A stretch of DNA of 64,000 nt, from contig WGMP01000009.1 of the NCBI GenBank assembly GCA_016124975.1, positions 1 to 64,000 of the forward strand. Direction: 5' to 3'. A model generated the notes under the pieces. It did not search any database. It was not told the DNA's origin and saw only the letters and a list, made by a program, of their open reading frames with translations. The position numbers and the translations under genes are program-made. The first letter of the stretch is position 1; every line of letters begins with the position of its first letter. Shown in pieces: positions 1-64,000 of the stretch. This stretch comes from Phycisphaera sp. GTDB lineage: Bacteria > Planctomycetota > Phycisphaerae > Phycisphaerales > SM1A02.

Positions 1-445
1 AAGTCCAAGGAACGGATGACGCCAGCCGTCGACTCCGACGCGTGTCGTTCCGGGGACTTCGTCCCCGGGCACCCGTGGTTGGCGACTCCGACGGTCTGAA
101 TCGTCCGACACGACCCGCACGGGTGCCCTTGGACGAAGTCCAAGGAACGGAGGGTGTCAGCCGTCGACTCCGACGCGTGTCGTTCCGGGGACTTCGTCCC
201 CGGGCACCCGTGGTTGGCGACGCCGACGATCCGAATCGCGCGACACGACACTCACGGGTGCCCTTGGACAAAGTCCAAGGAACGGATGATGTCAGCCGTC
301 GACTCCGACGGTTGGCGTTCCGCATGCTGAAGCATGCGGGCACCCCTGACCTGGGACTCCGGCGGGTGTCATCCACGCCAGAGGAAGCCGCCGCAGCGGC
401 GACCGCTCAAACCACCGCTGCCCTTGGACGAAGTCCAAGGAACGG
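1..445. repeat. Dispersed hairpin repeat family, block A
   Basis: This gene-free stretch holds at least six copies of a palindromic unit in both orientations. In one orientation a CGTTCC flank is followed by a 6-7 bp stem with a 3-4 nt loop and then GGGCACCC (46-74, 181-209, 316-345). The reverse-complement form GGGTGCCC-stem-GGAACGG is at 121-150, 256-285 and about 419-445, with a half copy cut by the window edge at 1-15. Stems differ between copies (GGGGAC/GTCCCC, TTGGAC/GTCCAA, GCATGC/GCATGC) but always pair. Spacers carry recurring CGACTCCGACG words. A reading frame crosses the block but has only repeat-derived sequence, so I do not call a gene. The same family is at 57628-58047. Confidence 0.85.
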
Positions 446-462
446 ATGACGACAACCGTCGC

Positions 463-1608
463 TCAGATACCCGAGACGAACGGCATCTTGGTGACGACCG
501 CGGGCGTCGTGCCCTTGCCGGCGAGGTCGACTTCGAACTGCGTCCCTTCCGCCGTCATCGACGCGGGCACATAGGCCATCGCGATGCCGCGGTCGAGGGT
601 CGGCGAGATGCAGCCGCTCGTGAGCTCGCCGACGACGGTGCCGCCCGACAGGACCTGCATCCCCTGGCGCGGCGACCGACGGCCTTCGACGAAGAGCCCG
701 ACCAGCTTGCGCGCGGGTCCCTGCTCCTTGATGCGGCGCAGCGCCTCCTGCCCGATGAAGGTGCCCGTGCGCTCGTCGTCGGGGCCGCCCGTCATCCCCT
801 TGTCGAACTTGATCGCGAACTCGAGGCCCGCCGACACGGGGTCGATCTCCTCGGTGATCTCGTGGCCGTAGAGCGGCATGCCCGCCTCCATGCGCAGCGT
901 GTCGCGCGCGCCGAGGCCGACGGGCTTCACCACGCTCGTCTCGCTCCCCATGTCCTTGAGGACCATGCCGAGCGCGAGCTTCGCCATCGACGACGGCAGG
1001 ATCACCTCGACGCCGTCCTCGCCCGTGTAGCCCGTGCGCGAGACGAGGAGCTTGATGACCACGAGGTTCTTCACCATGAAGCGGTAGCGCTTCATCGAGG
1101 GAATGGTCGACGACATCTTCGAGATGAGGTCCATGGCCTTCGGGCCCTGGATCGCCACCATCGCGGTCGACTCGGTTTCGTCCTCGAGCTTGAAGGCGAA
1201 CTGTCCCTTCGCCTCCGCGAAGTGGCCGAGCAGCTTGTGGCGGTTCGCCGCGTTGCAGACCATCAGGTACTCGTCCTCGTCGACGCAGTAGACGAGCACA
1301 TCGTCGCGGCAGCCGCCGTTCTGGTTGCACACGAGGGAGTACCGCACCATGCCCGGCTGCATCCCGAGGATCTGGCGCGTGCAGACATGGTCGAGGAACT
1401 TGCGCGCGTGGCGCCCGCTGAAGCGGAGGCGCCCCATGTGGGAGACATCGAAGAACGCGGCCGAGGCGCGGCACTGCTTGTGCTCCTCGATGATCGAGCC
1501 GTACGCGATCGGCATCTCGTAGCCCGCGTACTCGACCATCCTCGCCTTGTGCTCGAGGTGCAGTGCGTGGAACGGCGTACGCTTGAGCGCGGCTTCGGCG
1601 GTGGTCAT
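463..1608 (-). CDS. gcvT: Aminomethyltransferase, glycine cleavage T protein
   Basis: The T protein transfers the methylene group from aminomethyl-lipoyl H protein to tetrahydrofolate, releasing ammonia, in the cytosol. The 381-residue product has the family length (about 365). The N-terminus carries EYAGYEMPIAYGSI and FFDVSHMGR (residues 27-60), followed by NQNGGCRDDVLVY, whose Asp pair (102-103) matches the conserved folate-site Asp region. RTGYTGEDGVE lies near residue 212. No other glycine-cleavage gene is in the window, so gcvH and gcvP must be elsewhere. It diverges from bamA with 98 bp between. The ATG at 1608 has no clear Shine-Dalgarno but a TACCCT hexamer 8 nt upstream. No glycine riboswitch is visible. 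Confidence 0.93.
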   Translation of the reverse strand: MTTAEAALKRTPFHALHLEHKARMVEYAGYEMPIAYGSIIEEHKQCRASAAFFDVSHMGRLRFSGRHARKFLDHVCTRQILGMQPGMVRYSLVCNQNGGCRDDVLVYCVDEDEYLMVCNAANRHKLLGHFAEAKGQFAFKLEDETESTAMVAIQGPKAMDLISKMSSTIPSMKRYRFMVKNLVVIKLLVSRTGYTGEDGVEVILPSSMAKLALGMVLKDMGSETSVVKPVGLGARDTLRMEAGMPLYGHEITEEIDPVSAGLEFAIKFDKGMTGGPDDERTGTFIGQEALRRIKEQGPARKLVGLFVEGRRSPRQGMQVLSGGTVVGELTSGCISPTLDRGIAMAYVPASMTAEGTQFEVDLAGKGTTPAVVTKMPFVSGI

Positions 1609-1616
1609 GGGTCGAA

Positions 1617-1622
1617 AGGGTA
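1617..1622 (-). promoter_or_regulatory. Candidate -10 element of gcvT (leaderless)
   Basis: TACCCT on the minus strand, 8 nt before the gcvT ATG. Transcription would start at or next to the start codon. No convincing -35 was seen. Confidence 0.4.
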
Positions 1623-1693
1623 TCGACCCGCCGAACGCCCCGCCACCGCCTCGAGGGCGTCGGCGGCTCGGACACGCGCCGCGCGGGAACCGC

Positions 1694-1699
1694 TATCCT
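1694..1699 (+). promoter_or_regulatory. Candidate -10 element of bamA (leaderless)
   Basis: TATCCT followed by GCGGGAA and the ATG at 1707 (7 nt spacing). The same hexamer is the -10 of the tRNA promoter at 16803. This supports 1707 as the bamA start over the internal ATGs at 1761 and 1788. Confidence 0.45.
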
Positions 1700-1706
1700 G
1701 CGGGAA

Positions 1707-4301
1707 ATGTCCCTGTCCGACCGCACGCCAGCGCCGCACGCGAGCACGATCCGTCGCCAGATGAACGGCGCGCGCGGGCTCGGGTCGATGCGCGCGATGT
1801 CGCTCGCGGCGGTCATCGCGATTGCGAGCGCTGCGCTTGCACCGAGCGCGCTCGCGCAGTCGAGCGCCATCGAGGACGAGACCCTCGCCGACAGGCCGAT
1901 CGCGCGCGTGGTCTTCACGGGCCTCTCCCGCGTCACCGAGCGCGAGGTCCTCAACAACACCCGCGTCGCCGCGGGTCAGCCCTTCGAGGCCGCCGCGGTG
2001 CGCAGCGATGTGGCGACGCTCTACCGCCTCGGCCAGTTCGACACGGTCGACGCCCTCGTGCGCCTCCTCCCTGACGGCACGGTCGAACTCACCTACGCGC
2101 TTGTCGAGCAGCCGATCGTGCGCGACCTCCAGGTGGTCGGCAACAAGATCGTCTCCGACCAGGAGCTTCGCAAGGCGATCCCGCTCTATGCAGGCGGCCC
2201 GCGCGACGACTTCCTGCTCGAGCAGGCCGTGTCGCGCATCAAGGACCTCTACCGCAAGCGCGGCAACTATCTCGCCGAGGTCACTGTCGACGAGACGCGC
2301 CTCAAGGACACGGGCATCCTCATCCTGCGCGTGGTCGAGGGGCCACGGGTCAAGGTGAAGGAGATTGAGTTCGTCGGCAACGAGTCGTTCACGGCGTCTG
2401 AGCTCGCGGGCGAGGTGCAAACGCGCACCGCGGTGCCGCTTTTCGTCAAGGGCGAGCTCGACGAGGATCTTCTCATCGACGATGTGGCCGCGCTCGACAA
2501 GTTCTACAAGGACCGCGGCTTCATCGATGTCCGCGCGGACCGCCGCATCGAGATCTCGCCCGACTCGAAGGAGGCCAAGGTCGTCTTCGTGGTCAGCGAG
2601 GGCAGGCGCTACCGCATGCGCTCGATCACCGTCGAGGGCCGCGGCGCGGAGGGCCCGCGCCCGCTCGGGGTGCTCGACGCGAGGCAGATCCGCGATCTCC
2701 TCGCCATCCAGCCGGGCGACATCTACTCGCGCCTCAAGCTCGACAAGTCGATCGCGAGCGTGCGCGACAGCTACCACCTCCTCGGGCATGTCGATGTCGA
2801 GATCACCGACCGCGCCGTGCGCGTGGGCGAGGAGCCCGAGGTCGATCTCGTCCTGACCGTGCGCGAAGGGCGACGGACGATCGCGGGCCTCGTGAACATC
2901 CAGGGGAACTTCCTCACGAAGGACAAGGTCGTGCGAAGGCTCGTGCGCATTCAGCCGGGCCGCACGCTCGACGGCCGCGAGCTCGAGAACGCCCGCAAGC
3001 GGATCGAGGCGAGCCAGCTCTTCAACGATGTCCGCGTGACGGTGCAGCGCCCCCGCGACGACGAGCAGGACGCCCTCGAGCTGACGGACCCCTTCGGAAC
3101 GGGCGCGAGCGGCGCGGCCCCCGACGCCGAATCCGCCGCGCAGGCGGGCGGCCCCGACGATCCCGCGGTCGCGGCCGAACGCGCCGACCGAATCCGCTCC
3201 GATGTCCGCGACATCCTCGTCGAGGTCAAGGAGCGGAACACGGGCAGCGTGAACTTCGGCGTCGGCCTCGGCACGGACTCGGGCGTTTTCGGCGAGTTCA
3301 GCGTCAGCCAGCGCAACTTCGACCTCGCCGACACCCCCGAGACGCTCGACGAACTGATCTCGGGCCGCGCCTTCCGCGGCGCCGGCCAGCAGTTCCGCGC
3401 CTCGATCGCGCCGGGCAACGAGGTCACGAACTTCTCGCTCGACTTCGTGGAGCCGCACCTCCTCGAGACCGACTACTCGCTGAGGCTCTCCCCCTTCTAC
3501 AGGATCCGCCTCTACGAAGACTACGACGAGAACCGCGCGAGCCTGCCCATCTCGCTCTCGCGCCGCCTCGGCGACTTCTGGAGCGTGAGCCTCAACACGG
3601 CCTTCACCTCGGTGGAACTCGACGACTTCGATCCCGACACGCCGATCGAGGTCTTCGAGGACCGCGGGCCGACCACGCTCGCATCGCTCGGCTTCAGCGT
3701 GCGCCGCACCGATGTGGACCGGCAGTTCCGCCCAAGCCGCGGCTCGTCGGCCGAGTTCTCCGCGACGCAGTTCGTCAGCTTCGACGATGTCGACCCCTTC
3801 ACGGTCCTGCGCGCGGGCTACACGCAGTTCTTCACCGTCACCGAGGACTTCCTCGGCCGCCGCTCGACCCTGCGGCTCTCGAGCGACGTGGGCTACATCG
3901 TGGGCGACGAGGCTCCCGTCTACGAGCGCTTCTACCTCGGCGGCCGCAGTTTCCGCGGCTTCGACTTCCGCACCATCAGCCCGAAGTCGCGGGCGAACAT
4001 CGACTCGACGACCCCGCTCTCGAACGACCCGGTCGGCGGCACCTGGCTCTTCTCGCTCGGCCTCCAGTACGAGCAGCCCATCTTCCAGAACTCCTTCACG
4101 ATGGTCGGCTTCGTCGACTCGGGAACGGTCACCGACGAGATCGGGCTCGACCAGTACCGCGTCTCCGCGGGCCTCGGCATCCGCCTCTATCTGCCGCAGT
4201 TCGGCCCAGCACCGCTCGCGTTCGACTTCGCCTTCCCGATCGTGAAGGAAGACACCGACGAGACGCAGGTGTTCAGCTTCTCGGCGGAGATCCCCTTCTG
4301 A
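1707..4301 (+). CDS. bamA: Outer-membrane protein assembly factor BamA
   Basis: BamA folds and inserts beta-barrel proteins into the outer membrane. The 864-residue protein has a signal sequence ending SALAQ near residue 51, preceded by an unusually long N-region. A series of POTRA domains follows (about 60-430; repeated GNxxFxxxEL and V.EG.R signatures), then a linker rich in Ala/Asp/Glu and a C-terminal 16-strand-type barrel. The loop-6 motif RGF appears as SFRGFDF near residue 749, and the protein ends in a beta-signal with terminal Phe (SAEIPF). ATGs at 1761 and 1788 would give a more usual signal peptide. It heads an outer-membrane cluster followed by skp-like, lpxD, lpxC-fabZ and lpxA genes, an order common in Gram-negative bacteria. 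Confidence 0.93.
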   Translation: MSLSDRTPAPHASTIRRQMNGARGLGSMRAMSLAAVIAIASAALAPSALAQSSAIEDETLADRPIARVVFTGLSRVTEREVLNNTRVAAGQPFEAAAVRSDVATLYRLGQFDTVDALVRLLPDGTVELTYALVEQPIVRDLQVVGNKIVSDQELRKAIPLYAGGPRDDFLLEQAVSRIKDLYRKRGNYLAEVTVDETRLKDTGILILRVVEGPRVKVKEIEFVGNESFTASELAGEVQTRTAVPLFVKGELDEDLLIDDVAALDKFYKDRGFIDVRADRRIEISPDSKEAKVVFVVSEGRRYRMRSITVEGRGAEGPRPLGVLDARQIRDLLAIQPGDIYSRLKLDKSIASVRDSYHLLGHVDVEITDRAVRVGEEPEVDLVLTVREGRRTIAGLVNIQGNFLTKDKVVRRLVRIQPGRTLDGRELENARKRIEASQLFNDVRVTVQRPRDDEQDALELTDPFGTGASGAAPDAESAAQAGGPDDPAVAAERADRIRSDVRDILVEVKERNTGSVNFGVGLGTDSGVFGEFSVSQRNFDLADTPETLDELISGRAFRGAGQQFRASIAPGNEVTNFSLDFVEPHLLETDYSLRLSPFYRIRLYEDYDENRASLPISLSRRLGDFWSVSLNTAFTSVELDDFDPDTPIEVFEDRGPTTLASLGFSVRRTDVDRQFRPSRGSSAEFSATQFVSFDDVDPFTVLRAGYTQFFTVTEDFLGRRSTLRLSSDVGYIVGDEAPVYERFYLGGRSFRGFDFRTISPKSRANIDSTTPLSNDPVGGTWLFSLGLQYEQPIFQNSFTMVGFVDSGTVTDEIGLDQYRVSAGLGIRLYLPQFGPAPLAFDFAFPIVKEDTDETQVFSFSAEIPF

Positions 4302-4422
4302 CGCATCACCCGCGGCCGCGCGGACGCGCCGTGGAGGAATCGGCGGCGTCCCGCCGCGTCCGTACAATCCGCGACCGCGCCCCTCGGGCGGCGCGCGAGC
4401 GAACGCATCCGGAGAGCAACGC

Positions 4423-5079
4423 ATGAAGTCATCGACCCTCGCAGCCTGCGCCACCGGCGCCGCCATCGCCCTCGCGGGCTTCCTCGTCGGAAGCGCCGAC
4501 GCGAAGCGCCTGCCCGCCTTCCTCGCGCCGCCGACGGCGATCGGCGTCGTCGACATGGCCTCCGTCTTCGACAGGCTCGAGGAGAGCGCGGAGTGGGATG
4601 TCCGCATCAAGGCGCTGCAGGCGCGCACGAACGACGAGGCGCTCCAGCGGCGCAACGAGCTCGAGGCGCTCGGCCGCGAGATCGAGGCGATGAGCGATGG
4701 CCCCGAGAAGGACGCCAAGATCGACGCGTTCCGCCTCAAGGACCTGCAGAACAAGCAGTGGCTCGGCTTCAAGGAGCTCGAGGTCGACCGCGAGATGAGC
4801 CTCAAGCTGCAGTCGGTGTACCGCTCGATCCGCGATGGCGCGAAGCGACTGGCCGAGGCGGAGAAGTACGACCTCGTCATCGTCGACGACTCGAAGCTCG
4901 AGATCCGCACGCAGCGCGGCCAGAACGCGCCGCCGCTCACGCAGCAGGCCGAGGCGCAGATCGAGCGCCTGCGCGTCCTCCACGCGGCGCGCACGGTCGA
5001 TGTCACCGAGAAGCTGATCGTGCAGATCAACAACGCCCGCGCGCTGCGCCCCGCGGCGCCCGCCGCACCGACGCGCTGA
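4423..5079 (+). CDS. Skp/OmpH-family periplasmic chaperone, first copy
   Basis: OmpH/Skp chaperones hold unfolded outer-membrane proteins in the periplasm on the way to BamA. The 218-residue product has an N-terminal hydrophobic export segment (about 8-27), a short strand IGVVDMASVF, and a long charged coiled coil (about 45-150) rich in Glu/Lys/Arg. It ends with the family beta element YDLVIVDDS. The ATG at 4423 has GGAGAG 5 nt upstream. It lies 121 bp after bamA and 63 bp before a second family member. Sequence identity in this family is always low, so the call rests on architecture and context. Confidence 0.8.
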   Translation: MKSSTLAACATGAAIALAGFLVGSADAKRLPAFLAPPTAIGVVDMASVFDRLEESAEWDVRIKALQARTNDEALQRRNELEALGREIEAMSDGPEKDAKIDAFRLKDLQNKQWLGFKELEVDREMSLKLQSVYRSIRDGAKRLAEAEKYDLVIVDDSKLEIRTQRGQNAPPLTQQAEAQIERLRVLHAARTVDVTEKLIVQINNARALRPAAPAAPTR

Positions 5080-5142
5080 AGCCTTCGCCGACCGAACACC
5101 GTGCGGCCCGCAGCGCCGCGCCCACGCACGCAGGAACCACAC

Positions 5143-5778
5143 ATGTCCCCCACCCATCCGCGTAACCCCCGCGTCGCCTTCCGCCTCGACCTGCTCGCCG
5201 TGGCGATCCTCGGCGCCGTGCTGATCGGCGCGAGCTGGATGCGTCCACAGTCGGCGCCGAGCGAGCCGTCGCGCATCGCCACCATCGATCTCGAGAAGAC
5301 CTACAACTCGATCGAGCGATATTCCTCGACGCTTGCGTCGATCAAGTCGATGGGTGAGGAGCTCGAGGCCAAGGTCAAGTCGGCGGAGTCCACCGTGAAG
5401 GAGCTCGAGGCCGAGCTCGAGAGCTACCAGACGGGCTCCGACGCGCAGGCCGCCGCGATCCAGAAACTGCAGGCCGCCGTCGGGGAGTTCCGCGCGGTCG
5501 AGCAGTTCGCGCGGGCCAAGATCGAGGTCGAGCGCGCGCGCGCGCTCCGCGAGACCTACATCGCCATCAAGGACGCCGCACGCCGCCTCGCTGAGCGCGA
5601 GGGCTACGACTACATCATGCTCGACGACTCGCTTCCCGAGATGGACCCCGCGAGCGCGCAGCGCACGATGCAGCAGATCTCCGCGCGACGGTTCATCTTC
5701 GCCTCGCCGAAGTCGGAGGTCACCGAGCAGCTCATCGCGCTCATGAACGAAGAGTGGAAGGCTGCGAAGGGTGGCTGA
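5143..5778 (+). CDS. Skp/OmpH-family periplasmic chaperone, second copy
   Basis: Second OmpH-like protein (211 residues) directly after the first. It has an N-terminal hydrophobic segment (about 14-30), then RIATIDLEKTYNSIE, and a coiled coil from about 50 to 145 with heptad-like EELEAKV/ELEAELE patterns. A terminal GYDYIMLDDS mirrors YDLVIVDDS in the neighbour, so the two are diverged tandem paralogues. I chose the ATG at 5143, with AGGA about 10 nt upstream, over a GTG at 5101. The 3' end overlaps lpxD by 8 bp, pointing to translational coupling. Confidence 0.8.
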   Translation: MSPTHPRNPRVAFRLDLLAVAILGAVLIGASWMRPQSAPSEPSRIATIDLEKTYNSIERYSSTLASIKSMGEELEAKVKSAESTVKELEAELESYQTGSDAQAAAIQKLQAAVGEFRAVEQFARAKIEVERARALRETYIAIKDAARRLAEREGYDYIMLDDSLPEMDPASAQRTMQQISARRFIFASPKSEVTEQLIALMNEEWKAAKGG

Positions 5779-6838
5779 CGCCGCGTCGCGCCATCCCCGC
5801 TCGATCGAGTCGGTCGCAGCGCTCATCGGCGCCCGCATCGAGGCGCCTGCATCGTTCGACCTCTCCGCGGCGATCGAGGGCCTCGAGACCGTCGACCGCG
5901 CAGGCGAGAGGCACCTCACCTTCGTCGGAAACGCCCGCTTCGCGCGCATGCTCGCGGAAAGCCGCGCGTGTGCGGCGATCGTGAGCGAGTCGGTCGAGGT
6001 GCCCGAGGAGGCGCGGGGCCGCGCGATCCTGCGCGTTCCAAGCGCGGACCACGCCATGATCGAGGTGCTGCGGCTCTTCGCGCCGCGCGAGCAACTCCCG
6101 CCGATGGGCGTCGACCGCACCGCGCGCGTCGACCCGACCGCGATCATCGGCGAAGGCGCGCGCATCGGCGCGTTCGCCACCGTCGGCCGAGGCGCGGTGG
6201 TCGGGCCGCGCACGGCGCTCTTCGAAGGCGCCAGGCTCTACGAGGACTGCATCCTCGGAGAAGACTGCGTCCTCCATTCGGGCGTCGTCATCCGCGAGCG
6301 CTGCCGCATCGGCGACCGCGTCATCCTCGCGTCAGGCGTGGTCATCGGCACCGACGGCTTCGGCTACCGCCCGTCGCCAGACGGCCGCGGCATCGTCAAG
6401 ATCCCGCACATCGGCTTCGTCGAGATCGCCGACGACGTCGAGATCGGCGCCAATACCTGCGTCGACCGCGGCAAGTTCGGCGCCACGAGGATCGGCGCGG
6501 GCACCAAGATCGACAACCTCTGCCAGATCGGCCACAACGTGGAGATTGGGCGGTGCGTGGTCATCAGCGGCCTCGTGGGCATCGCAGGCAGCACCAGGAT
6601 CGGCGACGGCGTCCAGATCGGCGGAGGCTCGGGCATCGCCGACCACCTCGTCGTCGGCCGCGGCGCCCGCCTGGCGGCGCGCTCGGCGGTCATGAACGAT
6701 GTCCCCGAGGGAGCCACCTGGGGCGGCGCCCCCGCGCAGGATCTTCGGGCGACTTTGCGGGAGTTCGCGGTGATCCGTAAACTCCCCGAGTGGCATCGAA
6801 GACTGAGTCACCTGATCGACCCTCCGACCGCGCCCTGA
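5771..6838 (+). CDS. lpxD: UDP-3-O-acylglucosamine N-acyltransferase LpxD
   Basis: LpxD adds the second, N-linked hydroxyacyl chain to UDP-glucosamine in lipid A synthesis in the cytosol. The 355-residue protein has an N-terminal uridine-binding domain (about 1-105, with HLTFVGNARF) and a left-handed beta-helix of hexapeptide repeats (about 108-335; repeated IG-G-RIG motifs). The catalytic His sits in QIGHNVEIG near residue 255, and DGFGYRPSPDG is the family substrate loop. Translation starts at GTG 5771 inside the previous gene. The end overlaps the proposed lpxC-fabZ start by 49 bp, so lpxD, lpxC-fabZ and the upstream chaperone are probably one transcript. Confidence 0.95.
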   Translation: MADAASRHPRSIESVAALIGARIEAPASFDLSAAIEGLETVDRAGERHLTFVGNARFARMLAESRACAAIVSESVEVPEEARGRAILRVPSADHAMIEVLRLFAPREQLPPMGVDRTARVDPTAIIGEGARIGAFATVGRGAVVGPRTALFEGARLYEDCILGEDCVLHSGVVIRERCRIGDRVILASGVVIGTDGFGYRPSPDGRGIVKIPHIGFVEIADDVEIGANTCVDRGKFGATRIGAGTKIDNLCQIGHNVEIGRCVVISGLVGIAGSTRIGDGVQIGGGSGIADHLVVGRGARLAARSAVMNDVPEGATWGGAPAQDLRATLREFAVIRKLPEWHRRLSHLIDPPTAP

Positions 6839-8217
6839 CTCCCGCAGGCGCGTCGGGGACTGCGGCTTCCGCCGCGGGCGCCGCATCGAGCCTCGCGGCG
6901 GCTCCCCGCCAGCGTACGCTCGCACGCCCCGTCACCGTGCGCGGCAAGGGCCTCATGCTCGGAGCGGATGCGACGGTGGTCATCCAGCCGGCGCCCGCGA
7001 ACAGCGGCGTCAGCTTCCTCCGCACCGACCTCAAGCCGCCGCTGCGAATCCCCGCGACCGTCGAGCATGTGGCGCCGCGGCCGCGACGCACCACGCTCAA
7101 GTCGGGGGATGTCACGATCGACACGGTCGAGCACTGCCTCTCGGCGATCGCAGGACTCGGAATCGACAACGCCACCATCGAGATCGACGGGCCAGAGCTG
7201 CCCTGCGGCGACGGTTCGGCCGCGCTCTTCGCCGAGCCGATCCTCGAGGCGGGCATCGTCGAGCAGGACGCGCCGCGCAAGTACTTCAAGATCCGCGAGC
7301 CGATCGTGATCGAGGAGCCCGAGGGCATGATCGCGGCGATGCCATTCGACGCCCCCGGGATGCGCGTGGTCTACGACCTCGACTACGGCAAGCAGGGCCA
7401 CAGGATCCGCCACCAGACCTTCAGCTACAACGTGGCGGAAGGCGACTATCTCTCGGAGATCGCGCCCGCGCGCACCTACAGCCTGCGCGAGGAGGCCGAG
7501 GCGCTTCAGGCCGCGGGCCTCTGCAGGCACCTCACGCCGCGCGACATCCTCGTGATCGGCGACGACGGCGTGCCGATCGACAACGCCTACCGCTTCGACG
7601 ACGAGCCCGTGCGCCACAAGACGCTCGATGTGATCGGCGACCTCTCGCTGATCGGTGCGCCCATCCAGGGACGCGTCCTCGCGGTGCGCTCGGGCCACGG
7701 CCTCAACCGCAAGCTTGCGATGCGCATCCGCGAGCAGATGCTCGCGGCGGACCTGCGCCGCACGGTCGTCGACGGCAAGGTGATGGACATCCGCGCGATC
7801 CAGAAGCTGATGCCCCACCGCTATCCGATGCTCCTCGTCGACCGCGTCGTCGAGGTCGACGGCTCGCGCCGCGCGGTCGGCATCAAGAATGTCACCATCA
7901 ACGAGCCCTTCTTCCAGGGCCACTACCCGGGCACGCCGATCATGCCGGGTGTCCTCCTCGTCGAGGCGATGGCGCAGCTCGGCGGGCTCCTCCTCGCGAA
8001 CGTGCTCGAGCACACGGGGAAGATCGCGGTGCTTCTCTCGATCGACCGCGTGAAGCTGCGCAAGCCCGTGGTCCCCGGCGACCAGGTCGTGCTCGAGGCG
8101 GAGAACATCCGCGCCACCGCGCGCACAGGTCACCTCAGGTGCCGCGCCATGGTCGGCGACAAGACGGCCGCCGAGGCCGAGCTTCGCTTCATGATGGTCG
8201 ACCCTGACATCGAGTGA
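6790..8217 (+). CDS. lpxC-fabZ: Bifunctional LpxC deacetylase / FabZ dehydratase
   Basis: A natural fusion. LpxC (about 38-330) is the zinc deacetylase that commits UDP-acylglucosamine to lipid A. FabZ (about 335-475) dehydrates 3-hydroxyacyl-ACP and so competes for the hydroxyacyl-ACP pool. Zinc ligands are H115 (TVEHCLSAIAG), H276 and D280 (RHKTLDVIGDL). E114 is the likely general base and the SGHG His lies near 303. FabZ catalytic residues are H378 (FQGHYPG) and E392 (VEAMAQLGG). The fusion is known from Bacteroidetes and planctomycetes. The GTG at 6790 gives about 37 Ala-rich residues before RQRTLARPVTVRG, where most LpxC proteins begin, so the true start may be later. Confidence 0.94.
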   Translation: MASKTESPDRPSDRALTPAGASGTAASAAGAASSLAAAPRQRTLARPVTVRGKGLMLGADATVVIQPAPANSGVSFLRTDLKPPLRIPATVEHVAPRPRRTTLKSGDVTIDTVEHCLSAIAGLGIDNATIEIDGPELPCGDGSAALFAEPILEAGIVEQDAPRKYFKIREPIVIEEPEGMIAAMPFDAPGMRVVYDLDYGKQGHRIRHQTFSYNVAEGDYLSEIAPARTYSLREEAEALQAAGLCRHLTPRDILVIGDDGVPIDNAYRFDDEPVRHKTLDVIGDLSLIGAPIQGRVLAVRSGHGLNRKLAMRIREQMLAADLRRTVVDGKVMDIRAIQKLMPHRYPMLLVDRVVEVDGSRRAVGIKNVTINEPFFQGHYPGTPIMPGVLLVEAMAQLGGLLLANVLEHTGKIAVLLSIDRVKLRKPVVPGDQVVLEAENIRATARTGHLRCRAMVGDKTAAEAELRFMMVDPDIE

Positions 8218-8277
8218 CGATCGTTCCTAACCACGAGCTGCGGCCAGACACGGTCCGCGGCGCCCGCTTCCCCTCCC

Positions 8278-9150
8278 ATGCCGTCGATCCATCCCACCGC
8301 CGTCGTCGATAGAACCGCGGAACTCGCCGACGATGTGTGCATCGGCCCCTGGTGCGTGATCGGCCCGAAGGTGTCGATCGGCCCCCGCAGCATCCTGCGC
8401 AACCATGTGGTCGTCGAGAGCCACACGCGCATGGGAGCCGACAACATCGTGTACCCGTTCGCAACCCTCGGCGGCACGCCGCAGGACCGCAAGTACCGCG
8501 GCGAGGAGACCTGGTGCGAGATCGGTGACCGCAACCACTTCCGCGAGCAGGTCACCGTGCACCGCGGCACAGCGACGGGCGGCGGCGCGACCGTGATCGG
8601 AAACGGAAATCTCCTGATGGTCGGCGTGCATGTCGCGCACGACTGCCGCATCGCCGACGAGGTCACCATCGCAAATGCGGTGCTTCTCGCGGGGCATGTC
8701 CATGTCGGCACAGGCGCGACGATCGGCGGCAACGCGGCGTTTCATCACTTCGTCACGGTCGGAGCGGCCTCACTCGTCGGCGGACTTGCGCGCGTGACGA
8801 AGGATGTCCCGCCCTATCTGATCGTCGAGGGTTCGCCCGCGCGGATCCGCGGCCACAACCAGATCCAGATGACGCGGCGCGGGGCGAGCGACGCCGCGAT
8901 CGAGGCGATCCGCACCGCCTATCGCCGCCTCTTCTGCGAAGCAGGCGCGACCATGACCGTGCGGATCGCGGAGCTGCGCGCACAGTTCCCGGCGATCCAG
9001 GAGGTGCATGAGCTGTGCGACGCGCTGCTTGCAAGCGCGGCGGGCGTCCACGGCCGCGCGCTGGAGCGCGCACGGACCGACGACAAGCGCTCCGTGCCCG
9101 CGATGTGGCAGCCGACGGCGCGGCCAGAGGGCGCGTCCGCCGAACCATGA
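8278..9150 (+). CDS. lpxA: UDP-N-acetylglucosamine acyltransferase LpxA
   Basis: LpxA catalyses the first lipid A step, O-acylation of UDP-GlcNAc from hydroxyacyl-ACP. The 290-residue product has the family's beta-helix (IHPTAVVD at residue 4, hexapeptide repeats to about 190) and the signature NLLMVGVHVAHDC, whose second His (H121) matches the catalytic base. A helical C-terminal domain follows (AIRTAYRRLF). It is about 28 residues longer than E. coli LpxA, with an extra tail of no clear function. It lies 60 bp after lpxC-fabZ and closes the lipid A block. lpxB is not in the window. Confidence 0.95.
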   Translation: MPSIHPTAVVDRTAELADDVCIGPWCVIGPKVSIGPRSILRNHVVVESHTRMGADNIVYPFATLGGTPQDRKYRGEETWCEIGDRNHFREQVTVHRGTATGGGATVIGNGNLLMVGVHVAHDCRIADEVTIANAVLLAGHVHVGTGATIGGNAAFHHFVTVGAASLVGGLARVTKDVPPYLIVEGSPARIRGHNQIQMTRRGASDAAIEAIRTAYRRLFCEAGATMTVRIAELRAQFPAIQEVHELCDALLASAAGVHGRALERARTDDKRSVPAMWQPTARPEGASAEP

Positions 9151-9295
9151 CCGAAGCATGACGGCGACGGCGAGGGCGGCGCGACCCGCGCAAACCGCCG
9201 AATCCGCGCGATTGGCTCAATCGGCCCCACGACCCGACCGATAGCATGAGACCGTCCCTTCTTCCGAGGTGGACGAACAGCACGAAGGGACCGAT

Positions 9296-9934
9296 ATGCG
9301 CATTCTTCTCGACGAGACCGAGACTTCGCTCGACGCCCGCAGCATCGCGGAGGCGCTGTCGCGCGCCGCGGACGAAGTGGCGCGCCGCGGACGCATGATC
9401 GTCGAGGTCGAGGTGGATGGCGTGCGTTGGTCCGAAGAGGACCTCTCGTCCGAGGACGCCATCGGGCGCGCCGCGGGCGAACTGAAGCTGACCTCGATCC
9501 ACCCCGCCGAACTGCTGCGCGAGACATTCGTGCAGGCCGGGACCGCCGTCGAGGAGGCCGACGCCATGCAGCGCGAGTCTGCAGAGCATCTCCAGGCGGG
9601 TAAGGTCGGCGACGCGATGGCGAACCTCGCCACGGCGCTTGCGCTCTGGGGCTCCGTGCAGACGGCGCTCTCGCGCGGGCTCGAGCTCAAGGTGCTGACC
9701 CACGCGGACTCGGGCGACCCGATCGATCTCGACGGCGCGGTCGCCGCGCTCGACGGCCAGCTCCGCGCGGTTCGTGACGCCGTCGGCGCGCAGGATCTCG
9801 CTGCGCTCGGCGATTGCCTCCTCTACGAGTTCCCCCCCGTCAGCGCACGCTTCGCCTCGATGCTGCGATCTCTTGCCGCACGGGCGGAGACGATTGCATC
9901 GACCGCGTCGCGCCACGGCGAGCGCAACGCCTGA
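9296..9934 (+). CDS. Conserved-looking hypothetical protein, all-helical
   Basis: I do not recognise the family. The 212-residue product has no signal or membrane segment and looks cytosolic and helical. It starts MRILLDETETSLDARS, has an acidic stretch around VDGVRWSEEDLSSED, and then helices with repeating Ala/Leu. I chose the ATG at 9296 because GAAGGGA stands 5 nt upstream; a GTG at 9269 would add nine residues without such a site. It follows lpxA by 145 bp and precedes another unknown gene by 45 bp in the same direction, so the two may work together. Codon use matches the neighbours. Confidence 0.65.
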   Translation: MRILLDETETSLDARSIAEALSRAADEVARRGRMIVEVEVDGVRWSEEDLSSEDAIGRAAGELKLTSIHPAELLRETFVQAGTAVEEADAMQRESAEHLQAGKVGDAMANLATALALWGSVQTALSRGLELKVLTHADSGDPIDLDGAVAALDGQLRAVRDAVGAQDLAALGDCLLYEFPPVSARFASMLRSLAARAETIASTASRHGERNA

Positions 9935-9979
9935 CGCGAACCTTCCGACCTCGCGAAGCCCTTCCCTCCCCAGACTCCC

Positions 9980-10720
9980 ATGCCTTCCGCGAAGACCACC
10001 TCCGTTCAGACGCTGATGACGAAGGCACAGCAGGCGCTGTCGCGAAACCACTGGTTCGAGGCTGAGCGGCTTGCCGCAAAGGCGCTCGACATGGCGCGCG
10101 GCGAGGGCGATTTCCACCTGATGGCGCGCATCGTGCTGCCGCTCCTCGAGGCCAGGCGCCAGCGCATGCAGATCGCGCTCGACTCGAAGAAGGTCGTCAT
10201 CCTCGAGTCGCCGCTGCCCGCGGACATGGAGCTGAAGCCCGTGTGCTATCTCGTGCAGCCGCCGCTTGTCGGCGCAGACGCGCGCAGGCTGCGTCTGCTC
10301 GCCCTCGAACGCGAGGTGCCCGCGCTCGTCCTCTGCCGCGAGCCTCGGACGCAACTTGGTCTCTGCCCGATCGTCGCGATCGGACAGGTGACGATCCGCG
10401 CCCGCATCGACCCGCCGAAGAACTGGGACAAGCCGACCCCGGCATGGTTTGCGGATGCGGGCGAGCAGCTCGGCGACGCAGCCATCGAGTCGATCGACCC
10501 AGGCGCGGAGCCCGCGCGGCAAGTCGACGCGCTCCTCGAGCGGCTCGATGCCTTCCCAGACCACGAGAAGCTGCATCAGGCGCTCGAGGAAACCTGCCAG
10601 ACCGCCGCGAAGGCCTATGCGGGAACCACGGCGCCCCCGCGCGCCGCTTCGCGATCACGGAGCACGGCCGTGCCCGACGACGCTGCGATCGACGCCGGCG
10701 ATGAAGCGGCCGACGAGTGA
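9980..10720 (+). CDS. Hypothetical protein with TPR-like N-terminus
   Basis: Unrecognised 246-residue protein. Residues 8-60 look like one helical-hairpin repeat of TPR type (LMTKAQQALSRNHWFEAERLA), followed by a mixed alpha/beta middle (KPVCYLVQPPLVGADAR, GLCPIVAIGQVTIRARI) and an Ala-rich, probably disordered tail. No export signal is visible. It is 45 bp after the previous unknown gene and convergent with the M24 peptidase. Possibly a planctomycete-specific pair; no function is proposed. Confidence 0.65.
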   Translation: MPSAKTTSVQTLMTKAQQALSRNHWFEAERLAAKALDMARGEGDFHLMARIVLPLLEARRQRMQIALDSKKVVILESPLPADMELKPVCYLVQPPLVGADARRLRLLALEREVPALVLCREPRTQLGLCPIVAIGQVTIRARIDPPKNWDKPTPAWFADAGEQLGDAAIESIDPGAEPARQVDALLERLDAFPDHEKLHQALEETCQTAAKAYAGTTAPPRAASRSRSTAVPDDAAIDAGDEAADE

Positions 10721-10765
10721 CGGCGCCACGCGCTGGGCGACGACACAGGGTGCCCCGAAGGGCGC

Positions 10766-11911
10766 TCAACGCCAGTCGAGGCCCTCGGGAAGCGTGTTGA
10801 GGTTCTGGCAGCCCGCGGGCGTCACCACCACAAGGTCCTCGATGCGCACGCCGCCGACTCCGAGCGCGTAGAGCCCGGGCTCGACCGTGAGCGCATCGCC
10901 GACGACAAGCGGAGGGCCCTTCGGCGCGAGCAGGGGCGGCTCGTGCACCTCGAGCCCGATGCCGTGGCCCGTGCCGTGGCTGATCACGGCGACACCCGTC
11001 TCCTTCGGCTGGCCCGACGCGAATCCGCGCGCGGCGAGCGACGCAAGCGTGGCCGCATGCACGGCGTCGCCGCTCACGCCAGGCCTGATCGCGGCGATCG
11101 CGTCGCGCTTCGCCGCCGCCACCGCCGCGTGCATCGCGGCGACCGCAGGCGGCACGGCGCCATGCACGACCGTGCGCGTCATGTCGCCGTTGTAAAGCGT
11201 GCGCCTGTTCCTCGGGAAGATGTCAACGATCACGGGCTCGCCCGTGCGGAGCGCGCCGTGGCCGTGGTCGTGGCAGTCGGCGCCCTGCGCGCCGCATGCG
11301 ACGATCGACTCGGGGTTCTCGTAGCCCTCGCGGAGGAGCGCCACATCGATGATCGAGCGCAGGACCTCGGCGGTGAGCGGCGCACCGTCGTGGACGAGCG
11401 TGCCGTCGGCGGCGCACGCGGCGCGGGCCACGGTGCGGCACGCGAGCTCCATCGCCCGCTCGGTGGCCGACTGCGCCTCGCGCAGATGCGCCACCTCCTC
11501 GGCGTCCTTCGCGCGGCGCTCGAGCACCCCGAGGTCGGGGTCGCATTCGACGCGGATTCCCGCCGCAAGAAGGTGATGCGCATAGATCAGAGGCAGCGAG
11601 CGGTCGCCGCGCACCGCGTTCACGCCGCGGCGGCGCAGGCATTCCGCGACCGACTGCGCCGTCGCAGTCTCACGGTCGCCCGAGAGCCCGCCCGCGGGCT
11701 CGAAGTCGGCGGGGCAGTGCACGCGGTCGGCGCGCGCATGTCGCTTCGCGCGCTCCATCTCGATGTCGCGGATGATCAGGACGCGCTCCGTGGCGCCCCC
11801 CGCGATCGGCACGATGAGGAGCGCGGCAGGATCGCCGACCTTGAAGCGGATGGCGCGGTAGAGCGAGAGATTCGTCGCGGGAACACCCGCCAGCACGGTC
11901 GCAGTGGACAT
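10766..11911 (-). CDS. M24-family metallopeptidase (Xaa-Pro aminopeptidase-like)
   Basis: M24 peptidases remove N-terminal residues, often next to proline, using a two-metal site. In this 381-residue protein the ligands are all visible in order: Asp in VIVDIFPR, Asp in NGDMTRT, His in SHGTGHGIG, Glu in TVEPGLY and Glu in RIEDLVV. The N-terminal half (to about 150) is the creatinase-like domain, which often aids dimerisation. The ATG at 11911 is chosen because a TACACT hexamer lies 6 nt upstream; an earlier in-frame start would add 23 Arg-rich residues. Cytosolic. The exact substrate cannot be read from sequence. Confidence 0.88.
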   Translation of the reverse strand: MSTATVLAGVPATNLSLYRAIRFKVGDPAALLIVPIAGGATERVLIIRDIEMERAKRHARADRVHCPADFEPAGGLSGDRETATAQSVAECLRRRGVNAVRGDRSLPLIYAHHLLAAGIRVECDPDLGVLERRAKDAEEVAHLREAQSATERAMELACRTVARAACAADGTLVHDGAPLTAEVLRSIIDVALLREGYENPESIVACGAQGADCHDHGHGALRTGEPVIVDIFPRNRRTLYNGDMTRTVVHGAVPPAVAAMHAAVAAAKRDAIAAIRPGVSGDAVHAATLASLAARGFASGQPKETGVAVISHGTGHGIGLEVHEPPLLAPKGPPLVVGDALTVEPGLYALGVGGVRIEDLVVVTPAGCQNLNTLPEGLDWR

Positions 11912-11917
11912 CTCGGG

Positions 11918-11923
11918 AGTGTA
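11918..11923 (-). promoter_or_regulatory. Candidate -10 element of the M24 peptidase (leaderless)
   Basis: TACACT-CCCGAG-ATG on the minus strand, 6 nt between hexamer and start codon; no Shine-Dalgarno. Confidence 0.45.
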
Positions 11924-12027
11924 CTCCGCGCGAATGCGCGACCGACAGCGCGCGAGCGCCGCAGCGCCAGACGGTCGCATCGCTCAGCGCGCCTGAGCGA
12001 CGGCCGACGACGCTTCAGTCACCGCGC

Positions 12028-12576
12028 TCAAGGCGCGCCGCCCGACGACTCTGCAAGCAGTTCCGCCAGCTGCGGGTGCTCGCCGAGCCAGTGGACGCGC
12101 TGCGACTCCTCCTCGAGAAGCGCGGCCACGGCGCGCACGCGGCCATCGAGGATCGCCCTCCGCAGATGAGTGCTCGCGCGAAGCGCGGCCGCGAGACGCT
12201 CGAAGACCGCGTCCTCAGAAGCGCGCCGCTTGATCTCGACCTCCACGACCGACATCGGCACGGGTTGCAGCGCGACGATGAGTCCGACGCCGTGCTCCGC
12301 CGCGCGCACGCCCGCTTCCACGGGGCAGTCGACCACATGGATGTCGCGCTCCGTCGTCGAGAAAACGGAGGCCGCGACCTCGGCCACCGAACGCTCCGCC
12401 AGCGCGAGCGCGAACGGCCGCGCGCTTGGCGCGAAGAGCGATTGCCGCTCGCCTCGCTCTGCGCGCGCGCCTCGCTGCGCGAGGTGCCGTCGGTTGCCCG
12501 CGATGAGTGCGGCAAGGGCGGAAGTCGGGTCGACAGGACGCATTGGTTGATCCGCATCGGTCGATGCCGCGGGCAT
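12028..12576 (-). CDS. Beta-carbonic-anhydrase-like protein lacking zinc ligands
   Basis: The 182-residue product follows the beta-carbonic anhydrase plan without the metal site. ALAALIAGNRRHLA (20-33) matches the family's opening L..GN.RF helix. RPFALALA (53-60) occupies the strand before the usual CxDSR, which here reads ERSVA. DIHVVDCPVEAGV matches DLFVVRVAGN. AAEHGVGLIVALQ (92-104) matches the strand before GHxxCGA, which here reads PVPMSV. ILDGRVRAVAALLEEESQRVHWLG (142-165) matches the closing strands. All three ligands (Cys, His, Cys) are missing, so hydration activity is unlikely. The frame is open, so it is not an obvious pseudogene. A regulatory or structural role is possible. An ATG at 12543 is an alternative start. 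Confidence 0.6.
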   Translation of the reverse strand: MPAASTDADQPMRPVDPTSALAALIAGNRRHLAQRGARAERGERQSLFAPSARPFALALAERSVAEVAASVFSTTERDIHVVDCPVEAGVRAAEHGVGLIVALQPVPMSVVEVEIKRRASEDAVFERLAAALRASTHLRRAILDGRVRAVAALLEEESQRVHWLGEHPQLAELLAESSGGAP

Positions 12577-12875
12577 CTTGACGGGTCGTCGAGGTTCCTC
12601 GGAAGAGGCGAAGACCCCATCACCCGTTCAGGGCGCAGATTCCCATGTGCCATCCCCCCGATTGGGCACATCCCGAGGGCGTAGACACATGCGCGTCTCC
12701 TCGTGCGGCCGCCCCAAGGAGAGCGTTCCGTTTCACAGGCGCTTCATCCTTCGCACAATCGAACCACATCGCGCGCCGACGCCCTGATAACGATCAATGC
12801 GGACATTTCATCGCGAAAGAGCGGCGCGCGCCGCTCGCACAGAGACTTCGTGACATCGTCACACCAGAGGATCCC
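12577..12875. other. Intergenic region upstream of the metallophosphoesterase
   Basis: No gene seen in this stretch of about 300 bp. It holds a modest inverted repeat, ATGTGCC...GGCACAT, at 12643-12671, and an AT-richer segment before the next gene. No convincing promoter was identified. Confidence 0.3.
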
Positions 12876-14840
12876 ATGCTGTTCAAGTCCCTCTCACGCA
12901 CCGCCATCGTCGGCGCCTGCGCGCTCCTCGCAAGCGGCGTCGCCCTTCCTGCCTCGGCGCAGGTCGGCGAGTTCCGCGTCCTTCCCTATCAGCTCAACCC
13001 CGCGCTCGACGGCATTCAGCTGACCTGGTTCACCATCGCAGGGGTCCCGGGCACGCTCACGATCGAGGGCCCCGGGCTCAAGCAGCCGCTGGTCCTGACG
13101 AGCGCGCCCGTGCTTGTTCCCGATCTCGACTACCAGATCGCGGGCGAGCTCAGCGCGGGCGGCGCGTTCCCCTTCGCAACCACCGCCATCTTCGAGGCGC
13201 CGGGCGTCCCCGCCCGCAACTGGCGGCACCGCGTGAATGTCGGCGGTCTCGAGGCCGACACCGAATACACCTACACCGTGACGCAGGGCGCGAGCACCTA
13301 CTCGAACTCCTTCCGCACGGCGCCCTCGGTCGGAACGGAGCGGCGCATCCGCCTCCATGCGATCTCCGACAGCGAGACGCTCGTCCTCGGCCGCACGCGG
13401 TTCCGAGAGTGGTCGAGGACTCCTCCGCAGACCCCGGGCAGCACGGGTCGCCCCGCAGGCACGGGCCGCGGCCGCGACGCCTACTTCCTCACTGAGACGA
13501 AGGGCTATCAGGAGAACATCAAGAACATGAAGGCGCGCGAGGCCGACCTCCTCGTCTTTGCGGGCGACCTCGTCGAGGGCACGGGCACCGAGCAGCAGCG
13601 CCGCTGGGACGAGTTCTGGCGCCACAACGCAGGCGAGTACGACGACCTCTTCAGCGGCGTGCCGTTCGTCGCGGCGATCGGAAACAACTGCATCTACGCA
13701 GGCGGCGGAAACGGCACGGCGAACCCGCTCGTCCAGTACTCGCGCAAGCAGTGGTCGGGCTACTTCGACTTCCCTTCGAACAACGACCCCGCCGCGAAGG
13801 ACCTCTACTTCCGCACCGACTACGGGCCGATCACGGTGCTCACGCTCTGCTCGGTGGGCGCGCTCGGCGAGAACGACAACGTGGCGCCGCCGCAGGGGCA
13901 GTTTCTCAGCGCGAACTTCCCCGCGAACCGCGACACGAACCGCGCGTGGCTCCTCGGCTATCCGTTCGGCGACCTGCCCGACTTCAACATCGGCACCGCG
14001 CAGTGGAACTGGACGGTCGAGCAGCTCGAGTCGGCGCGCGCCGCGGGCCAGATCATCATCGTCCAGTGGCACCACACGCCGTTCAGCCGCGGCATCCACG
14101 GCACGAGCGTGACCAGCACGCAGTCGGGCGAGGCGATGCGCATCTACCTGCCTCTCCTCGAGGAGTACAGGGTCGCCGCGCTCATCACTGGTCACAGCGA
14201 GGTCGCGGAGATGAGCTACATCGACCTCGACGGCGATGGCTACGGCGTCCACCTGTGGGATGTCGGCGCCGCGGGCGACGGTCTGCGCGGCGTCGAGGAT
14301 TCGGCGGGCGCGACGGCGAGCGCCATCACGGCATGGCGCGCCAATCCGCTCAATCCCGAGGGCCAGTCGTGGTCGCCGAACCCCTACAGCGTCTGGACCG
14401 CCGACCAGAGCGAGCCCGAGACCTGGAGCGGCAACCAGCTCCTTGGCGGCGGCAAGCACTACGGCTTCCTCGAGCTCGACATCGAGCGCCTGCCCGACGG
14501 CCGCTTCCGCATCTCGGGCCAGAACTGGCACACCTTCCCCCTCAACGCAGGCGACGCCGACTTCACCGTGACGGGCTATGAGCTCCGCCGCTACAGCAAC
14601 CGCGTCGTGCTCGAGGGCCCCGCCGACAACCTCCGGCCCGTCGCGCTTCCGCCGTCCTGCATGGATGCGGATCTCGACCAGGACGGCGTCGTCGGCGCCA
14701 CCGACCTCGCGCTCGTCCTGAACGGCTGGGGCAAGTGCGGCGCGGCGTGCGCCTTCGCCGACATCGACGGCGACGGCGTCACGGACGGCAACGACCTCGC
14801 GCTCGTGCTCGGGTTCTTCGGCGCGAACTGCGGCGAGTGA
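12876..14840 (+). CDS. Exported metallophosphoesterase with dockerin-like tail
   Basis: A 654-residue secreted protein. The signal peptide is residues 1-28 (ends ALPASAQ). A fibronectin/purple-acid-phosphatase-like N-terminal sheet domain follows (about 30-155, ending VTQGASTYSNSFRTAP). The calcineurin-type phosphoesterase core has FAGDLVEG near 228, GNN near 268, WHHTPF near 399 and GHSEV near 440, covering the usual metal-binding Asp, Asn and His positions. The C-terminus (about 595-654) has two D.D.DG..xxDLALVL repeats, the dockerin-like calcium motif of Phycisphaerae exported proteins. The ATG at 12876 has AGAGG upstream and opens directly into the signal peptide. Likely acts outside the cytoplasm; substrate unknown. 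Confidence 0.85.
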   Translation: MLFKSLSRTAIVGACALLASGVALPASAQVGEFRVLPYQLNPALDGIQLTWFTIAGVPGTLTIEGPGLKQPLVLTSAPVLVPDLDYQIAGELSAGGAFPFATTAIFEAPGVPARNWRHRVNVGGLEADTEYTYTVTQGASTYSNSFRTAPSVGTERRIRLHAISDSETLVLGRTRFREWSRTPPQTPGSTGRPAGTGRGRDAYFLTETKGYQENIKNMKAREADLLVFAGDLVEGTGTEQQRRWDEFWRHNAGEYDDLFSGVPFVAAIGNNCIYAGGGNGTANPLVQYSRKQWSGYFDFPSNNDPAAKDLYFRTDYGPITVLTLCSVGALGENDNVAPPQGQFLSANFPANRDTNRAWLLGYPFGDLPDFNIGTAQWNWTVEQLESARAAGQIIIVQWHHTPFSRGIHGTSVTSTQSGEAMRIYLPLLEEYRVAALITGHSEVAEMSYIDLDGDGYGVHLWDVGAAGDGLRGVEDSAGATASAITAWRANPLNPEGQSWSPNPYSVWTADQSEPETWSGNQLLGGGKHYGFLELDIERLPDGRFRISGQNWHTFPLNAGDADFTVTGYELRRYSNRVVLEGPADNLRPVALPPSCMDADLDQDGVVGATDLALVLNGWGKCGAACAFADIDGDGVTDGNDLALVLGFFGANCGE

Positions 14841-14868
14841 ACCGTCCAGCCTGGACCTTGCGATCATG

Positions 14869-14903
14869 AAACGCGGCGCCCCGCTCTCGCGGGGCGCCGC
14901 TTT
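14869..14903. terminator. Bidirectional terminator hairpin
   Basis: A 12-bp GC stem, GCGGCGCCCCGC with TCTC loop, flanked by AAA and TTT. It lies between the convergent phosphoesterase and ettA genes and could end both transcripts. Confidence 0.8.
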
Positions 14904-14933
14904 CGTTCATGCGTCGATCGAGGCTCCCGCCGC

Positions 14934-16631
14934 TCACGCGCGAGTCAGCTTGCGGAACTTGAGCCGATGCGGCTGCAGCGCGTCGTCGCCGAAGCGCTTG
15001 CGGCGCTCTTCCTCATAGCTCGCCCAGTTGCCCGTGTGGAAGTGGATCTTCGCGTCGCCCTCGAACGCGATGATGTGCGTCGCGAGGCGGTCGAGGAACC
15101 AGCGGTCGTGGCTGATGATGACCGCGGTGCCCGCGAAGTTCTCGAGCGCTTCCTCGAGGCCGCGCATCACGTTCACATCGAGGTCGTTGGTCGGCTCGTC
15201 GAGGAGGATCACGTTCGCGTGGCTCTTCAGGAGCCGCGCGAGATGCACGCGGTTGCGCTCGCCGCCCGAGAGGCTGTCGACATTCTTCTGCTGGTCGGAA
15301 CCCGAGAAGCCAAAGCGCGCGACATACGCGCGGCTGTTGACCTTCGCATTCCCGAGGCGGATCTCCTCGCTTCCCTCGGAGATCACCTCCCACACGTTCT
15401 TGCCCGCGGGCAGCGAGTCGCGCGTCTGCTCGACATACGCGAGCTTCACGGTGTCGCCGACCTTGAAGCTGCCGTTGTCGGGCTTCTCGAGGCCGCAGAT
15501 CATCTTGAAGAGCGTGGTCTTGCCCGCGCCGTTCGGGCCGATGATGCCGACGATCGCACCGGGCGGGATGGAGAACTCCACCTTGTCGAGGAGGAGCGTG
15601 TCGCCGAAGGCCTTCGAGAGCTCCTTCGCCTCGATGACGAGGTTGCCAAGGCGCGGGCCCGGCGGGATGTAGATCTCGATCTCCTTCGCGCGCTTCTCGC
15701 TGTCCTCGGCGAGGAGCTTCTCGTAGGCCGCGACGCGCGCCTTCGACTTCGCCTGACGGCCCTTCGGGTTCTGGCGCACCCAATCGAGTTCGCGCGCGAG
15801 CGTCTTCTGGCGGACCGACTCCTGCTTCTCCTCGAGCGCGAGGCGCTTGTGCTTCTGCTCGAGCCAGCCCGTGTAGTTCCCCTTGTAGGGAATGCCGACG
15901 CCGCGGTCGAGCTCGAGGATCCAGCCTGCGACGTTGTCGAGGAAGTAGCGGTCGTGCGTGACGGCGATGACGGTGCCGGGGTAGCGCGCGAGGTACTGCT
16001 CGAGCCAGAAGACCGACTCAGGGTCGAGGTGGTTGGTCGGCTCGTCGAGGAGCAGGACATCGGGCTTCGAGAGCAGCAGCCGGCACAGCGCCACGCGGCG
16101 CCGCTCGCCGCCCGAGAGCTTGTCGCAGGTCGCTTCCTTCGGCGGGCAACGGAGCGCGTCCATCGCCATGTCGAGCTGGCTGTCGAGCGTCCACGCGTCG
16201 ATCAGGTCGAGCTTCTCCTGGAGGTCGCCGACGCGCGCGAGCGTCTTGTCCATGTCGTCGGGCGTGATGTTCGGGTCGCACAGCTTCTCGTTGAGGCGGT
16301 CGTACTCGTCGAGGAGCTTCGTCACCTCGGTGCAGCCCTCGCGGATCACTTCCTCGACCGAGCGCTTCTCGTTCTTCAGCGGCTCCTGCTCGAGGTAGCC
16401 GACGCGGAAGCCGGGCGCCATCTCGATCTTGCCCTCGAACTCCTTGTCGACCCCCGCGAGGATCTTGAGGAGCGTGGACTTGCCAGCGCCGTTCAGGCCG
16501 AGGACGCCGATCTTCGCGCCGTAGAAGTACGAGAGGTAGATGTCCTTCAGGATCTGCTTGCCCGCGATCGTCTTCGAGACGCCGAGCATCGAGTAGATGA
16601 CGCGCTGCGTGTCGGTTGCGTTGTTGCTCAT
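14934..16631 (-). CDS. ettA: ABC-F ATPase EttA, translational throttle
   Basis: EttA binds the ribosomal E site and, depending on ATP level, controls the first peptide bond after initiation. The 565-residue protein has two ABC cassettes: Walker A GLNGAGKST and GPNGAGKTT, signatures LSGGERRRV and LSGGERNRV, Walker B LLLDEPTNHLD and ILLDEPTNDLD. The linker between them holds the P-site tRNA interaction motif region (WVRQNPKGRQAKSKAR). Length and linker match EttA rather than other ABC-F members. The ATG at 16631 follows GGGGTGGTG and matches the family N-terminus. It diverges from an initiator tRNA gene 185 bp away, which fits its role at initiation. Confidence 0.93.
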   Translation of the reverse strand: MSNNATDTQRVIYSMLGVSKTIAGKQILKDIYLSYFYGAKIGVLGLNGAGKSTLLKILAGVDKEFEGKIEMAPGFRVGYLEQEPLKNEKRSVEEVIREGCTEVTKLLDEYDRLNEKLCDPNITPDDMDKTLARVGDLQEKLDLIDAWTLDSQLDMAMDALRCPPKEATCDKLSGGERRRVALCRLLLSKPDVLLLDEPTNHLDPESVFWLEQYLARYPGTVIAVTHDRYFLDNVAGWILELDRGVGIPYKGNYTGWLEQKHKRLALEEKQESVRQKTLARELDWVRQNPKGRQAKSKARVAAYEKLLAEDSEKRAKEIEIYIPPGPRLGNLVIEAKELSKAFGDTLLLDKVEFSIPPGAIVGIIGPNGAGKTTLFKMICGLEKPDNGSFKVGDTVKLAYVEQTRDSLPAGKNVWEVISEGSEEIRLGNAKVNSRAYVARFGFSGSDQQKNVDSLSGGERNRVHLARLLKSHANVILLDEPTNDLDVNVMRGLEEALENFAGTAVIISHDRWFLDRLATHIIAFEGDAKIHFHTGNWASYEEERRKRFGDDALQPHRLKFRKLTRA

Positions 16632-16779
16632 GTGGACACCACCCCTGTTCCGTGCGTGCGTTTCGAGAAGAACGACAATCGTACGGAGCCACCGCGCGGT
16701 TTTGCAGCGGCGAATCGCTGCGATTTCGCGCGGGGTCGCAGCGACACGGCGGGCCGTGCGCGCCGCGTTTCCGCTGCGT

Positions 16780-16808
16780 TTGCCTTCGTGCGCCGTTCCT
16801 GCTATCCT
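16780..16808 (+). promoter_or_regulatory. Promoter of the initiator tRNA gene
   Basis: TTGCCT (16780-16785), a 17-bp spacer and TATCCT (16803-16808). The predicted start near 16815 is at the tRNA 5' end (16816). Confidence 0.7.
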
Positions 16809-16815
16809 CACAGCC

Positions 16816-16888
<73 letters not shown>

Positions 16889-17252
16889 CTTCAAGAGGCG
16901 TTGCGAACAGCAGCCCTCGCCAAACGCACGAGAGACGCGTCCTCCATGAGGGCGCGTCTTTCGCTTTCTGCGCAGCGTTTTCGAGAGGCGGGCCAGGGCG
17001 GCAGGTCGCGCGGTGTCTCGCAGTCTTAACCGCCGGGTCGCCGGGCTCCCCCGCTGGCCGACCGGATGGGCCGAAAGTCTCTCCGGGTCTCTCGCGGAGC
17101 AGGGTGCCGGGTTAAGAGAGGGTCGGTCTAGCTGGAGCGGTCACTACCCCCGGGGTAGGCCCCGCTGGTTCGGTCCCGACCCGTTGCGAACTGCGACCCG
17201 CGGGTGATGACTCTGCTCACGCGGAGGGGCGAGTCGTGTCGTACTGCCAAAG
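16889..17252. other. Intergenic region after tRNA-fMet, structured and GC-rich
   Basis: No gene seen. It contains an inverted repeat TCTTAACC (from about 17024) and GGTTAAGA (ending about 17119) enclosing about 80 nt with further GC hairpins, then CCCCCGGGG-type palindromes near 17150. At 17197 a GACCCGCGGGT palindrome is followed by GATGACTCTGC, and ACTCACGCGGAGGGG-like sequence follows near 17217. The last two words recur at 18315 and 18247, on the other side of the lipoprotein gene. Placement beside a tRNA suggests an insertion boundary. Confidence 0.4.
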
Positions 17253-18104
17253 CTAGCGGGCCGCTGGCACGATGCCCGTCTGCTTGAGTTCGAGGAGCAA
17301 CCGTTCGTTCGTCGCTTGGTCCCACTTCCAGTGGCGGGTGCCATTCGTGCGAGGTGCTACGCGATCGAGGAGCGCTTGCTCATCTGCAGATGTGCCGACA
17401 AGGCACAACCAATGCTCTAGGTCTTTCCCGAAGAACTGGACCGTGCGAAACGCAAGTTCGTGGTCGTGCACGTCCCCCTCGTGCGCGATCCGCCTTCCAT
17501 CGCGATACTCGACGCGAGGGCTTCTCCACCGAGCGCGGTAGATGAGCGGACTGGCGATGATCGGGACATAGCCGTTGGCCGACGACTCGAACCTGAATCG
17601 TCGGGATCCCGGAGCATCCTGAATCCAGGTCTTGGAGGGAATGAAGTCGATCAAGACCGGACCCACGTATCCAGTGGGGATGACCACCACGATCTCGGGT
17701 TCGGGTTCGCGGTACAGGCGGAACTCATGTGGATTTCCGGGCGAACCCACTCGGCCATCCCCGGGCCTGTCAGTGATGTGGCCTGAATCGTCAGTGATGT
17801 AGCCTGGAGAAGAGACCAGCCACCTCTTGACATTGAACGTGGCCACTTCGATCTCGACTCGCCCGTCTGATCCGGTCTCGCAAGCGATGTCTCTTGGTGG
17901 GTTGAGGCACATCACGTGCGGGTAGCTGAGTTCGACTTGGGCTCCCCGGATCGGGGCGTTGGACTCAGCGTCAATCACCGTGACCGTGACTGGCTCGTAT
18001 ACATACAAGGCGAGGCAGCCGGGCAGGACCAAGAGTGCCGCAGCGAGGGCAGGGATGGACAGAGCCTGGAGTCGGTGGTCACGAACACGCGTCAGTGGAT
18101 GCAT
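17253..18104 (-). CDS. Hypothetical lipoprotein with Ig-like N-terminal domain
   Basis: Unrecognised 283-residue protein. The N-terminus has a positively charged start, a hydrophobic stretch and a lipobox LPGC near residue 30, so it should be a lipoprotein. Next comes VTVTVIDAESNAPIRGAQVEL, typical of carboxypeptidase-regulatory-like (transthyretin-fold) domains, up to about residue 130. The C-terminal half is polar with no known motif (HWKWDQATNERLLLELKQ near the end). The ATG at 18104 has AGGGGA upstream and gives a normal signal; an earlier ATG at 18146 adds 14 residues. Base composition is visibly less GC-rich than its neighbours and related repeats lie on both sides, so it may have been acquired. 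Confidence 0.6.
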   Translation of the reverse strand: MHPLTRVRDHRLQALSIPALAAALLVLPGCLALYVYEPVTVTVIDAESNAPIRGAQVELSYPHVMCLNPPRDIACETGSDGRVEIEVATFNVKRWLVSSPGYITDDSGHITDRPGDGRVGSPGNPHEFRLYREPEPEIVVVIPTGYVGPVLIDFIPSKTWIQDAPGSRRFRFESSANGYVPIIASPLIYRARWRSPRVEYRDGRRIAHEGDVHDHELAFRTVQFFGKDLEHWLCLVGTSADEQALLDRVAPRTNGTRHWKWDQATNERLLLELKQTGIVPAAR

Positions 18105-18244
18105 CGGAAGGTCCCCTTGTGCCCGTACGTGCGCCTGCTGCTTCACGCGAATCGCCGGTCGGACGAGGATAGCTCACATCCATGTGCGGAGCGGGTCCAC
18201 CCGCGTTCTGAAGCCATCGCGGATCGCACCCACCTCCTCTGCCT

Positions 18245-18345
18245 CCACTCACGCGGAGGGGTATGTGCTGTCGGCAGATCCGGCATCGCGAGGCCACGAG
18301 CCCAGTGCCCGTTGACCCGCGGGTCATGACTTTGCGGAGCACCCG
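18245..18345. repeat. Partner of the repeat words at 17197-17245
   Basis: ACTCACGCGGAGGGG (about 18247) and GACCCGCGGGTCATGACTTTG (18315) match words at 17217 and 17197 beyond the other end of the lipoprotein gene, with two or three changes and the order of the two words exchanged. GACCCGCGGGTC is a perfect 12-bp palindrome here. Confidence 0.5.
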
Positions 18346-18399
18346 CCCGAAAACGTCATAACTCATCACGGAGGGACCTCGCTTCGCGGGGTCGCCGTG

Positions 18400-18678
18400 A
18401 TGACCATGAACGACCCCGACGACATCGAACCGGACGCCGGGCGTGACCCGGGCCGAATGAGCGCCGACGAGCGGCGCGCCGAACTCGCCTGCATCCTCGC
18501 CCGCGGGCTCCGCGGCGCCATCATCGGGCATCGCAAGGACGGGTCTCTTTCAAGAGAGATCCACGCGGTATCTGCGCCTGCATGCCTTGATCTCTCGCCC
18601 GACCTGAGGCTCACTGTGTGCCACGCCGCCGATGGTGGCACGCACGAGATGAACCCCGACGGAGACACCCATGCCTGA
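18400..18678 (+). CDS. Small protein of recombinase-associated type
   Basis: A 92-residue protein with the core MSADERRAELACILARGLRG. This pattern recurs in small genes next to DUF2924 and serine recombinase genes in integrative elements (recalled, not searched). The rest is Asp-rich and Cys/His-containing (PACLDLS, LTVCHAADG) with no known fold. Starts at GTG 18397, ATG 18400 or ATG 18406 are all possible. It overlaps the following DUF2924 gene by 8 bp, so both are translated from one message. Function unknown. Confidence 0.6.
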   Translation: MTMNDPDDIEPDAGRDPGRMSADERRAELACILARGLRGAIIGHRKDGSLSREIHAVSAPACLDLSPDLRLTVCHAADGGTHEMNPDGDTHA

Positions 18679-19072
18679 GAAGAAGGAAGCGGCGGCCGAC
18701 GAGGCCGGGATCGAGGAGCGCATCCGCGCCCTCGACCGGATGACCACCGGCGAGCTGGCCGACGAGTACGAGCGCCTCCACCGCCGCGAGTGCCGCACGC
18801 GGCACCGCGCCTACCTGATCCGCAAGATCGCGTGGCGCCTGCAGGCCAACGCCGAGGGCGACCTCAGCGAGCGAGCCAGGAGGCGCGCCGCGGAGCTGGC
18901 CGATGACGCCGAGGTGCGCGTGATGGCGCCGCGCGCGACCGTTGCCCCGCCACGCACGACCGTCCGGCTGGCGCCGAGGCTCGCCAGCCGTGGCCGACAC
19001 GAGGACCCGCGGGTGCCCCCACCCGCCGGGCTCGACGATCGTGTGGGGACAATGCTGAGAGGGCCCCATTGA
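18671..19072 (+). CDS. DUF2924 protein, C-terminally shortened
   Basis: A 133-residue protein with the DUF2924 core: ELADEYERLHRRECRTRHR, then YLIRKIAWRLQANAEGDLSE and RARRRAAELADDAEVR (about residues 30-90). DUF2924 genes normally sit beside a large serine recombinase and end with a conserved YKG....V domain. Here the sequence runs to DPRVPPPAGL and then leaves the family pattern, ending after about 15 residues. The C-terminal domain appears lost and no recombinase gene is present, which points to a decayed integrative element. Confidence 0.7.
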   Translation: MPEKKEAAADEAGIEERIRALDRMTTGELADEYERLHRRECRTRHRAYLIRKIAWRLQANAEGDLSERARRRAAELADDAEVRVMAPRATVAPPRTTVRLAPRLASRGRHEDPRVPPPAGLDDRVGTMLRGPH

Positions 19073-19102
19073 CTCACGTAGCCCATGGGATACACTTTCC
19101 GT

Positions 19103-19393
19103 ATGCGCGTCAGGATGACAACCGTCTACCGGGACTGGATCGACGGCCTGCGGGACCATGGCGCCCGCGCCCGGATTCAGGTTCGCGTGGATCGGCTCGT
19201 CCATGGCAACCCCGGTGCGCATCGCGTCCTCCGCGAGGGCGTGTCGGAACTCAAGATCGATGTCGGCCCCGGCTACCGCGTGTACTTCACGGAGCGGGGC
19301 GGAGAACTGATCATCCTCCTGGCTGGTGGTGACAAGTCCACCCAGCGACGCGATATCGAGCGTGCGATCGAGCTTGCCCGGAACCTTCCCTAG
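19103..19393 (+). CDS. RelE/ParE-type toxin, HigB-like
   Basis: A 96-residue protein of the RelE-superfamily addiction-module killer group. Motifs in order: YRDWIDGLRDHGARARI, GVSELKIDVGPGYRVYF, ELIILLAGGDKSTQRRDI. Family toxins usually cleave mRNA at the ribosome. I chose the ATG at 19103 because family members begin a few residues before the W.DGLRD motif; the ATG at 19085 is also possible. The antitoxin gene follows 19 bp downstream, giving the toxin-first order typical of HigBA systems. Confidence 0.88.
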   Translation: MRVRMTTVYRDWIDGLRDHGARARIQVRVDRLVHGNPGAHRVLREGVSELKIDVGPGYRVYFTERGGELIILLAGGDKSTQRRDIERAIELARNLP

Positions 19394-19412
19394 CCTCCAA
19401 TCGAGCACCACC

Positions 19413-19760
19413 ATGCCACGCACCACCCGAACCAACACGACCCGCAGCAGCGCGAAGATGCGCCCCGCCAGCCGCACCCGCACTGTCGCCTACGACGTCG
19501 CCAAGCAGCTTCGTACGCCGAAGGAGATGGCGGCCTATCTCGAGGCGTGGCTCGTCGAGGCGCCCGACGATGCCGTCGGCATCGCGCGTGCGCTCGGCGA
19601 CATCGCACGCGCCGTCGGCATGAGCAAGGTGGCGAGGCAATCAGGCCTGAGCCGCGAGAGCCTATACAAGGCGCTCAGCGAAGACGGGAATCCGAGCCTC
19701 GACACGATCTTGCGCGTCGCGCGCGCAGTCGGCGTGCGGTTCCATGCGTCTGCGGCGTGA
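19413..19760 (+). CDS. HigA-like antitoxin
   Basis: A 115-residue DNA-binding antitoxin paired with the upstream toxin. Its C-terminal two thirds is the HTH core: MAAYLEAWLVEAPDD, IARALGDIARAVGMSKVARQ, SGLSRESLYKALSEDGNPSL. The first 25 or so residues are Arg/Thr-rich and low in complexity. The ATG at 19413 is used; the second Met, 15 residues later, is closer to the usual family start. It should neutralise the toxin and repress the pair's own promoter. No operator was recognised upstream of 19085. Confidence 0.85.
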   Translation: MPRTTRTNTTRSSAKMRPASRTRTVAYDVAKQLRTPKEMAAYLEAWLVEAPDDAVGIARALGDIARAVGMSKVARQSGLSRESLYKALSEDGNPSLDTILRVARAVGVRFHASAA

Positions 19761-19849
19761 TGGCGGGTGATGTCCACGGGACGACGGACAACGGACTCGC
19801 ACCTACGGATTCCGGGCGTCCGAACGGCGTCGATCCAGGACCACTTCAA

Positions 19850-19881
19850 GACAAACCCCGGCCGCAAGGCTGGGTTTTGTC
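19850..19881 (+). terminator. Terminator-like hairpin after the toxin-antitoxin pair
   Basis: GACAAA-CCC-GGCC pairs with GGC-GGG-TTTTGTC around a GCAA loop, with two internal mismatches. It lies 90 bp after the antitoxin stop. Confidence 0.6.
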
Positions 19882-20124
19882 GCTTTCAGCCGGAGGCTGA
19901 AATGGAACTTGGACCTCCACTCGACCCGTGGACACCCTCGGATCGCACGACTCGGAGTCCTCGTCTATGGCGGACGGCACCCGCCTCTACGACAGTCATC
20001 ACACTCAGTCCGGTCCAGGAGGCCATACCACAGCGCCACTGTTCTCGCACAGACTCGTCGTTGCCGCGTCCGCCCTCGCCCTCAACTCCGCATGTTTCCG
20101 ATCGCGGAAGCGCGCAACGAGACA

Positions 20125-20156
20125 AAGCCCCCCGGCGCACGAGCGCCGAGGGGCTT
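20125..20156 (-). terminator. Rho-independent terminator of first PEP-CTERM gene
   Basis: On the minus strand AAGCCCC-CGGCGC stem with short loop, followed by TTTGTCTC. A second GC hairpin lies between it and the stop codon. The element recurs at 21162 and 22196. Confidence 0.85.
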
Positions 20157-20209
20157 GGGGGTGTGGCCCGCCGCTGTACGCGGCGGGAGGTGGTGTCTGA
20201 GTCGATCTG

Positions 20210-20851
20210 TCAGGCGCGGCGGCGACGGCCGCCGACGAGGCCTGCTGCACCGAGCAGTGCGATCGCGCCAGGCGCGGGCACAGCGAACGACCCGAAGGTG
20301 CCGCCGCTCCCAAGCGACCAGGTCGTCGAGCTCAAGTCATTTCCCGCCCCGATGGAAACCGCGTAGGTTCCGTTCGAGAGCTGCACCGTGCTCGACACGG
20401 ATGTGCTGTAGATGGTCGGACTCCACGCTCCGCCATCGAGGTTCGGATCCCAGGTCTGGATTGCGCCGCCGATCGCCGTGCCCGTGAGAGAAAGCGAGAA
20501 GCTCGCCGTCACGGTCTCTCCGACGCCGAGGCCCGAGATCGTCAGGTAGCGGATGGCCGACACATAGGTCGCCATCCCGCTGCCGCCGATCGAGAATCCG
20601 AGCGCCGAATTGACGAAGGTGGCCGAGGCTCCGCCGTCCGTCAGGGTGCGCGAGCCGATGTTCGACGCGAACGGGGCGAACTCGATGGAGCCGGAATCCG
20701 GACTCGTCTGAAGCAGGCTGTACGCATTGCCCGCACTGAAACCCGGAAGCCAGGTGAACACGGCTTCCGCCGACGCGACAGAGTTCACGCCAAGGGTTCC
20801 GCCGAACAGCATCGCGCCCACGGCGCACGACTTCATCGCATTGCTACGCAT
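20210..20851 (-). CDS. PEP-CTERM exported protein, tandem member 1
   Basis: A 213-residue secreted protein of unknown role. The N-terminus is a signal peptide beginning MRSNAMKSCAVGAM, shared almost exactly with two other genes (start 21885 minus, 41559 plus). The mature part is Ser/Thr/Gly-rich beta sequence. The C-terminus is a PEP-CTERM sorting tail: VPAPGAIALLGAAG, then a short hydrophobic run and GGRRRR. Such tails are recognised by exosortases, none of which is in this window. The ATG at 20851 has AAAGGAA upstream. It is the downstream member of a tandem set. Confidence 0.85.
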   Translation of the reverse strand: MRSNAMKSCAVGAMLFGGTLGVNSVASAEAVFTWLPGFSAGNAYSLLQTSPDSGSIEFAPFASNIGSRTLTDGGASATFVNSALGFSIGGSGMATYVSAIRYLTISGLGVGETVTASFSLSLTGTAIGGAIQTWDPNLDGGAWSPTIYSTSVSSTVQLSNGTYAVSIGAGNDLSSTTWSLGSGGTFGSFAVPAPGAIALLGAAGLVGGRRRRA

Positions 20852-21290
20852 CTTCGATTCCTTTGGGCCGCGGCCCGGATGACTGTTGCACCGTTCAGCA
20901 GACGCGACCGAAGACTTCGGACACGCGCCTCACCTGCGCGACGCCTCGACAGGAGGCCGTGCGCTGCAGGTGTTCTCGCGGTTGCGGCCGAGAGCGCCCT
21001 GCACCCATGGAGGCGCAGACCGACGCACGGCTTTGTCACGCGTTCAGATTGCGTGTTCGAATCATCCGCATGACTCCTCCCCGTTCGGGGGTGGCCGTCG
21101 AAACCGATGCGGTGCATGGTGTGCGATCGCGCCGTTCCACGCGGAAGCGCGCACCGAGACAAAGCCCCCCGGCGCACGAGCGCCGAGGGGCTTGGGGGTG
21201 TGGCCCGCCGCTGTTCGCGGCGGGAGGTGGTGTCTGAGTCGAACTGTCAGGCGCGGCGGCGACGGCCGCCGAGGAGGCCTGCTGCGCCCA
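20811..21290. repeat. Direct repeat module, copy A
   Basis: About 480 bp nearly identical to 21845-22320. It spans the 5' end and upstream region of PEP-CTERM member 1, the member 2 terminator, and the 3' end of member 2 coding for its sorting tail. No gene lies in the central 395 bp (20852-21246). Confidence 0.9.
21162..21193 (-). terminator. Rho-independent terminator of second PEP-CTERM gene
   Basis: Same stem as at 20125 with downstream TTTGTCTC on the minus strand. A second hairpin, CCCGCCGC-loop-GCGGCGGG, stands between it and the stop codon. Confidence 0.85.
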
Positions 21291-21885
21291 GCATCGCAAT
21301 CGCTCCAGGCGCGGGCACGAACGAGAAGACCTGACCTGAGTACGCGGCGCCGCCCGCATCGGTCTGGAGTTCCATCGCCAGGCTGTAGGTGCCGGCCGCG
21401 AGCGTGCCGCTCCAGGAGAAGCTCGAGGGGTTCGAGCCATTGACGACGGCCTGCCCAGTGGTGATGTTCCAGAGCGTGTACTGCACATACCCGCTTCCTG
21501 CCTCCGTCAACGAGAAGCTGACGGCAGTGGGATCCGTGACCGCGAACAGGCGCACGACCGCGGCGAAGATGGTGCCTGCAAAGAGCCCGTTGTGCGTCAG
21601 GCTGGTCGAGAAGCCCGCCGCCGTGGTCGCCGAGTAGGAAACCGTTGCGAAGTTCTGATAGGAGCCCGAAGTCGCGCTCCAGGCGGGCGCGTACTCCACA
21701 TTGTGAAACACGACGGGAGGGAAGGTGTTGGGAATGAACACCGAGGCATAGTTGACGGCGCGCCAGTTCTGAGGCTGGATGTCGCTGATCCACGTCAGCC
21801 CCGCCGACGCGGTCTGCGTCATGCTGAGGGCGCCACCGACCACCATCGCGCCCACGGCGCACGACTTCATGGCATTGCTACGCAT
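21247..21885 (-). CDS. PEP-CTERM exported protein, tandem member 2
   Basis: A 212-residue secreted protein with the shared leader MRSNAMKSCAVGAM, a signal cleavage region ending TASAG, a beta-rich mature domain (residues 30-185) unlike member 1, and the PEP-CTERM tail VPAPGAIAMLGAAGLLGG then RRRR. The leader, tail and flanks are near-identical to the neighbours while the middle differs, so mature domains diverged or were exchanged between constant ends. The ATG at 21885 follows AAAGGAATCGAAG. A longer reading frame upstream is not supported because the true start coincides with the conserved leader. Confidence 0.85.
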   Translation of the reverse strand: MRSNAMKSCAVGAMVVGGALSMTQTASAGLTWISDIQPQNWRAVNYASVFIPNTFPPVVFHNVEYAPAWSATSGSYQNFATVSYSATTAAGFSTSLTHNGLFAGTIFAAVVRLFAVTDPTAVSFSLTEAGSGYVQYTLWNITTGQAVVNGSNPSSFSWSGTLAAGTYSLAMELQTDAGGAAYSGQVFSFVPAPGAIAMLGAAGLLGGRRRRA

Positions 21886-22320
21886 CTTCGATTCCTTTGG
21901 GCCGCGGCCCGGATGACTGTTGCACCGTTCAGCAGACGCGACCGAAGACTTCGGACACGCGCCTCGCCTGCGCGACGCCTCGACAGGAGGCCGCACGCTG
22001 CAGGTGTTCTCGCGGCTGCGGCCGAGAGCGCCCTGCATCCATGGAGGCGCAGACCGACGCACGGCTTTGTCACGCGTTCAGATTGCGTGTTCGAATCATC
22101 CGCATGACTCCTCCCCGTTCGGGGGTGGCCGTCGAAACCGATGCGGTGCACGGCGCGCGATCGCGCCGTTCCACGCGGAAGCGCGCAGCGAAACAAAGCC
22201 CCCCGGCGCACGAGCGCCGAGGGGCTTGGGGTGTGGCCCGCCGCTGTTCGCGGCGGGAGGTGGTGTCTGAGTCGAACTGTCAGGCGCGGCGACGACGGCC
22301 GCCGAGGAGGCCTGCTGCAC
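21845..22320. repeat. Direct repeat module, copy B
   Basis: Near-identical to 20811-21290 with scattered single-base changes. It covers the 5' end and upstream region of member 2, the terminator of member 3 and the tail-coding 3' end of member 3. The 394 bp between genes (21886-22279) hold no gene. Confidence 0.9.
22196..22227 (-). terminator. Rho-independent terminator of third PEP-CTERM gene
   Basis: Third copy of the AAGCCCC-CGGCGC hairpin, here followed by TTTGTTTC on the minus strand. Confidence 0.85.
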
Positions 22321-23053
22321 CGAGGAGCGCAAGCGCGCCGGGCGCGGGAACCACGGCGAGGTTGTAGAAGTTGTTGGAGTTCGGCGCAACATAGGTGCCG
22401 TTCACACCAGCCACGTTCACGAAGCCGTTGCCGCCGTTGAACTGGATGTCGCTCAGCACGATGCTCGCGTCCACGCCGCCGCCCGTTGGGGCGACCAGGA
22501 AGTTGATGCCCGTGAGGTTGTTCGTGCCGTTGTCGACGCGGGCGTTCACGCGCCAGTAGAAGCTGCCGCTGTTCTGCGAAGCACCCGTGGCGAACTGCGC
22601 GACGCCGCGCAGGATGAAGTCTCCGCCTGCATCGGCCTGGCCACCGAAGAGCGTGTTTGGAAGCGTCATGGAGAGATCAGCCGAGGCAGCGCCCGTCCAG
22701 TCCGTGGTGTCGTAGATGCGGGTCGTCATCGAGCCCGTGGCGTTGTTCCAGATCACTTCCCACGAGCGCTGCGGACGCGCTGCCGCAGGATTCGCCGAGC
22801 TCGGCCCCCAGTACTCGTTGCCCGGGTTCACGCCCGTGGTCGGCGCGCTCGAACTTCCAAGGCGGTCCCAAAGACGGAGCTTGTTGCCGGTGCTCTGGTA
22901 GTTGAACTCGGAGGTGAACGCCGAGCCTGTCGTGGTGGTCCAGCTCGTGTCAGACGGGTTCGCCGCCTGCGTCATGGTGAGGAAGGTGCTCGCCGAGGCG
23001 GAGCCTGCCACCAGCATCGCGGCCACCGAAGCAGTCATCGAGAGGTTTCGCAT
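22280..23053 (-). CDS. PEP-CTERM exported protein, tandem member 3
   Basis: A 257-residue secreted protein. Its signal peptide (MRNLSMTASVAAMLVAGSAS) differs from members 1 and 2, but its tail (VPAPGALALLGAAGLLGG then RRRR) and downstream terminator are the shared ones. The mature part is a Thr/Asn/Gly-rich beta domain with WEVIWNNATG and FILRGVAQFATG; I do not recognise it. The ATG at 23053 has AGGA 9 nt upstream; an in-frame ATG at 23062 lies inside that site. Function unknown; the tail implies handling by an exosortase. Confidence 0.82.
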   Translation of the reverse strand: MRNLSMTASVAAMLVAGSASASTFLTMTQAANPSDTSWTTTTGSAFTSEFNYQSTGNKLRLWDRLGSSSAPTTGVNPGNEYWGPSSANPAAARPQRSWEVIWNNATGSMTTRIYDTTDWTGAASADLSMTLPNTLFGGQADAGGDFILRGVAQFATGASQNSGSFYWRVNARVDNGTNNLTGINFLVAPTGGGVDASIVLSDIQFNGGNGFVNVAGVNGTYVAPNSNNFYNLAVVPAPGALALLGAAGLLGGRRRRA

Positions 23054-23251
23054 GTTGAACATCCTGGGGCTGTGCCCCTGCTTGTGGCCTGCACGCGGGT
23101 GCAGGCGCTTGACAGCCGAGGAACTCGGCAACCGTCTTTCATCCATTTGCGCCACCTTCACGCGAGGGGCGACGCTCGGGCCCACTGCAAAGCGCGAGTC
23201 GAGCACTCACTGAGGCGCAGACCGTGAAGTGGATGCTTCATGAAGTCTGAA

Positions 23252-23300
23252 TCTTCGGACGAGGAATGCGCCGCACCCCTCCCCGATCGGGAGTGGCGCT
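23252..23300 (+). promoter_or_regulatory. Conserved 48-bp element with GATC-centred palindrome, copy 1
   Basis: Matches 25910-25957 at roughly nine of ten bases. Its core CTCCCCGATCGGGAG is a near-perfect palindrome. It ends about 70 bp before the SOUL protein start. Related cores (CTCCCCGTTCGGGGG) are at about 21074 and 22107, upstream of PEP-CTERM genes. Candidate operator; no binding protein is known. Confidence 0.4.
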
Positions 23301-23368
23301 CCGCCTTCAACGCCCTGCAGCCGCACGCGAGCCGCATCCGTCGATGCGTCGCATGCGATCACGGCCGC

Positions 23369-24259
23369 ATGAACCACATCTCTTCGATCCTTCTCGTTTC
23401 CTGCACTTCGCTCGCCGCCGTCGCATCTGTGTTCGCACAGACGGAACCGAGCGCCCCCGCCGCACCCACGACCGAGCCGAGCCGTCCTGCGCAGGTTCAG
23501 CCTGCGGAAGCCGGCGCGGCCGCAGTCGGTCAGGCTTCAGTCGGTCAGGGCGCAGTCCGCACGCCCGACCTCGTCAAGCGCGTCGGCGGAAACCGCGACA
23601 TCGCGATCACCGTCGTCGAGGGCGTCTACCGCTACGAAGGCGCGATGATCGAGTCGCCGCTGCCCGACGGCTATCCCGAGCCGACGCCGTTCGGAGCGAT
23701 CGACATCAAGGACTACCCATCGGTGCGCCGCGCCGAGCTGACCTCGAAGGACGACTCGGGCGAAGGCATGGTCACGGGCTTCTTCCCGCTGTTCAACCAC
23801 ATCAAGAAGCGCGACATCGCCATGACCGCGCCTGTCGAGATGGACTACCAGGGCCTCTACAGCGACTTCATGAAGGACGAGCCTGGGCAGGAAGGCGCGA
23901 CGACGATGAGCTTCCTCTATCGCTCCTCGAAGCTCGGCCCGGTCGGCGCGGACGGCAAGATCGTGGTGCGCGACGCCGCGCCCGTGACCGTCCTCAGCAT
24001 CGGCGCGAAGGGCGCCTTTGATCCCGCGCAGGAGTTCGACGCGCTCCGCTCGTGGCTCAAGTCGCAGGACGAGTGGGAGGTCGCCGGCGACCCGCGCATG
24101 TTCGTCTACAACGGGCCGTTCATCGACCCAGAGTGGCGCTGGTCCGAGGTGCAGGTTCCGATCCGCCGCCGCGGCGAGGCCGCGAAGGATGCGACCGCGA
24201 CGGCGGAGGCGTCTGCGTCGGCGCCTGCACCCGCCGGCGCTGCTGCGCCGAAGTCCTGA
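23369..24259 (+). CDS. Exported SOUL-family heme-binding protein
   Basis: A 296-residue protein with a signal peptide (residues 1-23, ending SVFAQ), a Pro/Ala-rich spacer and a SOUL domain (about 65-265). SOUL hallmarks are the paired ITVVEGVYRYEGAMIE and YPSVRRAELTS strands, FNHIKKRDIAMTAPVEM, TMSFLYRSSKL, and a closing FDALRSWLK. Family members bind heme or related tetrapyrroles; the ligand here is unproven. The C-terminus is an Ala-rich tail. The ATG at 23369 starts the signal peptide; an upstream frame extension overlaps the conserved element and is rejected. Confidence 0.85.
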   Translation: MNHISSILLVSCTSLAAVASVFAQTEPSAPAAPTTEPSRPAQVQPAEAGAAAVGQASVGQGAVRTPDLVKRVGGNRDIAITVVEGVYRYEGAMIESPLPDGYPEPTPFGAIDIKDYPSVRRAELTSKDDSGEGMVTGFFPLFNHIKKRDIAMTAPVEMDYQGLYSDFMKDEPGQEGATTMSFLYRSSKLGPVGADGKIVVRDAAPVTVLSIGAKGAFDPAQEFDALRSWLKSQDEWEVAGDPRMFVYNGPFIDPEWRWSEVQVPIRRRGEAAKDATATAEASASAPAPAGAAAPKS

Positions 24260-24261
24260 GT

Positions 24262-24337
24262 GGACCACCGGTGGACCACCGGTGCACGGCACGTGCCATG
24301 CAGTGCCTGGCACTGACTGGCACGTGCCGTGCACGCG
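24262..24337. repeat. REP-like palindromic element (TGCCTGGCAC family)
   Basis: Nested palindromes: TGGACCACCGG twice, then GTGCACGGCACGTGCCAT, TGCCTGGCACTG and GGCACGTGCCGTGCAC. Related words are at 31713, 33905 and 51050. The rest of the gap (24338-24665) has no gene; a TATGCT hexamer at 24608 may be the -10 of the next gene. Confidence 0.6.
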
Positions 24338-24665
24338 GGATCAATCGGAGGATAGACGCCGCTCGATCGCGGACTTCGCACAGAGACTGGTGGTTCGCCG
24401 GCAGGCGCACAGTTGCGCGCGCGGCGCGGCGCTTCGGACATGACGCGGCGGCCTCGTAAACGCCGAAGGCGCACCCTTGGCAGAGGGCACAGGCCGCAGG
24501 ATCGCGGGGGAGCGACTCGACTCAGGCGCGACCGTCTCCGCCGCTCTTTGGGTTATCCGAGGGCGCATGTCCCACGCAACCCTCTCTGTCCGGGACTCAC
24601 CGCGTGCTATGCTGAGCCCGCGGGCGGTGAGCGGCACAAGCCCGAGACTCGAGCGAGGAGTTCCC

Positions 24666-25337
24666 ATGCGTCAGGCATCGTTTCCGATTGTCGTCTTAGG
24701 CGCGCTTCTCGCTTCGGGTGGCAGAGCTTCAGCGGCGCTGATCACCGACAACACGTTCGACCTCGCGAACTGGTCGCTCTCTGACGCGACCTATGGAAGT
24801 CCAGGAAGCTACAGCAGCGCCTCGGTCGATGGCTCGCCTGGCTTCGAGGGGAATGCCCGCGTCATCCAGAACTACACGGCGGACAATGGCAGCGGGATCA
24901 ACTCGATCAGCATCTTCCTGCCGCAGGGCTGGGACGGATCCGAGCCTCTTGAGCAGCTTACGATGAGCATCCACGCGCGGATCCTCTACTCGGGCCAGCA
25001 ACTCGGCTTTGCCGTCGAGCAAGGCGGACGCTTCTGGATCGCGGGCCTCTTCTCGAACACAGCATCGTGGGAACTCTACACCATGGCACTGACCGCGACG
25101 GACTTCATGCTGCCGTTCGGGGTGGACCCCGCATCCCAGGCCGCGCATCCCGACTTCGCTGCCGGAGCTGCGCCGATCCGCTTCGGCTTTCATGCGACGA
25201 ACACGACGCTGCCCAACTGGGGCGGCGGCTACGCCATGGGCCGGTACAGCGCGTTTTCTGTGAGCTTTGTCCCGGCGCCGGGCGCGCTCGCCGTGCTCGG
25301 CGGGTTGGCGCTTGGACGGCGGCGAAGGACGCGCTGA
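24666..25337 (+). CDS. PEP-CTERM exported protein
   Basis: A 223-residue secreted protein. The signal peptide MRQASFPIVVLGALLASGG leads into a beta-rich domain (ITDNTFDLANWSLSDATYG, then WIAGLFSNTASWELYTMAL) reminiscent of carbohydrate-binding or jelly-roll modules. It ends in the PEP-CTERM tail VPAPGALAVLGGLALGRRRR. The ATG at 24666 has GAGGAG upstream. It is separate from the tandem family by leader and flanks. Likely cell-surface or matrix; no specific function can be assigned. Confidence 0.82.
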   Translation: MRQASFPIVVLGALLASGGRASAALITDNTFDLANWSLSDATYGSPGSYSSASVDGSPGFEGNARVIQNYTADNGSGINSISIFLPQGWDGSEPLEQLTMSIHARILYSGQQLGFAVEQGGRFWIAGLFSNTASWELYTMALTATDFMLPFGVDPASQAAHPDFAAGAAPIRFGFHATNTTLPNWGGGYAMGRYSAFSVSFVPAPGALAVLGGLALGRRRRTR

Positions 25338-25510
25338 CCAGCGTTCGACGAGATTCATCCCCGCCGGCGCACGGCACGCGCCATGCAGCCCTCCCGCTTG
25401 ATGGATGTGAAAACCCGGAGCAAACGGCTCGCTCCGGGCGTTGGATGTCGGTGGATGTCGGAACAACATGGCCCGTCGACAGCCCGGGTGACGCCAACCA
25501 GGCTCTCGGA

Positions 25511-25790
25511 TCAGCCCCCCCACGCCGATAGCACGATCGCGAGATCGTTGCCGTCCACGACGCCGTTTCCGTCGATGTCACCCGCGCCAGAGCCGCCCCA
25601 CTCGTCAAGCAGTTGCGCAAGGTCCTTGCCGCCCACGACGCCGTCGCCGTCGATGTCACCAGGAATGGACGCTGCCTCGGCGACCATGATGCTCAGCTGC
25701 GGACGGAGCGCGGCGGCGCCCTCCGACGACACCACATCCCAGCCGTTGTTGCCGAGGGGATGATCACCCAGTTGATCGAGCCTGCGCCCG
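25511..25790 (-). pseudogene. 3' fragment of an exported dockerin-type protein gene
   Basis: The minus strand reads LGNNGWDVVSSEGAAALRP, a tail typical of DNRLRE-type domains, followed by two dockerin-like repeats (DIDGDGVVGGKDLAQLL and DIDGNGVVDGNDLAIVL) and a stop at 25511. Upstream the frame closes with TGA TGA near 25790, so no signal peptide or body remains. A GTG at 25735 could start a 74-residue peptide, but without a signal it would not be exported. I read this as the remnant of a larger secreted protein gene. Confidence 0.65.
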
Positions 25791-25909
25791 CCGCCAGTTC
25801 ATCACGCACGGCGCGCGTCGGCGCGGAACCGCTCGCCTCGCTGCAATGCGCAAGTCGGGCACCCTCGGAGGCAACTGCCGACACAGCTCCCGCCCGCGGA
25901 GTCGACGGA

Positions 25910-25957
25910 TCTCGGACGCGGAGTGCGCCGAGACCCTCCCCGATCGGGAATGGCGTC
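25910..25957 (+). promoter_or_regulatory. Conserved 48-bp element with GATC-centred palindrome, copy 2
   Basis: Second copy of the element at 23252-23300, with the same CTCCCCGATCGGGA core. It ends about 115 bp before the start of the 761-residue repeat protein. Confidence 0.4.
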
Positions 25958-26071
25958 TCATCTGCATCTCGCCGTTGCTGGCCGCAAGTTGCATCTGCAC
26001 GCAGGCGTCACTGCGAACTGTCGCCATATTCTTGGAAAGAATTTCTCTGCCTTCTCGAACGGAAACCCAGC

Positions 26072-28357
26072 ATGCACTCGACCCACTGGACGCTCATCGG
26101 TTCGGCTCTTCTCGCGACATCGGTCGCGACCTCGGCTTCTGGCGGCGGCGCCTGCGACGGCTGCAGCAGTCCCACACCGCTCTCCATCGGCGCGAATGCG
26201 ATCACGCACACGCTCACAGGCTGCGAGTTGCCGACCTTCGGCTGCACGGCGACCGAGTGCCTCGACACCGCGTTCTACTCCTTCACGCCGAAGACGACGG
26301 GGCTCTACAGCTTCTCGACCTGCAACGACACGACCTTCAACACGGTGCTCACCGTCGCCGCGAGCTGCGATGGACCGTTCCTCGCATGCAACGCGCTGAG
26401 CGAGTCCTGCGTCGAGGGCAGCCGCATCGGAGTGGTCGCGCTTGAGGCGGGCCAGACCTACATCATCGCGGTCGGCTCCCAGGACGCGGGCATCGCGACA
26501 GGCTCTGCCACGCTCACCGTCGGGCTCGTCGAGCCGTGCGGGCTCGCGACGCCCAACTACTTCGAGGCCGAACCATGCGGCGAGGACTTCAACGGCGGGT
26601 GCAACTCGACCGCAGCGCCCAGCGAGCCGATCGTGCTCGGCGACACCGTCCAAGGCACCTTTTGGGCCACGAACCTCGATCGTGACACCGACTGGTACAT
26701 CATCACGCTCGACGAGGACACCGAGCTGACCCTTTCGCTCCGCTCGGACATCCCCGGCTTCGCGGCGGTCGTCGACGTCAATTGCGGCTCGATCATCGGC
26801 AACGCGACCTCCGCGGGCTGTCCCGCCATCACTTCGGTCTGTCTCTCCGCGGGAACCTACCTCGTGACGGCGATCCCCTTCTTCGGCGACGTCCCGTGCG
26901 ACGGAGCGATCTCGAACAGCTACACGCTCGAGGTGACGGGAGCACCCTGCGCCCCGCCACCGAGCTGCAGCGAGCTTTGCGCAGAGGCCATGCCCCTCGC
27001 GCTCGGGGCGAATCCGTTCTCGAACTCCGCAACCCAGTGCACCGTTCCCTTCTTCGGGCAGTTGTCCTACAACACCGAGTACTACTCGTTCACACCGAAG
27101 AATTCGGGCGTCTACACGCTCTCGACCTGCGGATCGACCTTCGACACCGCGCTTGCGATCTACTCGGACTGCGGCGGCGAGGTGCTTGCGTACAACGACG
27201 ACGGCGAAGGATGCGTCTTCGCCAGCGAGATCCCGTCGGTCGTCCTCGAGGGCGGAGCGACCTACATTGTGGCGCTCGGCAGCATCCGGCCGAACGAACT
27301 GGTCTCCGGATCCCTCACCATCGGGCTCTACGAGTCGTGCGCACTGGCCACCGCGACCGTCACGGAGGTGGAGCCCTGCGGATTCGACCTCAACGCCGGC
27401 TGCAACCTCCCCGACGCGCCGGCCGAGCCGATCTCGCTCGGTGACGTCGTCCAAGGGAGCTTCTTCTCGAGCGCCACGCTGCGCGACACGGACTGGTACC
27501 GCCTGACCATCACCGAGGACACGCAGGTGACGGTCTCGATCCGCTCGGGTTTCGCAGCGCTCGCGGCGATCGTCAGGCCCGGATGCTCGGGCATCGTCGC
27601 GGAGACGAGTTCGGGCGATTGCCCCGGCACCACCTCGGCCTGCCTCGTGCCAGGCGAGTACTTCGTGTTTGCGGTTCCCACCTTCGGATCGCTCCCCTGC
27701 GAGACCTTCGGCGCGTACAGCCTCTCGGTCACAGGTGCACCGTGCACAGGCGGCGGTGGCGGCGGGAGCGCGTGCGGCTCCGCGCAGACGGCGGTCCTCG
27801 GGCCGAATCTCTTCCTCACCCAGAACACGGGCGACCTGCTCGACCTGACGGGAGTCTGCGACCTCGGACCGTCGAACGACGACCGTCTCTTCGACACGAA
27901 CTACTTCAGTTTCACCCCGTCACAGTCAGGAACCTACTCGTTCTCGACCTGCCAGTTCGCAAGCTTCGACACCAGACTGGCCGTGATGACCGTGTGCGGC
28001 GACGCATCCACTGTCCTCGCATGCAATGACGACGGTCCCAGCTGCTTCTCGGGCACGGCCAGCCTCGTGTCCGACGTCGAGCTGCAGGCGGGCGTGACAT
28101 ACTTCGTCGCCATCGGCGGCGCATCGTCAAACACCGCCATCGGCTCGGTGCTTCTCGTGATCGAGCCGCAACAGTCGGCCCCTCCATGCCGGCCCGACCT
28201 CAACGGCGACGGCGTCGTCAGCGCCCCGGATCTCGCCATCTTCCTCGGAGACTGGGGCGCGCCGCCGATCTCGCGGTCGGACTTCAACCTCGACGGCGCG
28301 GTGAACGCGGCCGACCTCGCCGCGCTCCTCAGCGCATGGGGCGCCTGCCCGCAGTGA
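26072..28357 (+). CDS. Secreted multidomain protein with alternating PPC-like domains and dockerin-like tail
   Basis: A 761-residue exported protein with a signal peptide (1-23) and five beta domains in an alternating order. Type A (three copies, about 30-155, 300-430, 560-695) has YSFTPKTTGLYSFSTC and later YNDDGEGC and GQTYIIAVGS-like strands. Type B (two copies, about 160-300 and 435-555) has DTVQGTFW, DTDWYIITLDEDTE and a closing VTGAPC. Both resemble bacterial pre-peptidase C-terminal (PPC) domains. Repeated Cys pairs suggest disulphides. The end (about 700-761) has two dockerin-like repeats. The ATG at 26072 has only a weak GGAA upstream. No catalytic domain is visible; likely an adhesion or scaffold protein. 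Confidence 0.78.
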   Translation: MHSTHWTLIGSALLATSVATSASGGGACDGCSSPTPLSIGANAITHTLTGCELPTFGCTATECLDTAFYSFTPKTTGLYSFSTCNDTTFNTVLTVAASCDGPFLACNALSESCVEGSRIGVVALEAGQTYIIAVGSQDAGIATGSATLTVGLVEPCGLATPNYFEAEPCGEDFNGGCNSTAAPSEPIVLGDTVQGTFWATNLDRDTDWYIITLDEDTELTLSLRSDIPGFAAVVDVNCGSIIGNATSAGCPAITSVCLSAGTYLVTAIPFFGDVPCDGAISNSYTLEVTGAPCAPPPSCSELCAEAMPLALGANPFSNSATQCTVPFFGQLSYNTEYYSFTPKNSGVYTLSTCGSTFDTALAIYSDCGGEVLAYNDDGEGCVFASEIPSVVLEGGATYIVALGSIRPNELVSGSLTIGLYESCALATATVTEVEPCGFDLNAGCNLPDAPAEPISLGDVVQGSFFSSATLRDTDWYRLTITEDTQVTVSIRSGFAALAAIVRPGCSGIVAETSSGDCPGTTSACLVPGEYFVFAVPTFGSLPCETFGAYSLSVTGAPCTGGGGGGSACGSAQTAVLGPNLFLTQNTGDLLDLTGVCDLGPSNDDRLFDTNYFSFTPSQSGTYSFSTCQFASFDTRLAVMTVCGDASTVLACNDDGPSCFSGTASLVSDVELQAGVTYFVAIGGASSNTAIGSVLLVIEPQQSAPPCRPDLNGDGVVSAPDLAIFLGDWGAPPISRSDFNLDGAVNAADLAALLSAWGACPQ

Positions 28358-28402
28358 GTTTGCGCCAGAGGCGGCACGACAGCCTCTCATCGGCGTGATT
28401 GC

Positions 28403-28437
28403 GAAGGGCCCTCGGTCGATGCACCGAGGGCCCTTTC
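28403..28437 (+). terminator. Rho-independent terminator
   Basis: A 14-bp stem GAAGGGCCCTCGGT with a CGATGC loop, followed by TTTCGTT. It ends the repeat-protein gene. Confidence 0.88.
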
Positions 28438-28607
28438 GTTGGTTGAAGGGTCGGGTACACGGCCGCGCGGCCTGTACGGCGCGGTCACGCGCCCGGTGGG
28501 GCCTGTCACCGCGCGGCAACCACCGTGCACCCTTGGGCCCATCGCCTCGACTCGACTTGGGATCGGGAGTACAACTCCGCACGATCCCGCTCTGAATCCG
28601 AGGCCCG

Positions 28608-29582
28608 ATGTCGAGTCCACGAAGGAACGCACGAGAACTCGCAGGCGCCCTGCTCGTGTGGGGCGGCGTCCTCGCGCTCGCGGTCTTTGCGGAAGCCTTC
28701 TTCGTGCGGTGGAGCGTCTTGATCCACGCGCGAGACTACAGCCCTGCGGAGTTCGTGGTGGAGCGCGTGGAGCGCCAGGTGAAGGCAAGCCGCGGAGCGT
28801 CCTCGTGGCGATGGATCGCCGTCGGAGAAGTGCTCGGTGGAACGGAGTCGATCGCGCTTCGCTACGACTCGCGGCATCTGCGGCACACGGAGGAGCGGCT
28901 CGAGGCGGAGTATCCGCGGGGGCGCGTCATGCAGGTGCTGCACCGCCCCAACGCGGAGTGGGAACCGCTCTTCGGGCCGTCGCTCCGCGTCGTGTCCGCA
29001 GAGCTGCGACCGACGCCCGTGATGGCCGCCGTCACCGTGGCCTCGACTGCGGGAGCGTTCGCGGCGATCGTCGGGGGAGCCGCGATCCTCTTCCACGCGC
29101 GCCGCACGCGGAATCAGACCACGGGGCCTCCTGTTCCTGCTACCACTCCTTCTCCTTCTCCGACAGCGACTCGGAGCCACGCGCCCTCCTTCCGCATCCG
29201 CGCGGCGCTGGTCGGGGGAACCGTGGTTCCTTTGCACCTTGCGCTCGACCTCGTGTACCGCCCGTGGGCCCTTGAGCGGCAGCCGATCGACCTCGGGCTT
29301 GCAGGATCCTTCACCCAGGTGACCGCCGTGGTCGGAGTCTCTGCGCTGATGGTGCTGCTCGAGTCGCGCGCGCTTTGGCGCGACAGGCTGAACGAATCGC
29401 TCGTCGTCGTCGCGCCGACCGTGGGGATGCTCGGATATGAAATGCTGCAGCGCTGGTTGCCGTGGGCGACCTTCGACGAAGCCGACCTCGCGTGGACCAT
29501 GGTCGGCGCGGTGGTCGCATGGGTGGTGAAGCGGGCTGTGTACGACCCTGTGATGCGGAGGGATGGCGAACGCAACGCGTGA
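28608..29582 (+). CDS. Membrane protein with DUF3592-like and VanZ-like parts
   Basis: A 324-residue membrane protein. One helix is near 11-33, then an extracytoplasmic domain of DUF3592 style (YSPAEFVVERVERQV, LRYDSRHLRHTEERL), a helix at about 140-162, and a Pro/Ser/Thr linker. The C-terminal part has about four helices ending with WATFDEADLAWTMVGAVVAW, which resembles the last segment of VanZ-like proteins. GAGG stands upstream of the ATG at 28608. No enzyme motif is present. The two halves may be an old fusion. Family assignment is tentative. Confidence 0.6.
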   Translation: MSSPRRNARELAGALLVWGGVLALAVFAEAFFVRWSVLIHARDYSPAEFVVERVERQVKASRGASSWRWIAVGEVLGGTESIALRYDSRHLRHTEERLEAEYPRGRVMQVLHRPNAEWEPLFGPSLRVVSAELRPTPVMAAVTVASTAGAFAAIVGGAAILFHARRTRNQTTGPPVPATTPSPSPTATRSHAPSFRIRAALVGGTVVPLHLALDLVYRPWALERQPIDLGLAGSFTQVTAVVGVSALMVLLESRALWRDRLNESLVVVAPTVGMLGYEMLQRWLPWATFDEADLAWTMVGAVVAWVVKRAVYDPVMRRDGERNA

Positions 29583-29646
29583 TGTCGGAGAGTCCCTGAT
29601 GTGCGCACGGCGTTCATCGAGCGCCCGCCCTGGCCGCTCAGGCCGC

Positions 29647-30888
29647 TCAGGTCCCCGCCGTCTCCTCAGTCTCCCACTCGGGGAACGGGTCCTCGAGGCG
29701 CGCCCACGACTTCGGGCCTGCCGCGAACTCCGACTCGGTGAGGAGGCACGCGTCGAGTTCGCGCGTGAGGTCCTCGCGGCTCATCCCAGCGCCGATGAAG
29801 ACGATCTCCTGCCTTCGGTCGCCGAAGGGCTCCTGCCAGTTCGACTTCACCCATTCGGCGAGTCCGCCGATTCCCTCCCACTGGCTGCGAGGCAGCGCGG
29901 CGTACCACATGCCCGCGCGGCCGATCGTGAGCGACGAGCCAGCCTGCGCCCACGAGCCGCACTCGCGCATGCGCGTGGCGAGCCAGAAGAATCCCTTCGA
30001 GCGCACCACGCCCTTCATGCCGCCCGCAAGGAGCAGGCCGAGCCGCCTCGGATGGAACGGAATGCGCGCGCGATACACGAAGCTCGAAATGCCGTACTCC
30101 TCCGTCTCGGGCGTGTGGTTCCCCATGAGCTCCTGCACCCAGCCAGGGCTCGCCTGCGCGGCCTCGTAGTCGAAGCTGCGGGTATGGAGAATGTCCCGCG
30201 GCGCGACCTTGCCGTGGTCGGCGCGAATGAAGCGCGCCTTCGGATTCAGCTGGGTGAGGATCGCCTCGAGCCGCTCGACTTCGGCTGGCGTCACGAGATC
30301 GCACTTGTTGATGACGACGACGCTCGCGAACTCGACCTGGTCGTTGAGCAGGTCGACGATCATGCGCTCGTCGCCGTCGGCCTTGAGCGCGCGACGGTCC
30401 TTCAGCTGCTGCGAGCTGTCCCAGTCGGAGAGGAAGTTCCTGGCGTCGACCACGGTCACCATCGTGTCGAGGTCCGCGACATCGGCGAGCATGGCGCCGC
30501 CCGCGTCCTGCACAAAGAAGCTCGCGGCGACCGGCTTCGGCTCGCCGATTCCCGTCGACTCGATGAGGAGGTAGTCGAAGCGCCCCTCGTCGGCGAGGCG
30601 GCGCACCTCCTTCATCAGATCCTCGCGCAGCGTGCAGCAGATGCAGCCGTTCGACATCTCGACGAGCTTCTCCTCGGTGCGGCTCAGTTCGACCGAGCCG
30701 CGGACGAGCGTCGCGTCGATGTTCACCTCGCTCATGTCATTGACGATGACCGCCACGCGGAGCCCCTCGCGGTTGTTGAGGACATGGCCAAGGAGGGTGG
30801 TCTTGCCCGCGCCGAGGAAGCCCGAGAGGACGGTGACGGGAAGGCGGCGGGCCGCCGGGCGGGCGTCATGCTGCGCGGAGACGATCAT
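29647..30888 (-). CDS. CobW/ZNG-family metallochaperone GTPase
   Basis: A 413-residue G3E GTPase. Walker [10 protein letters not shown] is at 23-31, the metal-binding GCICC at 81-85, Walker B-like [13 protein letters not shown] near 108-120 and the guanine motif NKCD near 195. The C-terminal CobW_C domain covers about 265-395. Members deliver zinc or other metals to client enzymes when metal is scarce. It diverges from a Fur-family gene with a 50-bp shared control region, which strongly suggests zinc-responsive expression. The ATG at 30888 has AAGAGAG about 9 nt upstream. Confidence 0.88.
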
Positions 30889-30902
30889 GGACGAGAACTC
30901 TC

Positions 30903-30931
30903 TTGCACTTGGGAATTCATTTGCATATAGT
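30903..30931 (+). promoter_or_regulatory. Promoter of the zur-like gene, with candidate operator
   Basis: TTGCAC (30903-30908), a 17-bp spacer and TATAGT (30926-30931), with the ATG 7 nt later, so the message may be leaderless. Inside lies an imperfect inverted repeat TGCAnnTG-n6-CAnnTGCA (30904-30925) covering the spacer between -35 and -10, the place for a repressor operator. The segment is strikingly AT-rich for this region. Confidence 0.6.
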
Positions 30932-30938
30932 AGGGGCG

Positions 30939-31382
30939 ATGTCCGCCCCTCGCAAACCGCGCGCCACGACCGCTGCCCGACCGCCCGCGTCCGCTCAGGA
31001 GGCGCTTGGCCGCACCACGCGCCAGCGCAGCGCGCTGCTCGCGATCATCGCGCGCGAGGCCCGGCCGCTTTCTCCCTATGAGCTGCACGAGCTCGCGGTG
31101 CGCGAGCTTCCTTCGATCAGCCAGAGCACGGTCTATCGCAACCTGCGCGCGCTCGAGGCCGCCCGCGAGATCCACGCCGTGTCGATCCCTGGCCAGCAGC
31201 CGCGCTACGAGCTTGCCGAGATCGCGTCGCACCACCACCATCACTTCCATTGCCGCGGCTGCGACCGCGTCTACGACCTCGAAGGCTGCCCCGGGGGCCT
31301 TCGAGGCCTTCTCCCCCGCGGCTTCACGCTCGAAGAGCACACGATCGTGCTCTCGGGGAAGTGCCGCACCTGCGCGGCATGA
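30939..31382 (+). CDS. zur: Fur-family regulator, probably zinc-responsive (Zur)
   Basis: A 147-residue Fur-family repressor. The winged helix spans about 25-90 ([33 protein letters not shown]), then a dimerisation domain with a His cluster (HHHHHFHC), a CRGC pair and a final CRTC pair. These form the structural Cys4 zinc site and the sensing site. Zur rather than Fur is inferred from the divergent CobW-type metallochaperone gene and the Cys-rich small gene downstream; sequence alone does not settle the metal. The ATG at 30939 is preceded by AGGGG but also by a -10 hexamer 7 nt away. Confidence 0.8.
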
Positions 31383-31452
31383 GCCGCACCGCCGATCCGT
31401 TCACCGGTCACGACACCCTCTTCCGCTCTTGAACACGACAGAGACGATCTCC

Positions 31453-31674
31453 ATGAACACCGAGACCTGCCCCTGCCCCTCCTGCTCGTCCGCCTCCCTC
31501 GTCGGAACGGAGGTCGCGGGCCTCTGCACCTCGTGCGGCTCGCTGTCGCTCGCGGGGACGGCCATCCCGCTCGTCGCCGTCGTCATCATCGCGCTCGCCG
31601 CGCGCGCCCTCTTCAGCGGTGCCGCCGTGCTTCCGCGGCCAGCGCGCGCGTCGCGAAGGCTTGCGGCCGCGTGA
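31453..31674 (+). CDS. Small zinc-ribbon membrane protein
   Basis: A 73-residue protein. Residues 6-30 hold two Cys pairs, CPSC and CTSC, in a zinc-ribbon spacing, followed by one hydrophobic helix (about 35-55) and an Arg-rich end. It would sit in the membrane with a metal-binding head. It lies 70 bp after the zur-like gene in the same direction, so it may belong to the zinc response. Small size and lack of a known family keep confidence moderate. Confidence 0.5.
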   Translation: MNTETCPCPSCSSASLVGTEVAGLCTSCGSLSLAGTAIPLVAVVIIALAARALFSGAAVLPRPARASRRLAAA

Positions 31675-31712
31675 ATCTCTGCGATTCCGCGCCGCAGGCT
31701 TGATGCAATGAA

Positions 31713-31765
31713 AGGTGCCTGGCGCGTGCGAGCTGGTGCCAGGCACCTCACGGCACGCGCGAGAC
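31713..31765. repeat. REP-like palindromic element (TGCCTGGC family)
   Basis: GGTGCCTGGC and GTGCCAGGCACC form a stem (31714-31747) around a GCGTGCGAGCT loop; CACGGCACGCGCG follows. Same family as 24262-24337 and 33905-33982. Confidence 0.65.
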
Positions 31766-31872
31766 GCCGTGTCTGTAGTGCGCAAGGCGCGCGCGTGTCA
31801 CCGAAGCCACGGGCCTCTCACGATCGCTTCCGAACAGCGATCCGCCGTGATACGCTTCCCATTCGTGAACCG

Positions 31873-33636
31873 ATGCCGCTTGCGCCAAACTCTGGTCCTC
31901 GTCCCATCAAGGTCTTGCGCTGGCTCGCCCGCGCGGGCACCGTCGCGAGCATCGCGAGCCCCATCCTCTTGAAGTTGGTCTTGGGCATTCCAACCACCAT
32001 GCCCGCGATGCCGCTGAAGCTCGTGTTCCCCATCGGCGTGATGGTCGGCATGGTTCACGCGTGGCGAAGCGAGCTTGGCGGCGGCGCGATCGCCCTCGCC
32101 AGCCTCGTCCTCTTCTACCTGCTGCACGCATTCTGGGAGCCGGGCGGATTCGCGGGCTTCTGGCCACTTGCGTACGCGTCGCCGGGGCTGGTCCTTCTCT
32201 TCTGCGGAATCGCGACACCGCAGGCATGGCGCGAGATCGGACTGCTTCCGCCATGGAGTCGGGGCGTCGGCTTCATCGACGCCATCCGAGTCCCTGGATT
32301 GCTCGCCGACACGCGCGCCGCTCAGAGGCGCGAGCGCGAGCGCATCGACACGATGTCCGCGGACGCGCTCATCGCCGAGCTGCTCGCGTCGAGCACAAGC
32401 AAAGTCGACGACGACTTCGACACGCACGGCCACGAGATCGCGATCAAGGAGGCCGGTCCGCGTGCCGTCCCATTCCTCATGGCGGCGCTCGAAGAGGCCA
32501 CTGCGCAACGCAAGCCCGATGACGCCGAGGACAGTCCTCGCGCCAGGACCTTGAAGAAGCTCATCAGATGCCTCGAGGGCGAGGCGCCGAGGGAGGCGGT
32601 CCCTCTCGTCGCGCGACATCTCGATCATCCCGATGAATGGGTCCGGAGGTTCGCCGCGCAGTTCCTCGCGGCAAGCGGACACGACGAAGCGCTGCCAAGC
32701 CTCGCGTCGGTCTTCGGGGCAGGCGACTCCTGGCACGAGGACGGCGTGGAGAACGGGCTTCTTGTCGTGCTGCGCACCGGGCGAGCCGGCCCGAGCTTTC
32801 GAGGTCGCATGTTCGACCTGCTTGCGGCATGGAGCGACTGGAGCTACCAGACGCCCGGAATCCTCCTTGATCTCGATCGTGCGCGCGGCGAGGCGCTTCT
32901 CGCGAGCCGCTCGCTGCTCCTTGGCAGACCGAAGCAGCTCCATCACATCCTGGAGGCGCTCCACACGCGTGGCATCGGCGTCGACGGCACCGTGCTCCTC
33001 GAGCTCATCGACTCCATCGAGATCCGCGACGAGCATCCGCTGACGGACGACAACGCACGGGCCGTGAAGATGGCGCTCCAGCTCCTCGCCGCGAGTTCAT
33101 CAGAGGCTGCCACGGCTGCGATCGAACGCGGGGTCCAGTCGCCGTGGAGGAACGTGCGCGAGGGCGCGGCGCTCGCGCTCGCCGCACGCGCGAGGGTCGA
33201 AGAACCGTATCGTTTCGTCTGGGACCTCGCCCGCAGTGTTGGCGATGACGCGCTCACCGTCCCCCAGCGCAACATCCTCGAAGCCACGCGGCTCGAGGGC
33301 GAGGTCGAGAACGGCGGCTTCGCCCAGTACTTCCTGAACTCCTCGGGCGACCACTGGCGAAACGCGCAGGACGCGCTGATCGCCATCGGATGCAGCGGCG
33401 ATCTCGCGCTCTTCCGCAAGACGCTCGCCGCGTTCCCAGGCCGCGCTCCGAGCACGGAAAGCGCGCTTCGGCGTGCCCAGCTGGCGCGCATTCCCGGGGA
33501 CGACGGCGATCTTGATTCGATCCCATTCGACGCCGCGTCCAGCGACTACTACAAGGACCCCGATGACCGCAGGGTTCTCATGCTCCGCTACGCCATCGCG
33601 CATGCGGATCACTTCAGGGCCGCGAAAGAGCCCTGA
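31873..33636 (+). CDS. Membrane-anchored HEAT-repeat protein with DMP19-like C-terminus
   Basis: A 587-residue protein. Three or four hydrophobic helices occupy about 15-125. A long helical region follows with HEAT-like repeats (AVPLVARHLDHPDEWVRRF, AAQFLAASGHDEALPSL). The C-terminus (about 465-550) has LEGEVENGGFAQYFLNSSG and DALIAIG, the core of DMP19/DUF4375 domains, thought to bind DNA-mimic or histone-like partners in some bacteria. This combination is unusual. The ATG at 31873 starts just before the first helix; an earlier start would run into the REP-like element. Function unknown. Confidence 0.65.
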   Translation: MPLAPNSGPRPIKVLRWLARAGTVASIASPILLKLVLGIPTTMPAMPLKLVFPIGVMVGMVHAWRSELGGGAIALASLVLFYLLHAFWEPGGFAGFWPLAYASPGLVLLFCGIATPQAWREIGLLPPWSRGVGFIDAIRVPGLLADTRAAQRRERERIDTMSADALIAELLASSTSKVDDDFDTHGHEIAIKEAGPRAVPFLMAALEEATAQRKPDDAEDSPRARTLKKLIRCLEGEAPREAVPLVARHLDHPDEWVRRFAAQFLAASGHDEALPSLASVFGAGDSWHEDGVENGLLVVLRTGRAGPSFRGRMFDLLAAWSDWSYQTPGILLDLDRARGEALLASRSLLLGRPKQLHHILEALHTRGIGVDGTVLLELIDSIEIRDEHPLTDDNARAVKMALQLLAASSSEAATAAIERGVQSPWRNVREGAALALAARARVEEPYRFVWDLARSVGDDALTVPQRNILEATRLEGEVENGGFAQYFLNSSGDHWRNAQDALIAIGCSGDLALFRKTLAAFPGRAPSTESALRRAQLARIPGDDGDLDSIPFDAASSDYYKDPDDRRVLMLRYAIAHADHFRAAKEP

Positions 33637-33679
33637 GAACCACACTCGCTCGGCGCTGTCCTGCCTCTCGCCGCTCCGC

Positions 33680-33906
33680 CATTCGCCCGGACCGAGCGCG
33701 AATCCGCGCAGGCCGTCGAAGTGGCAGAGACTCTCCGTCTTCACGACCTCGCTGCCCGCCATGCCGACGCTGCCCGCGAGCTCCGCAGTCAGGTCGCAGA
33801 TGATGTCGCCGTAGAGGCTCAGCGTCACGATTTCGTCGGAGCGGTTCGGCTGCGTCGCCACGCGAGCGGTGCCGGTGCCGATGATCTGCGTCTCCTTCGC
33901 GATCGT
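33680..33906 (-). pseudogene. Fragment of an isocitrate dehydrogenase gene
   Basis: The minus strand encodes LYGDIICDLTAELAGSVGMA, matching the LYGDI.SD..A...GSVGLAGSANIG segment of NADP-type isocitrate dehydrogenases. Before it is RVATQPNRSDEIVTL (family: QPE.FDV.V..N). After it, CHFDGLRGFA resembles C.MFEAIHGSAP in degraded form. There is no start, no substrate-binding N-terminus and no C-terminus. The piece lies in the gap between the DMP19-like gene and the sigma operon, beside a REP-like element. Confidence 0.55.
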
Positions 33907-33982
33907 CACTGGACGGTGCCCGCCTCGTGCCAGCCACGTGCCAGCTGGTGCCAGGCACCGCACGCCACGTGCTAGGCACCGT
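33905..33982. repeat. REP-like palindromic element (TGCCAGGCACC family)
   Basis: Repeated GTGCC/GGCAC words in both orientations, including CTGGTGCCAGGCACC as at 31733-31747, then CACGCCACGTGCTAGGCACCGTG. The rest of the gap to 34115 shows no gene. Confidence 0.65.
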
Positions 33983-34115
33983 GTGAGGCTCCGATCTGCG
34001 GGGTGTCCATGACAGGAACTCGGCGTTCTTGTAAACCCGAGAATAGCCCATCGGGACTTACCTCCGTGCCCTGCGGCCCGCGCGATTCACACAAGCTTCC
34101 TCCGGGGGCGACCGC

Positions 34116-34562
34116 TCAGCGGTTCCCGGCAAGCAGTGTGAGCTCACATCGTCCGGCGGCGCGGGGGATGCATCGGAGGGTGGCGTCGATACGGGCGGCA
34201 GCGAGCTCCGCGAGGAGAGCCTCGTCGTCGAGCCGCACGATCCTGGGCATGCCTTTCGAGATCGGCGCCGGCGCCTCGATCGCGTGCACCACTGGCGGCG
34301 CCGTCTCGCGCGGGGGACGCTCGGCCCACGGCCATGATGCGGCCGCCGTGGCCGCAACGAGACACGCCGTGGCGACGAGCGCCCTGCGTTGGCGACGAGC
34401 GGTGCGAGCGCGCCGCACGGCGGAGACAGCGTCGGCGAGCGAGCGCTCGAGGGCGATGCGTTCCGCGGCCTCGTGTCCGACCTCGTGTCCGACCTCGTGT
34501 CCGGCATCGCGCGCGGCGCGGCCTGCTCGCAGCGAGAGATCGATCGGGTCGCGCTCAGTCAT
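34116..34562 (-). CDS. Single-pass membrane protein, probable anti-sigma factor
   Basis: A 148-residue protein whose ATG overlaps the sigma-factor stop codon (ATGA), a classic coupled arrangement. It has a charged cytoplasmic N-terminal region (about 1-58), one hydrophobic segment (about 60-78) and a periplasmic tail with two Cys. No zinc anti-sigma HxxxCxxC motif is present, so the anti-sigma role is inferred from position and topology. The GHEVGHEVGHE stretch (about 21-31) comes from a 12-bp tandem repeat in the DNA. Confidence 0.55.
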   Translation of the reverse strand: MTERDPIDLSLRAGRAARDAGHEVGHEVGHEAAERIALERSLADAVSAVRRARTARRQRRALVATACLVAATAAASWPWAERPPRETAPPVVHAIEAPAPISKGMPRIVRLDDEALLAELAAARIDATLRCIPRAAGRCELTLLAGNR

Positions 34563-35152
34563 GGGAGTTCCTCGCTTCTCGGCTCGTCTCGGATGCGCTT
34601 CGAACCGTCGCGCGCCGCCTCCGACGCCGCGCGCAGGCGCCCGAGGATGCGTCGGATGCGGCCGTCGACCGCACCCGTGCGCATTCCCAGTTCATGGGCG
34701 ATCTGATCGAGCGTCCACCCAAGCGCGAAGCGACGATGGAGAAGATCGGCTGCATCGCGCTCAAGTCGTTCGAGCTGGCGTCGCAGCCGATCGACCTCGT
34801 CTGCGGAGGCCGCAGACGGCGCGTCGACGGACTCGCCGCGGGTCTCCGCGGCCCGACGCTCGCGGCTTCTCCGCCGCAGCTCGCCGCGCAGCCTGTCGCG
34901 CGCGGCGTTGACGAGCACGCGACGCAGCCACCGCTCGCCGTCGATCTCCGACTCGAACACAGGCATGCGGTCTGCGGCCCGCACCATGACGCCCTGCACG
35001 ACATCCGCGCAATCGCTGCGATCGAGCTTCGTCGCGCGGTGCACGAGATCGACCGAGCGGCCGAACCACGCCCTGTAGAACGCGGCGAACGCATCGAGAT
35101 CGCCCGCTGCGATGCGCCGCGAGAAGAGAACGAGCGAATCTTCCGTCGGCAA
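34559..35152 (-). CDS. ECF-type RNA polymerase sigma factor
   Basis: A 197-residue sigma factor with only regions 2 and 4. Region 2 (about 10-80) has DAFAAFYRAWFGRSVDLVHR and DCADVVQGVMVRA. Region 4 (about 130-180) has LLHRRFALGWTLDQIAHELG and GAVDGRIRRILGRLR, a helix-turn-helix for the -35 element. It likely directs a stress or envelope regulon. The best start is TTG at 35152, as no ATG or GTG lies near the required N-terminus. It sits between a signal-peptide protein (54 bp upstream) and the overlapping membrane protein gene, a typical sense-and-release arrangement. Confidence 0.85.
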   Translation of the reverse strand: MPTEDSLVLFSRRIAAGDLDAFAAFYRAWFGRSVDLVHRATKLDRSDCADVVQGVMVRAADRMPVFESEIDGERWLRRVLVNAARDRLRGELRRRSRERRAAETRGESVDAPSAASADEVDRLRRQLERLERDAADLLHRRFALGWTLDQIAHELGMRTGAVDGRIRRILGRLRAASEAARDGSKRIRDEPRSEELP

Positions 35153-35205
35153 TCGCGCTCCAGCGTTCGGCTCAGGTCACCGTGTCGAGACATGCCGCGC
35201 ATCCA

Positions 35206-36183
35206 TCAGGGCTGCTTTCCGGCGGCCGTCTGCGTGGCCTGCTGCAGCGCCGTCTCGAGCTTGACGAGCGCGCGGTTCATCTCCACGATCTCACGCTCGC
35301 GCACCTGCACCAAGGCGTTGAGCTGTCGGTTCTCCTCTTCAAGGCGCTCGATCTTGAACTGGAGCGACCCGACCTGCATCTCATACCTGCGCACTGCCTC
35401 GATCGCCGGGGACCTGTCGAGCGACTCGCGCTGGGTCTTCGCGGCCTCGATCACCTTGAAGAGGATCGCCTCACCTTCAATCGTGGTGCGCGCGAGGATC
35501 GTCCCGCTCTGCTCGTGCACCATGAGTTCCGTGCGGTCGCCGAGCCCAGCGAGCTTGATGGCCGCCGACGCGGCGCCAAGCGCGGCCTCGAGATCCACGG
35601 TACCGACAGAGAGCACGACGACGGAGTCGCTTGTCGCGCGCGGTGCAGGCAAGGGACCTGTACGCACCGCACCGGTCCCGGGCTCCACGAACTTCTGGAA
35701 CTCGGGGACGATGCGAATCGCCGGACCGGTGTTGTCATTGAGCAGGATGGTGGCGACCGTTCCGTCGACCGACGGGAGCTCGACTTCCGTGATCGCCCCA
35801 AGAGTCTCGCCGACGGCGTTCATCAGGCCTTGTGCGTCGCTGATCACGAACGCAAGCGAGACGGCGGGCACCTCGATCTTGTCAAGGCCAGGAAGAAGGA
35901 TGAGATTGGGAATCGGCTGCTCCCATTCCTCTCTCCCCCACTCGGTCAACTGCGCGCGCGCCTGCTCGAAGTACTGCTGTGCCGTGCCGCCGTCGAAGCG
36001 GAAGGTGTAGATCTGACGCCGCTCCGAACCGTCCTCCTGCACGGAGCGCGACGCGGGCGAGGCCGCGCGCGCGGCGGACGATGCAGAGGCAGCGGAAGCG
36101 AGCGCTGTGGCTGTCACGGGAACCAACGCGAGCGACGCGAGGGCTGCGAGCGCGGGGATCGGCTTGATTCGAACGAGGTGCAT
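35206..36183 (-). CDS. Exported protein with secretin-N/STN-like domain and coiled coil
   Basis: A 325-residue protein, first gene of the sigma-factor operon. The signal region is about 1-40 (Ala-rich). Residues 55-130 (YTFRFDGGTAQQYFEQAR, then VPAVSLAFVISDAQGLMNAV) look like the STN/secretin-N fold in which a short strand precedes FxGGT. A second similar stretch is possible around 150-250. Residues about 265-315 form a coiled coil (RLEEENRQLNALVQVRERE). The ATG at 36183 begins the signal sequence. I infer an envelope sensor or client of the sigma system; no family name is assured. Confidence 0.6.
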   Translation of the reverse strand: MHLVRIKPIPALAALASLALVPVTATALASAASASSAARAASPASRSVQEDGSERRQIYTFRFDGGTAQQYFEQARAQLTEWGREEWEQPIPNLILLPGLDKIEVPAVSLAFVISDAQGLMNAVGETLGAITEVELPSVDGTVATILLNDNTGPAIRIVPEFQKFVEPGTGAVRTGPLPAPRATSDSVVVLSVGTVDLEAALGAASAAIKLAGLGDRTELMVHEQSGTILARTTIEGEAILFKVIEAAKTQRESLDRSPAIEAVRRYEMQVGSLQFKIERLEEENRQLNALVQVREREIVEMNRALVKLETALQQATQTAAGKQP

Positions 36184-36346
36184 GACGGTGGACTCCGGGA
36201 AGTGGATGAGGTGATGGGTTCGCGGACGAGACATCTCGCCGAGGCGGGGAGCGCGTCCTCCGCGCTCAATGGACAAACGCCGTCCAAGCTCGGGTTTCGC
36301 GTCCTGCCCTGATTTTCTCATGCGCCGCGCGCTGCCTTGCGGCGGG

Positions 36347-38194
36347 TCACTGCAGCCGCACGAGGCGGATCGAGCGCACATTCACCACCGCCTCGCCCGG
36401 CTTCGAGAGCGCGCGGAGCACCGCCTTATGCGACCCCGCGGGCATGGTCACGCGGCCCGCCTCAACCGTGCGGTACGACTGCCATCCGCCCGTCGGGGGC
36501 ACCGCGAACTCGACGAGACCCGCGCCGCCTTCGATCTCGAAGCGCACGCGGGATCCTGCGGCGGCGTCGGCGCACGCGAGCTCGACCTCGACGCAGAACT
36601 CGCCTTCCTGCCCGAAGCCGATGCCGATCGGCCACGACGCTGTCGCCGCTGGATCGAGCCAGTAGCCGATGTTGTGCTTCACATCTCCGATCACGCCGAC
36701 CCGCTCGACGCGGATCGACGGGCCCTCGAGCGTCGCGTCGTGCGGGGTGAGCGTGATCGCGCCGTCGGCCGCGGGAAACACGAGGAATGTCATCGGCACG
36801 ACTTCACCCGCGAGGTCGAGCCGCACCACGGACACCGCCGCATCGATCGGCAGAGGCGGAAGCTCGACGACGAGCCGCCCGGCCTCCTGCTCGCTCGCGC
36901 CCCACTTGAGCGTGGCGTTGCTTCCAAGAAGCCGTGCCGCACGCACCTCGCCCTGCATCGGCACCACGAGGCGGCCGTCCGCGGGCCAGTCGAAGACATG
37001 GAGATAGAGCGCGCCTTCCTTCTGCGTGGCGCGCCCCCACGAGAGCCGCTGGAATGGACTCGCGGTCGTGCCGTAGATCGCCTCGCCGTGCACCTTCATC
37101 CACTCCCCGACGCCGAGCAGCGCGCGCTCGGCCGCCTCGGGCACGCGGCCGTTCGCGTCGGGGCCGATGTTGAGGAGAAGATTTCCGCCCTTCGACACGA
37201 TGTCCGAGAGAAGGCGCACCACCGTCGCCGTGTCCTTCCAGTTCGCATCGTGCGCGCTGAAACCGTAGCTCTCGTTCAGCGTGTGGTTCACTTCCCAGTC
37301 CATGCCGGGAAGGCCCGTCGGCGGCACATACTTCTCAGGCGTGCCGTAGTCGCCGTTCTTGTTCTCGAGGCCGTTGTAGAGGCGGTTGTTGACGAGGATC
37401 TCGGGCTGCCTCGCGCGCATGTCGGCCAAGAGCTGCGCGGCGCCCCATGCCGCGCCCTGCCGCGCCGGGTCGGAGTAGTCGAACCAGATCGTCGAGAGCG
37501 GGCCGTAGTTCGCGAGCAGTTCGTTCACATGGCCGCGCATGTAGGCGAGGTAGCGGGCGTGGTCGCGCGCGTGGTCCGTCTTCGGGTAGGCAGGAAGCGC
37601 CATCTCGTAGGCGTCGGGGTGCTGCCAGTCGAGGAGCGAGTAGTAGAACCCCGCGCGCAGCCCGCGCGCGCGCATTGCGTCGGCGAACTCGCGCGCGACA
37701 TCGCGCCCGGCGGGCGAGATGTTGGTGCCGCCCGCGACATCGTTCGCCTTCGAGTAGGGCTCGCTCGAGTTGAAGAGCGTGAAGCCGTCGTGATGCTTCG
37801 CGGTCAGCACCGCGTAGCGCATGCCCGCCGCCTGCGCGAGCTCGGCCCACCTGTCGGCGAAGCCGATGTCGGGCGCGAACTTCGGCTTCATCGCGCGCGC
37901 GTACTCGGCACACGGCACCGCCGCCCAGTGCTGGATCCACTCTGCATAGTGCTGCTCGTAGCGCTTCCCGTTCCAGAAGCCGCCCGCGGGCGAGTAGAGC
38001 CCCCAGTGGATGAACATGCCGAAGCGCGCCTCACGCCACCACGCCATGCGCGCGTCGCGCGTGGCGGACCATGCCGCGAGCTCGGCGACCTCGTCGGGCC
38101 CGTCGTTGGACTTCGCATCGGGCGGCGCGACCGCGACGGCCGGAAGGGCGAACGCAAGGCAGAGCATCGTGGCGGCGAGCGAGGCTGGGGGCAT
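36347..38194 (-). CDS. Exported alpha-L-fucosidase, GH29
   Basis: A 615-residue secreted glycosidase that removes alpha-L-fucose from glycans. Signal peptide about 1-23. The GH29 catalytic barrel covers about 40-380: FGMFIHWGLYSPAG, YAVLTAKHHDGFTLFNS, RAGFYYSLLDW and TIWFDYSD, whose Asp (D239) is the retaining nucleophile. Beta-sandwich domains follow, ending in a carbohydrate-binding-like module (GSRVRFEIEGGAGLVEF, WQSYRTVEAGRV). The ATG at 38194 gives the signal peptide and has TACTGT 6 nt upstream. It stands alone, back to back with no partner. Marine algal fucan or host glycan is a plausible substrate but not provable here. Confidence 0.93.
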   Translation of the reverse strand: MPPASLAATMLCLAFALPAVAVAPPDAKSNDGPDEVAELAAWSATRDARMAWWREARFGMFIHWGLYSPAGGFWNGKRYEQHYAEWIQHWAAVPCAEYARAMKPKFAPDIGFADRWAELAQAAGMRYAVLTAKHHDGFTLFNSSEPYSKANDVAGGTNISPAGRDVAREFADAMRARGLRAGFYYSLLDWQHPDAYEMALPAYPKTDHARDHARYLAYMRGHVNELLANYGPLSTIWFDYSDPARQGAAWGAAQLLADMRARQPEILVNNRLYNGLENKNGDYGTPEKYVPPTGLPGMDWEVNHTLNESYGFSAHDANWKDTATVVRLLSDIVSKGGNLLLNIGPDANGRVPEAAERALLGVGEWMKVHGEAIYGTTASPFQRLSWGRATQKEGALYLHVFDWPADGRLVVPMQGEVRAARLLGSNATLKWGASEQEAGRLVVELPPLPIDAAVSVVRLDLAGEVVPMTFLVFPAADGAITLTPHDATLEGPSIRVERVGVIGDVKHNIGYWLDPAATASWPIGIGFGQEGEFCVEVELACADAAAGSRVRFEIEGGAGLVEFAVPPTGGWQSYRTVEAGRVTMPAGSHKAVLRALSKPGEAVVNVRSIRLVRLQ

Positions 38195-38200
38195 TGCTGC

Positions 38201-38206
38201 ACAGTA
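38201..38206 (-). promoter_or_regulatory. Candidate -10 element of the fucosidase gene (leaderless)
   Basis: TACTGT-GCAGCA-ATG on the minus strand, 6 nt spacing; no Shine-Dalgarno. Confidence 0.45.
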
Positions 38207-38315
38207 CCGCCATGACACGCGAATGCCTCGGACGATTGGCCGAAGCATTCGCAACCGAGCTTGATTCAGACGGTGGAGGCAGCCGCTCTATGGCGCGGGC
38301 AAGCTGGTCGGAGCA

Positions 38316-39107
38316 TCATTCGGTCCGCTGCTGCGGACTTGCGACCTGAATGCCCTGCACGATGCGGCCATAGATCGAGCCGAAGCCCCGCGAGAGCCAC
38401 AGGGTACCTGTCATGAGCAGAATGCCAAGGAGGAGTGAAGGCACAGCCGCCGCGCCGGGTAGCCAGACATTCCCAGCGGCGTCGGGCATGATCTGAAGTC
38501 CAAAGAACCAGTACTCGAAGCCGTTGTCGGGCGCATGGAACGCGAGCGGAATGCCGAGCACCCAGTGGAGGGGCAGCGCGAGAAAGGCCATGCTGAGGAC
38601 GAGAGCCGTGATCATGATCGTGAAGATCAGGATGCTCAGCGGCAGGTTGCCGAACAGGTAGCCGAGCGAGAGCCAGCTGCGCCCATCGCGGAGCCAGCAG
38701 ACGATGCGCTGCCAGAATCCCACGCCGGTCGTGCCGGCGATTGGTTGCGTGCGCTGCGGCATCGGGACGCGGAGCAGGGATCCAATGAGCTTGCCTTGGA
38801 ACAGGCTGATGCCACGGGTGCTCGCCAGGAGCAGGACCAGGATCGGCACTCCAACGAGGGTCGGCGCGGTCCCGATCGCGAGGGTTCCGAGTGTCGCCGC
38901 CCATATGAAGTACGCGATGGCAAGCGCGAGGCCGAGGCCGCAGAAGTAAAGCAATCCGCCCCATGCCGCGGGCTGCGCCCAGACGCCGATGACCGGTATC
39001 GCACCGAATCCGCGGTTCGCGGGAGGTTGCGGGAGAGGCTCGGGTGCTGGTTCGACGCGTGCGGCGACTGGGGCGGTCTCGATGTTGTCGTGGAGATCGG
39101 ATGGCAT
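38316..39107 (-). CDS. Membrane protein with putative-sensor (PF13796-like) domain
   Basis: A 263-residue membrane protein with about four to six helices. The order is LLYFCGLGLALAIAYFIW, TLVGVPILVLLLASTRG, then a cytoplasmic loop WLRDGRSWLSLGYLFGNLP and further helices. This matches the putative-sensor domain normally found at the N-terminus of actinobacterial histidine kinases, but no kinase part follows. The ATG at 39107 has AGAGGA 5-6 nt upstream. A stand-alone sensor or transport-linked protein is possible. Confidence 0.65.
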   Translation of the reverse strand: MPSDLHDNIETAPVAARVEPAPEPLPQPPANRGFGAIPVIGVWAQPAAWGGLLYFCGLGLALAIAYFIWAATLGTLAIGTAPTLVGVPILVLLLASTRGISLFQGKLIGSLLRVPMPQRTQPIAGTTGVGFWQRIVCWLRDGRSWLSLGYLFGNLPLSILIFTIMITALVLSMAFLALPLHWVLGIPLAFHAPDNGFEYWFFGLQIMPDAAGNVWLPGAAAVPSLLLGILLMTGTLWLSRGFGSIYGRIVQGIQVASPQQRTE

Positions 39108-39263
39108 GGAAGTCCTCTGGTTCGCCCATGAGTGGGAGCTCGGGCACGCGGGTTTCAGCCTGCGATGCCATGGACGCGGACGCTCCGCTCGGGGCACGGC
39201 GCGTGCGATGCCAGGTGTCCGATGCACCCTGTCCGATGCACCCTGTCCGATGCATCCTCTCCA
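39108..39263. other. Intergenic region with REP-like words and a 14-bp tandem repeat
   Basis: No gene. GGCACGGCGCGTGCGATGCCAGGTG near 39193-39216 resembles the REP-like family in part. It runs into three head-to-tail copies of TGTCCGATGCACCC (39216-39257, last copy with one change). Confidence 0.5.
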
Positions 39264-39445
39264 ATGATGGAGCACCTCTGGGCGACGCTGAAGAAGGAGC
39301 TGGTGCACACGGCCGCCGCCTCCGCACGCACGAGGAGGCGAGGCTGGCGGTCTTCGAGTGGATCGAGGTCGGATACCAGCGGACGAGGAGCCACGACTCA
39401 CGAGGCTCTATCAGCCCCGAGGCATGCGAGGCGGCCGCGAGGGTC
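39264..39445 (+). pseudogene. IS3-family transposase remnant, frameshifted
   Basis: Reads EHLWATLKKELVH in one frame (from 39267) and then GRRLRTHEEARLAVFEWIEV and YQRTRSHDSRGSISPEA in the next frame. Together they match the C-terminal end of IS3-type OrfB integrase-fold transposases (family: FW.TLK.ELVH...FRTR.EAR..IFEWIEVFYNR.R.HSALGY.SP). The shift is consistent with two extra bases at the ACGGCC run. The catalytic DDE region upstream is absent and no terminal repeats were seen, so the element is inactive. Confidence 0.8.
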
Positions 39446-39484
39446 GGGCAGGCTCAGGATGGGTGTCCACGGGTCGTGTTGAGG

Positions 39485-39606
39485 TCGAGAAGCAACAACA
39501 CCACATTCATGGACGATGCAGTGATCGATGGAGTCCCGGCCTCGGCCGCGGCCGTGCTGCTCAGGCTCGGCGGACTGGCGGGCTCGCACCGCCCCAGGGG
39601 GCTGAG
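39485..39606 (+). pseudogene. Possible PEP-CTERM gene tail remnant
   Basis: Just after the transposase remnant the sequence reads SNNTTFMDDAVIDGVPAS, then AAAVLLRLGGLAG and SHRPRG. This resembles the end of PEP-CTERM proteins (..DDV..DGVPAPGA.ALLGLAGL and Arg-rich end) with several substitutions, and a terminator like those of the PEP-CTERM cluster follows at 39680. No signal peptide or body is present. Alternative: chance similarity in Ala/Leu-rich coding frames. Confidence 0.35.
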
Positions 39607-39679
39607 CGGCGGCACCAGCGTCGCGCCATGCGCGCGACGAAGAGCACCGTCTCTCCGAGACCGCACATCCAGCACCACC

Positions 39680-39710
39680 AAGCCCCCGGCGCACTTCCGG
39701 CGTGGGCTTT
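39680..39710 (+). terminator. Terminator hairpin, PEP-CTERM type
   Basis: AAGCCC-CGGCGC, a short loop, then CGGCG-GGGCTTTCTCG. The loop and stem sequence are close to the three terminators at 20125, 21162 and 22196, though no intact gene lies upstream. Confidence 0.65.
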
Positions 39711-39773
39711 CTCGTTCGAATCGGCGCGGTGTATGGTTGTCGGTCGCGGACATCCGATGAAGGTCGAACCACC

Positions 39774-41279
39774 ATGAAGCCGAAGCGCCCCACTCGTCCA
39801 GGCCGTGAAGCCCCCGCCGACCCGCGCGGGGAACTGCAGCGCATCCGTGAACTGGCGGTCGCAGGCCGCGTCGACGAGGCGATCGCCGCGGCGGATGGGC
39901 GCATCAAGTCGCAGCCGCGCGACGCGGCGCTCCTGCGGCTGCGGGCAATGCTCGAGGAACGCGCGGGGCGTCTGCCGCTCGCGCATCATTGGGCGAGCGC
40001 AGCCGAAAGGATCGAGTCGCACCCCGAGTCGCTCTATCTCCTCGCGCGGGCGAACTCCATGGCGGGACAGACAGACGACGCGCTCGAGAAGTGCGCACGG
40101 CTCCTGTCGGCGATGCCCGGCCACCGCCACACGCGGCTCTTGATGGCGCAGACTCTCGAGGGCGCCGTGCGAACCGCGGAGGCGCGCGAAGTGCTCGAGC
40201 CGCTTCTGCACGAGGTGCAGGGAAAGGACGCCGCAATCGAGCGTCAGGCGCAGCAGCTGCTTGCCTCGGTGCTGGTCCACGAGAAGCGCGAGGGCGAGGC
40301 GGTCGAACTCCTCGACCGCGCGGTGCTGACGCCTGGCGGACCCGACGGCCTGCGTCGCACGGCGCTCTATCTCCGCGCCAAGGCCTGCGACCGCCTGAAG
40401 CGCTACGACGAGGCGTGGGAGAGCGCCGCCGCCGCGAACGCGATCGGCGACCCGCGGTTCGACCCGCAGGGCTACGCGGAGGCCGTGGGCGCGCTGATGA
40501 ACCACTGGACCCGCGCGGAGATGGAGAACTTCCCCTCGAGCGGCTCGACGAGCGATGTGCCCGTCTTCATCGCGGGCATGCCGCGCAGCGGCACGAGCCT
40601 GCTCGACCAGATCATCGACGCGCACGCCCAGGCTGCGGGCGTGGGCGAGATGGCCGGCATCGAGCACTTCGCACGGCAGCTCGAGAGCGTGTGGGACGCA
40701 AGCCTTCCCGCGCCCGAGAGCTTCGGCCCGATGCGCGACCGCGCGTTCAGGAACACGGCGGCGGGCTACATCGCGGCGTGCCGGAAGGAGGCGCCGAACG
40801 CGCGTCGGATCGTGAACAAGGCGCTGGGCAACAACCGCGTCGTCGGCCTGCTTGCGCGGCTCTTCCCGAAGACGCGCATCATTCATGCCATTCGCGACCC
40901 GCGCGATGTGGCGGTGAGCTGCTTCATGGGCGGCTTCAACAACGACTTCTACCCCTGGACCGCCCGCGTGGAATGGATCGCCGCCGCGTGGGAGCAAAGC
41001 CGACGCCTGATGGAGCACTGGAAGCGCGAGACGGACCTCCCGATCCTCGACGTGCGCTACGAGGAGGTGGTGACCGACTCGGGCACGCAGTTCCCGCGTT
41101 TCATCGAGTTCCTCGGCCTCGAGTGGGACGAGGGCTGCACGCGCTTCCACGAGTCGAAGCGCACCGTGCGCACGCTGAGCTACGACCAGGTGAACAAGCC
41201 GCTCTACGCCAGCAGCGTGAACCGCTGGCAGAAGTACGAGAAGTTCCTGAAGCCCGTGCAGTGGCCGCACTACGGTTGA
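39774..41279 (+). CDS. TPR-sulfotransferase
   Basis: A 501-residue cytosolic protein with two parts. Residues about 15-240 form TPR-like helical pairs (ELAVAGRVDEAIAAADGR, RLLSAMPGHRHTRLLMAQ). Residues about 262-495 are a PAPS-dependent sulfotransferase domain: FIAGMPRSGTSLLDQII (5'-phosphosulfate loop, near 264), HAIRDPRDVAVSCF (3'-phosphate loop) and a closing ESKRTVRTLSYDQV with NRWQKY. Such TPR-sulfotransferases are frequent in planctomycetes; the acceptor is unknown, with surface glycans plausible. The ATG at 39774 is preceded by GAACCACC, not a strong ribosome site; TATGGT at 39732 is a possible -10. Confidence 0.88.
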   Translation: MKPKRPTRPGREAPADPRGELQRIRELAVAGRVDEAIAAADGRIKSQPRDAALLRLRAMLEERAGRLPLAHHWASAAERIESHPESLYLLARANSMAGQTDDALEKCARLLSAMPGHRHTRLLMAQTLEGAVRTAEAREVLEPLLHEVQGKDAAIERQAQQLLASVLVHEKREGEAVELLDRAVLTPGGPDGLRRTALYLRAKACDRLKRYDEAWESAAAANAIGDPRFDPQGYAEAVGALMNHWTRAEMENFPSSGSTSDVPVFIAGMPRSGTSLLDQIIDAHAQAAGVGEMAGIEHFARQLESVWDASLPAPESFGPMRDRAFRNTAAGYIAACRKEAPNARRIVNKALGNNRVVGLLARLFPKTRIIHAIRDPRDVAVSCFMGGFNNDFYPWTARVEWIAAAWEQSRRLMEHWKRETDLPILDVRYEEVVTDSGTQFPRFIEFLGLEWDEGCTRFHESKRTVRTLSYDQVNKPLYASSVNRWQKYEKFLKPVQWPHYG

Positions 41280-41558
41280 CGGCGGAAGCTGGCGCGCCTC
41301 AGACCGATGCGATTTCGCGAAAGTGAGCTGTTCGGTGACAGGTTTCTGTCACCATTTGCGCACTGTTTACGGAGCGCGCGCGCCGTCGGCGGTGGATCCA
41401 TGGGGCGCGCGTCGCAACGAACTCCTCCGTCAAGCCGGGGTGGCTGGCCGAGGTTCGGGGAGCTTTGGACAAGGGTCGTTTCATCGACGGTTTCGGTGAT
41501 GGCAAGGCCTGCACGGGGGTGTGGGCGGTTTCCGGGGCACAGCCCTAGAGGTGTTGAC
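41280..41558. other. Intergenic region upstream of the fifth PEP-CTERM gene
   Basis: No gene. It contains a perfect 8-bp hairpin GGTGACAG-GTTT-CTGTCACC (41334-41353) without a T-run, usable as a weak terminator or operator. Nothing else was identified. Confidence 0.5.
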
Positions 41559-42158
41559 ATGCGTAGCAATGCAATGAAGTCTTGCGCCGTGGGTGCGATG
41601 CTGTTCGGTGGGACGCTGGGTGTTTCGGCCGCACACGCCGGAGTGACAGGCATCCCGGGCAACACCTCGGCCGCGACGCTGAGTTTGGCTGACGTCAATT
41701 ACGAGTTCTTTGGCGCATACGGCAGCCCCATGGCGGGCGCTGTGTCGTTCAGTGATTCGACTTACGGCTCGATCACCCTGAGCCAGTTCACCGGAAGCGG
41801 GTTCTCGTTGGGCATCAACAGCACCGCCGCGGCGAACAACCAGAGTTTCTTCGTGCAGCAGAACTTCATCGTGACCGAGGCGGTGAACTTCTCGCTGACG
41901 GGGTATCTGCCGGTCTCCTCGAGCCGAGCCATCATTCACCAGGGCAGCATCTTCTTCGCCGACTCCGGCAGTGACGCGGGCCCCTTCAACCTGACTGGCA
42001 CGCTCCAGGCCGGTGAGTACCGCTTCGCGTACTGGTCCGCTGCCATGGGCGCGGAGAGCGGCACTCTGTTTGACCTCTCCTTCGCCGTCGTCCCCACCCC
42101 CGGCGCGCTCGCGCTCCTCGGCGCGGCTGGCCTCGTCGGCTCGCGACGCCGTCGCTGA
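41559..42158 (+). CDS. PEP-CTERM exported protein, distant member of the tandem family
   Basis: A 199-residue secreted protein whose leader MRSNAMKSCAVGAMLFGGTL is identical to that of the gene at 20210-20851, 20 kb away, also at DNA level. The mature beta domain (YGSITLSQFTGSGFSLGIN, NFIVTEAVNFSLTGYL) differs. It ends with the PEP-CTERM tail VPTPGALALLGAAGLVGSRRRR. AGAGG lies upstream of the ATG at 41559. The constant leader with variable middle shows the family spreads by duplication. Function unknown. Confidence 0.85.
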   Translation: MRSNAMKSCAVGAMLFGGTLGVSAAHAGVTGIPGNTSAATLSLADVNYEFFGAYGSPMAGAVSFSDSTYGSITLSQFTGSGFSLGINSTAAANNQSFFVQQNFIVTEAVNFSLTGYLPVSSSRAIIHQGSIFFADSGSDAGPFNLTGTLQAGEYRFAYWSAAMGAESGTLFDLSFAVVPTPGALALLGAAGLVGSRRRR

Positions 42159-42196
42159 GCAGGACACATGAACCCACGCCGACTTCGGTCGGCGCC

Positions 42197-42242
42197 CACA
42201 CTCCTCGCCCCCGTGAGCCGACGCTCGCGGGGGCGAGTGTGC
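42197..42242 (+). terminator. Strong hairpin after the PEP-CTERM gene
   Basis: CACACTC-CTCGCCCCCGTGAGC pairs with GCTCGCGGGGGCGAGTGTG around CGAC. No T-run follows. It is a probable terminator. Confidence 0.65.
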
Positions 42243-42267
42243 GTTGGGGGGCGTGACGAGCATGCCG

Positions 42268-42273
42268 TACGAT
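42268..42273 (+). promoter_or_regulatory. Candidate -10 element of the SASA esterase gene (leaderless)
   Basis: TACGAT-GCGCGG-ATG (start 42280), 6 nt spacing; no Shine-Dalgarno. Confidence 0.42.
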
Positions 42274-42279
42274 GCGCGG

Positions 42280-44949
42280 ATGTCGCAACGCTTTGTCGCT
42301 TCGTACCTCGGGTGGGTCGCACTCCTTCTCGCGCCGCCCGCAGGCGCGGCGGGTACCGAGACGCCTGCGCGTACAGACTCCTTCAAGGTCTTCATCCTCG
42401 CGGGCCAGTCGAACATGGAGGGCTATGGCGTCGTCGACCTGCCGAGCAAGGAGGCTGCGAAGGACTACAACGATGGACGCGGCACGCTTGCGTGGGTGGC
42501 GGATCGCCCCGAGACGGCGGCGCGCGTCGCGCACCTTCGCAACGCGGACGGCTCGTGGAAGACGCGCGACGATGTCTTCGTGCGCTACCAGCCGGAAGAC
42601 GCGCCCGCGAAGATCGGGCCGCTCGGCATCGGCTTCACGCCGCACGACGGGCGGATGCACTTTGGCCCCGAGCTTGGGCTTGGCTTCGTCCTCGGCGACG
42701 CGATCGACGAGCCCGTGCTCCTCGTCAAGACCGCGTGGGGCGGCAAGAGCCTCTACGCAGACTTCCGACCGCCGTCGTCGGGCGGCGAGACGGGCCCCTA
42801 CTACCGTCGCATGATCGACGACATCCGCACGGCGCTTGCGCGCGCAGGCGACGAGTTTCCCGCGCTCAAGGGCGCGAAGCCCGAGCTCGCGGGGTTCGTG
42901 TGGTACCACGGCTGGAACGACGGCTGCGACCCGGAGAACGCCGTTCCGCAGTACGAGGACAACCTCGTCAACCTCGTGCTCGATGTGCGTCGCGAGTTCG
43001 GCGCGCCTGAACTGCCCGCGGTGATCGGCGAGATCACGGGGCCGTGGGTCGAGGCGAAGGACGAGTGGCAGGCGCTGCGCGAGGCGCAGCGAGACGCGGC
43101 GACGCGCGAGGAACTCGCGTCGGCCGACGGCGTGGCGCGCGTGGCGTTCGTGCCGACGGCCGCCTTCGTGCGCGACCCCGCGGACTCGCCGAACCCGACC
43201 CACGCCCATCACGAGTTCGGCAACGCAGAGACCTACTTCCTCGTGGGCGAGGCGCTCGGACAGGCGATGCGCGCGCTCGCAGTGAAGGACGCACCCGCGT
43301 TCGTGCCCACGCTTCCGACGGCGACGCCCGCGCCCGCGGCGCCCGCGAGCGCAGAGATGTCGGGCTACATGCTCGTTCCCGTCGAGCGTGTGCCGGAGGA
43401 GTTCAACGCTGGCTTCTCGCTCTATGCGGCGGCGTGGCCGCTCCTCGAGCGCTATCCGGGCTCGAACTTCCAGTCGGGTCTCTTCGGCACCTGGATGTTC
43501 GCGCAGTGGGCGCGCGGTGCAGACGGCGAGACTGACCCCGCGGACAAGCCCGGCGACATGTACTCCGACATCGAGGGCGGCCTCGGCTGGTGGCGCGACA
43601 CGCGCTTCGCGACCACGACGCCGAAGTTCATCATGGGCGGCGTCGCGCCAGACTTCGCGGCGTGGGCGAACGGGCCAGGCGCAGGCAAGGGCCGCAACTG
43701 GGATGAGCCGCTCGGCAAGTACGCCGTCGCACAGCTGAGCCCATGGGTGGTGTGGCCGCCCGACGGGCTCAACCTCGCGCAGGGAACCTGCGGCGAGCTC
43801 TTCGGCTATGGCTATGTGCCGCTTCCGCTCGTGCCTGCGACGCCCGCGTCGGCCGAGCGCCCCATCCCGAAGGGCGACCAGTGCTGGACGCTCTTCCTCA
43901 ACACCGAGAACTTCAAGGGACCGCTCTGCTTCTTCACGCCGAACTTCTGGGCGGAGAATCTCGCAGCGCGCCCCGAGCTCGCGGGGAAGCTCCTCGACAC
44001 GCGCGCGTCCGACCCGAACAAGGCGTTCCAGATGGAGACGCAGTGGATTCCGGCCGCGATCGCGGCACCGATGGCCGATGGCGCGACCTACGCGCGCGTG
44101 GCGCCGACGACATTCCCCGTCGACGCAGAGGGTCGCACGGTGGTGCTCCATCGGCTCACCTCGTACAGCGCCGCGGCGATCACCGACGCCGTGCGCGCGT
44201 GGTTTGCGGGTGGAGACGCGCCGAGCGGCGCGTTTGATGCGCGCGGCGCGTTCGTGCAGAAGTTCGAGAAGGGCGGCGCGTCGACATGGGAGCTCTTCGC
44301 GGACGACACCGAGCGCGACGACCGCGCCGACCTTCGCTGGAAGCAGTTCGGAACGCCGACGGCGCATGATCCGACGAGCTACGGCTATCTCTGGAACACG
44401 GATCTCGTGAAGCGCCTCGACGGCGAGCCGGGCGCGCGCGTGCGGCTGCCCGAGTACTACCGGCTCGATGGGAAGCATGAAGTGCGCGAGGGGAAGAAGC
44501 CGCGCTGGACGCCGATCGCAGCGCGTGAACTTCCGCCCGCGACGGGCCTCGGCGAGGCGCGCTTCCGTGCGCCGCGCGAGCGTGGCGAGGGCGCGTATGT
44601 CACGCCGGATTCGGCCGACAGCCCGTTCAAGAAGCCCGGCCCTGTCGCGGGCCCGTTCGAGACGACGCTCGGCGACGGAAGCACCGTGACCTACTGCTGG
44701 TATCGCTTCGCAGACCAGCCCGCGATGATGATGGCGGGACTCACCGACGCCGAGCGCGAGGAGGCGCAGCGGCGCATCGAGCTCATCCACCGCGCGTGGA
44801 CGAAGGACCACGACTACATCGCGCCGCCGACGACGGGCGCGCTTGCGTCGATCGACCCTGCGCTCATCGTGACGCCGCCCGCCGGCCTCGAGATCGGGCA
44901 TGTGCCGATCGCGATCAGGCAGGAGCGGAAGCCAAAGCCGCGGAACTGA
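42280..44949 (+). CDS. Exported SASA-type carbohydrate esterase with large unknown C-terminal half
   Basis: An 889-residue secreted protein. Signal peptide about 1-23. The N-terminal esterase domain (about 33-345) is of the sialate-O-acetylesterase/SGNH kind: the nucleophile Ser in FILAGQSNMEG (near 42), then KTAWGGKSLY, WYHGWNDG and a His-rich THAHHEFGN near 310, which should give the active His. It would remove acetyl groups from polysaccharides. After an Ala/Pro linker (about 350-365) comes a region of about 480 residues with MSGYMLVPVERVPEEFNAG, FGTWMFAQWARG and WPPDGLNLAQGTCGELFGYG. I do not recognise it. The start at 42280 gives the signal peptide and has TACGAT 6 nt upstream. Confidence 0.82.
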   Translation: MSQRFVASYLGWVALLLAPPAGAAGTETPARTDSFKVFILAGQSNMEGYGVVDLPSKEAAKDYNDGRGTLAWVADRPETAARVAHLRNADGSWKTRDDVFVRYQPEDAPAKIGPLGIGFTPHDGRMHFGPELGLGFVLGDAIDEPVLLVKTAWGGKSLYADFRPPSSGGETGPYYRRMIDDIRTALARAGDEFPALKGAKPELAGFVWYHGWNDGCDPENAVPQYEDNLVNLVLDVRREFGAPELPAVIGEITGPWVEAKDEWQALREAQRDAATREELASADGVARVAFVPTAAFVRDPADSPNPTHAHHEFGNAETYFLVGEALGQAMRALAVKDAPAFVPTLPTATPAPAAPASAEMSGYMLVPVERVPEEFNAGFSLYAAAWPLLERYPGSNFQSGLFGTWMFAQWARGADGETDPADKPGDMYSDIEGGLGWWRDTRFATTTPKFIMGGVAPDFAAWANGPGAGKGRNWDEPLGKYAVAQLSPWVVWPPDGLNLAQGTCGELFGYGYVPLPLVPATPASAERPIPKGDQCWTLFLNTENFKGPLCFFTPNFWAENLAARPELAGKLLDTRASDPNKAFQMETQWIPAAIAAPMADGATYARVAPTTFPVDAEGRTVVLHRLTSYSAAAITDAVRAWFAGGDAPSGAFDARGAFVQKFEKGGASTWELFADDTERDDRADLRWKQFGTPTAHDPTSYGYLWNTDLVKRLDGEPGARVRLPEYYRLDGKHEVREGKKPRWTPIAARELPPATGLGEARFRAPRERGEGAYVTPDSADSPFKKPGPVAGPFETTLGDGSTVTYCWYRFADQPAMMMAGLTDAEREEAQRRIELIHRAWTKDHDYIAPPTTGALASIDPALIVTPPAGLEIGHVPIAIRQERKPKPRN

Positions 44950-44975
44950 AGGATCGCCCGCGATGCGCGCCTTGG

Positions 44976-44981
44976 TAGAAT
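44976..44981 (+). promoter_or_regulatory. Candidate -10 element of the erythromycin-esterase-like gene (leaderless)
   Basis: TAGAAT-CGTGGG-ATG (start 44988), 6 nt spacing. Confidence 0.45.
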
Positions 44982-44987
44982 CGTGGG

Positions 44988-46331
44988 ATGCGCACGACGC
45001 TACTGACAATCGCACTGGCCGTCATTCCCATCCTCGCCGCGTGCCGCTCGACGACCCCCACGGTCCGCGACCCCGCGCTCGCATCGAGCGCGGCCACGGC
45101 TGAATCATGGATCGAGGCGGCGAGGCAGCCGTTTGGCGCTGGCTTCCCTCAAGACCTCGCGAGCCCCGCGATGCTCGCGGCGCTCGACGGTGCGCGGATC
45201 GTCGGCCTCGGCGAAGCGACCCACGGAACGCACGAAGACGCCCTCCTCAAGACGCAGCTGATCCTCGCCCTCATCGACGCGGGCGCGGTCGACACGCTTT
45301 ATCTCGAGGCGAACCGCGCGGGGGCGGCGCAGCTCGATGCCTTCATTCGGTCGCAGGAAGGCGATGTCGCTGCGGCGGTGCGCGGCTCGGCGATCTTCCG
45401 CGTGCTGAAGACCGAGGCCTTTGCGGCATGCGTCGCGGGCATGTAGGTTCGTGTGCGGCGCGGCGCGCGGCTGCGCATCGTCGGCATCGATTGCCAGGAC
45501 ACCGCGCGCGACGCGAGTTTCGCGCTCGACGCGCTGGCGCGGCGCGACGCAGCGCTCGCGGCGGATCTCCGCCGCCGGCTCGAGCCCGTCGCGGGCGAGA
45601 AGGCGCGCGCGATCCGTCATCCACAGCTCATCAAGGCGATCAACACGGCGCAGCTCGAGGCGGGCGTCGCCGCGCTTTCCGAACTCGAGGGCGCCTGCCT
45701 TCGCTTCGGCGAAGAAGGCGCCGTCGCGGCTGCGCGCGCCGCACGGCAAGGACTGCTCGCGTTCCGTCTCGAGGTCGCAGACGGCGACCGATCGAAGATC
45801 AACGGCGAGTATGTGAGCCTGCGCGACAAGTTCATGGCGGAGAACATCCTCGCCGACGGTGCGCAGCGCGGCGCGTTCTGGGGGCACAACATCCATGTGA
45901 TCGGCGGAAGGGTCGCGGCCGGACCCGAGGTCTGGTCGCCCACGGGCGCGTTTCTCCGCGATGCTCTCGGCGAGCAGTATCGCGCGGTGATCTTCGACTA
46001 CGACCGCGGCACCATGCGGGTCGTCGTGCGATCGGGCGACACGATGCCCGACGCCACGACGCCGGCCGAGGTGATCTCACGCGGCCTTCTCGAGAAGGGC
46101 TACGCGCGTGCGATCGCTGGGCCTTCGGGTGGATCATGGTGGATCGATCTCCGCGCCATGCCCGCAGGCGGCGACTTCGACGCATGGCGATCGACCGTGC
46201 GGCTGGTCGACTGGATGGGCTACGCCGGGACCCGCGAGCGCGACGAGTCCATGCTCGATCCGCTCGCGATCGAGCGGCTCGCCGATGTGATGGTCGTGAT
46301 CGACGAGATCTCGGCGGCGAAGCCCCTCTGA
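44988..46331 (+). pseudogene. Erythromycin-esterase-family lipoprotein gene interrupted by an in-frame TAG
   Basis: One frame carries the whole family pattern across 448 codons but contains a single TAG at 45444-45446. Before it are a lipobox-like ILAAC (residue 19), RIVGLGEATHGTHED and LYLEANRAGAAQLDAFI. After it are RLRIVGIDCQDTARDASF, RDKFMAENI, FWGHNIHVIGG and the family C-terminus. The TAG stands where relatives usually have Trp or another residue between a helix and the RFVGID strand, so TGG to TAG is the simplest change. GTG at 45453 could restart translation, giving a second fragment without a signal. Either a recent pseudogene or, less likely, a suppressed amber codon. Confidence 0.75.
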
Positions 46332-46696
46332 GAAGGGGGCGGCCGACACCGCGCCCCTGAAGCGCCGAGACGGCGCCCGAGCGTAAACCTCGGCCTGGAA
46401 GACGCTTCCGCGGATGGCGGCGTCGCGCGACGCGATCGAGTCGGGCGATCCGCGCTCGAGGGCTTTGCGAAATCGGGTGAAACCACGCCCAAGTTCTTGA
46501 CTTACCCCGCTTCCGCCCCACTCTCTCTGATGGAATCCCGCTCAGACCACGGCCCGCGCTCCAGGCCGACCGTCTTGGTTCGGGATCCCGTCCTTCCGGC
46601 GAGTGCCTGAGGCACGCCGGCCCTTCTTCGAGGTCAAGCCTCGCGGGCACGACGCGAAGTCCCTTCCCAACCTTCCGGAGTCATGGAGATATCCCT
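46332..46696. other. Intergenic region before the sixth PEP-CTERM gene
   Basis: No gene in 365 bp. TTGACT at 46497 lacks a matching -10. Two hairpins lie in the probable leader: CCGGC-GTGCCT/AGGCAC-GCCGG (46596-46620) and CGAGG/CCTCG (46629-46643). Confidence 0.45.
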
Positions 46697-47356
46697 ATGT
46701 CGAAGCACGATTTCCTCGTGGGCGCAGTCGCGGCATCCGCGCTGCTCGTTTCAGGTGCCGCCTCAGCCGACTTCTACATCGTCGGCGACGGCGTGGCAGA
46801 GACGGCGGTCGGCGTCAATGACAACGCGTCCTCCCTGCAGGCCGTCTACCTCAACACCTTCAGCCTGACCGGATCGGACACGGCGATCAACCAGGTCAGC
46901 ATCGCGTTCGGCATTCCGAGCCTGACTAATCTCCTCGGCCTTGGTTTCACGGCGGTGCTCTACTCGGATGCGAACGGCGGAACGCCTTGGGATGGAGCAC
47001 TGGTCTGGTCGGCGAGCGGCACCATTTCCTCCCTCGCCACCTTCATCGACATCGCCGTGCCCGATGTGGCCGTTGCCGGCAACTTCACCGTTGGCTTCCT
47101 CTTCACCTCGCCGGCCGGGGGGTCGCTCTTCCCGGCGGGGCTCGACGATACCGCACCGGTCTCGAACCGATCCTACGCGGGCTTCGCCACGACCGTCGAC
47201 ATCAACGACCTGAGCAGCCTTCCCGCAGGGCAGTTCGGAACGATCGAGAGCTTCGGTATCTTCGGCAACTGGACGATCACCGCCAATGGAGTCCCCGCGC
47301 CTGGCGCCGTCGCGCTCCTTGGAATCGCGGGATTGGTCGGTCGTCGTCGCCGCTGA
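46697..47356 (+). CDS. PEP-CTERM exported protein
   Basis: A 219-residue secreted protein. The signal peptide is about 1-24 (MSKHDFLVGAVAASALLVSG). A beta-rich mature domain (INQVSIAFGIPSLTNLLG, FTAVLYSDANGGTPWDGAL) is similar in style to many planctomycete PEP-CTERM proteins. The tail is VPAPGAVALLGIAGLVG then RRRR. GGAG stands upstream of the ATG at 46697. Its leader differs from the MRSNAMKS family. Function unknown; expected at the cell surface. Confidence 0.83.
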   Translation: MSKHDFLVGAVAASALLVSGAASADFYIVGDGVAETAVGVNDNASSLQAVYLNTFSLTGSDTAINQVSIAFGIPSLTNLLGLGFTAVLYSDANGGTPWDGALVWSASGTISSLATFIDIAVPDVAVAGNFTVGFLFTSPAGGSLFPAGLDDTAPVSNRSYAGFATTVDINDLSSLPAGQFGTIESFGIFGNWTITANGVPAPGAVALLGIAGLVGRRRR

Positions 47357-47394
47357 ACGCCGCGCCGGCAACGAGCATTCCGAGAAGACATCTC

Positions 47395-47427
47395 GCAGAC
47401 CCGTCGGGCGCCCCCCGGCGGGTCTGC
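47395..47427 (+). terminator. Terminator hairpin
   Basis: GCAGACCCG at 47395-47403 pairs with CGGGTCTGC at 47419-47427, with an additional internal GGG/CCC pairing. Weak T-run. It lies between the convergent PEP-CTERM and selO genes. Confidence 0.75.
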
Positions 47428-47494
47428 TGTTCCAATCGACCATGCTTCGGCGCCTCGCGATCACGCGCGCAGCGACGACACGCCGGCCTGCCGT

Positions 47495-48949
47495 TCAGGT
47501 TCCGCAGAAGGTTCGGTAGCACTCCGCGAAGTCGCGTGGCGGCGGCTCGGCGAGGTGCGCGCGGCTCGCGGAGAGCGCAAAGGGGCTTGAGACAGCCGCC
47601 AGCAGTTCGTGGAAGGGCGCAAGTTCCCCCCGCTCCTCTGCTGCGGAAAGCGCCTCCTCCACGCGGTGATTGCGCGGGATGACGGCGGGATTCACGGCGC
47701 GCATGGCCGTCAGGGCTTTGCTGCGCGGGCGCTCCTCGCGTGCGAGCCGTGCGTGCCAGCGCAGCGTCCACGGCTCGAGTCCGTCGACGGCACGCTCTTC
47801 CGAGAGTGCGCGGAAGGTGTTGGTGAAGTCCGCGCGAGCAGCGTGCATCGCGGCGAGGAGATCCTGCGCGAGCGCAAGGTCCTCTGCCTCCTCGCGCACG
47901 AGCCCGAGCTTCGCGCGCATGCCCGCGAGCCACGCAGCGCGATAGAGCGGCGCGAACGCGTCGAGCGCTTCGTTGGCGCGTGCGATCGCGGTCGGCTCGT
48001 CGTCGGAAAGGAGCGGCACCATCGCCTCGGCGAAGCGCGCGAGGTTCCACTGGATGATCGCGGGCTGGTGCGCGTAGCGGTAGCGCCCGTGATGGTCGAT
48101 TGAGCTGAACACGGTGTCGGGGTTGTAGGCGTCCATGAACGCGCATGGCCCGTAGTCGATGGTCTCGCCCGAGACGGCGGTGTTGTCGGTGTTGAGGACA
48201 CCGTGAACGAAGCCGACGCACTGCCAGCGCGCGACGAGCGCGGCCTGGCGCGCGATCACCGCGCGGAGAAACCCGGCGTACCTCGCGGGTGAGTCGGCGA
48301 GCTGCGCGTCATGCCGCGCGATCGCGTGGTCGGCGAGCGCGCGCAGGACCTCGATCTCCTCGAGCCCCGCCGCGAACTGAAAGGTCCCGACGCGGATGTG
48401 GCTTGCCGCCACGCGCGCGAGCACGGCGCCAGGCTTGCCCGCGCCGCGTGCGACCGTCTCGCCCGTCGCGACCACGGCGAGGCTGCGGGTCGTGGGGATG
48501 CCGAGCGCGTGCATGGCCTCGCTGATGATGTATTCGCGCAGCATCGGCCCGAGCGCCGCGCGGCCGTCGCCGCGGCGCGAGTAGGCGGTCTCGCCCGAAC
48601 CCTTGAGCTGGATGTCGAACCGCGCGCCGCTCGGCGTGATCTGCTCGCCGACAAGCATCGCGCGTCCGTCGCCGAGCATGGTGAAGTGGCCGTACTGGTG
48701 GCCCGCGTAGGCCTGCGCGATCGGGGCCGCACCGTCGGGAAGCGACTGACCAGAGAAGATCGCGGCAAGCTCGTCGTCGCTCGCGAGCGACATGTCGAGG
48801 CCGAGTTCGCATGCGAGCGCGTGGTTTGCGATCACGAGCCCGGGAGCCTCGAAGCGCGCGGCGGCGCACGCGTCGAAGAGCACGGTGGGCAGACGCGCGT
48901 AGGAGTGGTCGAGATTCCAGCCGAGGGTGGGACGAGGCGTCGCGGACAT
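47495..48949 (-). CDS. selO: Protein adenylyltransferase SelO
   Basis: A 484-residue pseudokinase-fold enzyme that transfers AMP from ATP to protein side chains in redox-stress responses. Family motifs in order: AYAGHQYGHFTMLGDGRA (about 95-112), QLKGSGETAYSRRGDGRA, GVLNTDNTAVSGETIDYGPC, AFMDAYNPDTVFSSIDHHG and the C-terminal CYRTFCGT, where a Cys residue near the end is usual. Length agrees with SelO (about 480). The ATG at 48949 matches the family N-terminus (LGWNLDHSYARLP) and has TATCCT 9 nt upstream. It is monocistronic and convergent with the PEP-CTERM gene. Confidence 0.95.
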   Translation of the reverse strand: MSATPRPTLGWNLDHSYARLPTVLFDACAAARFEAPGLVIANHALACELGLDMSLASDDELAAIFSGQSLPDGAAPIAQAYAGHQYGHFTMLGDGRAMLVGEQITPSGARFDIQLKGSGETAYSRRGDGRAALGPMLREYIISEAMHALGIPTTRSLAVVATGETVARGAGKPGAVLARVAASHIRVGTFQFAAGLEEIEVLRALADHAIARHDAQLADSPARYAGFLRAVIARQAALVARWQCVGFVHGVLNTDNTAVSGETIDYGPCAFMDAYNPDTVFSSIDHHGRYRYAHQPAIIQWNLARFAEAMVPLLSDDEPTAIARANEALDAFAPLYRAAWLAGMRAKLGLVREEAEDLALAQDLLAAMHAARADFTNTFRALSEERAVDGLEPWTLRWHARLAREERPRSKALTAMRAVNPAVIPRNHRVEEALSAAEERGELAPFHELLAAVSSPFALSASRAHLAEPPPRDFAECYRTFCGT

Positions 48950-48958
48950 GCGGCCGAG

Positions 48959-48964
48959 AGGATA
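48959..48964 (-). promoter_or_regulatory. Candidate -10 element of selO (near-leaderless)
   Basis: TATCCT-CTCGGCCGC-ATG on the minus strand, 9 nt spacing; the leader would be about 2 nt. Confidence 0.42.
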
Positions 48965-48990
48965 GGCGCGCGGCAGAATCGCGCCGCCGA

Positions 48991-50706
48991 TCAGCTCGCG
49001 GGGCCCCACGCGTCGAGAAGCGCCGCGAGGTCGCTGGCACCGACATCACCGCTTCGATCGAGGTCTGCGCCGCAGCCCCCACAAGGACCCCATGCCTGCA
49101 ACAGGATCGCGAGATCTGCGCCATCGACCGTGCCATCCTGGTTCAGGTCGGGTGACGGCGGCCCAAGCAGGAGCACCGCATCGGCGGCCGCGGGAAGGTT
49201 GGGGAACGGACCGATCGCGCCCCCCGCGCCCTGCTGGGGCCTGCCTGTGGCCACGAGGATCTCGCGCAGCTCGAACGGCGTGAGGCGCCGGCCGATGTTC
49301 GCGACCGCGTAGCTCTGGAGCGCGGCGCACGATGCGGCGATGAAGGGGCTTGCGGAGCTCGTGCCGTTGAAGGTGGCGATGTAGCGCTGTCGCGTGTCGC
49401 CTCCGAGCTGTGCGTAGTTGCCGTAGCCCGTGGTGAACACGGACTCGCCCCAGCCCTGCACATTGACCCGGCTACCGAAGGTGCTGAAGCCGAGCTTGCT
49501 GTGCTGGAGCGTAGCGCTTCCGGCGCCGACGATGATCGCGCCGCTGTCGCCCCTCGCGCGATAGGAGGCGTAGGTGGCGGAGTCGAGGTTCTGGTTTCCG
49601 TTGCCCGCGGCCGCGACCACCACGACGCCCGCGTCGGTCGCGTTCTTCGTGATGGTCCACACGGAGAGATCGAGTTCCGCGGGCCCGTAGGCCGTGCCGC
49701 CCGAGGCGAGCGCCGTCTGCATCTCGAGGAGGACGACATCGCCGGCGTCGACCGTGGCGACCGCCTGCGCGATTGCGGTGGCGCGACGCGAGCCGCCCTC
49801 CACCGTCCACTCCGGGAAGAAGTAGGCGCTCGCGTCGGGCACGAGGCCCAGGACGCCGTAGCCGTTGTCTGCGCCGACGAGTTCGCCGAGGACGGCCGTG
49901 CCGTGCTCGTGCCAGCCCCAGCTGATGATCTCGGAGCGCGGAGTCTGGCCCGGTTCAGGAACGACGCCGCAGAGGTCCTCGTGGTCGGGGTTGAACCAGT
50001 ACTCGCAGTCGGCCACGCGAATGCCTGCGCCGCGCGCGTTGCCGCGGGCCCAGAGCGCGTCCATGTCGAGGCCCGGGTTCGGGCCGCGGTATCCCTGCAG
50101 CGAGACATACGACGGAGTCGCGGGCGCGAAGTCCGCGCAGCCGCCGACGAAGGGCGGCGGCGGCGTGAGCATCTCGTACTGCACCCACTCGACGAGCGGC
50201 GACGCATGCAGCGCCGCGACCGCCGCGTCCATCGCCTCGCGCGGGCCGCGCAGCTCTATCATCGACGCGAGGTCGGGCTGGGCGCGGCCAGACGCCTTGC
50301 GCGCGCGCTCTTCGAGGAAGTCGAGCCTCTCCTGCGGAAGCTGCAGCAACTGCACGAACTCGATCGCTGGGTCGAGTCCGAGCGCCGCGAGGCGATCGGC
50401 GAACTGTCGAGGATCGTTCGCGGCGTCGCGCGCCGCAGCCGGGTTCCTGCCTGCATCCCGCCGCGGGGCGTGCGTGGCGTCGGTGTCACTCGCGTCCGCT
50501 CGTTTGGCATCTGCTGCGCCGGCGCCCGTCAGATTCCCGTCGATCGCACGGACCCGCAGTTCGTCCTTGAACTTCACGACGACGCGCGCAGGGAAGTCGG
50601 GCGCGACGGGCGGCGCGATGGGTGATGCGGGAAGAGTCGCTGCACCCCCTGCAACCGATGCGCTGAGCGAGAGGAGAACGGTGGCGATGGTTGCGGCGCG
50701 CAGCAT
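48991..50706 (-). CDS. Secreted subtilisin-like S8 peptidase with dockerin-like tail
   Basis: A 571-residue exported serine protease. Signal peptide about 1-23. A prodomain-like part (about 35-190) starts with PARVVVKFKDELRVR. The catalytic triad is visible: D233 in VADCEYW, H268 in HEHGTAVLGELV and S450 in FNGTSSASPFIA, with the oxyanion Asn in AAAGNGNQN. The tail (about 515-571) has two dockerin-like repeats (DLNQDGTVDGADLAILL, DLDRSGDVGASDLAALL). The ATG at 50706 begins the signal peptide. The 286 bp upstream hold no gene. Likely degrades extracellular protein. Confidence 0.92.
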   Translation of the reverse strand: MLRAATIATVLLSLSASVAGGAATLPASPIAPPVAPDFPARVVVKFKDELRVRAIDGNLTGAGAADAKRADASDTDATHAPRRDAGRNPAAARDAANDPRQFADRLAALGLDPAIEFVQLLQLPQERLDFLEERARKASGRAQPDLASMIELRGPREAMDAAVAALHASPLVEWVQYEMLTPPPPFVGGCADFAPATPSYVSLQGYRGPNPGLDMDALWARGNARGAGIRVADCEYWFNPDHEDLCGVVPEPGQTPRSEIISWGWHEHGTAVLGELVGADNGYGVLGLVPDASAYFFPEWTVEGGSRRATAIAQAVATVDAGDVVLLEMQTALASGGTAYGPAELDLSVWTITKNATDAGVVVVAAAGNGNQNLDSATYASYRARGDSGAIIVGAGSATLQHSKLGFSTFGSRVNVQGWGESVFTTGYGNYAQLGGDTRQRYIATFNGTSSASPFIAASCAALQSYAVANIGRRLTPFELREILVATGRPQQGAGGAIGPFPNLPAAADAVLLLGPPSPDLNQDGTVDGADLAILLQAWGPCGGCGADLDRSGDVGASDLAALLDAWGPAS

Positions 50707-50992
50707 GGTGGAGGGCGGTGGGAAAAGCGGTGCGAGGAGAGACGCGCGGGAGGGACGGGCGGTGCGAGTGGCGCGAACCCGCCTGGGTCGTGCGTGGATA
50801 CGCATGCATCTTGTCATGCAGTGGCTCTCCGAGCCCGAGTTTCGCGAGATTTCGCATTCCTTTCCCGACCTGAGGCGCCGATCGACCCCGTGGCGCCCGC
50901 GGCGCGCGGACTGTTCCCCCACGCCGTACCACCCGGCTCCAGCGCACGACGGGGACCGCACGGCCCGAGCCGTGCACCATGCGGCGACGCGC

Positions 50993-53077
50993 TCACGACG
51001 GGGGCTTCGGCGTGAACACCAGTCCGCCGAGCGCGGGAATGGCCGGGCGATCCGTGCCTGGCACAGGCCGTGCGCTGCCTGGAACCGCCCAGCACGCGCC
51101 GGACGCAGGGTCAGGAACGATCGATGGAAGCGCCTGCGGCTCGGACGAGCCGTTGAGCGCGACGATGATCCGCTCGTTTCCGAGCGCGCGCTCGAAGATC
51201 CACAGGTTCTTCGCGTCATCGGCGACAAGCGTCGTGAATGCGCCGCGCCGAAGCACCGCGCTCTCGCGCCGGAGCGCGATGAGGCCCTGATACGCCTCGA
51301 GGTGCCCCTCGCGGATCCGCTCGGCGGGGTCGTCGTTCGGCGGCAGATCCGCCCACAGCATCGGCTTGCGGCAGAACGGATCGTCGCTCCCCCACATCCC
51401 GACCTCGTCGCCGTACCAGATCATGGGCGCCCCGACATAGGTCATCTGCACGGCCACCGCGAGAAGCGCGCGGCGGTACGCCTCGTCGGATGGCCTTGCG
51501 CCGTCGTAGGCCGAACCAGGCCGCTCGCTGTTCGAGCGGTCGTAGCCGCGGCCTGGGTTTGCGATCATCGACACGAGCCTGTCGGTGTCGTGCCCCGCGA
51601 GGAGATTCTGCATGACGAAGGTCGCCTGCTCGGGATACGCGAGGCGCACGGCCTGCAGCCTGCGATCGAGCTCGCTCGGCTTGATCTCGCCCGACACCCA
51701 CTGGACGACGGGCATCGCGAACTGGTAGTTCATCACCGCGTCGAACGAGCGGCCATCGAGCCAGCGGTCCGCACGCTTCCAGATCTCGCCCACGATGTAC
51801 GCGTCGGGGTTCACGGCCTTCACGACGCTCCGCCACTCGCGCCAGAACTCGATCGGCACCTCGTTCGGCACATCGAGCCGCCAGCCGTCGACGCCGTCCG
51901 ACGGGTCGCCGTCGCCGTTCGGATCCATCCACCGCCGCGTGACTGCGAACACATGGTCGCGCACGGCATCGCTCTTGAAGCCCGTCGCCGTCTTCGAGAA
52001 CTCGGGCAGCTGTCCGAAGCCCGCCCAGCCGCGGTACTTGAACGGTTCGAAGCTCTCGATCTCGAACCAGTCGGCGAACGGCGACTCCTTGCCGCGGGCG
52101 CGCACATAGACGAACGCGATGTGCGTGTCGCCCACATGGTTGAACACGCCGTCGATGATCACGCGAAAGCCGTGCGACTTCAGCTCGCGCAGCACCTCGA
52201 GGAACAACCGGTCGCTCTGGTTGAAGCCCCAGGTCGATGGGTCGAGCAGATCCTCGTTCGCGCTCGACATCAGCGCGTCGCCCTTCGTGCCGAAGTTGTC
52301 GTCGATGTGCACGAAGGTCGTCGCGTCGTACTTGTGGTGGCTCGGCGCCTCGAAGACGGGGTTCAGGTAGATCGCGTTCACGCCGAGCGACTTCAGATAG
52401 GGAATGCGCGCGCGCAGGCCCTCGAGGTCGCCGCCGTAGTGGCGCCCGAACACGGCCCACTCCCAGAAGGTCTGTCCGCCCTCGGACTCCCACGGGCTCA
52501 TCGCGCGCCAGTCGCTCGTCCACGGCCGCGTGTTCGGCGGATCGTTCAGGTCGTCGCCGTTCGCGAAGCGGTCGAGCATGACCTGATACCAGATCGCGTC
52601 GCGCGCCCAGTCGGGCGTCGTGAATCCTTCAACCACGCGCTGCTCCGTGGGCATGTCGCTCGCAGCGCGCCCGAGCACCAGCACCGAGTTGAAGCCCTCG
52701 TGGCCGTCGGGCTCGCGCGCGGAGTTCGCAGGGTCCGCGATCCACGCGCCGTCGACCACGAACTTGTACGGGTAGCGGCCATCCTCAAGCTCGAGCGTGA
52801 CGCGGAAGAAGCCGTCGCCCATCCGCTCCATCGGCGTGCGGGTCGGGCTCCATCCGTTGAACTCGCCCGCGAGAAACACAGCGGAATCCGCGCGTTCGGG
52901 GCGGTGCGCGAAGGTCACCTTCGCACGGCCGGGGGCCGAAACCTCGACTTCCACCGACGAAGGAAGCACGGGCGCTTCAGGAGGCGTGGCCAGCGCCGAC
53001 GCCCTGCCCGTCGCGGCCATCGCAGAGATCGCGACAAACGCACTCGCACAGAGGATTCGCATCACGGTTCGCTTCAT
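50993..53077 (-). CDS. Exported alpha-amylase-family glycosidase, GH13
   Basis: A 694-residue secreted enzyme acting on alpha-glucans. Signal peptide about 1-28. The N-terminal CBM48-like domain (about 40-125) has VFLAGEFNGWSPTRTPM and YPYKFVVDGAW. The GH13 barrel runs about 150-600: RVIIDGVFNHVGD, nucleophile D402 in GWRLDVPNEV, acid E431 in YIVGEIW, D497 in GHDTDR. The CBM48 plus barrel layout and PMIWYGDEVGMWG suggest a neopullulanase or cyclomaltodextrinase type. The C-terminal segment GACWAVPGSARPVPGTDRP is coded by a REP-like repeat. It diverges from a sugar ABC transporter, so the enzyme and importer probably serve the same maltodextrin pathway. Confidence 0.92.
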   Translation of the reverse strand: MKRTVMRILCASAFVAISAMAATGRASALATPPEAPVLPSSVEVEVSAPGRAKVTFAHRPERADSAVFLAGEFNGWSPTRTPMERMGDGFFRVTLELEDGRYPYKFVVDGAWIADPANSAREPDGHEGFNSVLVLGRAASDMPTEQRVVEGFTTPDWARDAIWYQVMLDRFANGDDLNDPPNTRPWTSDWRAMSPWESEGGQTFWEWAVFGRHYGGDLEGLRARIPYLKSLGVNAIYLNPVFEAPSHHKYDATTFVHIDDNFGTKGDALMSSANEDLLDPSTWGFNQSDRLFLEVLRELKSHGFRVIIDGVFNHVGDTHIAFVYVRARGKESPFADWFEIESFEPFKYRGWAGFGQLPEFSKTATGFKSDAVRDHVFAVTRRWMDPNGDGDPSDGVDGWRLDVPNEVPIEFWREWRSVVKAVNPDAYIVGEIWKRADRWLDGRSFDAVMNYQFAMPVVQWVSGEIKPSELDRRLQAVRLAYPEQATFVMQNLLAGHDTDRLVSMIANPGRGYDRSNSERPGSAYDGARPSDEAYRRALLAVAVQMTYVGAPMIWYGDEVGMWGSDDPFCRKPMLWADLPPNDDPAERIREGHLEAYQGLIALRRESAVLRRGAFTTLVADDAKNLWIFERALGNERIIVALNGSSEPQALPSIVPDPASGACWAVPGSARPVPGTDRPAIPALGGLVFTPKPPS
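51050..51100. repeat. REP-like words inside the amylase coding sequence
   Basis: CGTGCCTGGCACAGGC and TGCCTGGAACC with CAGCACGCG match the words of the elements at 24262, 31713 and 33905. They encode part of the amylase C-terminus in frame. Confidence 0.55.
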
Positions 53078-53083
53078 GCTTCA

Positions 53084-53089
53084 TTTATA
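53084..53089 (-). promoter_or_regulatory. Candidate -10 of the amylase gene (leaderless)
   Basis: TATAAA-TGAAGC-ATG on the minus strand (start 53077), 6 nt spacing. It overlaps the transporter's -10 on the other strand. Confidence 0.5.
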
Positions 53090-53091
53090 CT
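53086..53091 (+). promoter_or_regulatory. Candidate -10 of the ABC transporter operon (leaderless)
   Basis: TATACT-CCGCCCCC-ATG (start 53100), 8 nt spacing. The two divergent -10 hexamers share four bases within one TTTATACT segment. Confidence 0.5.
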
Positions 53092-53099
53092 CCGCCCCC

Positions 53100-55517
53100 A
53101 TGCCCGACGACCGCGCAGGAACGCGATGGACCCTCGGCTTCGCCGTGCGGGCGATGCTTGCTGCGGTCGCGGCACTGCTCGTCGTCGCGGCGTTTGCGCG
53201 CGTCACCTACCGCGCCGTCGCCCGCACCGACGCAGACGCAGCCGAGATCGTCCTCACCGTCATGCACTGGTCGGGCGAAGGCGGGCAGGAAGAGGACAAG
53301 ATCGTCGAGGACTCGCTGCGGGCCTTCGAGGCAGCGAACCCTGGCGTGCGCGTGAAGCGCCTGAACCCTGGCGACGCGGGCAGCTTCTACACAAAGCTCC
53401 AGACCATGATGGCCGCGGGCGAGCCGCCCGATGTCTTCTATGTCGGCTACGAGCGCCTCGCGAACTTCGCGAGCCTCGACCTGCTGCGCCCGATCGACGA
53501 GTTCGTGGCGCGCGAAGAGGCCGCGCGCGCCGCGGGCGACGCAACGGCGCTCGACCTCGCGGCGTTCTACCCGCAGACGGTCGACGCCTTCCGCTTCGAC
53601 GGTTCGCGCGTGGGCACGGGCACGCTCTATGGCGTCCCGAAGGACTTCACGACCGTCGGCTTCTATTACAACAAGGACCTCTTCCGCGCGGCGGGAATCC
53701 CCTTCCCGACCAACGACTGGACCTGGGACGACTTCATCGCGAAGGCCCGCGCGCTATCGAAACTGAAGGCGAAGGACGGCGAGCCGATCACGGGAAGCGA
53801 GTTCGTCACCTGGCCCGTGATGGTGCGGACCTATCTGCGCACCGAAGGCGCAGAGGCGATCGACGACGCGCTTGAGGAGATCCGCATCGAGGAGCCCAAT
53901 GCCGTCCGCGCGCTCGAGACCCTGCGCGCGTGGCGCCATGACGAGGAAGGCACGCTCACGAGCGGCAAGAGCAGGATCGCGACGGGCGCGAGCGTCTTCC
54001 TCGGCGGCAAGGTCGGCATGGCGGGCCCGTTCGGCCGCTGGGTGGTGCCGAGCTACCGCGGCATCCCGTCACCTGCGGACGGCGGCTTCGAGTGGGACTT
54101 CGCGCCGCTCCCGCGCGGAAGCGCAGAGGCGAACTGCGTGCTCACCGTCAGCTGGTCGATGGCGCGAGACACGCCGCACCCCGAGGAGTCGTGGAAGCTC
54201 ATCAAGTGGCTCACGAACGCCGAGAGCCAGGCCGCGAACGCGCGGCTCGGCCTCGCGATCCCGACCATGAAGTCGGTGGCGGAGAGCCCCGCGTTCCTCG
54301 ATGCGACGCTGCCGCCCGCGAACAACCAGGGCTATCTCGACGCGATTCCCGAGGCGACGGTGATCGCGTGGCCAGCAGACCCGACCTTCGAGCAGATCTT
54401 CGGCTCGACCATGGACCGTGGGCTCAAGACGGGCGATCTCACCGTGCGCGAGGCGATCGACGAGTTCAACGCGAAGTGGAGGACGCATGTCGAGTTCGTG
54501 CCGGGCGGCATGAATCCGCCGCCCGTCGCGTGGAGCCGCTGGAGCGCGATCGGCATCGCGGCGCTCGGCGCGTTCGCGGCGGCCTTCGCGCTGCTGCTCC
54601 TGCGCGCGCCGAAGGGAATGAACGCGCGGCGCGAGGAGCGCGCGGGGTTCCTGCTCGCGTCGCCGTGGGTCGTGGGATTCCTCCTCTTCATGGCGTTCCC
54701 GATCCTCCTCTCGCTCGTCCTCTCGATGACGAACTGGAAGGGAATCGGCCCGCTCGCGAGCGCAGACTGGGTGGGTACCGACAACTACGCGCAGCTTCTC
54801 TCGCGCGACGCGCGCTTCCACACCTCGTTCAAGGTCACGCTCTACTACGCGCTTCTCGCCGTGCCCGTCGGGCAGATGCTCGCGCTCCTCGCGGCGGTCG
54901 TGATGATGCAGAAGGTGCGGGGAATCGCCTTCTTCCGCGCAGCGTGGTATCTGCCGAGCGTGCTTGCGGGCGTGGGCGTCGCCATCCTCTGGCGCTGGAT
55001 CTTCGACTCGGAGGGCGGGCTCCTGAACCGCGCGCTCGAAGTCGTCGGCATCGCGGGCCCCGAGTGGTTCGGCAAGGACGCCGCCGCATTCGGCGCGCCC
55101 GCCTTTGCGATCATGAGCTTCTGGCTCGTCGGCGGATCGATGATGGTGTATCTCGCGGGTCTCCAGCAGATCCCGCGCGAGCTCTACGAGGCTGCAGAGA
55201 TCGACGGCGCGGGGCCCGTGCGCCGCTTCTTCCGCGTCACGATCCCGATGCTGTCGCCCGTGATCCTCTTCAACCTGATCATGGCGGTGATCGGTTCGTT
55301 CCAGGTCTTCACGCAGGCATTCGTGATGACGGGCGGCGAGCCAGGCGACCTCACGCGCTTCTATGTCCTCTACCTCTACAACAAGGCGTTCGAGCTCTAC
55401 GACATGGGCTACGCGAGTGCCATGGCGTGGATCCTCTTGCTCATCGTGCTTGTGCTGACGGGCGTCATCCTCAAGACGAGCGCGCGCGTCGTCTACTACG
55501 AAAGCCTGCGGAAATGA
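53100..55517 (+). CDS. Sugar ABC transporter: solute-binding protein fused to MalF-type permease
   Basis: An 805-residue fusion. Residues about 12-33 are a membrane anchor. About 45-470 is a family-1 solute-binding domain (VMHWSGEGGQEEDKIVED, TLYGVPKDFTTVGFYYNKDLF, MAGPFGRW). After a helix near 485-505 comes the permease (about 515-805) with about six helices and the EAA loop EAAEIDGAGPVRRFFRVTIP that docks the ATPase. The binding protein is therefore tethered to the channel. The ATG at 53100 follows TATACT; an upstream frame belongs to the antisense of the amylase. It overlaps the next permease gene by ATGA. With the two following genes it forms a complete importer. Confidence 0.92.
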   Translation: MPDDRAGTRWTLGFAVRAMLAAVAALLVVAAFARVTYRAVARTDADAAEIVLTVMHWSGEGGQEEDKIVEDSLRAFEAANPGVRVKRLNPGDAGSFYTKLQTMMAAGEPPDVFYVGYERLANFASLDLLRPIDEFVAREEAARAAGDATALDLAAFYPQTVDAFRFDGSRVGTGTLYGVPKDFTTVGFYYNKDLFRAAGIPFPTNDWTWDDFIAKARALSKLKAKDGEPITGSEFVTWPVMVRTYLRTEGAEAIDDALEEIRIEEPNAVRALETLRAWRHDEEGTLTSGKSRIATGASVFLGGKVGMAGPFGRWVVPSYRGIPSPADGGFEWDFAPLPRGSAEANCVLTVSWSMARDTPHPEESWKLIKWLTNAESQAANARLGLAIPTMKSVAESPAFLDATLPPANNQGYLDAIPEATVIAWPADPTFEQIFGSTMDRGLKTGDLTVREAIDEFNAKWRTHVEFVPGGMNPPPVAWSRWSAIGIAALGAFAAAFALLLLRAPKGMNARREERAGFLLASPWVVGFLLFMAFPILLSLVLSMTNWKGIGPLASADWVGTDNYAQLLSRDARFHTSFKVTLYYALLAVPVGQMLALLAAVVMMQKVRGIAFFRAAWYLPSVLAGVGVAILWRWIFDSEGGLLNRALEVVGIAGPEWFGKDAAAFGAPAFAIMSFWLVGGSMMVYLAGLQQIPRELYEAAEIDGAGPVRRFFRVTIPMLSPVILFNLIMAVIGSFQVFTQAFVMTGGEPGDLTRFYVLYLYNKAFELYDMGYASAMAWILLLIVLVLTGVILKTSARVVYYESLRK

Positions 55518-56380
55518 AGCGTTCCCCGCTTGCCAGCGCCATCCTCTGGTTCGTGCTCATCATGGGCACGGCGGCGTTCGTGTTCCCCTTGTGGTGGATG
55601 GCGGTCGTGAGCCTCGAGACTCCCGCGCGCGCGGAGGCCGCCGTGACGGGCAGCGCGGGCATCGCGCTCTTCCCGCCCGATCCGCAGCCCGCCAACTACC
55701 TCGACGCGATCCGCGAGACGGGCAGCACGCCGTGGATGGGCTTCATCGACGCGCTCTCGAACTCGATCGTGGTGACGGTGCTCGTCGTGATCGGCACGGT
55801 GCTCTCGTCGAGCCTCGTCGGCTACGCCTTCGCGCGCCTGCGCTTCCGCGGCAGCACGCCGCTCTTCCTCGTCATGCTCGGCACCATGATGCTGCCGGGG
55901 CAGGTGACGATGATCCCGCTCTTCCTCCTCTTCCGGCAGTTCGGCTGGATCGACTCGATCCTGCCGCTGGTGGTGCCCGCGTTCTTCGGCAACGCGTTCT
56001 TCATCTTCATGTACCGCCAGTTCATTGCGCAGGTGCCAGAGTCGCTCGTCGAGGCCGCGCGCGTCGACGGGCTTGGCCACCTCGCGATCTGGTGGAAGAT
56101 CATGCTGCCGCTCTGCCGCCCCGTCACGGCGATCTGCGCGGTGTTCACCTTCATCGGCACTTGGAACGACTTCCTCGCGCCGCTCATCTACCTCCACTCC
56201 GACGAGAACGCGACGCTCGCGGTTGCGCTCAACGGCTTCAAGAACCAGTACGGCGGGCTCGAGGATGTTCATCTTCTGATGGCGCTCTCGGTGCTCACCA
56301 TGCTCCCCTGCATCATTCTCTTCATCGCCGCGCAGAAGACCTTCGTCGAGGGCCTCGCGCGGGGCGCCGTGAAGGGCTGA
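55514..56380 (+). CDS. Sugar ABC transporter permease, MalG-type
   Basis: A 288-residue inner-membrane protein, second channel subunit. Six helices; the first is near 8-28 (ILWFVLIMGTAAFVFPLWW). The EAA loop is EAARVDGLGHLAIWWKIMLP near 180-200. An extended loop after the first helix (about 35-75) is usual for the group. It overlaps the upstream fusion gene by 4 bp (ATGA) and the ATPase gene follows after 10 bp, so the three are one operon. Probably imports maltodextrins or a related oligosaccharide, judged from the amylase opposite. Confidence 0.92.
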   Translation: MKRSPLASAILWFVLIMGTAAFVFPLWWMAVVSLETPARAEAAVTGSAGIALFPPDPQPANYLDAIRETGSTPWMGFIDALSNSIVVTVLVVIGTVLSSSLVGYAFARLRFRGSTPLFLVMLGTMMLPGQVTMIPLFLLFRQFGWIDSILPLVVPAFFGNAFFIFMYRQFIAQVPESLVEAARVDGLGHLAIWWKIMLPLCRPVTAICAVFTFIGTWNDFLAPLIYLHSDENATLAVALNGFKNQYGGLEDVHLLMALSVLTMLPCIILFIAAQKTFVEGLARGAVKG

Positions 56381-56390
56381 GGATTCCACG

Positions 56391-57521
56391 ATGGCAACCG
56401 TCACGCTCACCAAGGTCGACAAGGTCTACGCAGGCGCGAACGGCGCGGAGGTACGCGCGGTCGACGGCGTCGACCTCGCGATCCGCCACGGCGAGTTCTG
56501 CGTGCTCGTCGGCCCATCGGGATGCGGCAAGAGCACGACGCTGCGCATGATCGCGGGGCTCGAGGAGATCACGGCGGGCGTCCTTGAGATCGACGGCGCG
56601 CGCGTGAACGACCTTCCCGCGAAGGATCGCGACATCGCGTTCGTCTTCCAGAACTACGCGCTCTATCCCCATCTCACGGTCGGAGAGAACATCGCGTTCG
56701 GCCTCGAGACGCGGCGCACGCACCGATCGGCGCTCGCGGCCGCGCTCTCGGGCGCAGCGGGTGCGCGCGCCGCGGAGACCGCGGAGATCAAGACACGCGT
56801 CGCGGAAGTCTCGAAGACGCTCGGCCTCGACACGCTCCTCCACCGCTATCCGCGCGAACTCTCTGGCGGCCAGCGCCAGCGCGTCGCCGTCGGCCGCGCG
56901 ATCGCGCGCGACCCGAAGGTCTTCCTCTTCGACGAGCCCCTCTCGAACCTCGACGCGCGCCTGAGGATCGAGACGCGCACCGAGCTGCGCATGCTGCACC
57001 GCCGCCTCGGCGCGACGATCGTCTATGTGACGCACGACCAGGAAGAGGCGATGACCCTCGCCGACCGCCTCGTCGTCATGCACAAGGGGAAGATCCAGCA
57101 GAATGCGAGCGCGCAGGAGTGCTACGACCTTCCCGCAAACCGCTTCGTGGCGGGCTTCATCGGCACGCCGCCGATGAACATCGTCGACGGCCGCGTCGAG
57201 GGCGGCGAATTCGAGTCGAACGGCGTGCGCATGCCCGTCGGCCGCCTCATGGCGCCGCGCAGCTGCGCCCTCGGCGTGCGCCCCGACCGCATGCGGCTCG
57301 TGCGCCCGAACTCCGACCACTCGATCGCGGCCACCGTCGCCGCCGTCGAGCGCCTCGGGGACCGCACCGACATCGCGCTCGACAGCCCGTGGGGCCGGCT
57401 GCTCGCGCGCGTGAACGCAGACGATGCAGCGCATGTGCGCGAGACCGACGCGGTGGGCGTCGCCTTCGACGCCGCGCATGTTCACCTCTTCGCGCCAGGC
57501 GAGTGCGGGGCGCGGATCTGA
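56391..57521 (+). CDS. Sugar ABC transporter ATPase, MalK/UgpC-like
   Basis: A 376-residue ATPase of the carbohydrate-importer type. Walker A GPSGCGKST near 42-50, Q-loop FVFQNYALYPH, signature LSGGQRQRVAVGRA, Walker B VFLFDEPLSNLD and the switch His in YVTHDQEEAMTLADR. A C-terminal regulatory OB-fold domain (about 245-376) with ALGVRPDRMRLV is present. A small Ala-rich insertion lies between the Q-loop and signature (AALAAALSGAAGARA). Such ATPases can serve several importers. Directly downstream starts hairpin-repeat block B; no clear terminator precedes it. Confidence 0.93.
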   Translation: MATVTLTKVDKVYAGANGAEVRAVDGVDLAIRHGEFCVLVGPSGCGKSTTLRMIAGLEEITAGVLEIDGARVNDLPAKDRDIAFVFQNYALYPHLTVGENIAFGLETRRTHRSALAAALSGAAGARAAETAEIKTRVAEVSKTLGLDTLLHRYPRELSGGQRQRVAVGRAIARDPKVFLFDEPLSNLDARLRIETRTELRMLHRRLGATIVYVTHDQEEAMTLADRLVVMHKGKIQQNASAQECYDLPANRFVAGFIGTPPMNIVDGRVEGGEFESNGVRMPVGRLMAPRSCALGVRPDRMRLVRPNSDHSIAATVAAVERLGDRTDIALDSPWGRLLARVNADDAAHVRETDAVGVAFDAAHVHLFAPGECGARI

Positions 57522-57627
57522 GCGGCGAGGCTTGAGCGACGAGGTTTGAGCGACGAGGTTTGAGCGGTCGCCGCTGCGGCGGCTCCCTCTGGTGGTGGAG
57601 GAGTTTGCCTTCGACTCTGACGATTTG

Positions 57628-58047
57628 CGTTCCGCAGGTTGAAACCTGCGGGCACCCCTGGTGAATGACTCTGACGGTTTGAATCGCGCGATACAAAATC
57701 AGGGGTGTCGACTCCGACGATCCGAACCGTTCGATACGAAGATCAGGGGTGAACGACTCCGACGATCCGAATCGTGCGACACGAAAGTCAGGGGTGCCCG
57801 CATGCTTCAGCATGCGGAACGGATGATGTCAGCCCTCGACTCCGACGATTTGCGTTCCGCAGGTTGAAACCTGCGGGCACCCCTGGTGAATGAGCCTGAC
57901 GGTTTGAATCGCGCGATACGAAATCAGGGGTGTCGACTCCGACGATCCGAATCGTGCGATACGAAAGTCAGGGGTGAACGACTCCGACGATCCGAATCGT
58001 GCGACACGAAAGTCAGGGGTGCCCGCATGCTTCAGCATGCGGAACGG
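57628..58047. repeat. Dispersed hairpin repeat family, block B
   Basis: Four further copies of the block A family: CGTTCC-GCAGGTTGAAACCTGC-GGGCACCC at 57628-57657 and 57853-57882, and the inverse form GGGTGCCC-GCATGCTTCAGCATGC-GGAACGG at 57792-57822 and 58017-58047. They lie in two tandem units of about 225 bp, each with two or three 45-bp subunits containing CGACTCCGACGATCCGAA and AGTCAGGGGTG. The surrounding stretch 57522-58115 has no gene. It is not a CRISPR array because the spacers are themselves repeats. Confidence 0.88.
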
Positions 58048-58115
58048 ATGATGTCAGCCTTCGACTCCCCCCGCGGCGGCGGCCCCTCTTGCTGGCGACC
58101 CGCCGTCGCCCCCGC

Positions 58116-58760
58116 TCATGCCCGAGGCTGCGGCACGCTCGCGGGCCACCAGCGGCGCCACACGATCATGGTCATCAGCGCGCTGGAGGCGCCGAGCGCG
58201 AGGCCTGCGCAGATGTCGCTGAGGTAGTGCGCCTGGATCGCGACGCGCGTCAAGGCGAGGGCGAAGCCGAGCGGCAGGATCACAGGCGCGAAGCGCGGCA
58301 AGGCGAGCGCGAGGATCACGGCGGCGGCGCCCGCGGTCGTCGCGTGGCCGCTCGGCATGCTCGCGTAGTCGTAGCCGAAGGTCAGCGGATAGAACCCGAA
58401 CTCGCCGTCGCTGAACCAGAGCTTCGGGCGCGTCTTTCCGACGAGGACCTTCGCGCCCGCCGCGAGAAGGCCGCTGCCGCCGACCGCTGCGAACATCGCG
58501 AAGGCCCAGCGCGCGAGGTTGTGGCGCTTCTGGATGGCGGCAACAGCGAAGACCAGCGCGGAAGGCACCAGCCACCAGGTCGACTCTCCGAGCTCGGTCG
58601 TCCACTGGAGCACCTGCGACTCGACGAGCTTGTTCGCCTGCGCGAAGTCGGCCACGCGCGTATCGAGCCACACATGCGCCGCAGGCGTGAGCGCGATCGC
58701 GACCACCACGGCGATCCACGCCGCGTATTCGGTGTCGCGTCCTGCGTCGTGCCCCTGCAT
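58116..58760 (-). CDS. PAP2-family membrane phosphatase
   Basis: A 214-residue membrane protein with about five or six helices. The three PAP2 phosphatase motifs are present: KVLVGKTRPKL near 105-115, PSGHATT near 140-146 and RVAIQAHYLSD near 180-190. These enzymes remove phosphate from lipids such as undecaprenyl pyrophosphate or phosphatidate; the substrate here is unknown. The ATG at 58760 is chosen because TACACT stands 7 nt upstream and the longer frame would overlap the metalloprotease gene. It lies 22 bp after the metalloprotease stop, in the same direction. Confidence 0.9.
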   Translation of the reverse strand: MQGHDAGRDTEYAAWIAVVVAIALTPAAHVWLDTRVADFAQANKLVESQVLQWTTELGESTWWLVPSALVFAVAAIQKRHNLARWAFAMFAAVGGSGLLAAGAKVLVGKTRPKLWFSDGEFGFYPLTFGYDYASMPSGHATTAGAAAVILALALPRFAPVILPLGFALALTRVAIQAHYLSDICAGLALGASSALMTMIVWRRWWPASVPQPRA

Positions 58761-58767
58761 CGGGCGG

Positions 58768-58773
58768 AGTGTA
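58768..58773 (-). promoter_or_regulatory. Candidate -10 element of the PAP2 gene (leaderless)
   Basis: TACACT-CCGCCCG-ATG on the minus strand, 7 nt spacing, between the two closely spaced genes. Confidence 0.42.
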
Positions 58774-58782
58774 ACGGCGCGC

Positions 58783-61473
58783 TCAGCTCCACGCGGCGAG
58801 GAGCACGGCGAGGTCGGACGCGCCGACGACGCCGTCTCCATCGAGATCCGCCGCGCATCCGTCGCACGCTCCCCACGCCGCGAGCAGCGCCGCGAGGTCG
58901 GCTGCGCCCACGGCGCCATCGCCGTCGAGGTCGCCGACCACCGCCTCGCACGCGTCGGGCACGAGGTTTCCGTTCGCATCGGTCGCGCTCAGCGGCGCCA
59001 CCACGATCGCGGTCGCGTTCGGCGCATCGCTCGGATAGACGCGGTAGGTGCGCTCGAGATATCCGCTCGCGCGGTTGTAGCCGTTGATGGTCGACGAGCT
59101 CGAACCGCCCGTCGCGAGCACCGTCCGTCCGTCGCCCGCGTCGCACATCGAGTGCGGCGCGCCCAGGAGCGACCCCGGCTCGACCGACCAGACGCCGACC
59201 CGCGCGCCCGCCGCCGTGTAGCGGTGGATGCGCTGGGCCTCGGCGCTCATCACGAGGAACGAGCCGTCCGCGAAAGCGTAGAGCCCGCGCAGCGAGGTCT
59301 CGCCAGCTGGCGCGGTGGCAAGCTTGGCCGCGGCGCCCGCAGGCCACGCGACGCGCGCGATGACGCCGCCGTCGTGGCTCACAAGCGCGTCGCGGGAACC
59401 ATCGGGAAGCATGCGGAAGACGATGTCGCGCGCCTCGGCGGCCACGCCTGCGGCGACAAGCGTGCGCGCGACGGTGCCGTCGGCCGCGAGAAGCTCGATG
59501 CGCCCGTTCGAGAGGAGCGCCGCCAGCGTGCCGTCGGGTGCGACCGCGATGCCGCGCACCGTCGACGACAGCGCGACAGACCAGGGCGACGCCTGCGCGT
59601 CGAGCACGCGGTCAAGCGCGAACACACGGTTTCCGACCGCGGCGTAGAGGCGTCCGTCCGCGCCGATCGCGAGGTCGTTCGCGGCAGTTGCGCCGCACGC
59701 CACCGTGCGCCGCACGACGCCAGAGCGCGGATCGAGCTCGCGCAGGAACGCGTCGGCCGAACTGGCGACCCAGCGCGACCGCGAGCCAGCAAGCTCTGTG
59801 AAGTCGTCGATGCCGTCTCCGTCACAGTCCTCGCACGCGTCGATGCGGCCGTCGCGCGAGCGGTCGAGCGTCATGTCGAGGTTGATCTCGCGGCTGTCCG
59901 CGACGCCGCTCGCGTCGCAGTCGGGTTCGCAGGCGTCGAGCACGGAGTCGCCGTTCGCGTCGAGCGCGGGGTCTGCACCGATCTCACGCAGGTCGGGCAC
60001 GCCGTCCGCGTCACAGTCGACCTCGCACACATCTGGGACAAGGTTTCCGTCGAGGTCTGCGAGCGCGCCCGCCGCAATCTCGGCGGGATCGGGCATGCCG
60101 TTGCCGTTGCAGTCCTGGCACGCGTCGAGGATGCCGTCTCCGTTCGCGTCGAGCGCTGCGTTCGCGGCGATCTCCGCGTCGTCGGGCGTGCCGTTTGCGT
60201 TGCAGTCGCTCCGAAGGCACGCCGTGGCGGCCGTGTACTCGCGGATGAGCCCTGCCGTGACGCGATGGAAGCGCAGGTCGATGTTCGAGCCCGCGCCCTG
60301 CACGATATGGCAGTAGCTCATGATCGTGCCGCGCTGCACGGCGCCGCTTGCGCAGGCGTCGATTCCGTAGTCATGGGTGTGCAGCGTGCCGAGGTTGTGA
60401 CCGAGCTCGTGCGCCGTCACATTGAGGTCCCAGTTGCCAGGGTTCGTGACCACGGGATCTGCAAAGGCGCCGATGATGTAGCCGTTGACGGAATAGCCGA
60501 AGCTTCCGCACGCCGCGCTCACCCACGCGACGCCGCCGTACGGGAGGTTGCGCCGCCCCGTGACCAGCGTGAAGAGGTCGCGGTCGATGTCGGCGCCGTT
60601 CTCGTTCCAGTAGTTGCGGAACGCGCCGAGCGGATCGGGTTCGTTGAAGAGCTCGGACGGCGTCGGCGCGAGCCGAAGATAGGCGAGCGAGATCGCGGCG
60701 CTTGCGTCGCGGCGATAGATCGCGGAGACGGCGCCGATGAGCGCGCCTGCATACTCTGCGGCCTCCGCCTCGGCGGCCGCGCCCGCGGGCGCGAAGATCG
60801 CGAAGTAGTCGTCGTCGGTGTCGACCGCAACGCGCGCCACCTTGAAGACGCCCGGCTGCGGGGCCGAGCCGCCTGCGACGCCGCCCTCGCCTTCACCATC
60901 GCCTTCACCATGGCCTTCACCATGGCCGTCACCCGCCGCAAGCGCGCCGCCGCACGCGGGAACATCGGGCGCCGCGGTGCCCGCGCTGCGCACGAACTCG
61001 ACCGCGCCCGCATGGAGCCCGCGATCGTCGCCGACCGTGCTCCGCAGCGTGAATCGCCCGCCGCCTGCGCCAAGGTCGACCCATCCCGCGACGCCGGTCG
61101 AGCCGAGCGCGAGATAGCACGACGAGTTCGGCAGGCCGACGACCGTTCCCTCGAGATGGACGACTTCGCGGACGAGCGTCGCGAGGTCGGCGGAGCCCGC
61201 GCGCTTCATGGCGCCGAGCTCGACGCGCAGGCCCTCCGAGACGGCGGAGAATGGCCGGAGTTCGAGCGCGATCTCGCCCTCGCGTGAAAGAGGAACCATG
61301 ACGCGCATGGCGCGCGCCTCGCCCTTCCCGCGAGCGACGAGGATCTGCTCGCGAAGCAGCGCATCGAGGTTGAATCCGCGCGTGACGGACGCGCCCGTCG
61401 CGAGCCGGGGAGCGACGGCCTCAGGCTGAAGAAGCACGGTCGCGAGAGACGCTGCAAGGATGCTGGAGAGCAT
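58783..61473 (-). CDS. Secreted reprolysin-like zinc metalloprotease with calcium repeats and dockerin-like tail
   Basis: An 896-residue exported protease. Signal peptide about 1-21. The propeptide-like part runs to about 210, then a reprolysin-type (M12B-like) domain with the zinc motif HELGHNLGTLHTHD (H355, E356, H359; third ligand H365) and the Met-turn GTIMSYCH. Residues about 420-560 have thrombospondin-type-3-like calcium repeats (DCNGNGMPDPAEIA, DCDADGVPDLREI). A beta-propeller-like region (about 565-815) follows, and then two dockerin-like repeats. Gly/Glu/His repeats near 190-205 come from a 12-bp tandem DNA repeat. The ATG at 61473 has TACCTT 6 nt upstream. It probably degrades extracellular protein. 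Confidence 0.88.
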   Translation of the reverse strand: MLSSILAASLATVLLQPEAVAPRLATGASVTRGFNLDALLREQILVARGKGEARAMRVMVPLSREGEIALELRPFSAVSEGLRVELGAMKRAGSADLATLVREVVHLEGTVVGLPNSSCYLALGSTGVAGWVDLGAGGGRFTLRSTVGDDRGLHAGAVEFVRSAGTAAPDVPACGGALAAGDGHGEGHGEGDGEGEGGVAGGSAPQPGVFKVARVAVDTDDDYFAIFAPAGAAAEAEAAEYAGALIGAVSAIYRRDASAAISLAYLRLAPTPSELFNEPDPLGAFRNYWNENGADIDRDLFTLVTGRRNLPYGGVAWVSAACGSFGYSVNGYIIGAFADPVVTNPGNWDLNVTAHELGHNLGTLHTHDYGIDACASGAVQRGTIMSYCHIVQGAGSNIDLRFHRVTAGLIREYTAATACLRSDCNANGTPDDAEIAANAALDANGDGILDACQDCNGNGMPDPAEIAAGALADLDGNLVPDVCEVDCDADGVPDLREIGADPALDANGDSVLDACEPDCDASGVADSREINLDMTLDRSRDGRIDACEDCDGDGIDDFTELAGSRSRWVASSADAFLRELDPRSGVVRRTVACGATAANDLAIGADGRLYAAVGNRVFALDRVLDAQASPWSVALSSTVRGIAVAPDGTLAALLSNGRIELLAADGTVARTLVAAGVAAEARDIVFRMLPDGSRDALVSHDGGVIARVAWPAGAAAKLATAPAGETSLRGLYAFADGSFLVMSAEAQRIHRYTAAGARVGVWSVEPGSLLGAPHSMCDAGDGRTVLATGGSSSSTINGYNRASGYLERTYRVYPSDAPNATAIVVAPLSATDANGNLVPDACEAVVGDLDGDGAVGAADLAALLAAWGACDGCAADLDGDGVVGASDLAVLLAAWS

Positions 61474-61479
61474 CACGCC

Positions 61480-61485
61480 AAGGTA
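61480..61485 (-). promoter_or_regulatory. Candidate -10 element of the metalloprotease gene (leaderless)
   Basis: TACCTT-GGCGTG-ATG on the minus strand, 6 nt spacing. Confidence 0.45.
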
Positions 61486-61536
61486 CTGCGGGAACGCGGC
61501 GGCGAACAAGGGAAATCCGAGATCGACGCGCGGTTC

Positions 61537-62694
61537 TCACCGAGCCGCCGACAGTTCCTTGGCAGCCTCGCCCGTCGGGTGCCGCGTCGAGAGCCGTTCC
61601 GCGAGCCGTTCCGCGCAAGCCTCGATCGCAGCGAGCCTCCGTCGATCGCGGCCGGCCGCACGCGCCTCTGCGCGATCGATGGCGAGGGCGAGGGCCGCGA
61701 GCGCGTCCTCGCAGGCGGACGCCTCGGGCGCTTGTGCGGCAGAACCGATCGCGCGCGCGATCGCCTCGTCGATGCGGTCTGCGTCGCGCCATCGGAGCGA
61801 CGGCCGCGGCGCAGGCTCCGCGCGCGCGGCCCGCGGCGCACACGCGCAACGCAGCCGATAGACGCTCCACGGCCGGCGCCATCGCGCGCCCGCATCGCGC
61901 TCAAGCCACGCACGCAGCCCGTCCGCGTCGAACCTGAGAAGACCGCCGCCGCGCGCAATCACGACGCCCGCGCCGCGCAGCGCATCGGCGAGCGCACGGC
62001 ACTCCGCGTCGCTCGGTGCCGCACGGTGCGGTGCGAGCCTCGCGACGCGGCCTGCGCAGCGGGAGAGCGCTGAGGAAAGCGCGTCGTCTGTGAAGAGGTC
62101 GGGGAGGAGCGCTGTGACAGCAACACCCGCGGCCGCGCCCGCATCGCCGCGTCGGGCCGCGCACTGCGCGAGAGCGCGCGCGGAGGCCGCGCGCAGCGGC
62201 TCGCCCTGCGCGAAGAGCCGCACGACGAGCGGATCGCTTGCAAGCGCCGAGTCGAGCGCTTCGTGTGCCGCACGCAGGATCGCGGGCGCGACTGTGGCGC
62301 TTGCGTCCGAGTCGCCGCGCGAGCGACAAGACGCGAGGCGACCGAACGCCCAGAGCGCGAGCAGCGCTTCGCCGCCGCGCGCGTCGAATCGAAGCGCGCG
62401 CACCGCGGAGTCTGCGATGTCAATGGGAAGCGCCGCGCGCGACTCCGCGAGCACGGCGCGCGCGATCGCCGCTTCGGGCGCCATGTCATGTGCCCTGTCA
62501 TGCGACATGTCATGCGGCATGCGCTGCAGGTGCAGGAGACACCCTGCGATCTCGCGCGCGGCCATCCCCGTCGCCCTCGACAGCAGCGCGACATCGATCA
62601 CGGGACCCGCGTGCATATCGAACCCCGCGCGCGCGTCGAGCGCGTGGGCGACCAGAACAACCGAAAGCCGCGGACTGTGATTCACCTTCGACAT
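61537..62694 (-). CDS. Hypothetical Ala/Arg-rich protein
   Basis: Unrecognised protein of 385 residues, helical and very rich in Ala and Arg, without signal or membrane segment. The beginning SKVNHSPRLSVVLVAHALDA and VALLSRATGMAAREIAGCLL look like a helix-turn-helix, so a DNA-binding role is conceivable. A PHDMSHDRAHDMAPE stretch near 60-75 comes from a short DNA repeat. The ATG at 62694 is used; a TTG at 62703 adds three residues. Codon positions follow the high-GC pattern of real genes here, which is the main evidence that it is expressed. Confidence 0.55.
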   Translation of the reverse strand: MSKVNHSPRLSVVLVAHALDARAGFDMHAGPVIDVALLSRATGMAAREIAGCLLHLQRMPHDMSHDRAHDMAPEAAIARAVLAESRAALPIDIADSAVRALRFDARGGEALLALWAFGRLASCRSRGDSDASATVAPAILRAAHEALDSALASDPLVVRLFAQGEPLRAASARALAQCAARRGDAGAAAGVAVTALLPDLFTDDALSSALSRCAGRVARLAPHRAAPSDAECRALADALRGAGVVIARGGGLLRFDADGLRAWLERDAGARWRRPWSVYRLRCACAPRAARAEPAPRPSLRWRDADRIDEAIARAIGSAAQAPEASACEDALAALALAIDRAEARAAGRDRRRLAAIEACAERLAERLSTRHPTGEAAKELSAAR

Positions 62695-62941
62695 CCCAAA
62701 CAAGCCGACGAAGATGGGTGGCGTCGACGCCGTTCCGACGCCCGACGCACGGCCCGATGCATGCCGCTTCTATCGGCGCACGGCTGCGTGCACACCGCCG
62801 AGACGCCTCCGAAACTTCAGGAAAGTCGCGCGATTTCCCGCTCGGTCACCCCGCCCCGCTTGCGCGCGGCGCGACTGCGCAGATACTGCGCTGGTGGAGC
62901 AACCGAAGGCGGCCTTCCCCCCTTCCCGAGCGCATCGGCCG

Positions 62942-64000
62942 ATGCGCGGCCTCCGCATTCTCGGAGTCGCGGCCTGCGTGGCCGCGGCGGGACTCGTCGC
63001 CGCCGCAAGCTCCGACGACACGCTCCCCCCGCCGCCGAGGCCGCTTCCCGAGAAGACCGCGCGCTATGCCGCGCACTGGGCCTACCAGCCCATCGCACAC
63101 CCAGCACCGCCCGTCGTCGCGGACGCGTCGTGGGCCGAGAACGAGATCGACCTCTTCGTCCTGGCTCGGCTTGAGAAGGCCGGCCTCGCTCCCTCGCCCG
63201 AGGCGGATCGCCGCACGCTTTTGAGGCGCGCATACCTCGACCTGATCGGCGTTCCGCCGACCGCCGCCGAGGTCGAGGAGTTCGAGCGCGACCGCGCGCC
63301 CGACGCCTACGAACGCCGCGTGGAGGCGCTGCTCGCTTCGCCGATGTATGGCGAGCGCTGGGGCCGCCACTGGCTCGATGTCGCGCGCTACGCCGACTCG
63401 AACGGCGTCGACGAGAACATCGCCTACGCGAACGCCTTCCGCTATCGCGACTATGTCATCGGCGCCTTCAACGCCGACATGCCGTTCGACGAGTTCCTCA
63501 TCGAGCAGCTCGCGGGCGACCTGATTCCCGAGCCTGAGAACCCGACCGCCGAGGACGACGCGCGCACGCGCGGGCGCCTTGCGGCGCTTGGCTTCCTTGC
63601 GCTCGGGCCGAAGATGCTCGCGGAGCCCGACAAGGAGAAGGAGCGCGTCGATGTGGTCGACGAGCAGATCGATGTCGTGACGAAGGCGTTCCTCGGGCAG
63701 ACGATCTCGTGCGCGCGCTGCCACGACCATAAGTTCGACCCCGTGTCGCATGCAGACTACTTCGCGATCTCGGGCGTCTTCCGCAGCGTGTCGACCTTCG
63801 ACAACATCGCGACGGTCGGGCGCGTGGCGCAGCGGCCGCTTGCGACAGCCGCGGAGGTGGCGGACGCAGAGAGGGCGCGCGAGGCGTGGAAGGCGCGCGC
63901 GCGCGAACTCGACGCCACGCGCGACGCGGCCGCACGCAGCGACGCGGCCGAGCGCAGCGCCCTCGCGCAGGCGCGCCTCCTCGACCAGCTGGCAGACCCG
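62942..64000 (+). CDS. Planctomycete PSCyt1/DUF1549-type protein, 5' part
   Basis: The reading frame stays open to the window edge (353 codons visible). It starts with a signal peptide (MRGLRILGVAACVAAAGLV). WAYQPIAHPAPP follows, then the DUF1549 pattern: ENEIDLFVLARLEKAGLAPS, YLDLIGVPPTAAEV, SPMYGERWGRHWLDVARYAD, EFLIEQLAGDLIP. A covalent-heme type CARCHDHKFDP is at 257-267 (C257, C260, H261). These proteins are abundant in planctomycetes, commonly continue with DUF1553, and are thought to join electron transfer to polysaccharide or lipid breakdown. A GTG at 62894 is in frame but would disturb the signal peptide. The 3' end lies outside the window. Confidence 0.9.
   Translation, partial: MRGLRILGVAACVAAAGLVAAASSDDTLPPPPRPLPEKTARYAAHWAYQPIAHPAPPVVADASWAENEIDLFVLARLEKAGLAPSPEADRRTLLRRAYLDLIGVPPTAAEVEEFERDRAPDAYERRVEALLASPMYGERWGRHWLDVARYADSNGVDENIAYANAFRYRDYVIGAFNADMPFDEFLIEQLAGDLIPEPENPTAEDDARTRGRLAALGFLALGPKMLAEPDKEKERVDVVDEQIDVVTKAFLGQTISCARCHDHKFDPVSHADYFAISGVFRSVSTFDNIATVGRVAQRPLATAAEVADAERAREAWKARARELDATRDAAARSDAAERSALAQARLLDQLADP

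Follow-up and report, generated by a model that had tools for sequence, protein, structure and literature searches.

GTGC-tagged hairpins in a Phycisphaera sp. genome: REP-type elements very probably spread by a RAYT transposase

The hairpin repeats in a 64,000-nt stretch of Phycisphaera sp. DNA (hereafter the window) are best explained as REP-type elements arranged in BIME arrays, very probably spread by a RAYT (TnpA-REP), an HUH enzyme that acts on single-stranded DNA. The first-pass annotation, made from the letters alone, had seen in these repeats a signature of selection on structure, in RNA or cruciform DNA, or of an element whose copying enzyme recognizes its fold, and had known of no named family with this layout. 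Such a family exists, since REP/BIME elements have the same layout and their varying yet complementary stems were noted in 2010 in the text of PMC2817692. REPs are small DNA hairpins present in hundreds of copies in bacterial genomes, and a domesticated single-strand transposase is proposed as the agent of their spread. Among the three alternatives, the element copied by a fold-reading enzyme is the best supported, as an array of these hairpins lies beside a RAYT gene. The tag of the hairpins is GTGC and not the canonical GT(A/G)G, and hairpins were found on one side only of that gene (P0001), so that the family is not a canonical REP system; it likely works like one. The departure from described REPs is the GTGC tag, changed at the fourth base, on which the place of cutting depends according to published work. 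An unexplained repeat thereby becomes part of a candidate enzyme-substrate pair, which accounts for stems that change between flanks that do not.

The window opens at base 1 of its contig (C21), and for this reason its first hairpin is only half present. Together with this half, there are ten complete hairpins in two blocks, with alternating orientation and four stem types (Table 1), in agreement with the earlier count of about eleven copies in both orientations. Nine are exact matches to CGTTCC-N{12,24}-GGGCACCC, compared with 0.01 expected from shuffles, and the tenth, which ends in GGGCAGCG, was recovered with a shorter frame; two other shorter-frame matches, at 3392 and 53101, were dismissed as chance. 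The stems and loops are those first listed, with the exception of one TTT loop. Block 1 is built from a tandem 135-nt unit, the second copy being 91% identical, and block 2 from a tandem 225-nt unit (96% identical). The last hairpin of block 1 lies 18 nt past the stop codon of a minus-strand gene (463-1608), which we take from its sequence to be aminomethyltransferase-like and call gcvT. Block 2 lies between two convergent genes, presumably for an ABC-transporter ATPase-like and a PAP2 phosphatase-like protein. At Rfam gathering scores, no family was found in the window except a tRNA at 16816-16888. Five matches in positions 1-500 at a lax threshold (four microRNA families and one sRNA) scored far under the gathering scores and were set aside as chance.

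Table 1. Hairpins and associated sequences in the window; stems and loops are written as on the strand of the CGTTCC frame.
Feature	Position	Strand	Basis or remark
Half hairpin, TTGGAC-type stem	1..15	-	Sequence; cut by contig start
Hairpin, stem GGGGAC/GTCCCC, loop TTC	46..74	+	Frame match; minus-strand tag GTGC at 69-72
Hairpin, stem TTGGAC/GTCCAA, loop TTC	121..149	-	Frame match
31-nt linker, GGAACG end to CGTTCC end, junction motif GACTCCGACG	150..180		Also 285-315, 57822-57852
Hairpin, stem GGGGAC/GTCCCC, loop TTC	181..209	+	Frame match
Hairpin, stem TTGGAC/GTCCAA, loop TTT	256..284	-	Frame match
Hairpin, stem GCATGC/GCATGC, loop TGAA	316..345	+	Frame match
Second palindromic repeat GAGCGGTCGCCGCTGCGGCGGC, inside block 1 array	387..408	-	Sequence match
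Hairpin, stem TTGGAC/GTCCAA, decayed 3' flank GGGCAGCG	416..444	-	Shorter-frame match
Second palindromic repeat GAGCGGTCGCCGCTGCGGCGGC, beside block 2	57562..57583	+	Sequence match
Hairpin, stem GCAGGT/ACCTGC, loop TGAA	57628..57657	+	Frame match
Hairpin, stem GCATGC/GCATGC, loop TGAA	57792..57821	-	Frame match
Hairpin, stem GCAGGT/ACCTGC, loop TGAA	57853..57882	+	Frame match
Hairpin, stem GCATGC/GCATGC, loop TGAA	58017..58046	-	Frame match

Across the 3.61-Mb assembly, the loose frame GTTCC-N{12,24}-GGGCA gave 368 matches compared with 163 for a backwards control. In a search of 81 genomes this pattern did not discriminate beyond the own genome, and a covariance model built from 15 hairpins was used instead. 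The model, a check already proposed in the first-pass annotation, gave at least 150 matches in the own genome. From 298 candidates in stretches fetched around hairpin hits, 238 hairpins in 65 clusters were kept by a rule of at least six of eight pairs and closeness to known stems; beyond the window, the genome carries at least 200. Clusters pile up at contig ends (38 within 300 nt, compared with 0.6 expected), and therefore the true number is probably higher. The arrays break assemblies. Of the 118 contig ends in this genome, 38 have an array within 300 nt, which makes contig order and copy number uncertain. Within the set of 238, seven main stem types share a single tag. Named on the strand used in the first-pass annotation (hereafter the annotated strand), they are GCATGC (78), GCGGAC/GTCCAC (56), GGGGAC (18), GCAGAC (16), GCAGGT (15), TTGGAC (14, and five more with loop TTT) and GTGGAC (11). 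The flanks are nearly constant, with GCAC in 227 and CGTT in 231 hairpins.

The hairpins alternate in orientation at regular spacing, as in BIMEs, and are dispersed at high copy number, as are REPs. Tail-to-tail linkers measure exactly 31 nt in 84 of 85 cases, and tag-to-tag linkers 48 nt in 46 of 80, the rest ranging from 47 to 187 nt; 13 of the 65 clusters consist of two hairpins, mostly 31 nt apart. By crude gene calls for 63 clusters, 20 lie between genes, 32 at contig ends, and 11 overlap a predicted frame, which in six cases encodes 94-128 amino acids and is perhaps spurious. With at most two mismatches, the motif GACTCCGACG occurs in every linker of both kinds (85 tail-to-tail, 80 tag-to-tag) and close to 75 of 105 outer array ends, against a background of 3.6 per kb; it may be a cleavage site, a recombination seam or plain element sequence. 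Attempts to read a cleavage site from the outer array ends (44 of 45 tail-side ends classified) were abandoned, as the break points do not coincide and range from position 16 to 31 of the linker on one arm and from 5 to 31 on the second arm.

A second palindromic repeat, GAGCGGTCGCCGCTGCGGCGGC, accompanies both blocks of the window. Genome-wide, it has 152 matches with at most two mismatches, compared with one for the backwards control. It often abuts hairpin arrays and also occurs alone or in short tandem runs, and a similar sequence stands behind gcvT in some relatives.

Selection on the structure of the stem, as first claimed, is supported by two analyses. A search for the flanks only (CGTT and GCAC correctly spaced, the stem being left free), covering 325 kb of this genome in stretches picked around hairpin hits, found at least seven of eight Watson-Crick pairs in 219 of 261 matches and in 0 of 33 matches to reversed flanks. 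A covariation test with five measures, two of them less clear, was carried out on 57 distinct hairpins taken from the own genome and from related ones. Changes on both sides of a pair occurred in 78 cells compared with 19.3 in shuffles, the covariation score was 0.501 compared with 0.170, and 95.8% of cells were paired, a value that fell to 24.6-43.2% when the partner was slid. The two weaker measures, pairs with a both-side change (seven of eight) and number of pair types, were matched by 52 and 56 of 500 shuffles, respectively. The alignment (A3; 150 of 155 matches, from 40 chosen sources) was fitted to the covariance model and leans towards it.

These data also bear on the view that plain tandem duplication of one old hairpin, followed by drift, produced the family, with a pairing that is inherited and not selected. 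Both blocks are indeed tandem duplicates and few stem types make up most copies. However, the excess of both-side changes, the well-paired flank-only matches and the 65 dispersed clusters count against this view, as does the foot pair, where C-G has been replaced by A-T with compensation in the same-genus genome G006 and likewise in the GCAGAC type of the own genome. The covariation contradicts the view, unless every stem type was imported ready-made, and we regard this explanation as scarcely credible.

The hairpins differ between their two strands. On the annotated strand the loop is TGAA in 180 of 238 hairpins and the reverse, TTCA, in none. Perfect stems account for 161 of the 238, a proportion conditioned by the selection rule of at least six of eight pairs, so that the statement that pairing is always kept holds for ten of ten complete stems in the window and not throughout the genome. 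The same C.A mismatch at pair 4 occurs in 66 hairpins and is a T.G wobble on the opposite strand; many of these stems share descent and are therefore not independent. Counted over all pairs, 67 mismatches (16 distinct sequences) would form a wobble pair on the tag strand, compared with four on the annotated strand. Because loop and wobble are strand-asymmetric, the element is read here on the opposite strand, and the active strand is probably not the one first written. In this orientation the element consists of GTGC, a foot CC or CA, the stem, a loop TTCA or GAA, the stem, GG or TG, and AACG. DNA fold predictions returned the hairpin on either strand for two copies with perfect stems. For one hairpin of the wobble type, the predictions favoured other pairings on both strands, which counts against a very stable fold of that type.

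This asymmetry has consequences for the two remaining alternatives. Were the hairpins kept mainly as RNA, in the role of 3'-end stabilisers, terminators or processing signals, selection would act on transcripts, yet orientation alternates within each array, so that transcripts hold both strands, while tag, loop and wobble stay fixed to the element. The sequences outside the stem are constant and the stem is variable, no T run follows the hairpins, and the only Rfam family above threshold in the window is the tRNA. Gaps between convergent genes are favoured (13 of 20 classifiable clusters, compared with 20 of 111 other gaps, by crude gene calls), and block 1 ends close behind a stop codon, which would suit a function in RNA. 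However, a location at gene ends is equally expected where insertions elsewhere do harm. RNA as the main target of selection is therefore disfavoured and appears improbable. Still less likely, in our view, is that the sequence is preserved because it extrudes as a cruciform or offers a double-stranded site to a host protein such as gyrase or IHF. Binding of REP/BIME sequences by gyrase, IHF and DNA polymerase I is reported in the text of PMC6006769, but a cruciform is strand-symmetric and the element is not, and seven main stem types argue against a protein that binds a double-stranded stem by its sequence.

The own genome encodes two Y1 enzymes found with PF01797 and a third found by protein search. 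P0001 (contig C15) matches the REP-associated tyrosine transposase model NF047646 with 89.9 bits (cut-off 80) and stays below the cut-off of the IS200 model (26.2 of 55). At E ≤ 1, its sequence matches a single PDB entry, 4ER8 (E 0.0041), which is the E. coli TnpA-REP on a REP hairpin and the nearest solved structure. The predicted fold (pLDDT 89.5) likewise matches 4ER8 best (E 5.5e-7), with a Z of 15.0 and an rmsd of 2.4 for 135 aligned positions, the next entry reaching 11.8. His58, His60, Tyr125 and Asn129 are invariant across 21 homologues and form the HUH motif and the catalytic Tyr followed by Asn that characterize RAYTs. Also in keeping with RAYTs, P0001 is single copy, without an insertion sequence of its own, and the next homologue in the genome is 41% identical; a related-locus search with P0001 gave three relatives at 27-32% identity. 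An array of three hairpins lies upstream, 124 nt from the start codon. Based on 65 clusters in 3.6 Mb, we estimate that such adjacency would arise by chance with about 1% probability per gene and 3% for any of the three genes. On the downstream side no hairpin was found within 1.3 kb, so that P0001 is not flanked by two inverted REPs as in a REPtron.

The second RAYT (contig C14, 13279-14163; locus L093) does have this arrangement, with its own GTGC-CACCAC...GTGGTG hairpins on both sides. This type has six copies in the genome with at most two mismatches, four of which are beside the gene, and the C14 REPtron offers a low-copy contrast to the hairpin family of the window. The third Y1 gene, P0002 (contig C30, 70189-70608; locus L031), is flanked by longer GGTGCC...GGCACC inverted repeats. 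Genes like P0002, under the NF047646 cut-off, are found in several same-genus genomes, some with similar repeats.

From the position and features of P0001, we infer that this RAYT is the putative cutter and spreader of the window-family hairpins and that GTGC is its putative guide; any use by the host would be equally conjectural. Its target would be a single strand in the folded hairpin, 5'-GTGC-C(C/A)-stem-loop-stem-(G/T)G-AACG, in which it would recognize the tetranucleotide at the foot, the loop and the paired stem, the sequence of the stem mattering little. Stems could then change by drift or exchange provided that pairing is kept, with tag, foot and loop fixed, and arrays of inverted pairs would grow by tandem duplication of a composite unit. 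For a Marinomonas TnpA-REP, the text of PMC8266576 reports that three of the four loop positions (TTNA), together with parts of the tag, were selected in SELEX, and that exchanging the stem for its complement made a moderate difference, whereas a mismatch did harm. A decisive role for tag and loop and a minor one for stem sequence would explain the constant flanks and variable paired stems described here, and the loop TTCA agrees with TTNA, which counts for the RAYT reading.

REPs are defined in the texts of PMC3686654 and PMC2817692 by GT(A/G)G and a palindrome of variable composition; in the family described here such a palindrome stands right behind the GTGC tag. Alternative complementary stem residues were noted again in 2013 in the text of PMC3733652, which also mentions tagged repeats in Planctomycetes and tags that vary in their second and third bases. 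A GTGC tag is absent from the text of PMC8266576, PMC3733652 and PMC3116915, and no word begins with GTGC in the text of PMC6006769; in the text of PMC2817692 and PMC3686654, these letters occur only inside the hairpin, in a stem or a loop that follows a GTAG or GTGG tag. Thus the GTGC tag is undescribed in these open-access REP papers, figures and supplements aside.

A tentative reading, which we hold to be rather doubtful, is that GTGC is a naturally re-coded guide and that RAYTs of this lineage use GTGC beside GTGG. Under the guide rule, as given in the published text, the two letters of the cut dinucleotide are read by tag base 4 and by base 3 or 2, in this order, and by extrapolation GTGC would move the cut from CT, CA or CC to GC or GA. 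The array ends showed no cleavage site. For the Marinomonas enzyme, changing the tag is described in PMC8266576 as shifting the cut dinucleotide, GTAG to GTAC yielding GA and GT. The stricter enzymes of S. maltophilia, for which the same text reports that changes at tag base 4 abolish cleavage, and of E. coli, described as tolerating no tag change, weigh slightly against a re-coded guide and also count against the RAYT reading. If true, RAYTs with GTGG-tagged and with GTGC-tagged hairpins within one order would constitute a natural experiment in retargeting a single-strand transposase, and a single enzyme would serve at least seven interchangeable stems.

P0001 homologues were examined at 29 loci in related genomes, and at 10 of them a hairpin carries GTG(C/G) directly before a C-starting stem, five with GTGC and five with GTGG, compared with two of 30 other loci in this genome set and 2-3 of 29 for shifted tags; the shuffles behind this comparison were of single bases only. 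No GTAG-tagged hairpin was found at the 29 loci. Many of the 19 homologue loci without a GTG(C/G) hairpin belong to distant homologues. Stems are unrelated among most tagged loci, CATCAC being common to three same-genus loci. The residue after a conserved Trp was rejected as a determinant of the tag, as it does not sort with it (W-E at L034-L036 and W-Q at L052, all GTGG; W-Q or W-L at GTGC loci). At one RAYT homologue (L046, genome G079), at least 15 GTGC-CACGGACCTG hairpins lie on both sides, in a direct 55-nt tandem and not alternating.

The covariance-model search beyond the source genome, also proposed in the first-pass annotation, found the family at E 0.05 in seven of 15 same-genus genomes, with none in the other eight among the matches listed. 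Counts were at least 45 (G008), 42 (G006), 41 (G003), 33 (G012), 10 (G004), and one each in G010 and G014. Among the matches listed for 65 more distant genomes, five genomes had one marginal match each. When 14 of the same-genus genomes were searched a second time at E 0.001, six retained the family, G012 with at least six hairpins. The family is therefore practically restricted to one genus. All 15 same-genus genomes have gcvT (84-96% identity), with no covariance-model match at this locus, which is fully informative in nine; four lack the downstream side or have less than 70 nt of it, and in two it is partly N. In G002, a GTGG-CATCACC...GGTGATG hairpin of the type beside its own RAYT stands behind gcvT, and G003, alone among 13 relatives, has a hairpin near the PAP2 gene. 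This pattern fits the view that hairpins of the RAYT type were gained at the same sites between genes. Three genomes with family hairpins (G003, G008 and G012) are without a close P0001 homologue, and the G006 homologue, 44% identical, adjoins differently tagged hairpins, which counts against the RAYT reading, although completeness is only 82-83% for three of the four assemblies. The gene may have been lost or lie in a gap, or another enzyme may serve these hairpins.

Several known systems resemble the family in part. The Class 3 TnpA-Y1 of Planctomycetes, in the text of PMC6006769, is likewise a Y1 HUH enzyme next to multi-copy hairpins, but has a CnGA foot and Y----Q, whereas P0001 has Y---N (Tyr125, Asn129) and GTGC. 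The CGTC-tagged palindromes of PMC3733652 are also short, tagged and of high copy number; in contrast, the text reports no transposase gene nearby, and the window family starts with CGTT on the annotated strand. P0002 shares the long flanking inverted repeats of the TIRYT described in the same text, whereas the window family consists of short tagged hairpins without long terminal repeats. Inverted pairs with outward tags, as in the REPINs of the text of PMC3116915, stand alone in some clusters here, but most clusters are longer arrays with two kinds of linker. The nearest relatives are REPtrons, in particular the short perfect-palindrome REPs of group 3 / subclass 2.5 in Pseudomonas, Stenotrophomonas and Marinomonas. 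Unlike these, the family has GTGC in place of GTAG or GTGG, hairpins on one side of the gene, at least seven main stems under one tag, and a transposase remote in sequence (4ER8 alone in the PDB). It shares with them more than 100 dispersed copies, an 8-bp stem with a short loop and a tetranucleotide at the 5' foot, inverted pairs alternating in tandem arrays, an array beside a single-copy RAYT and complementary variation of the stems.
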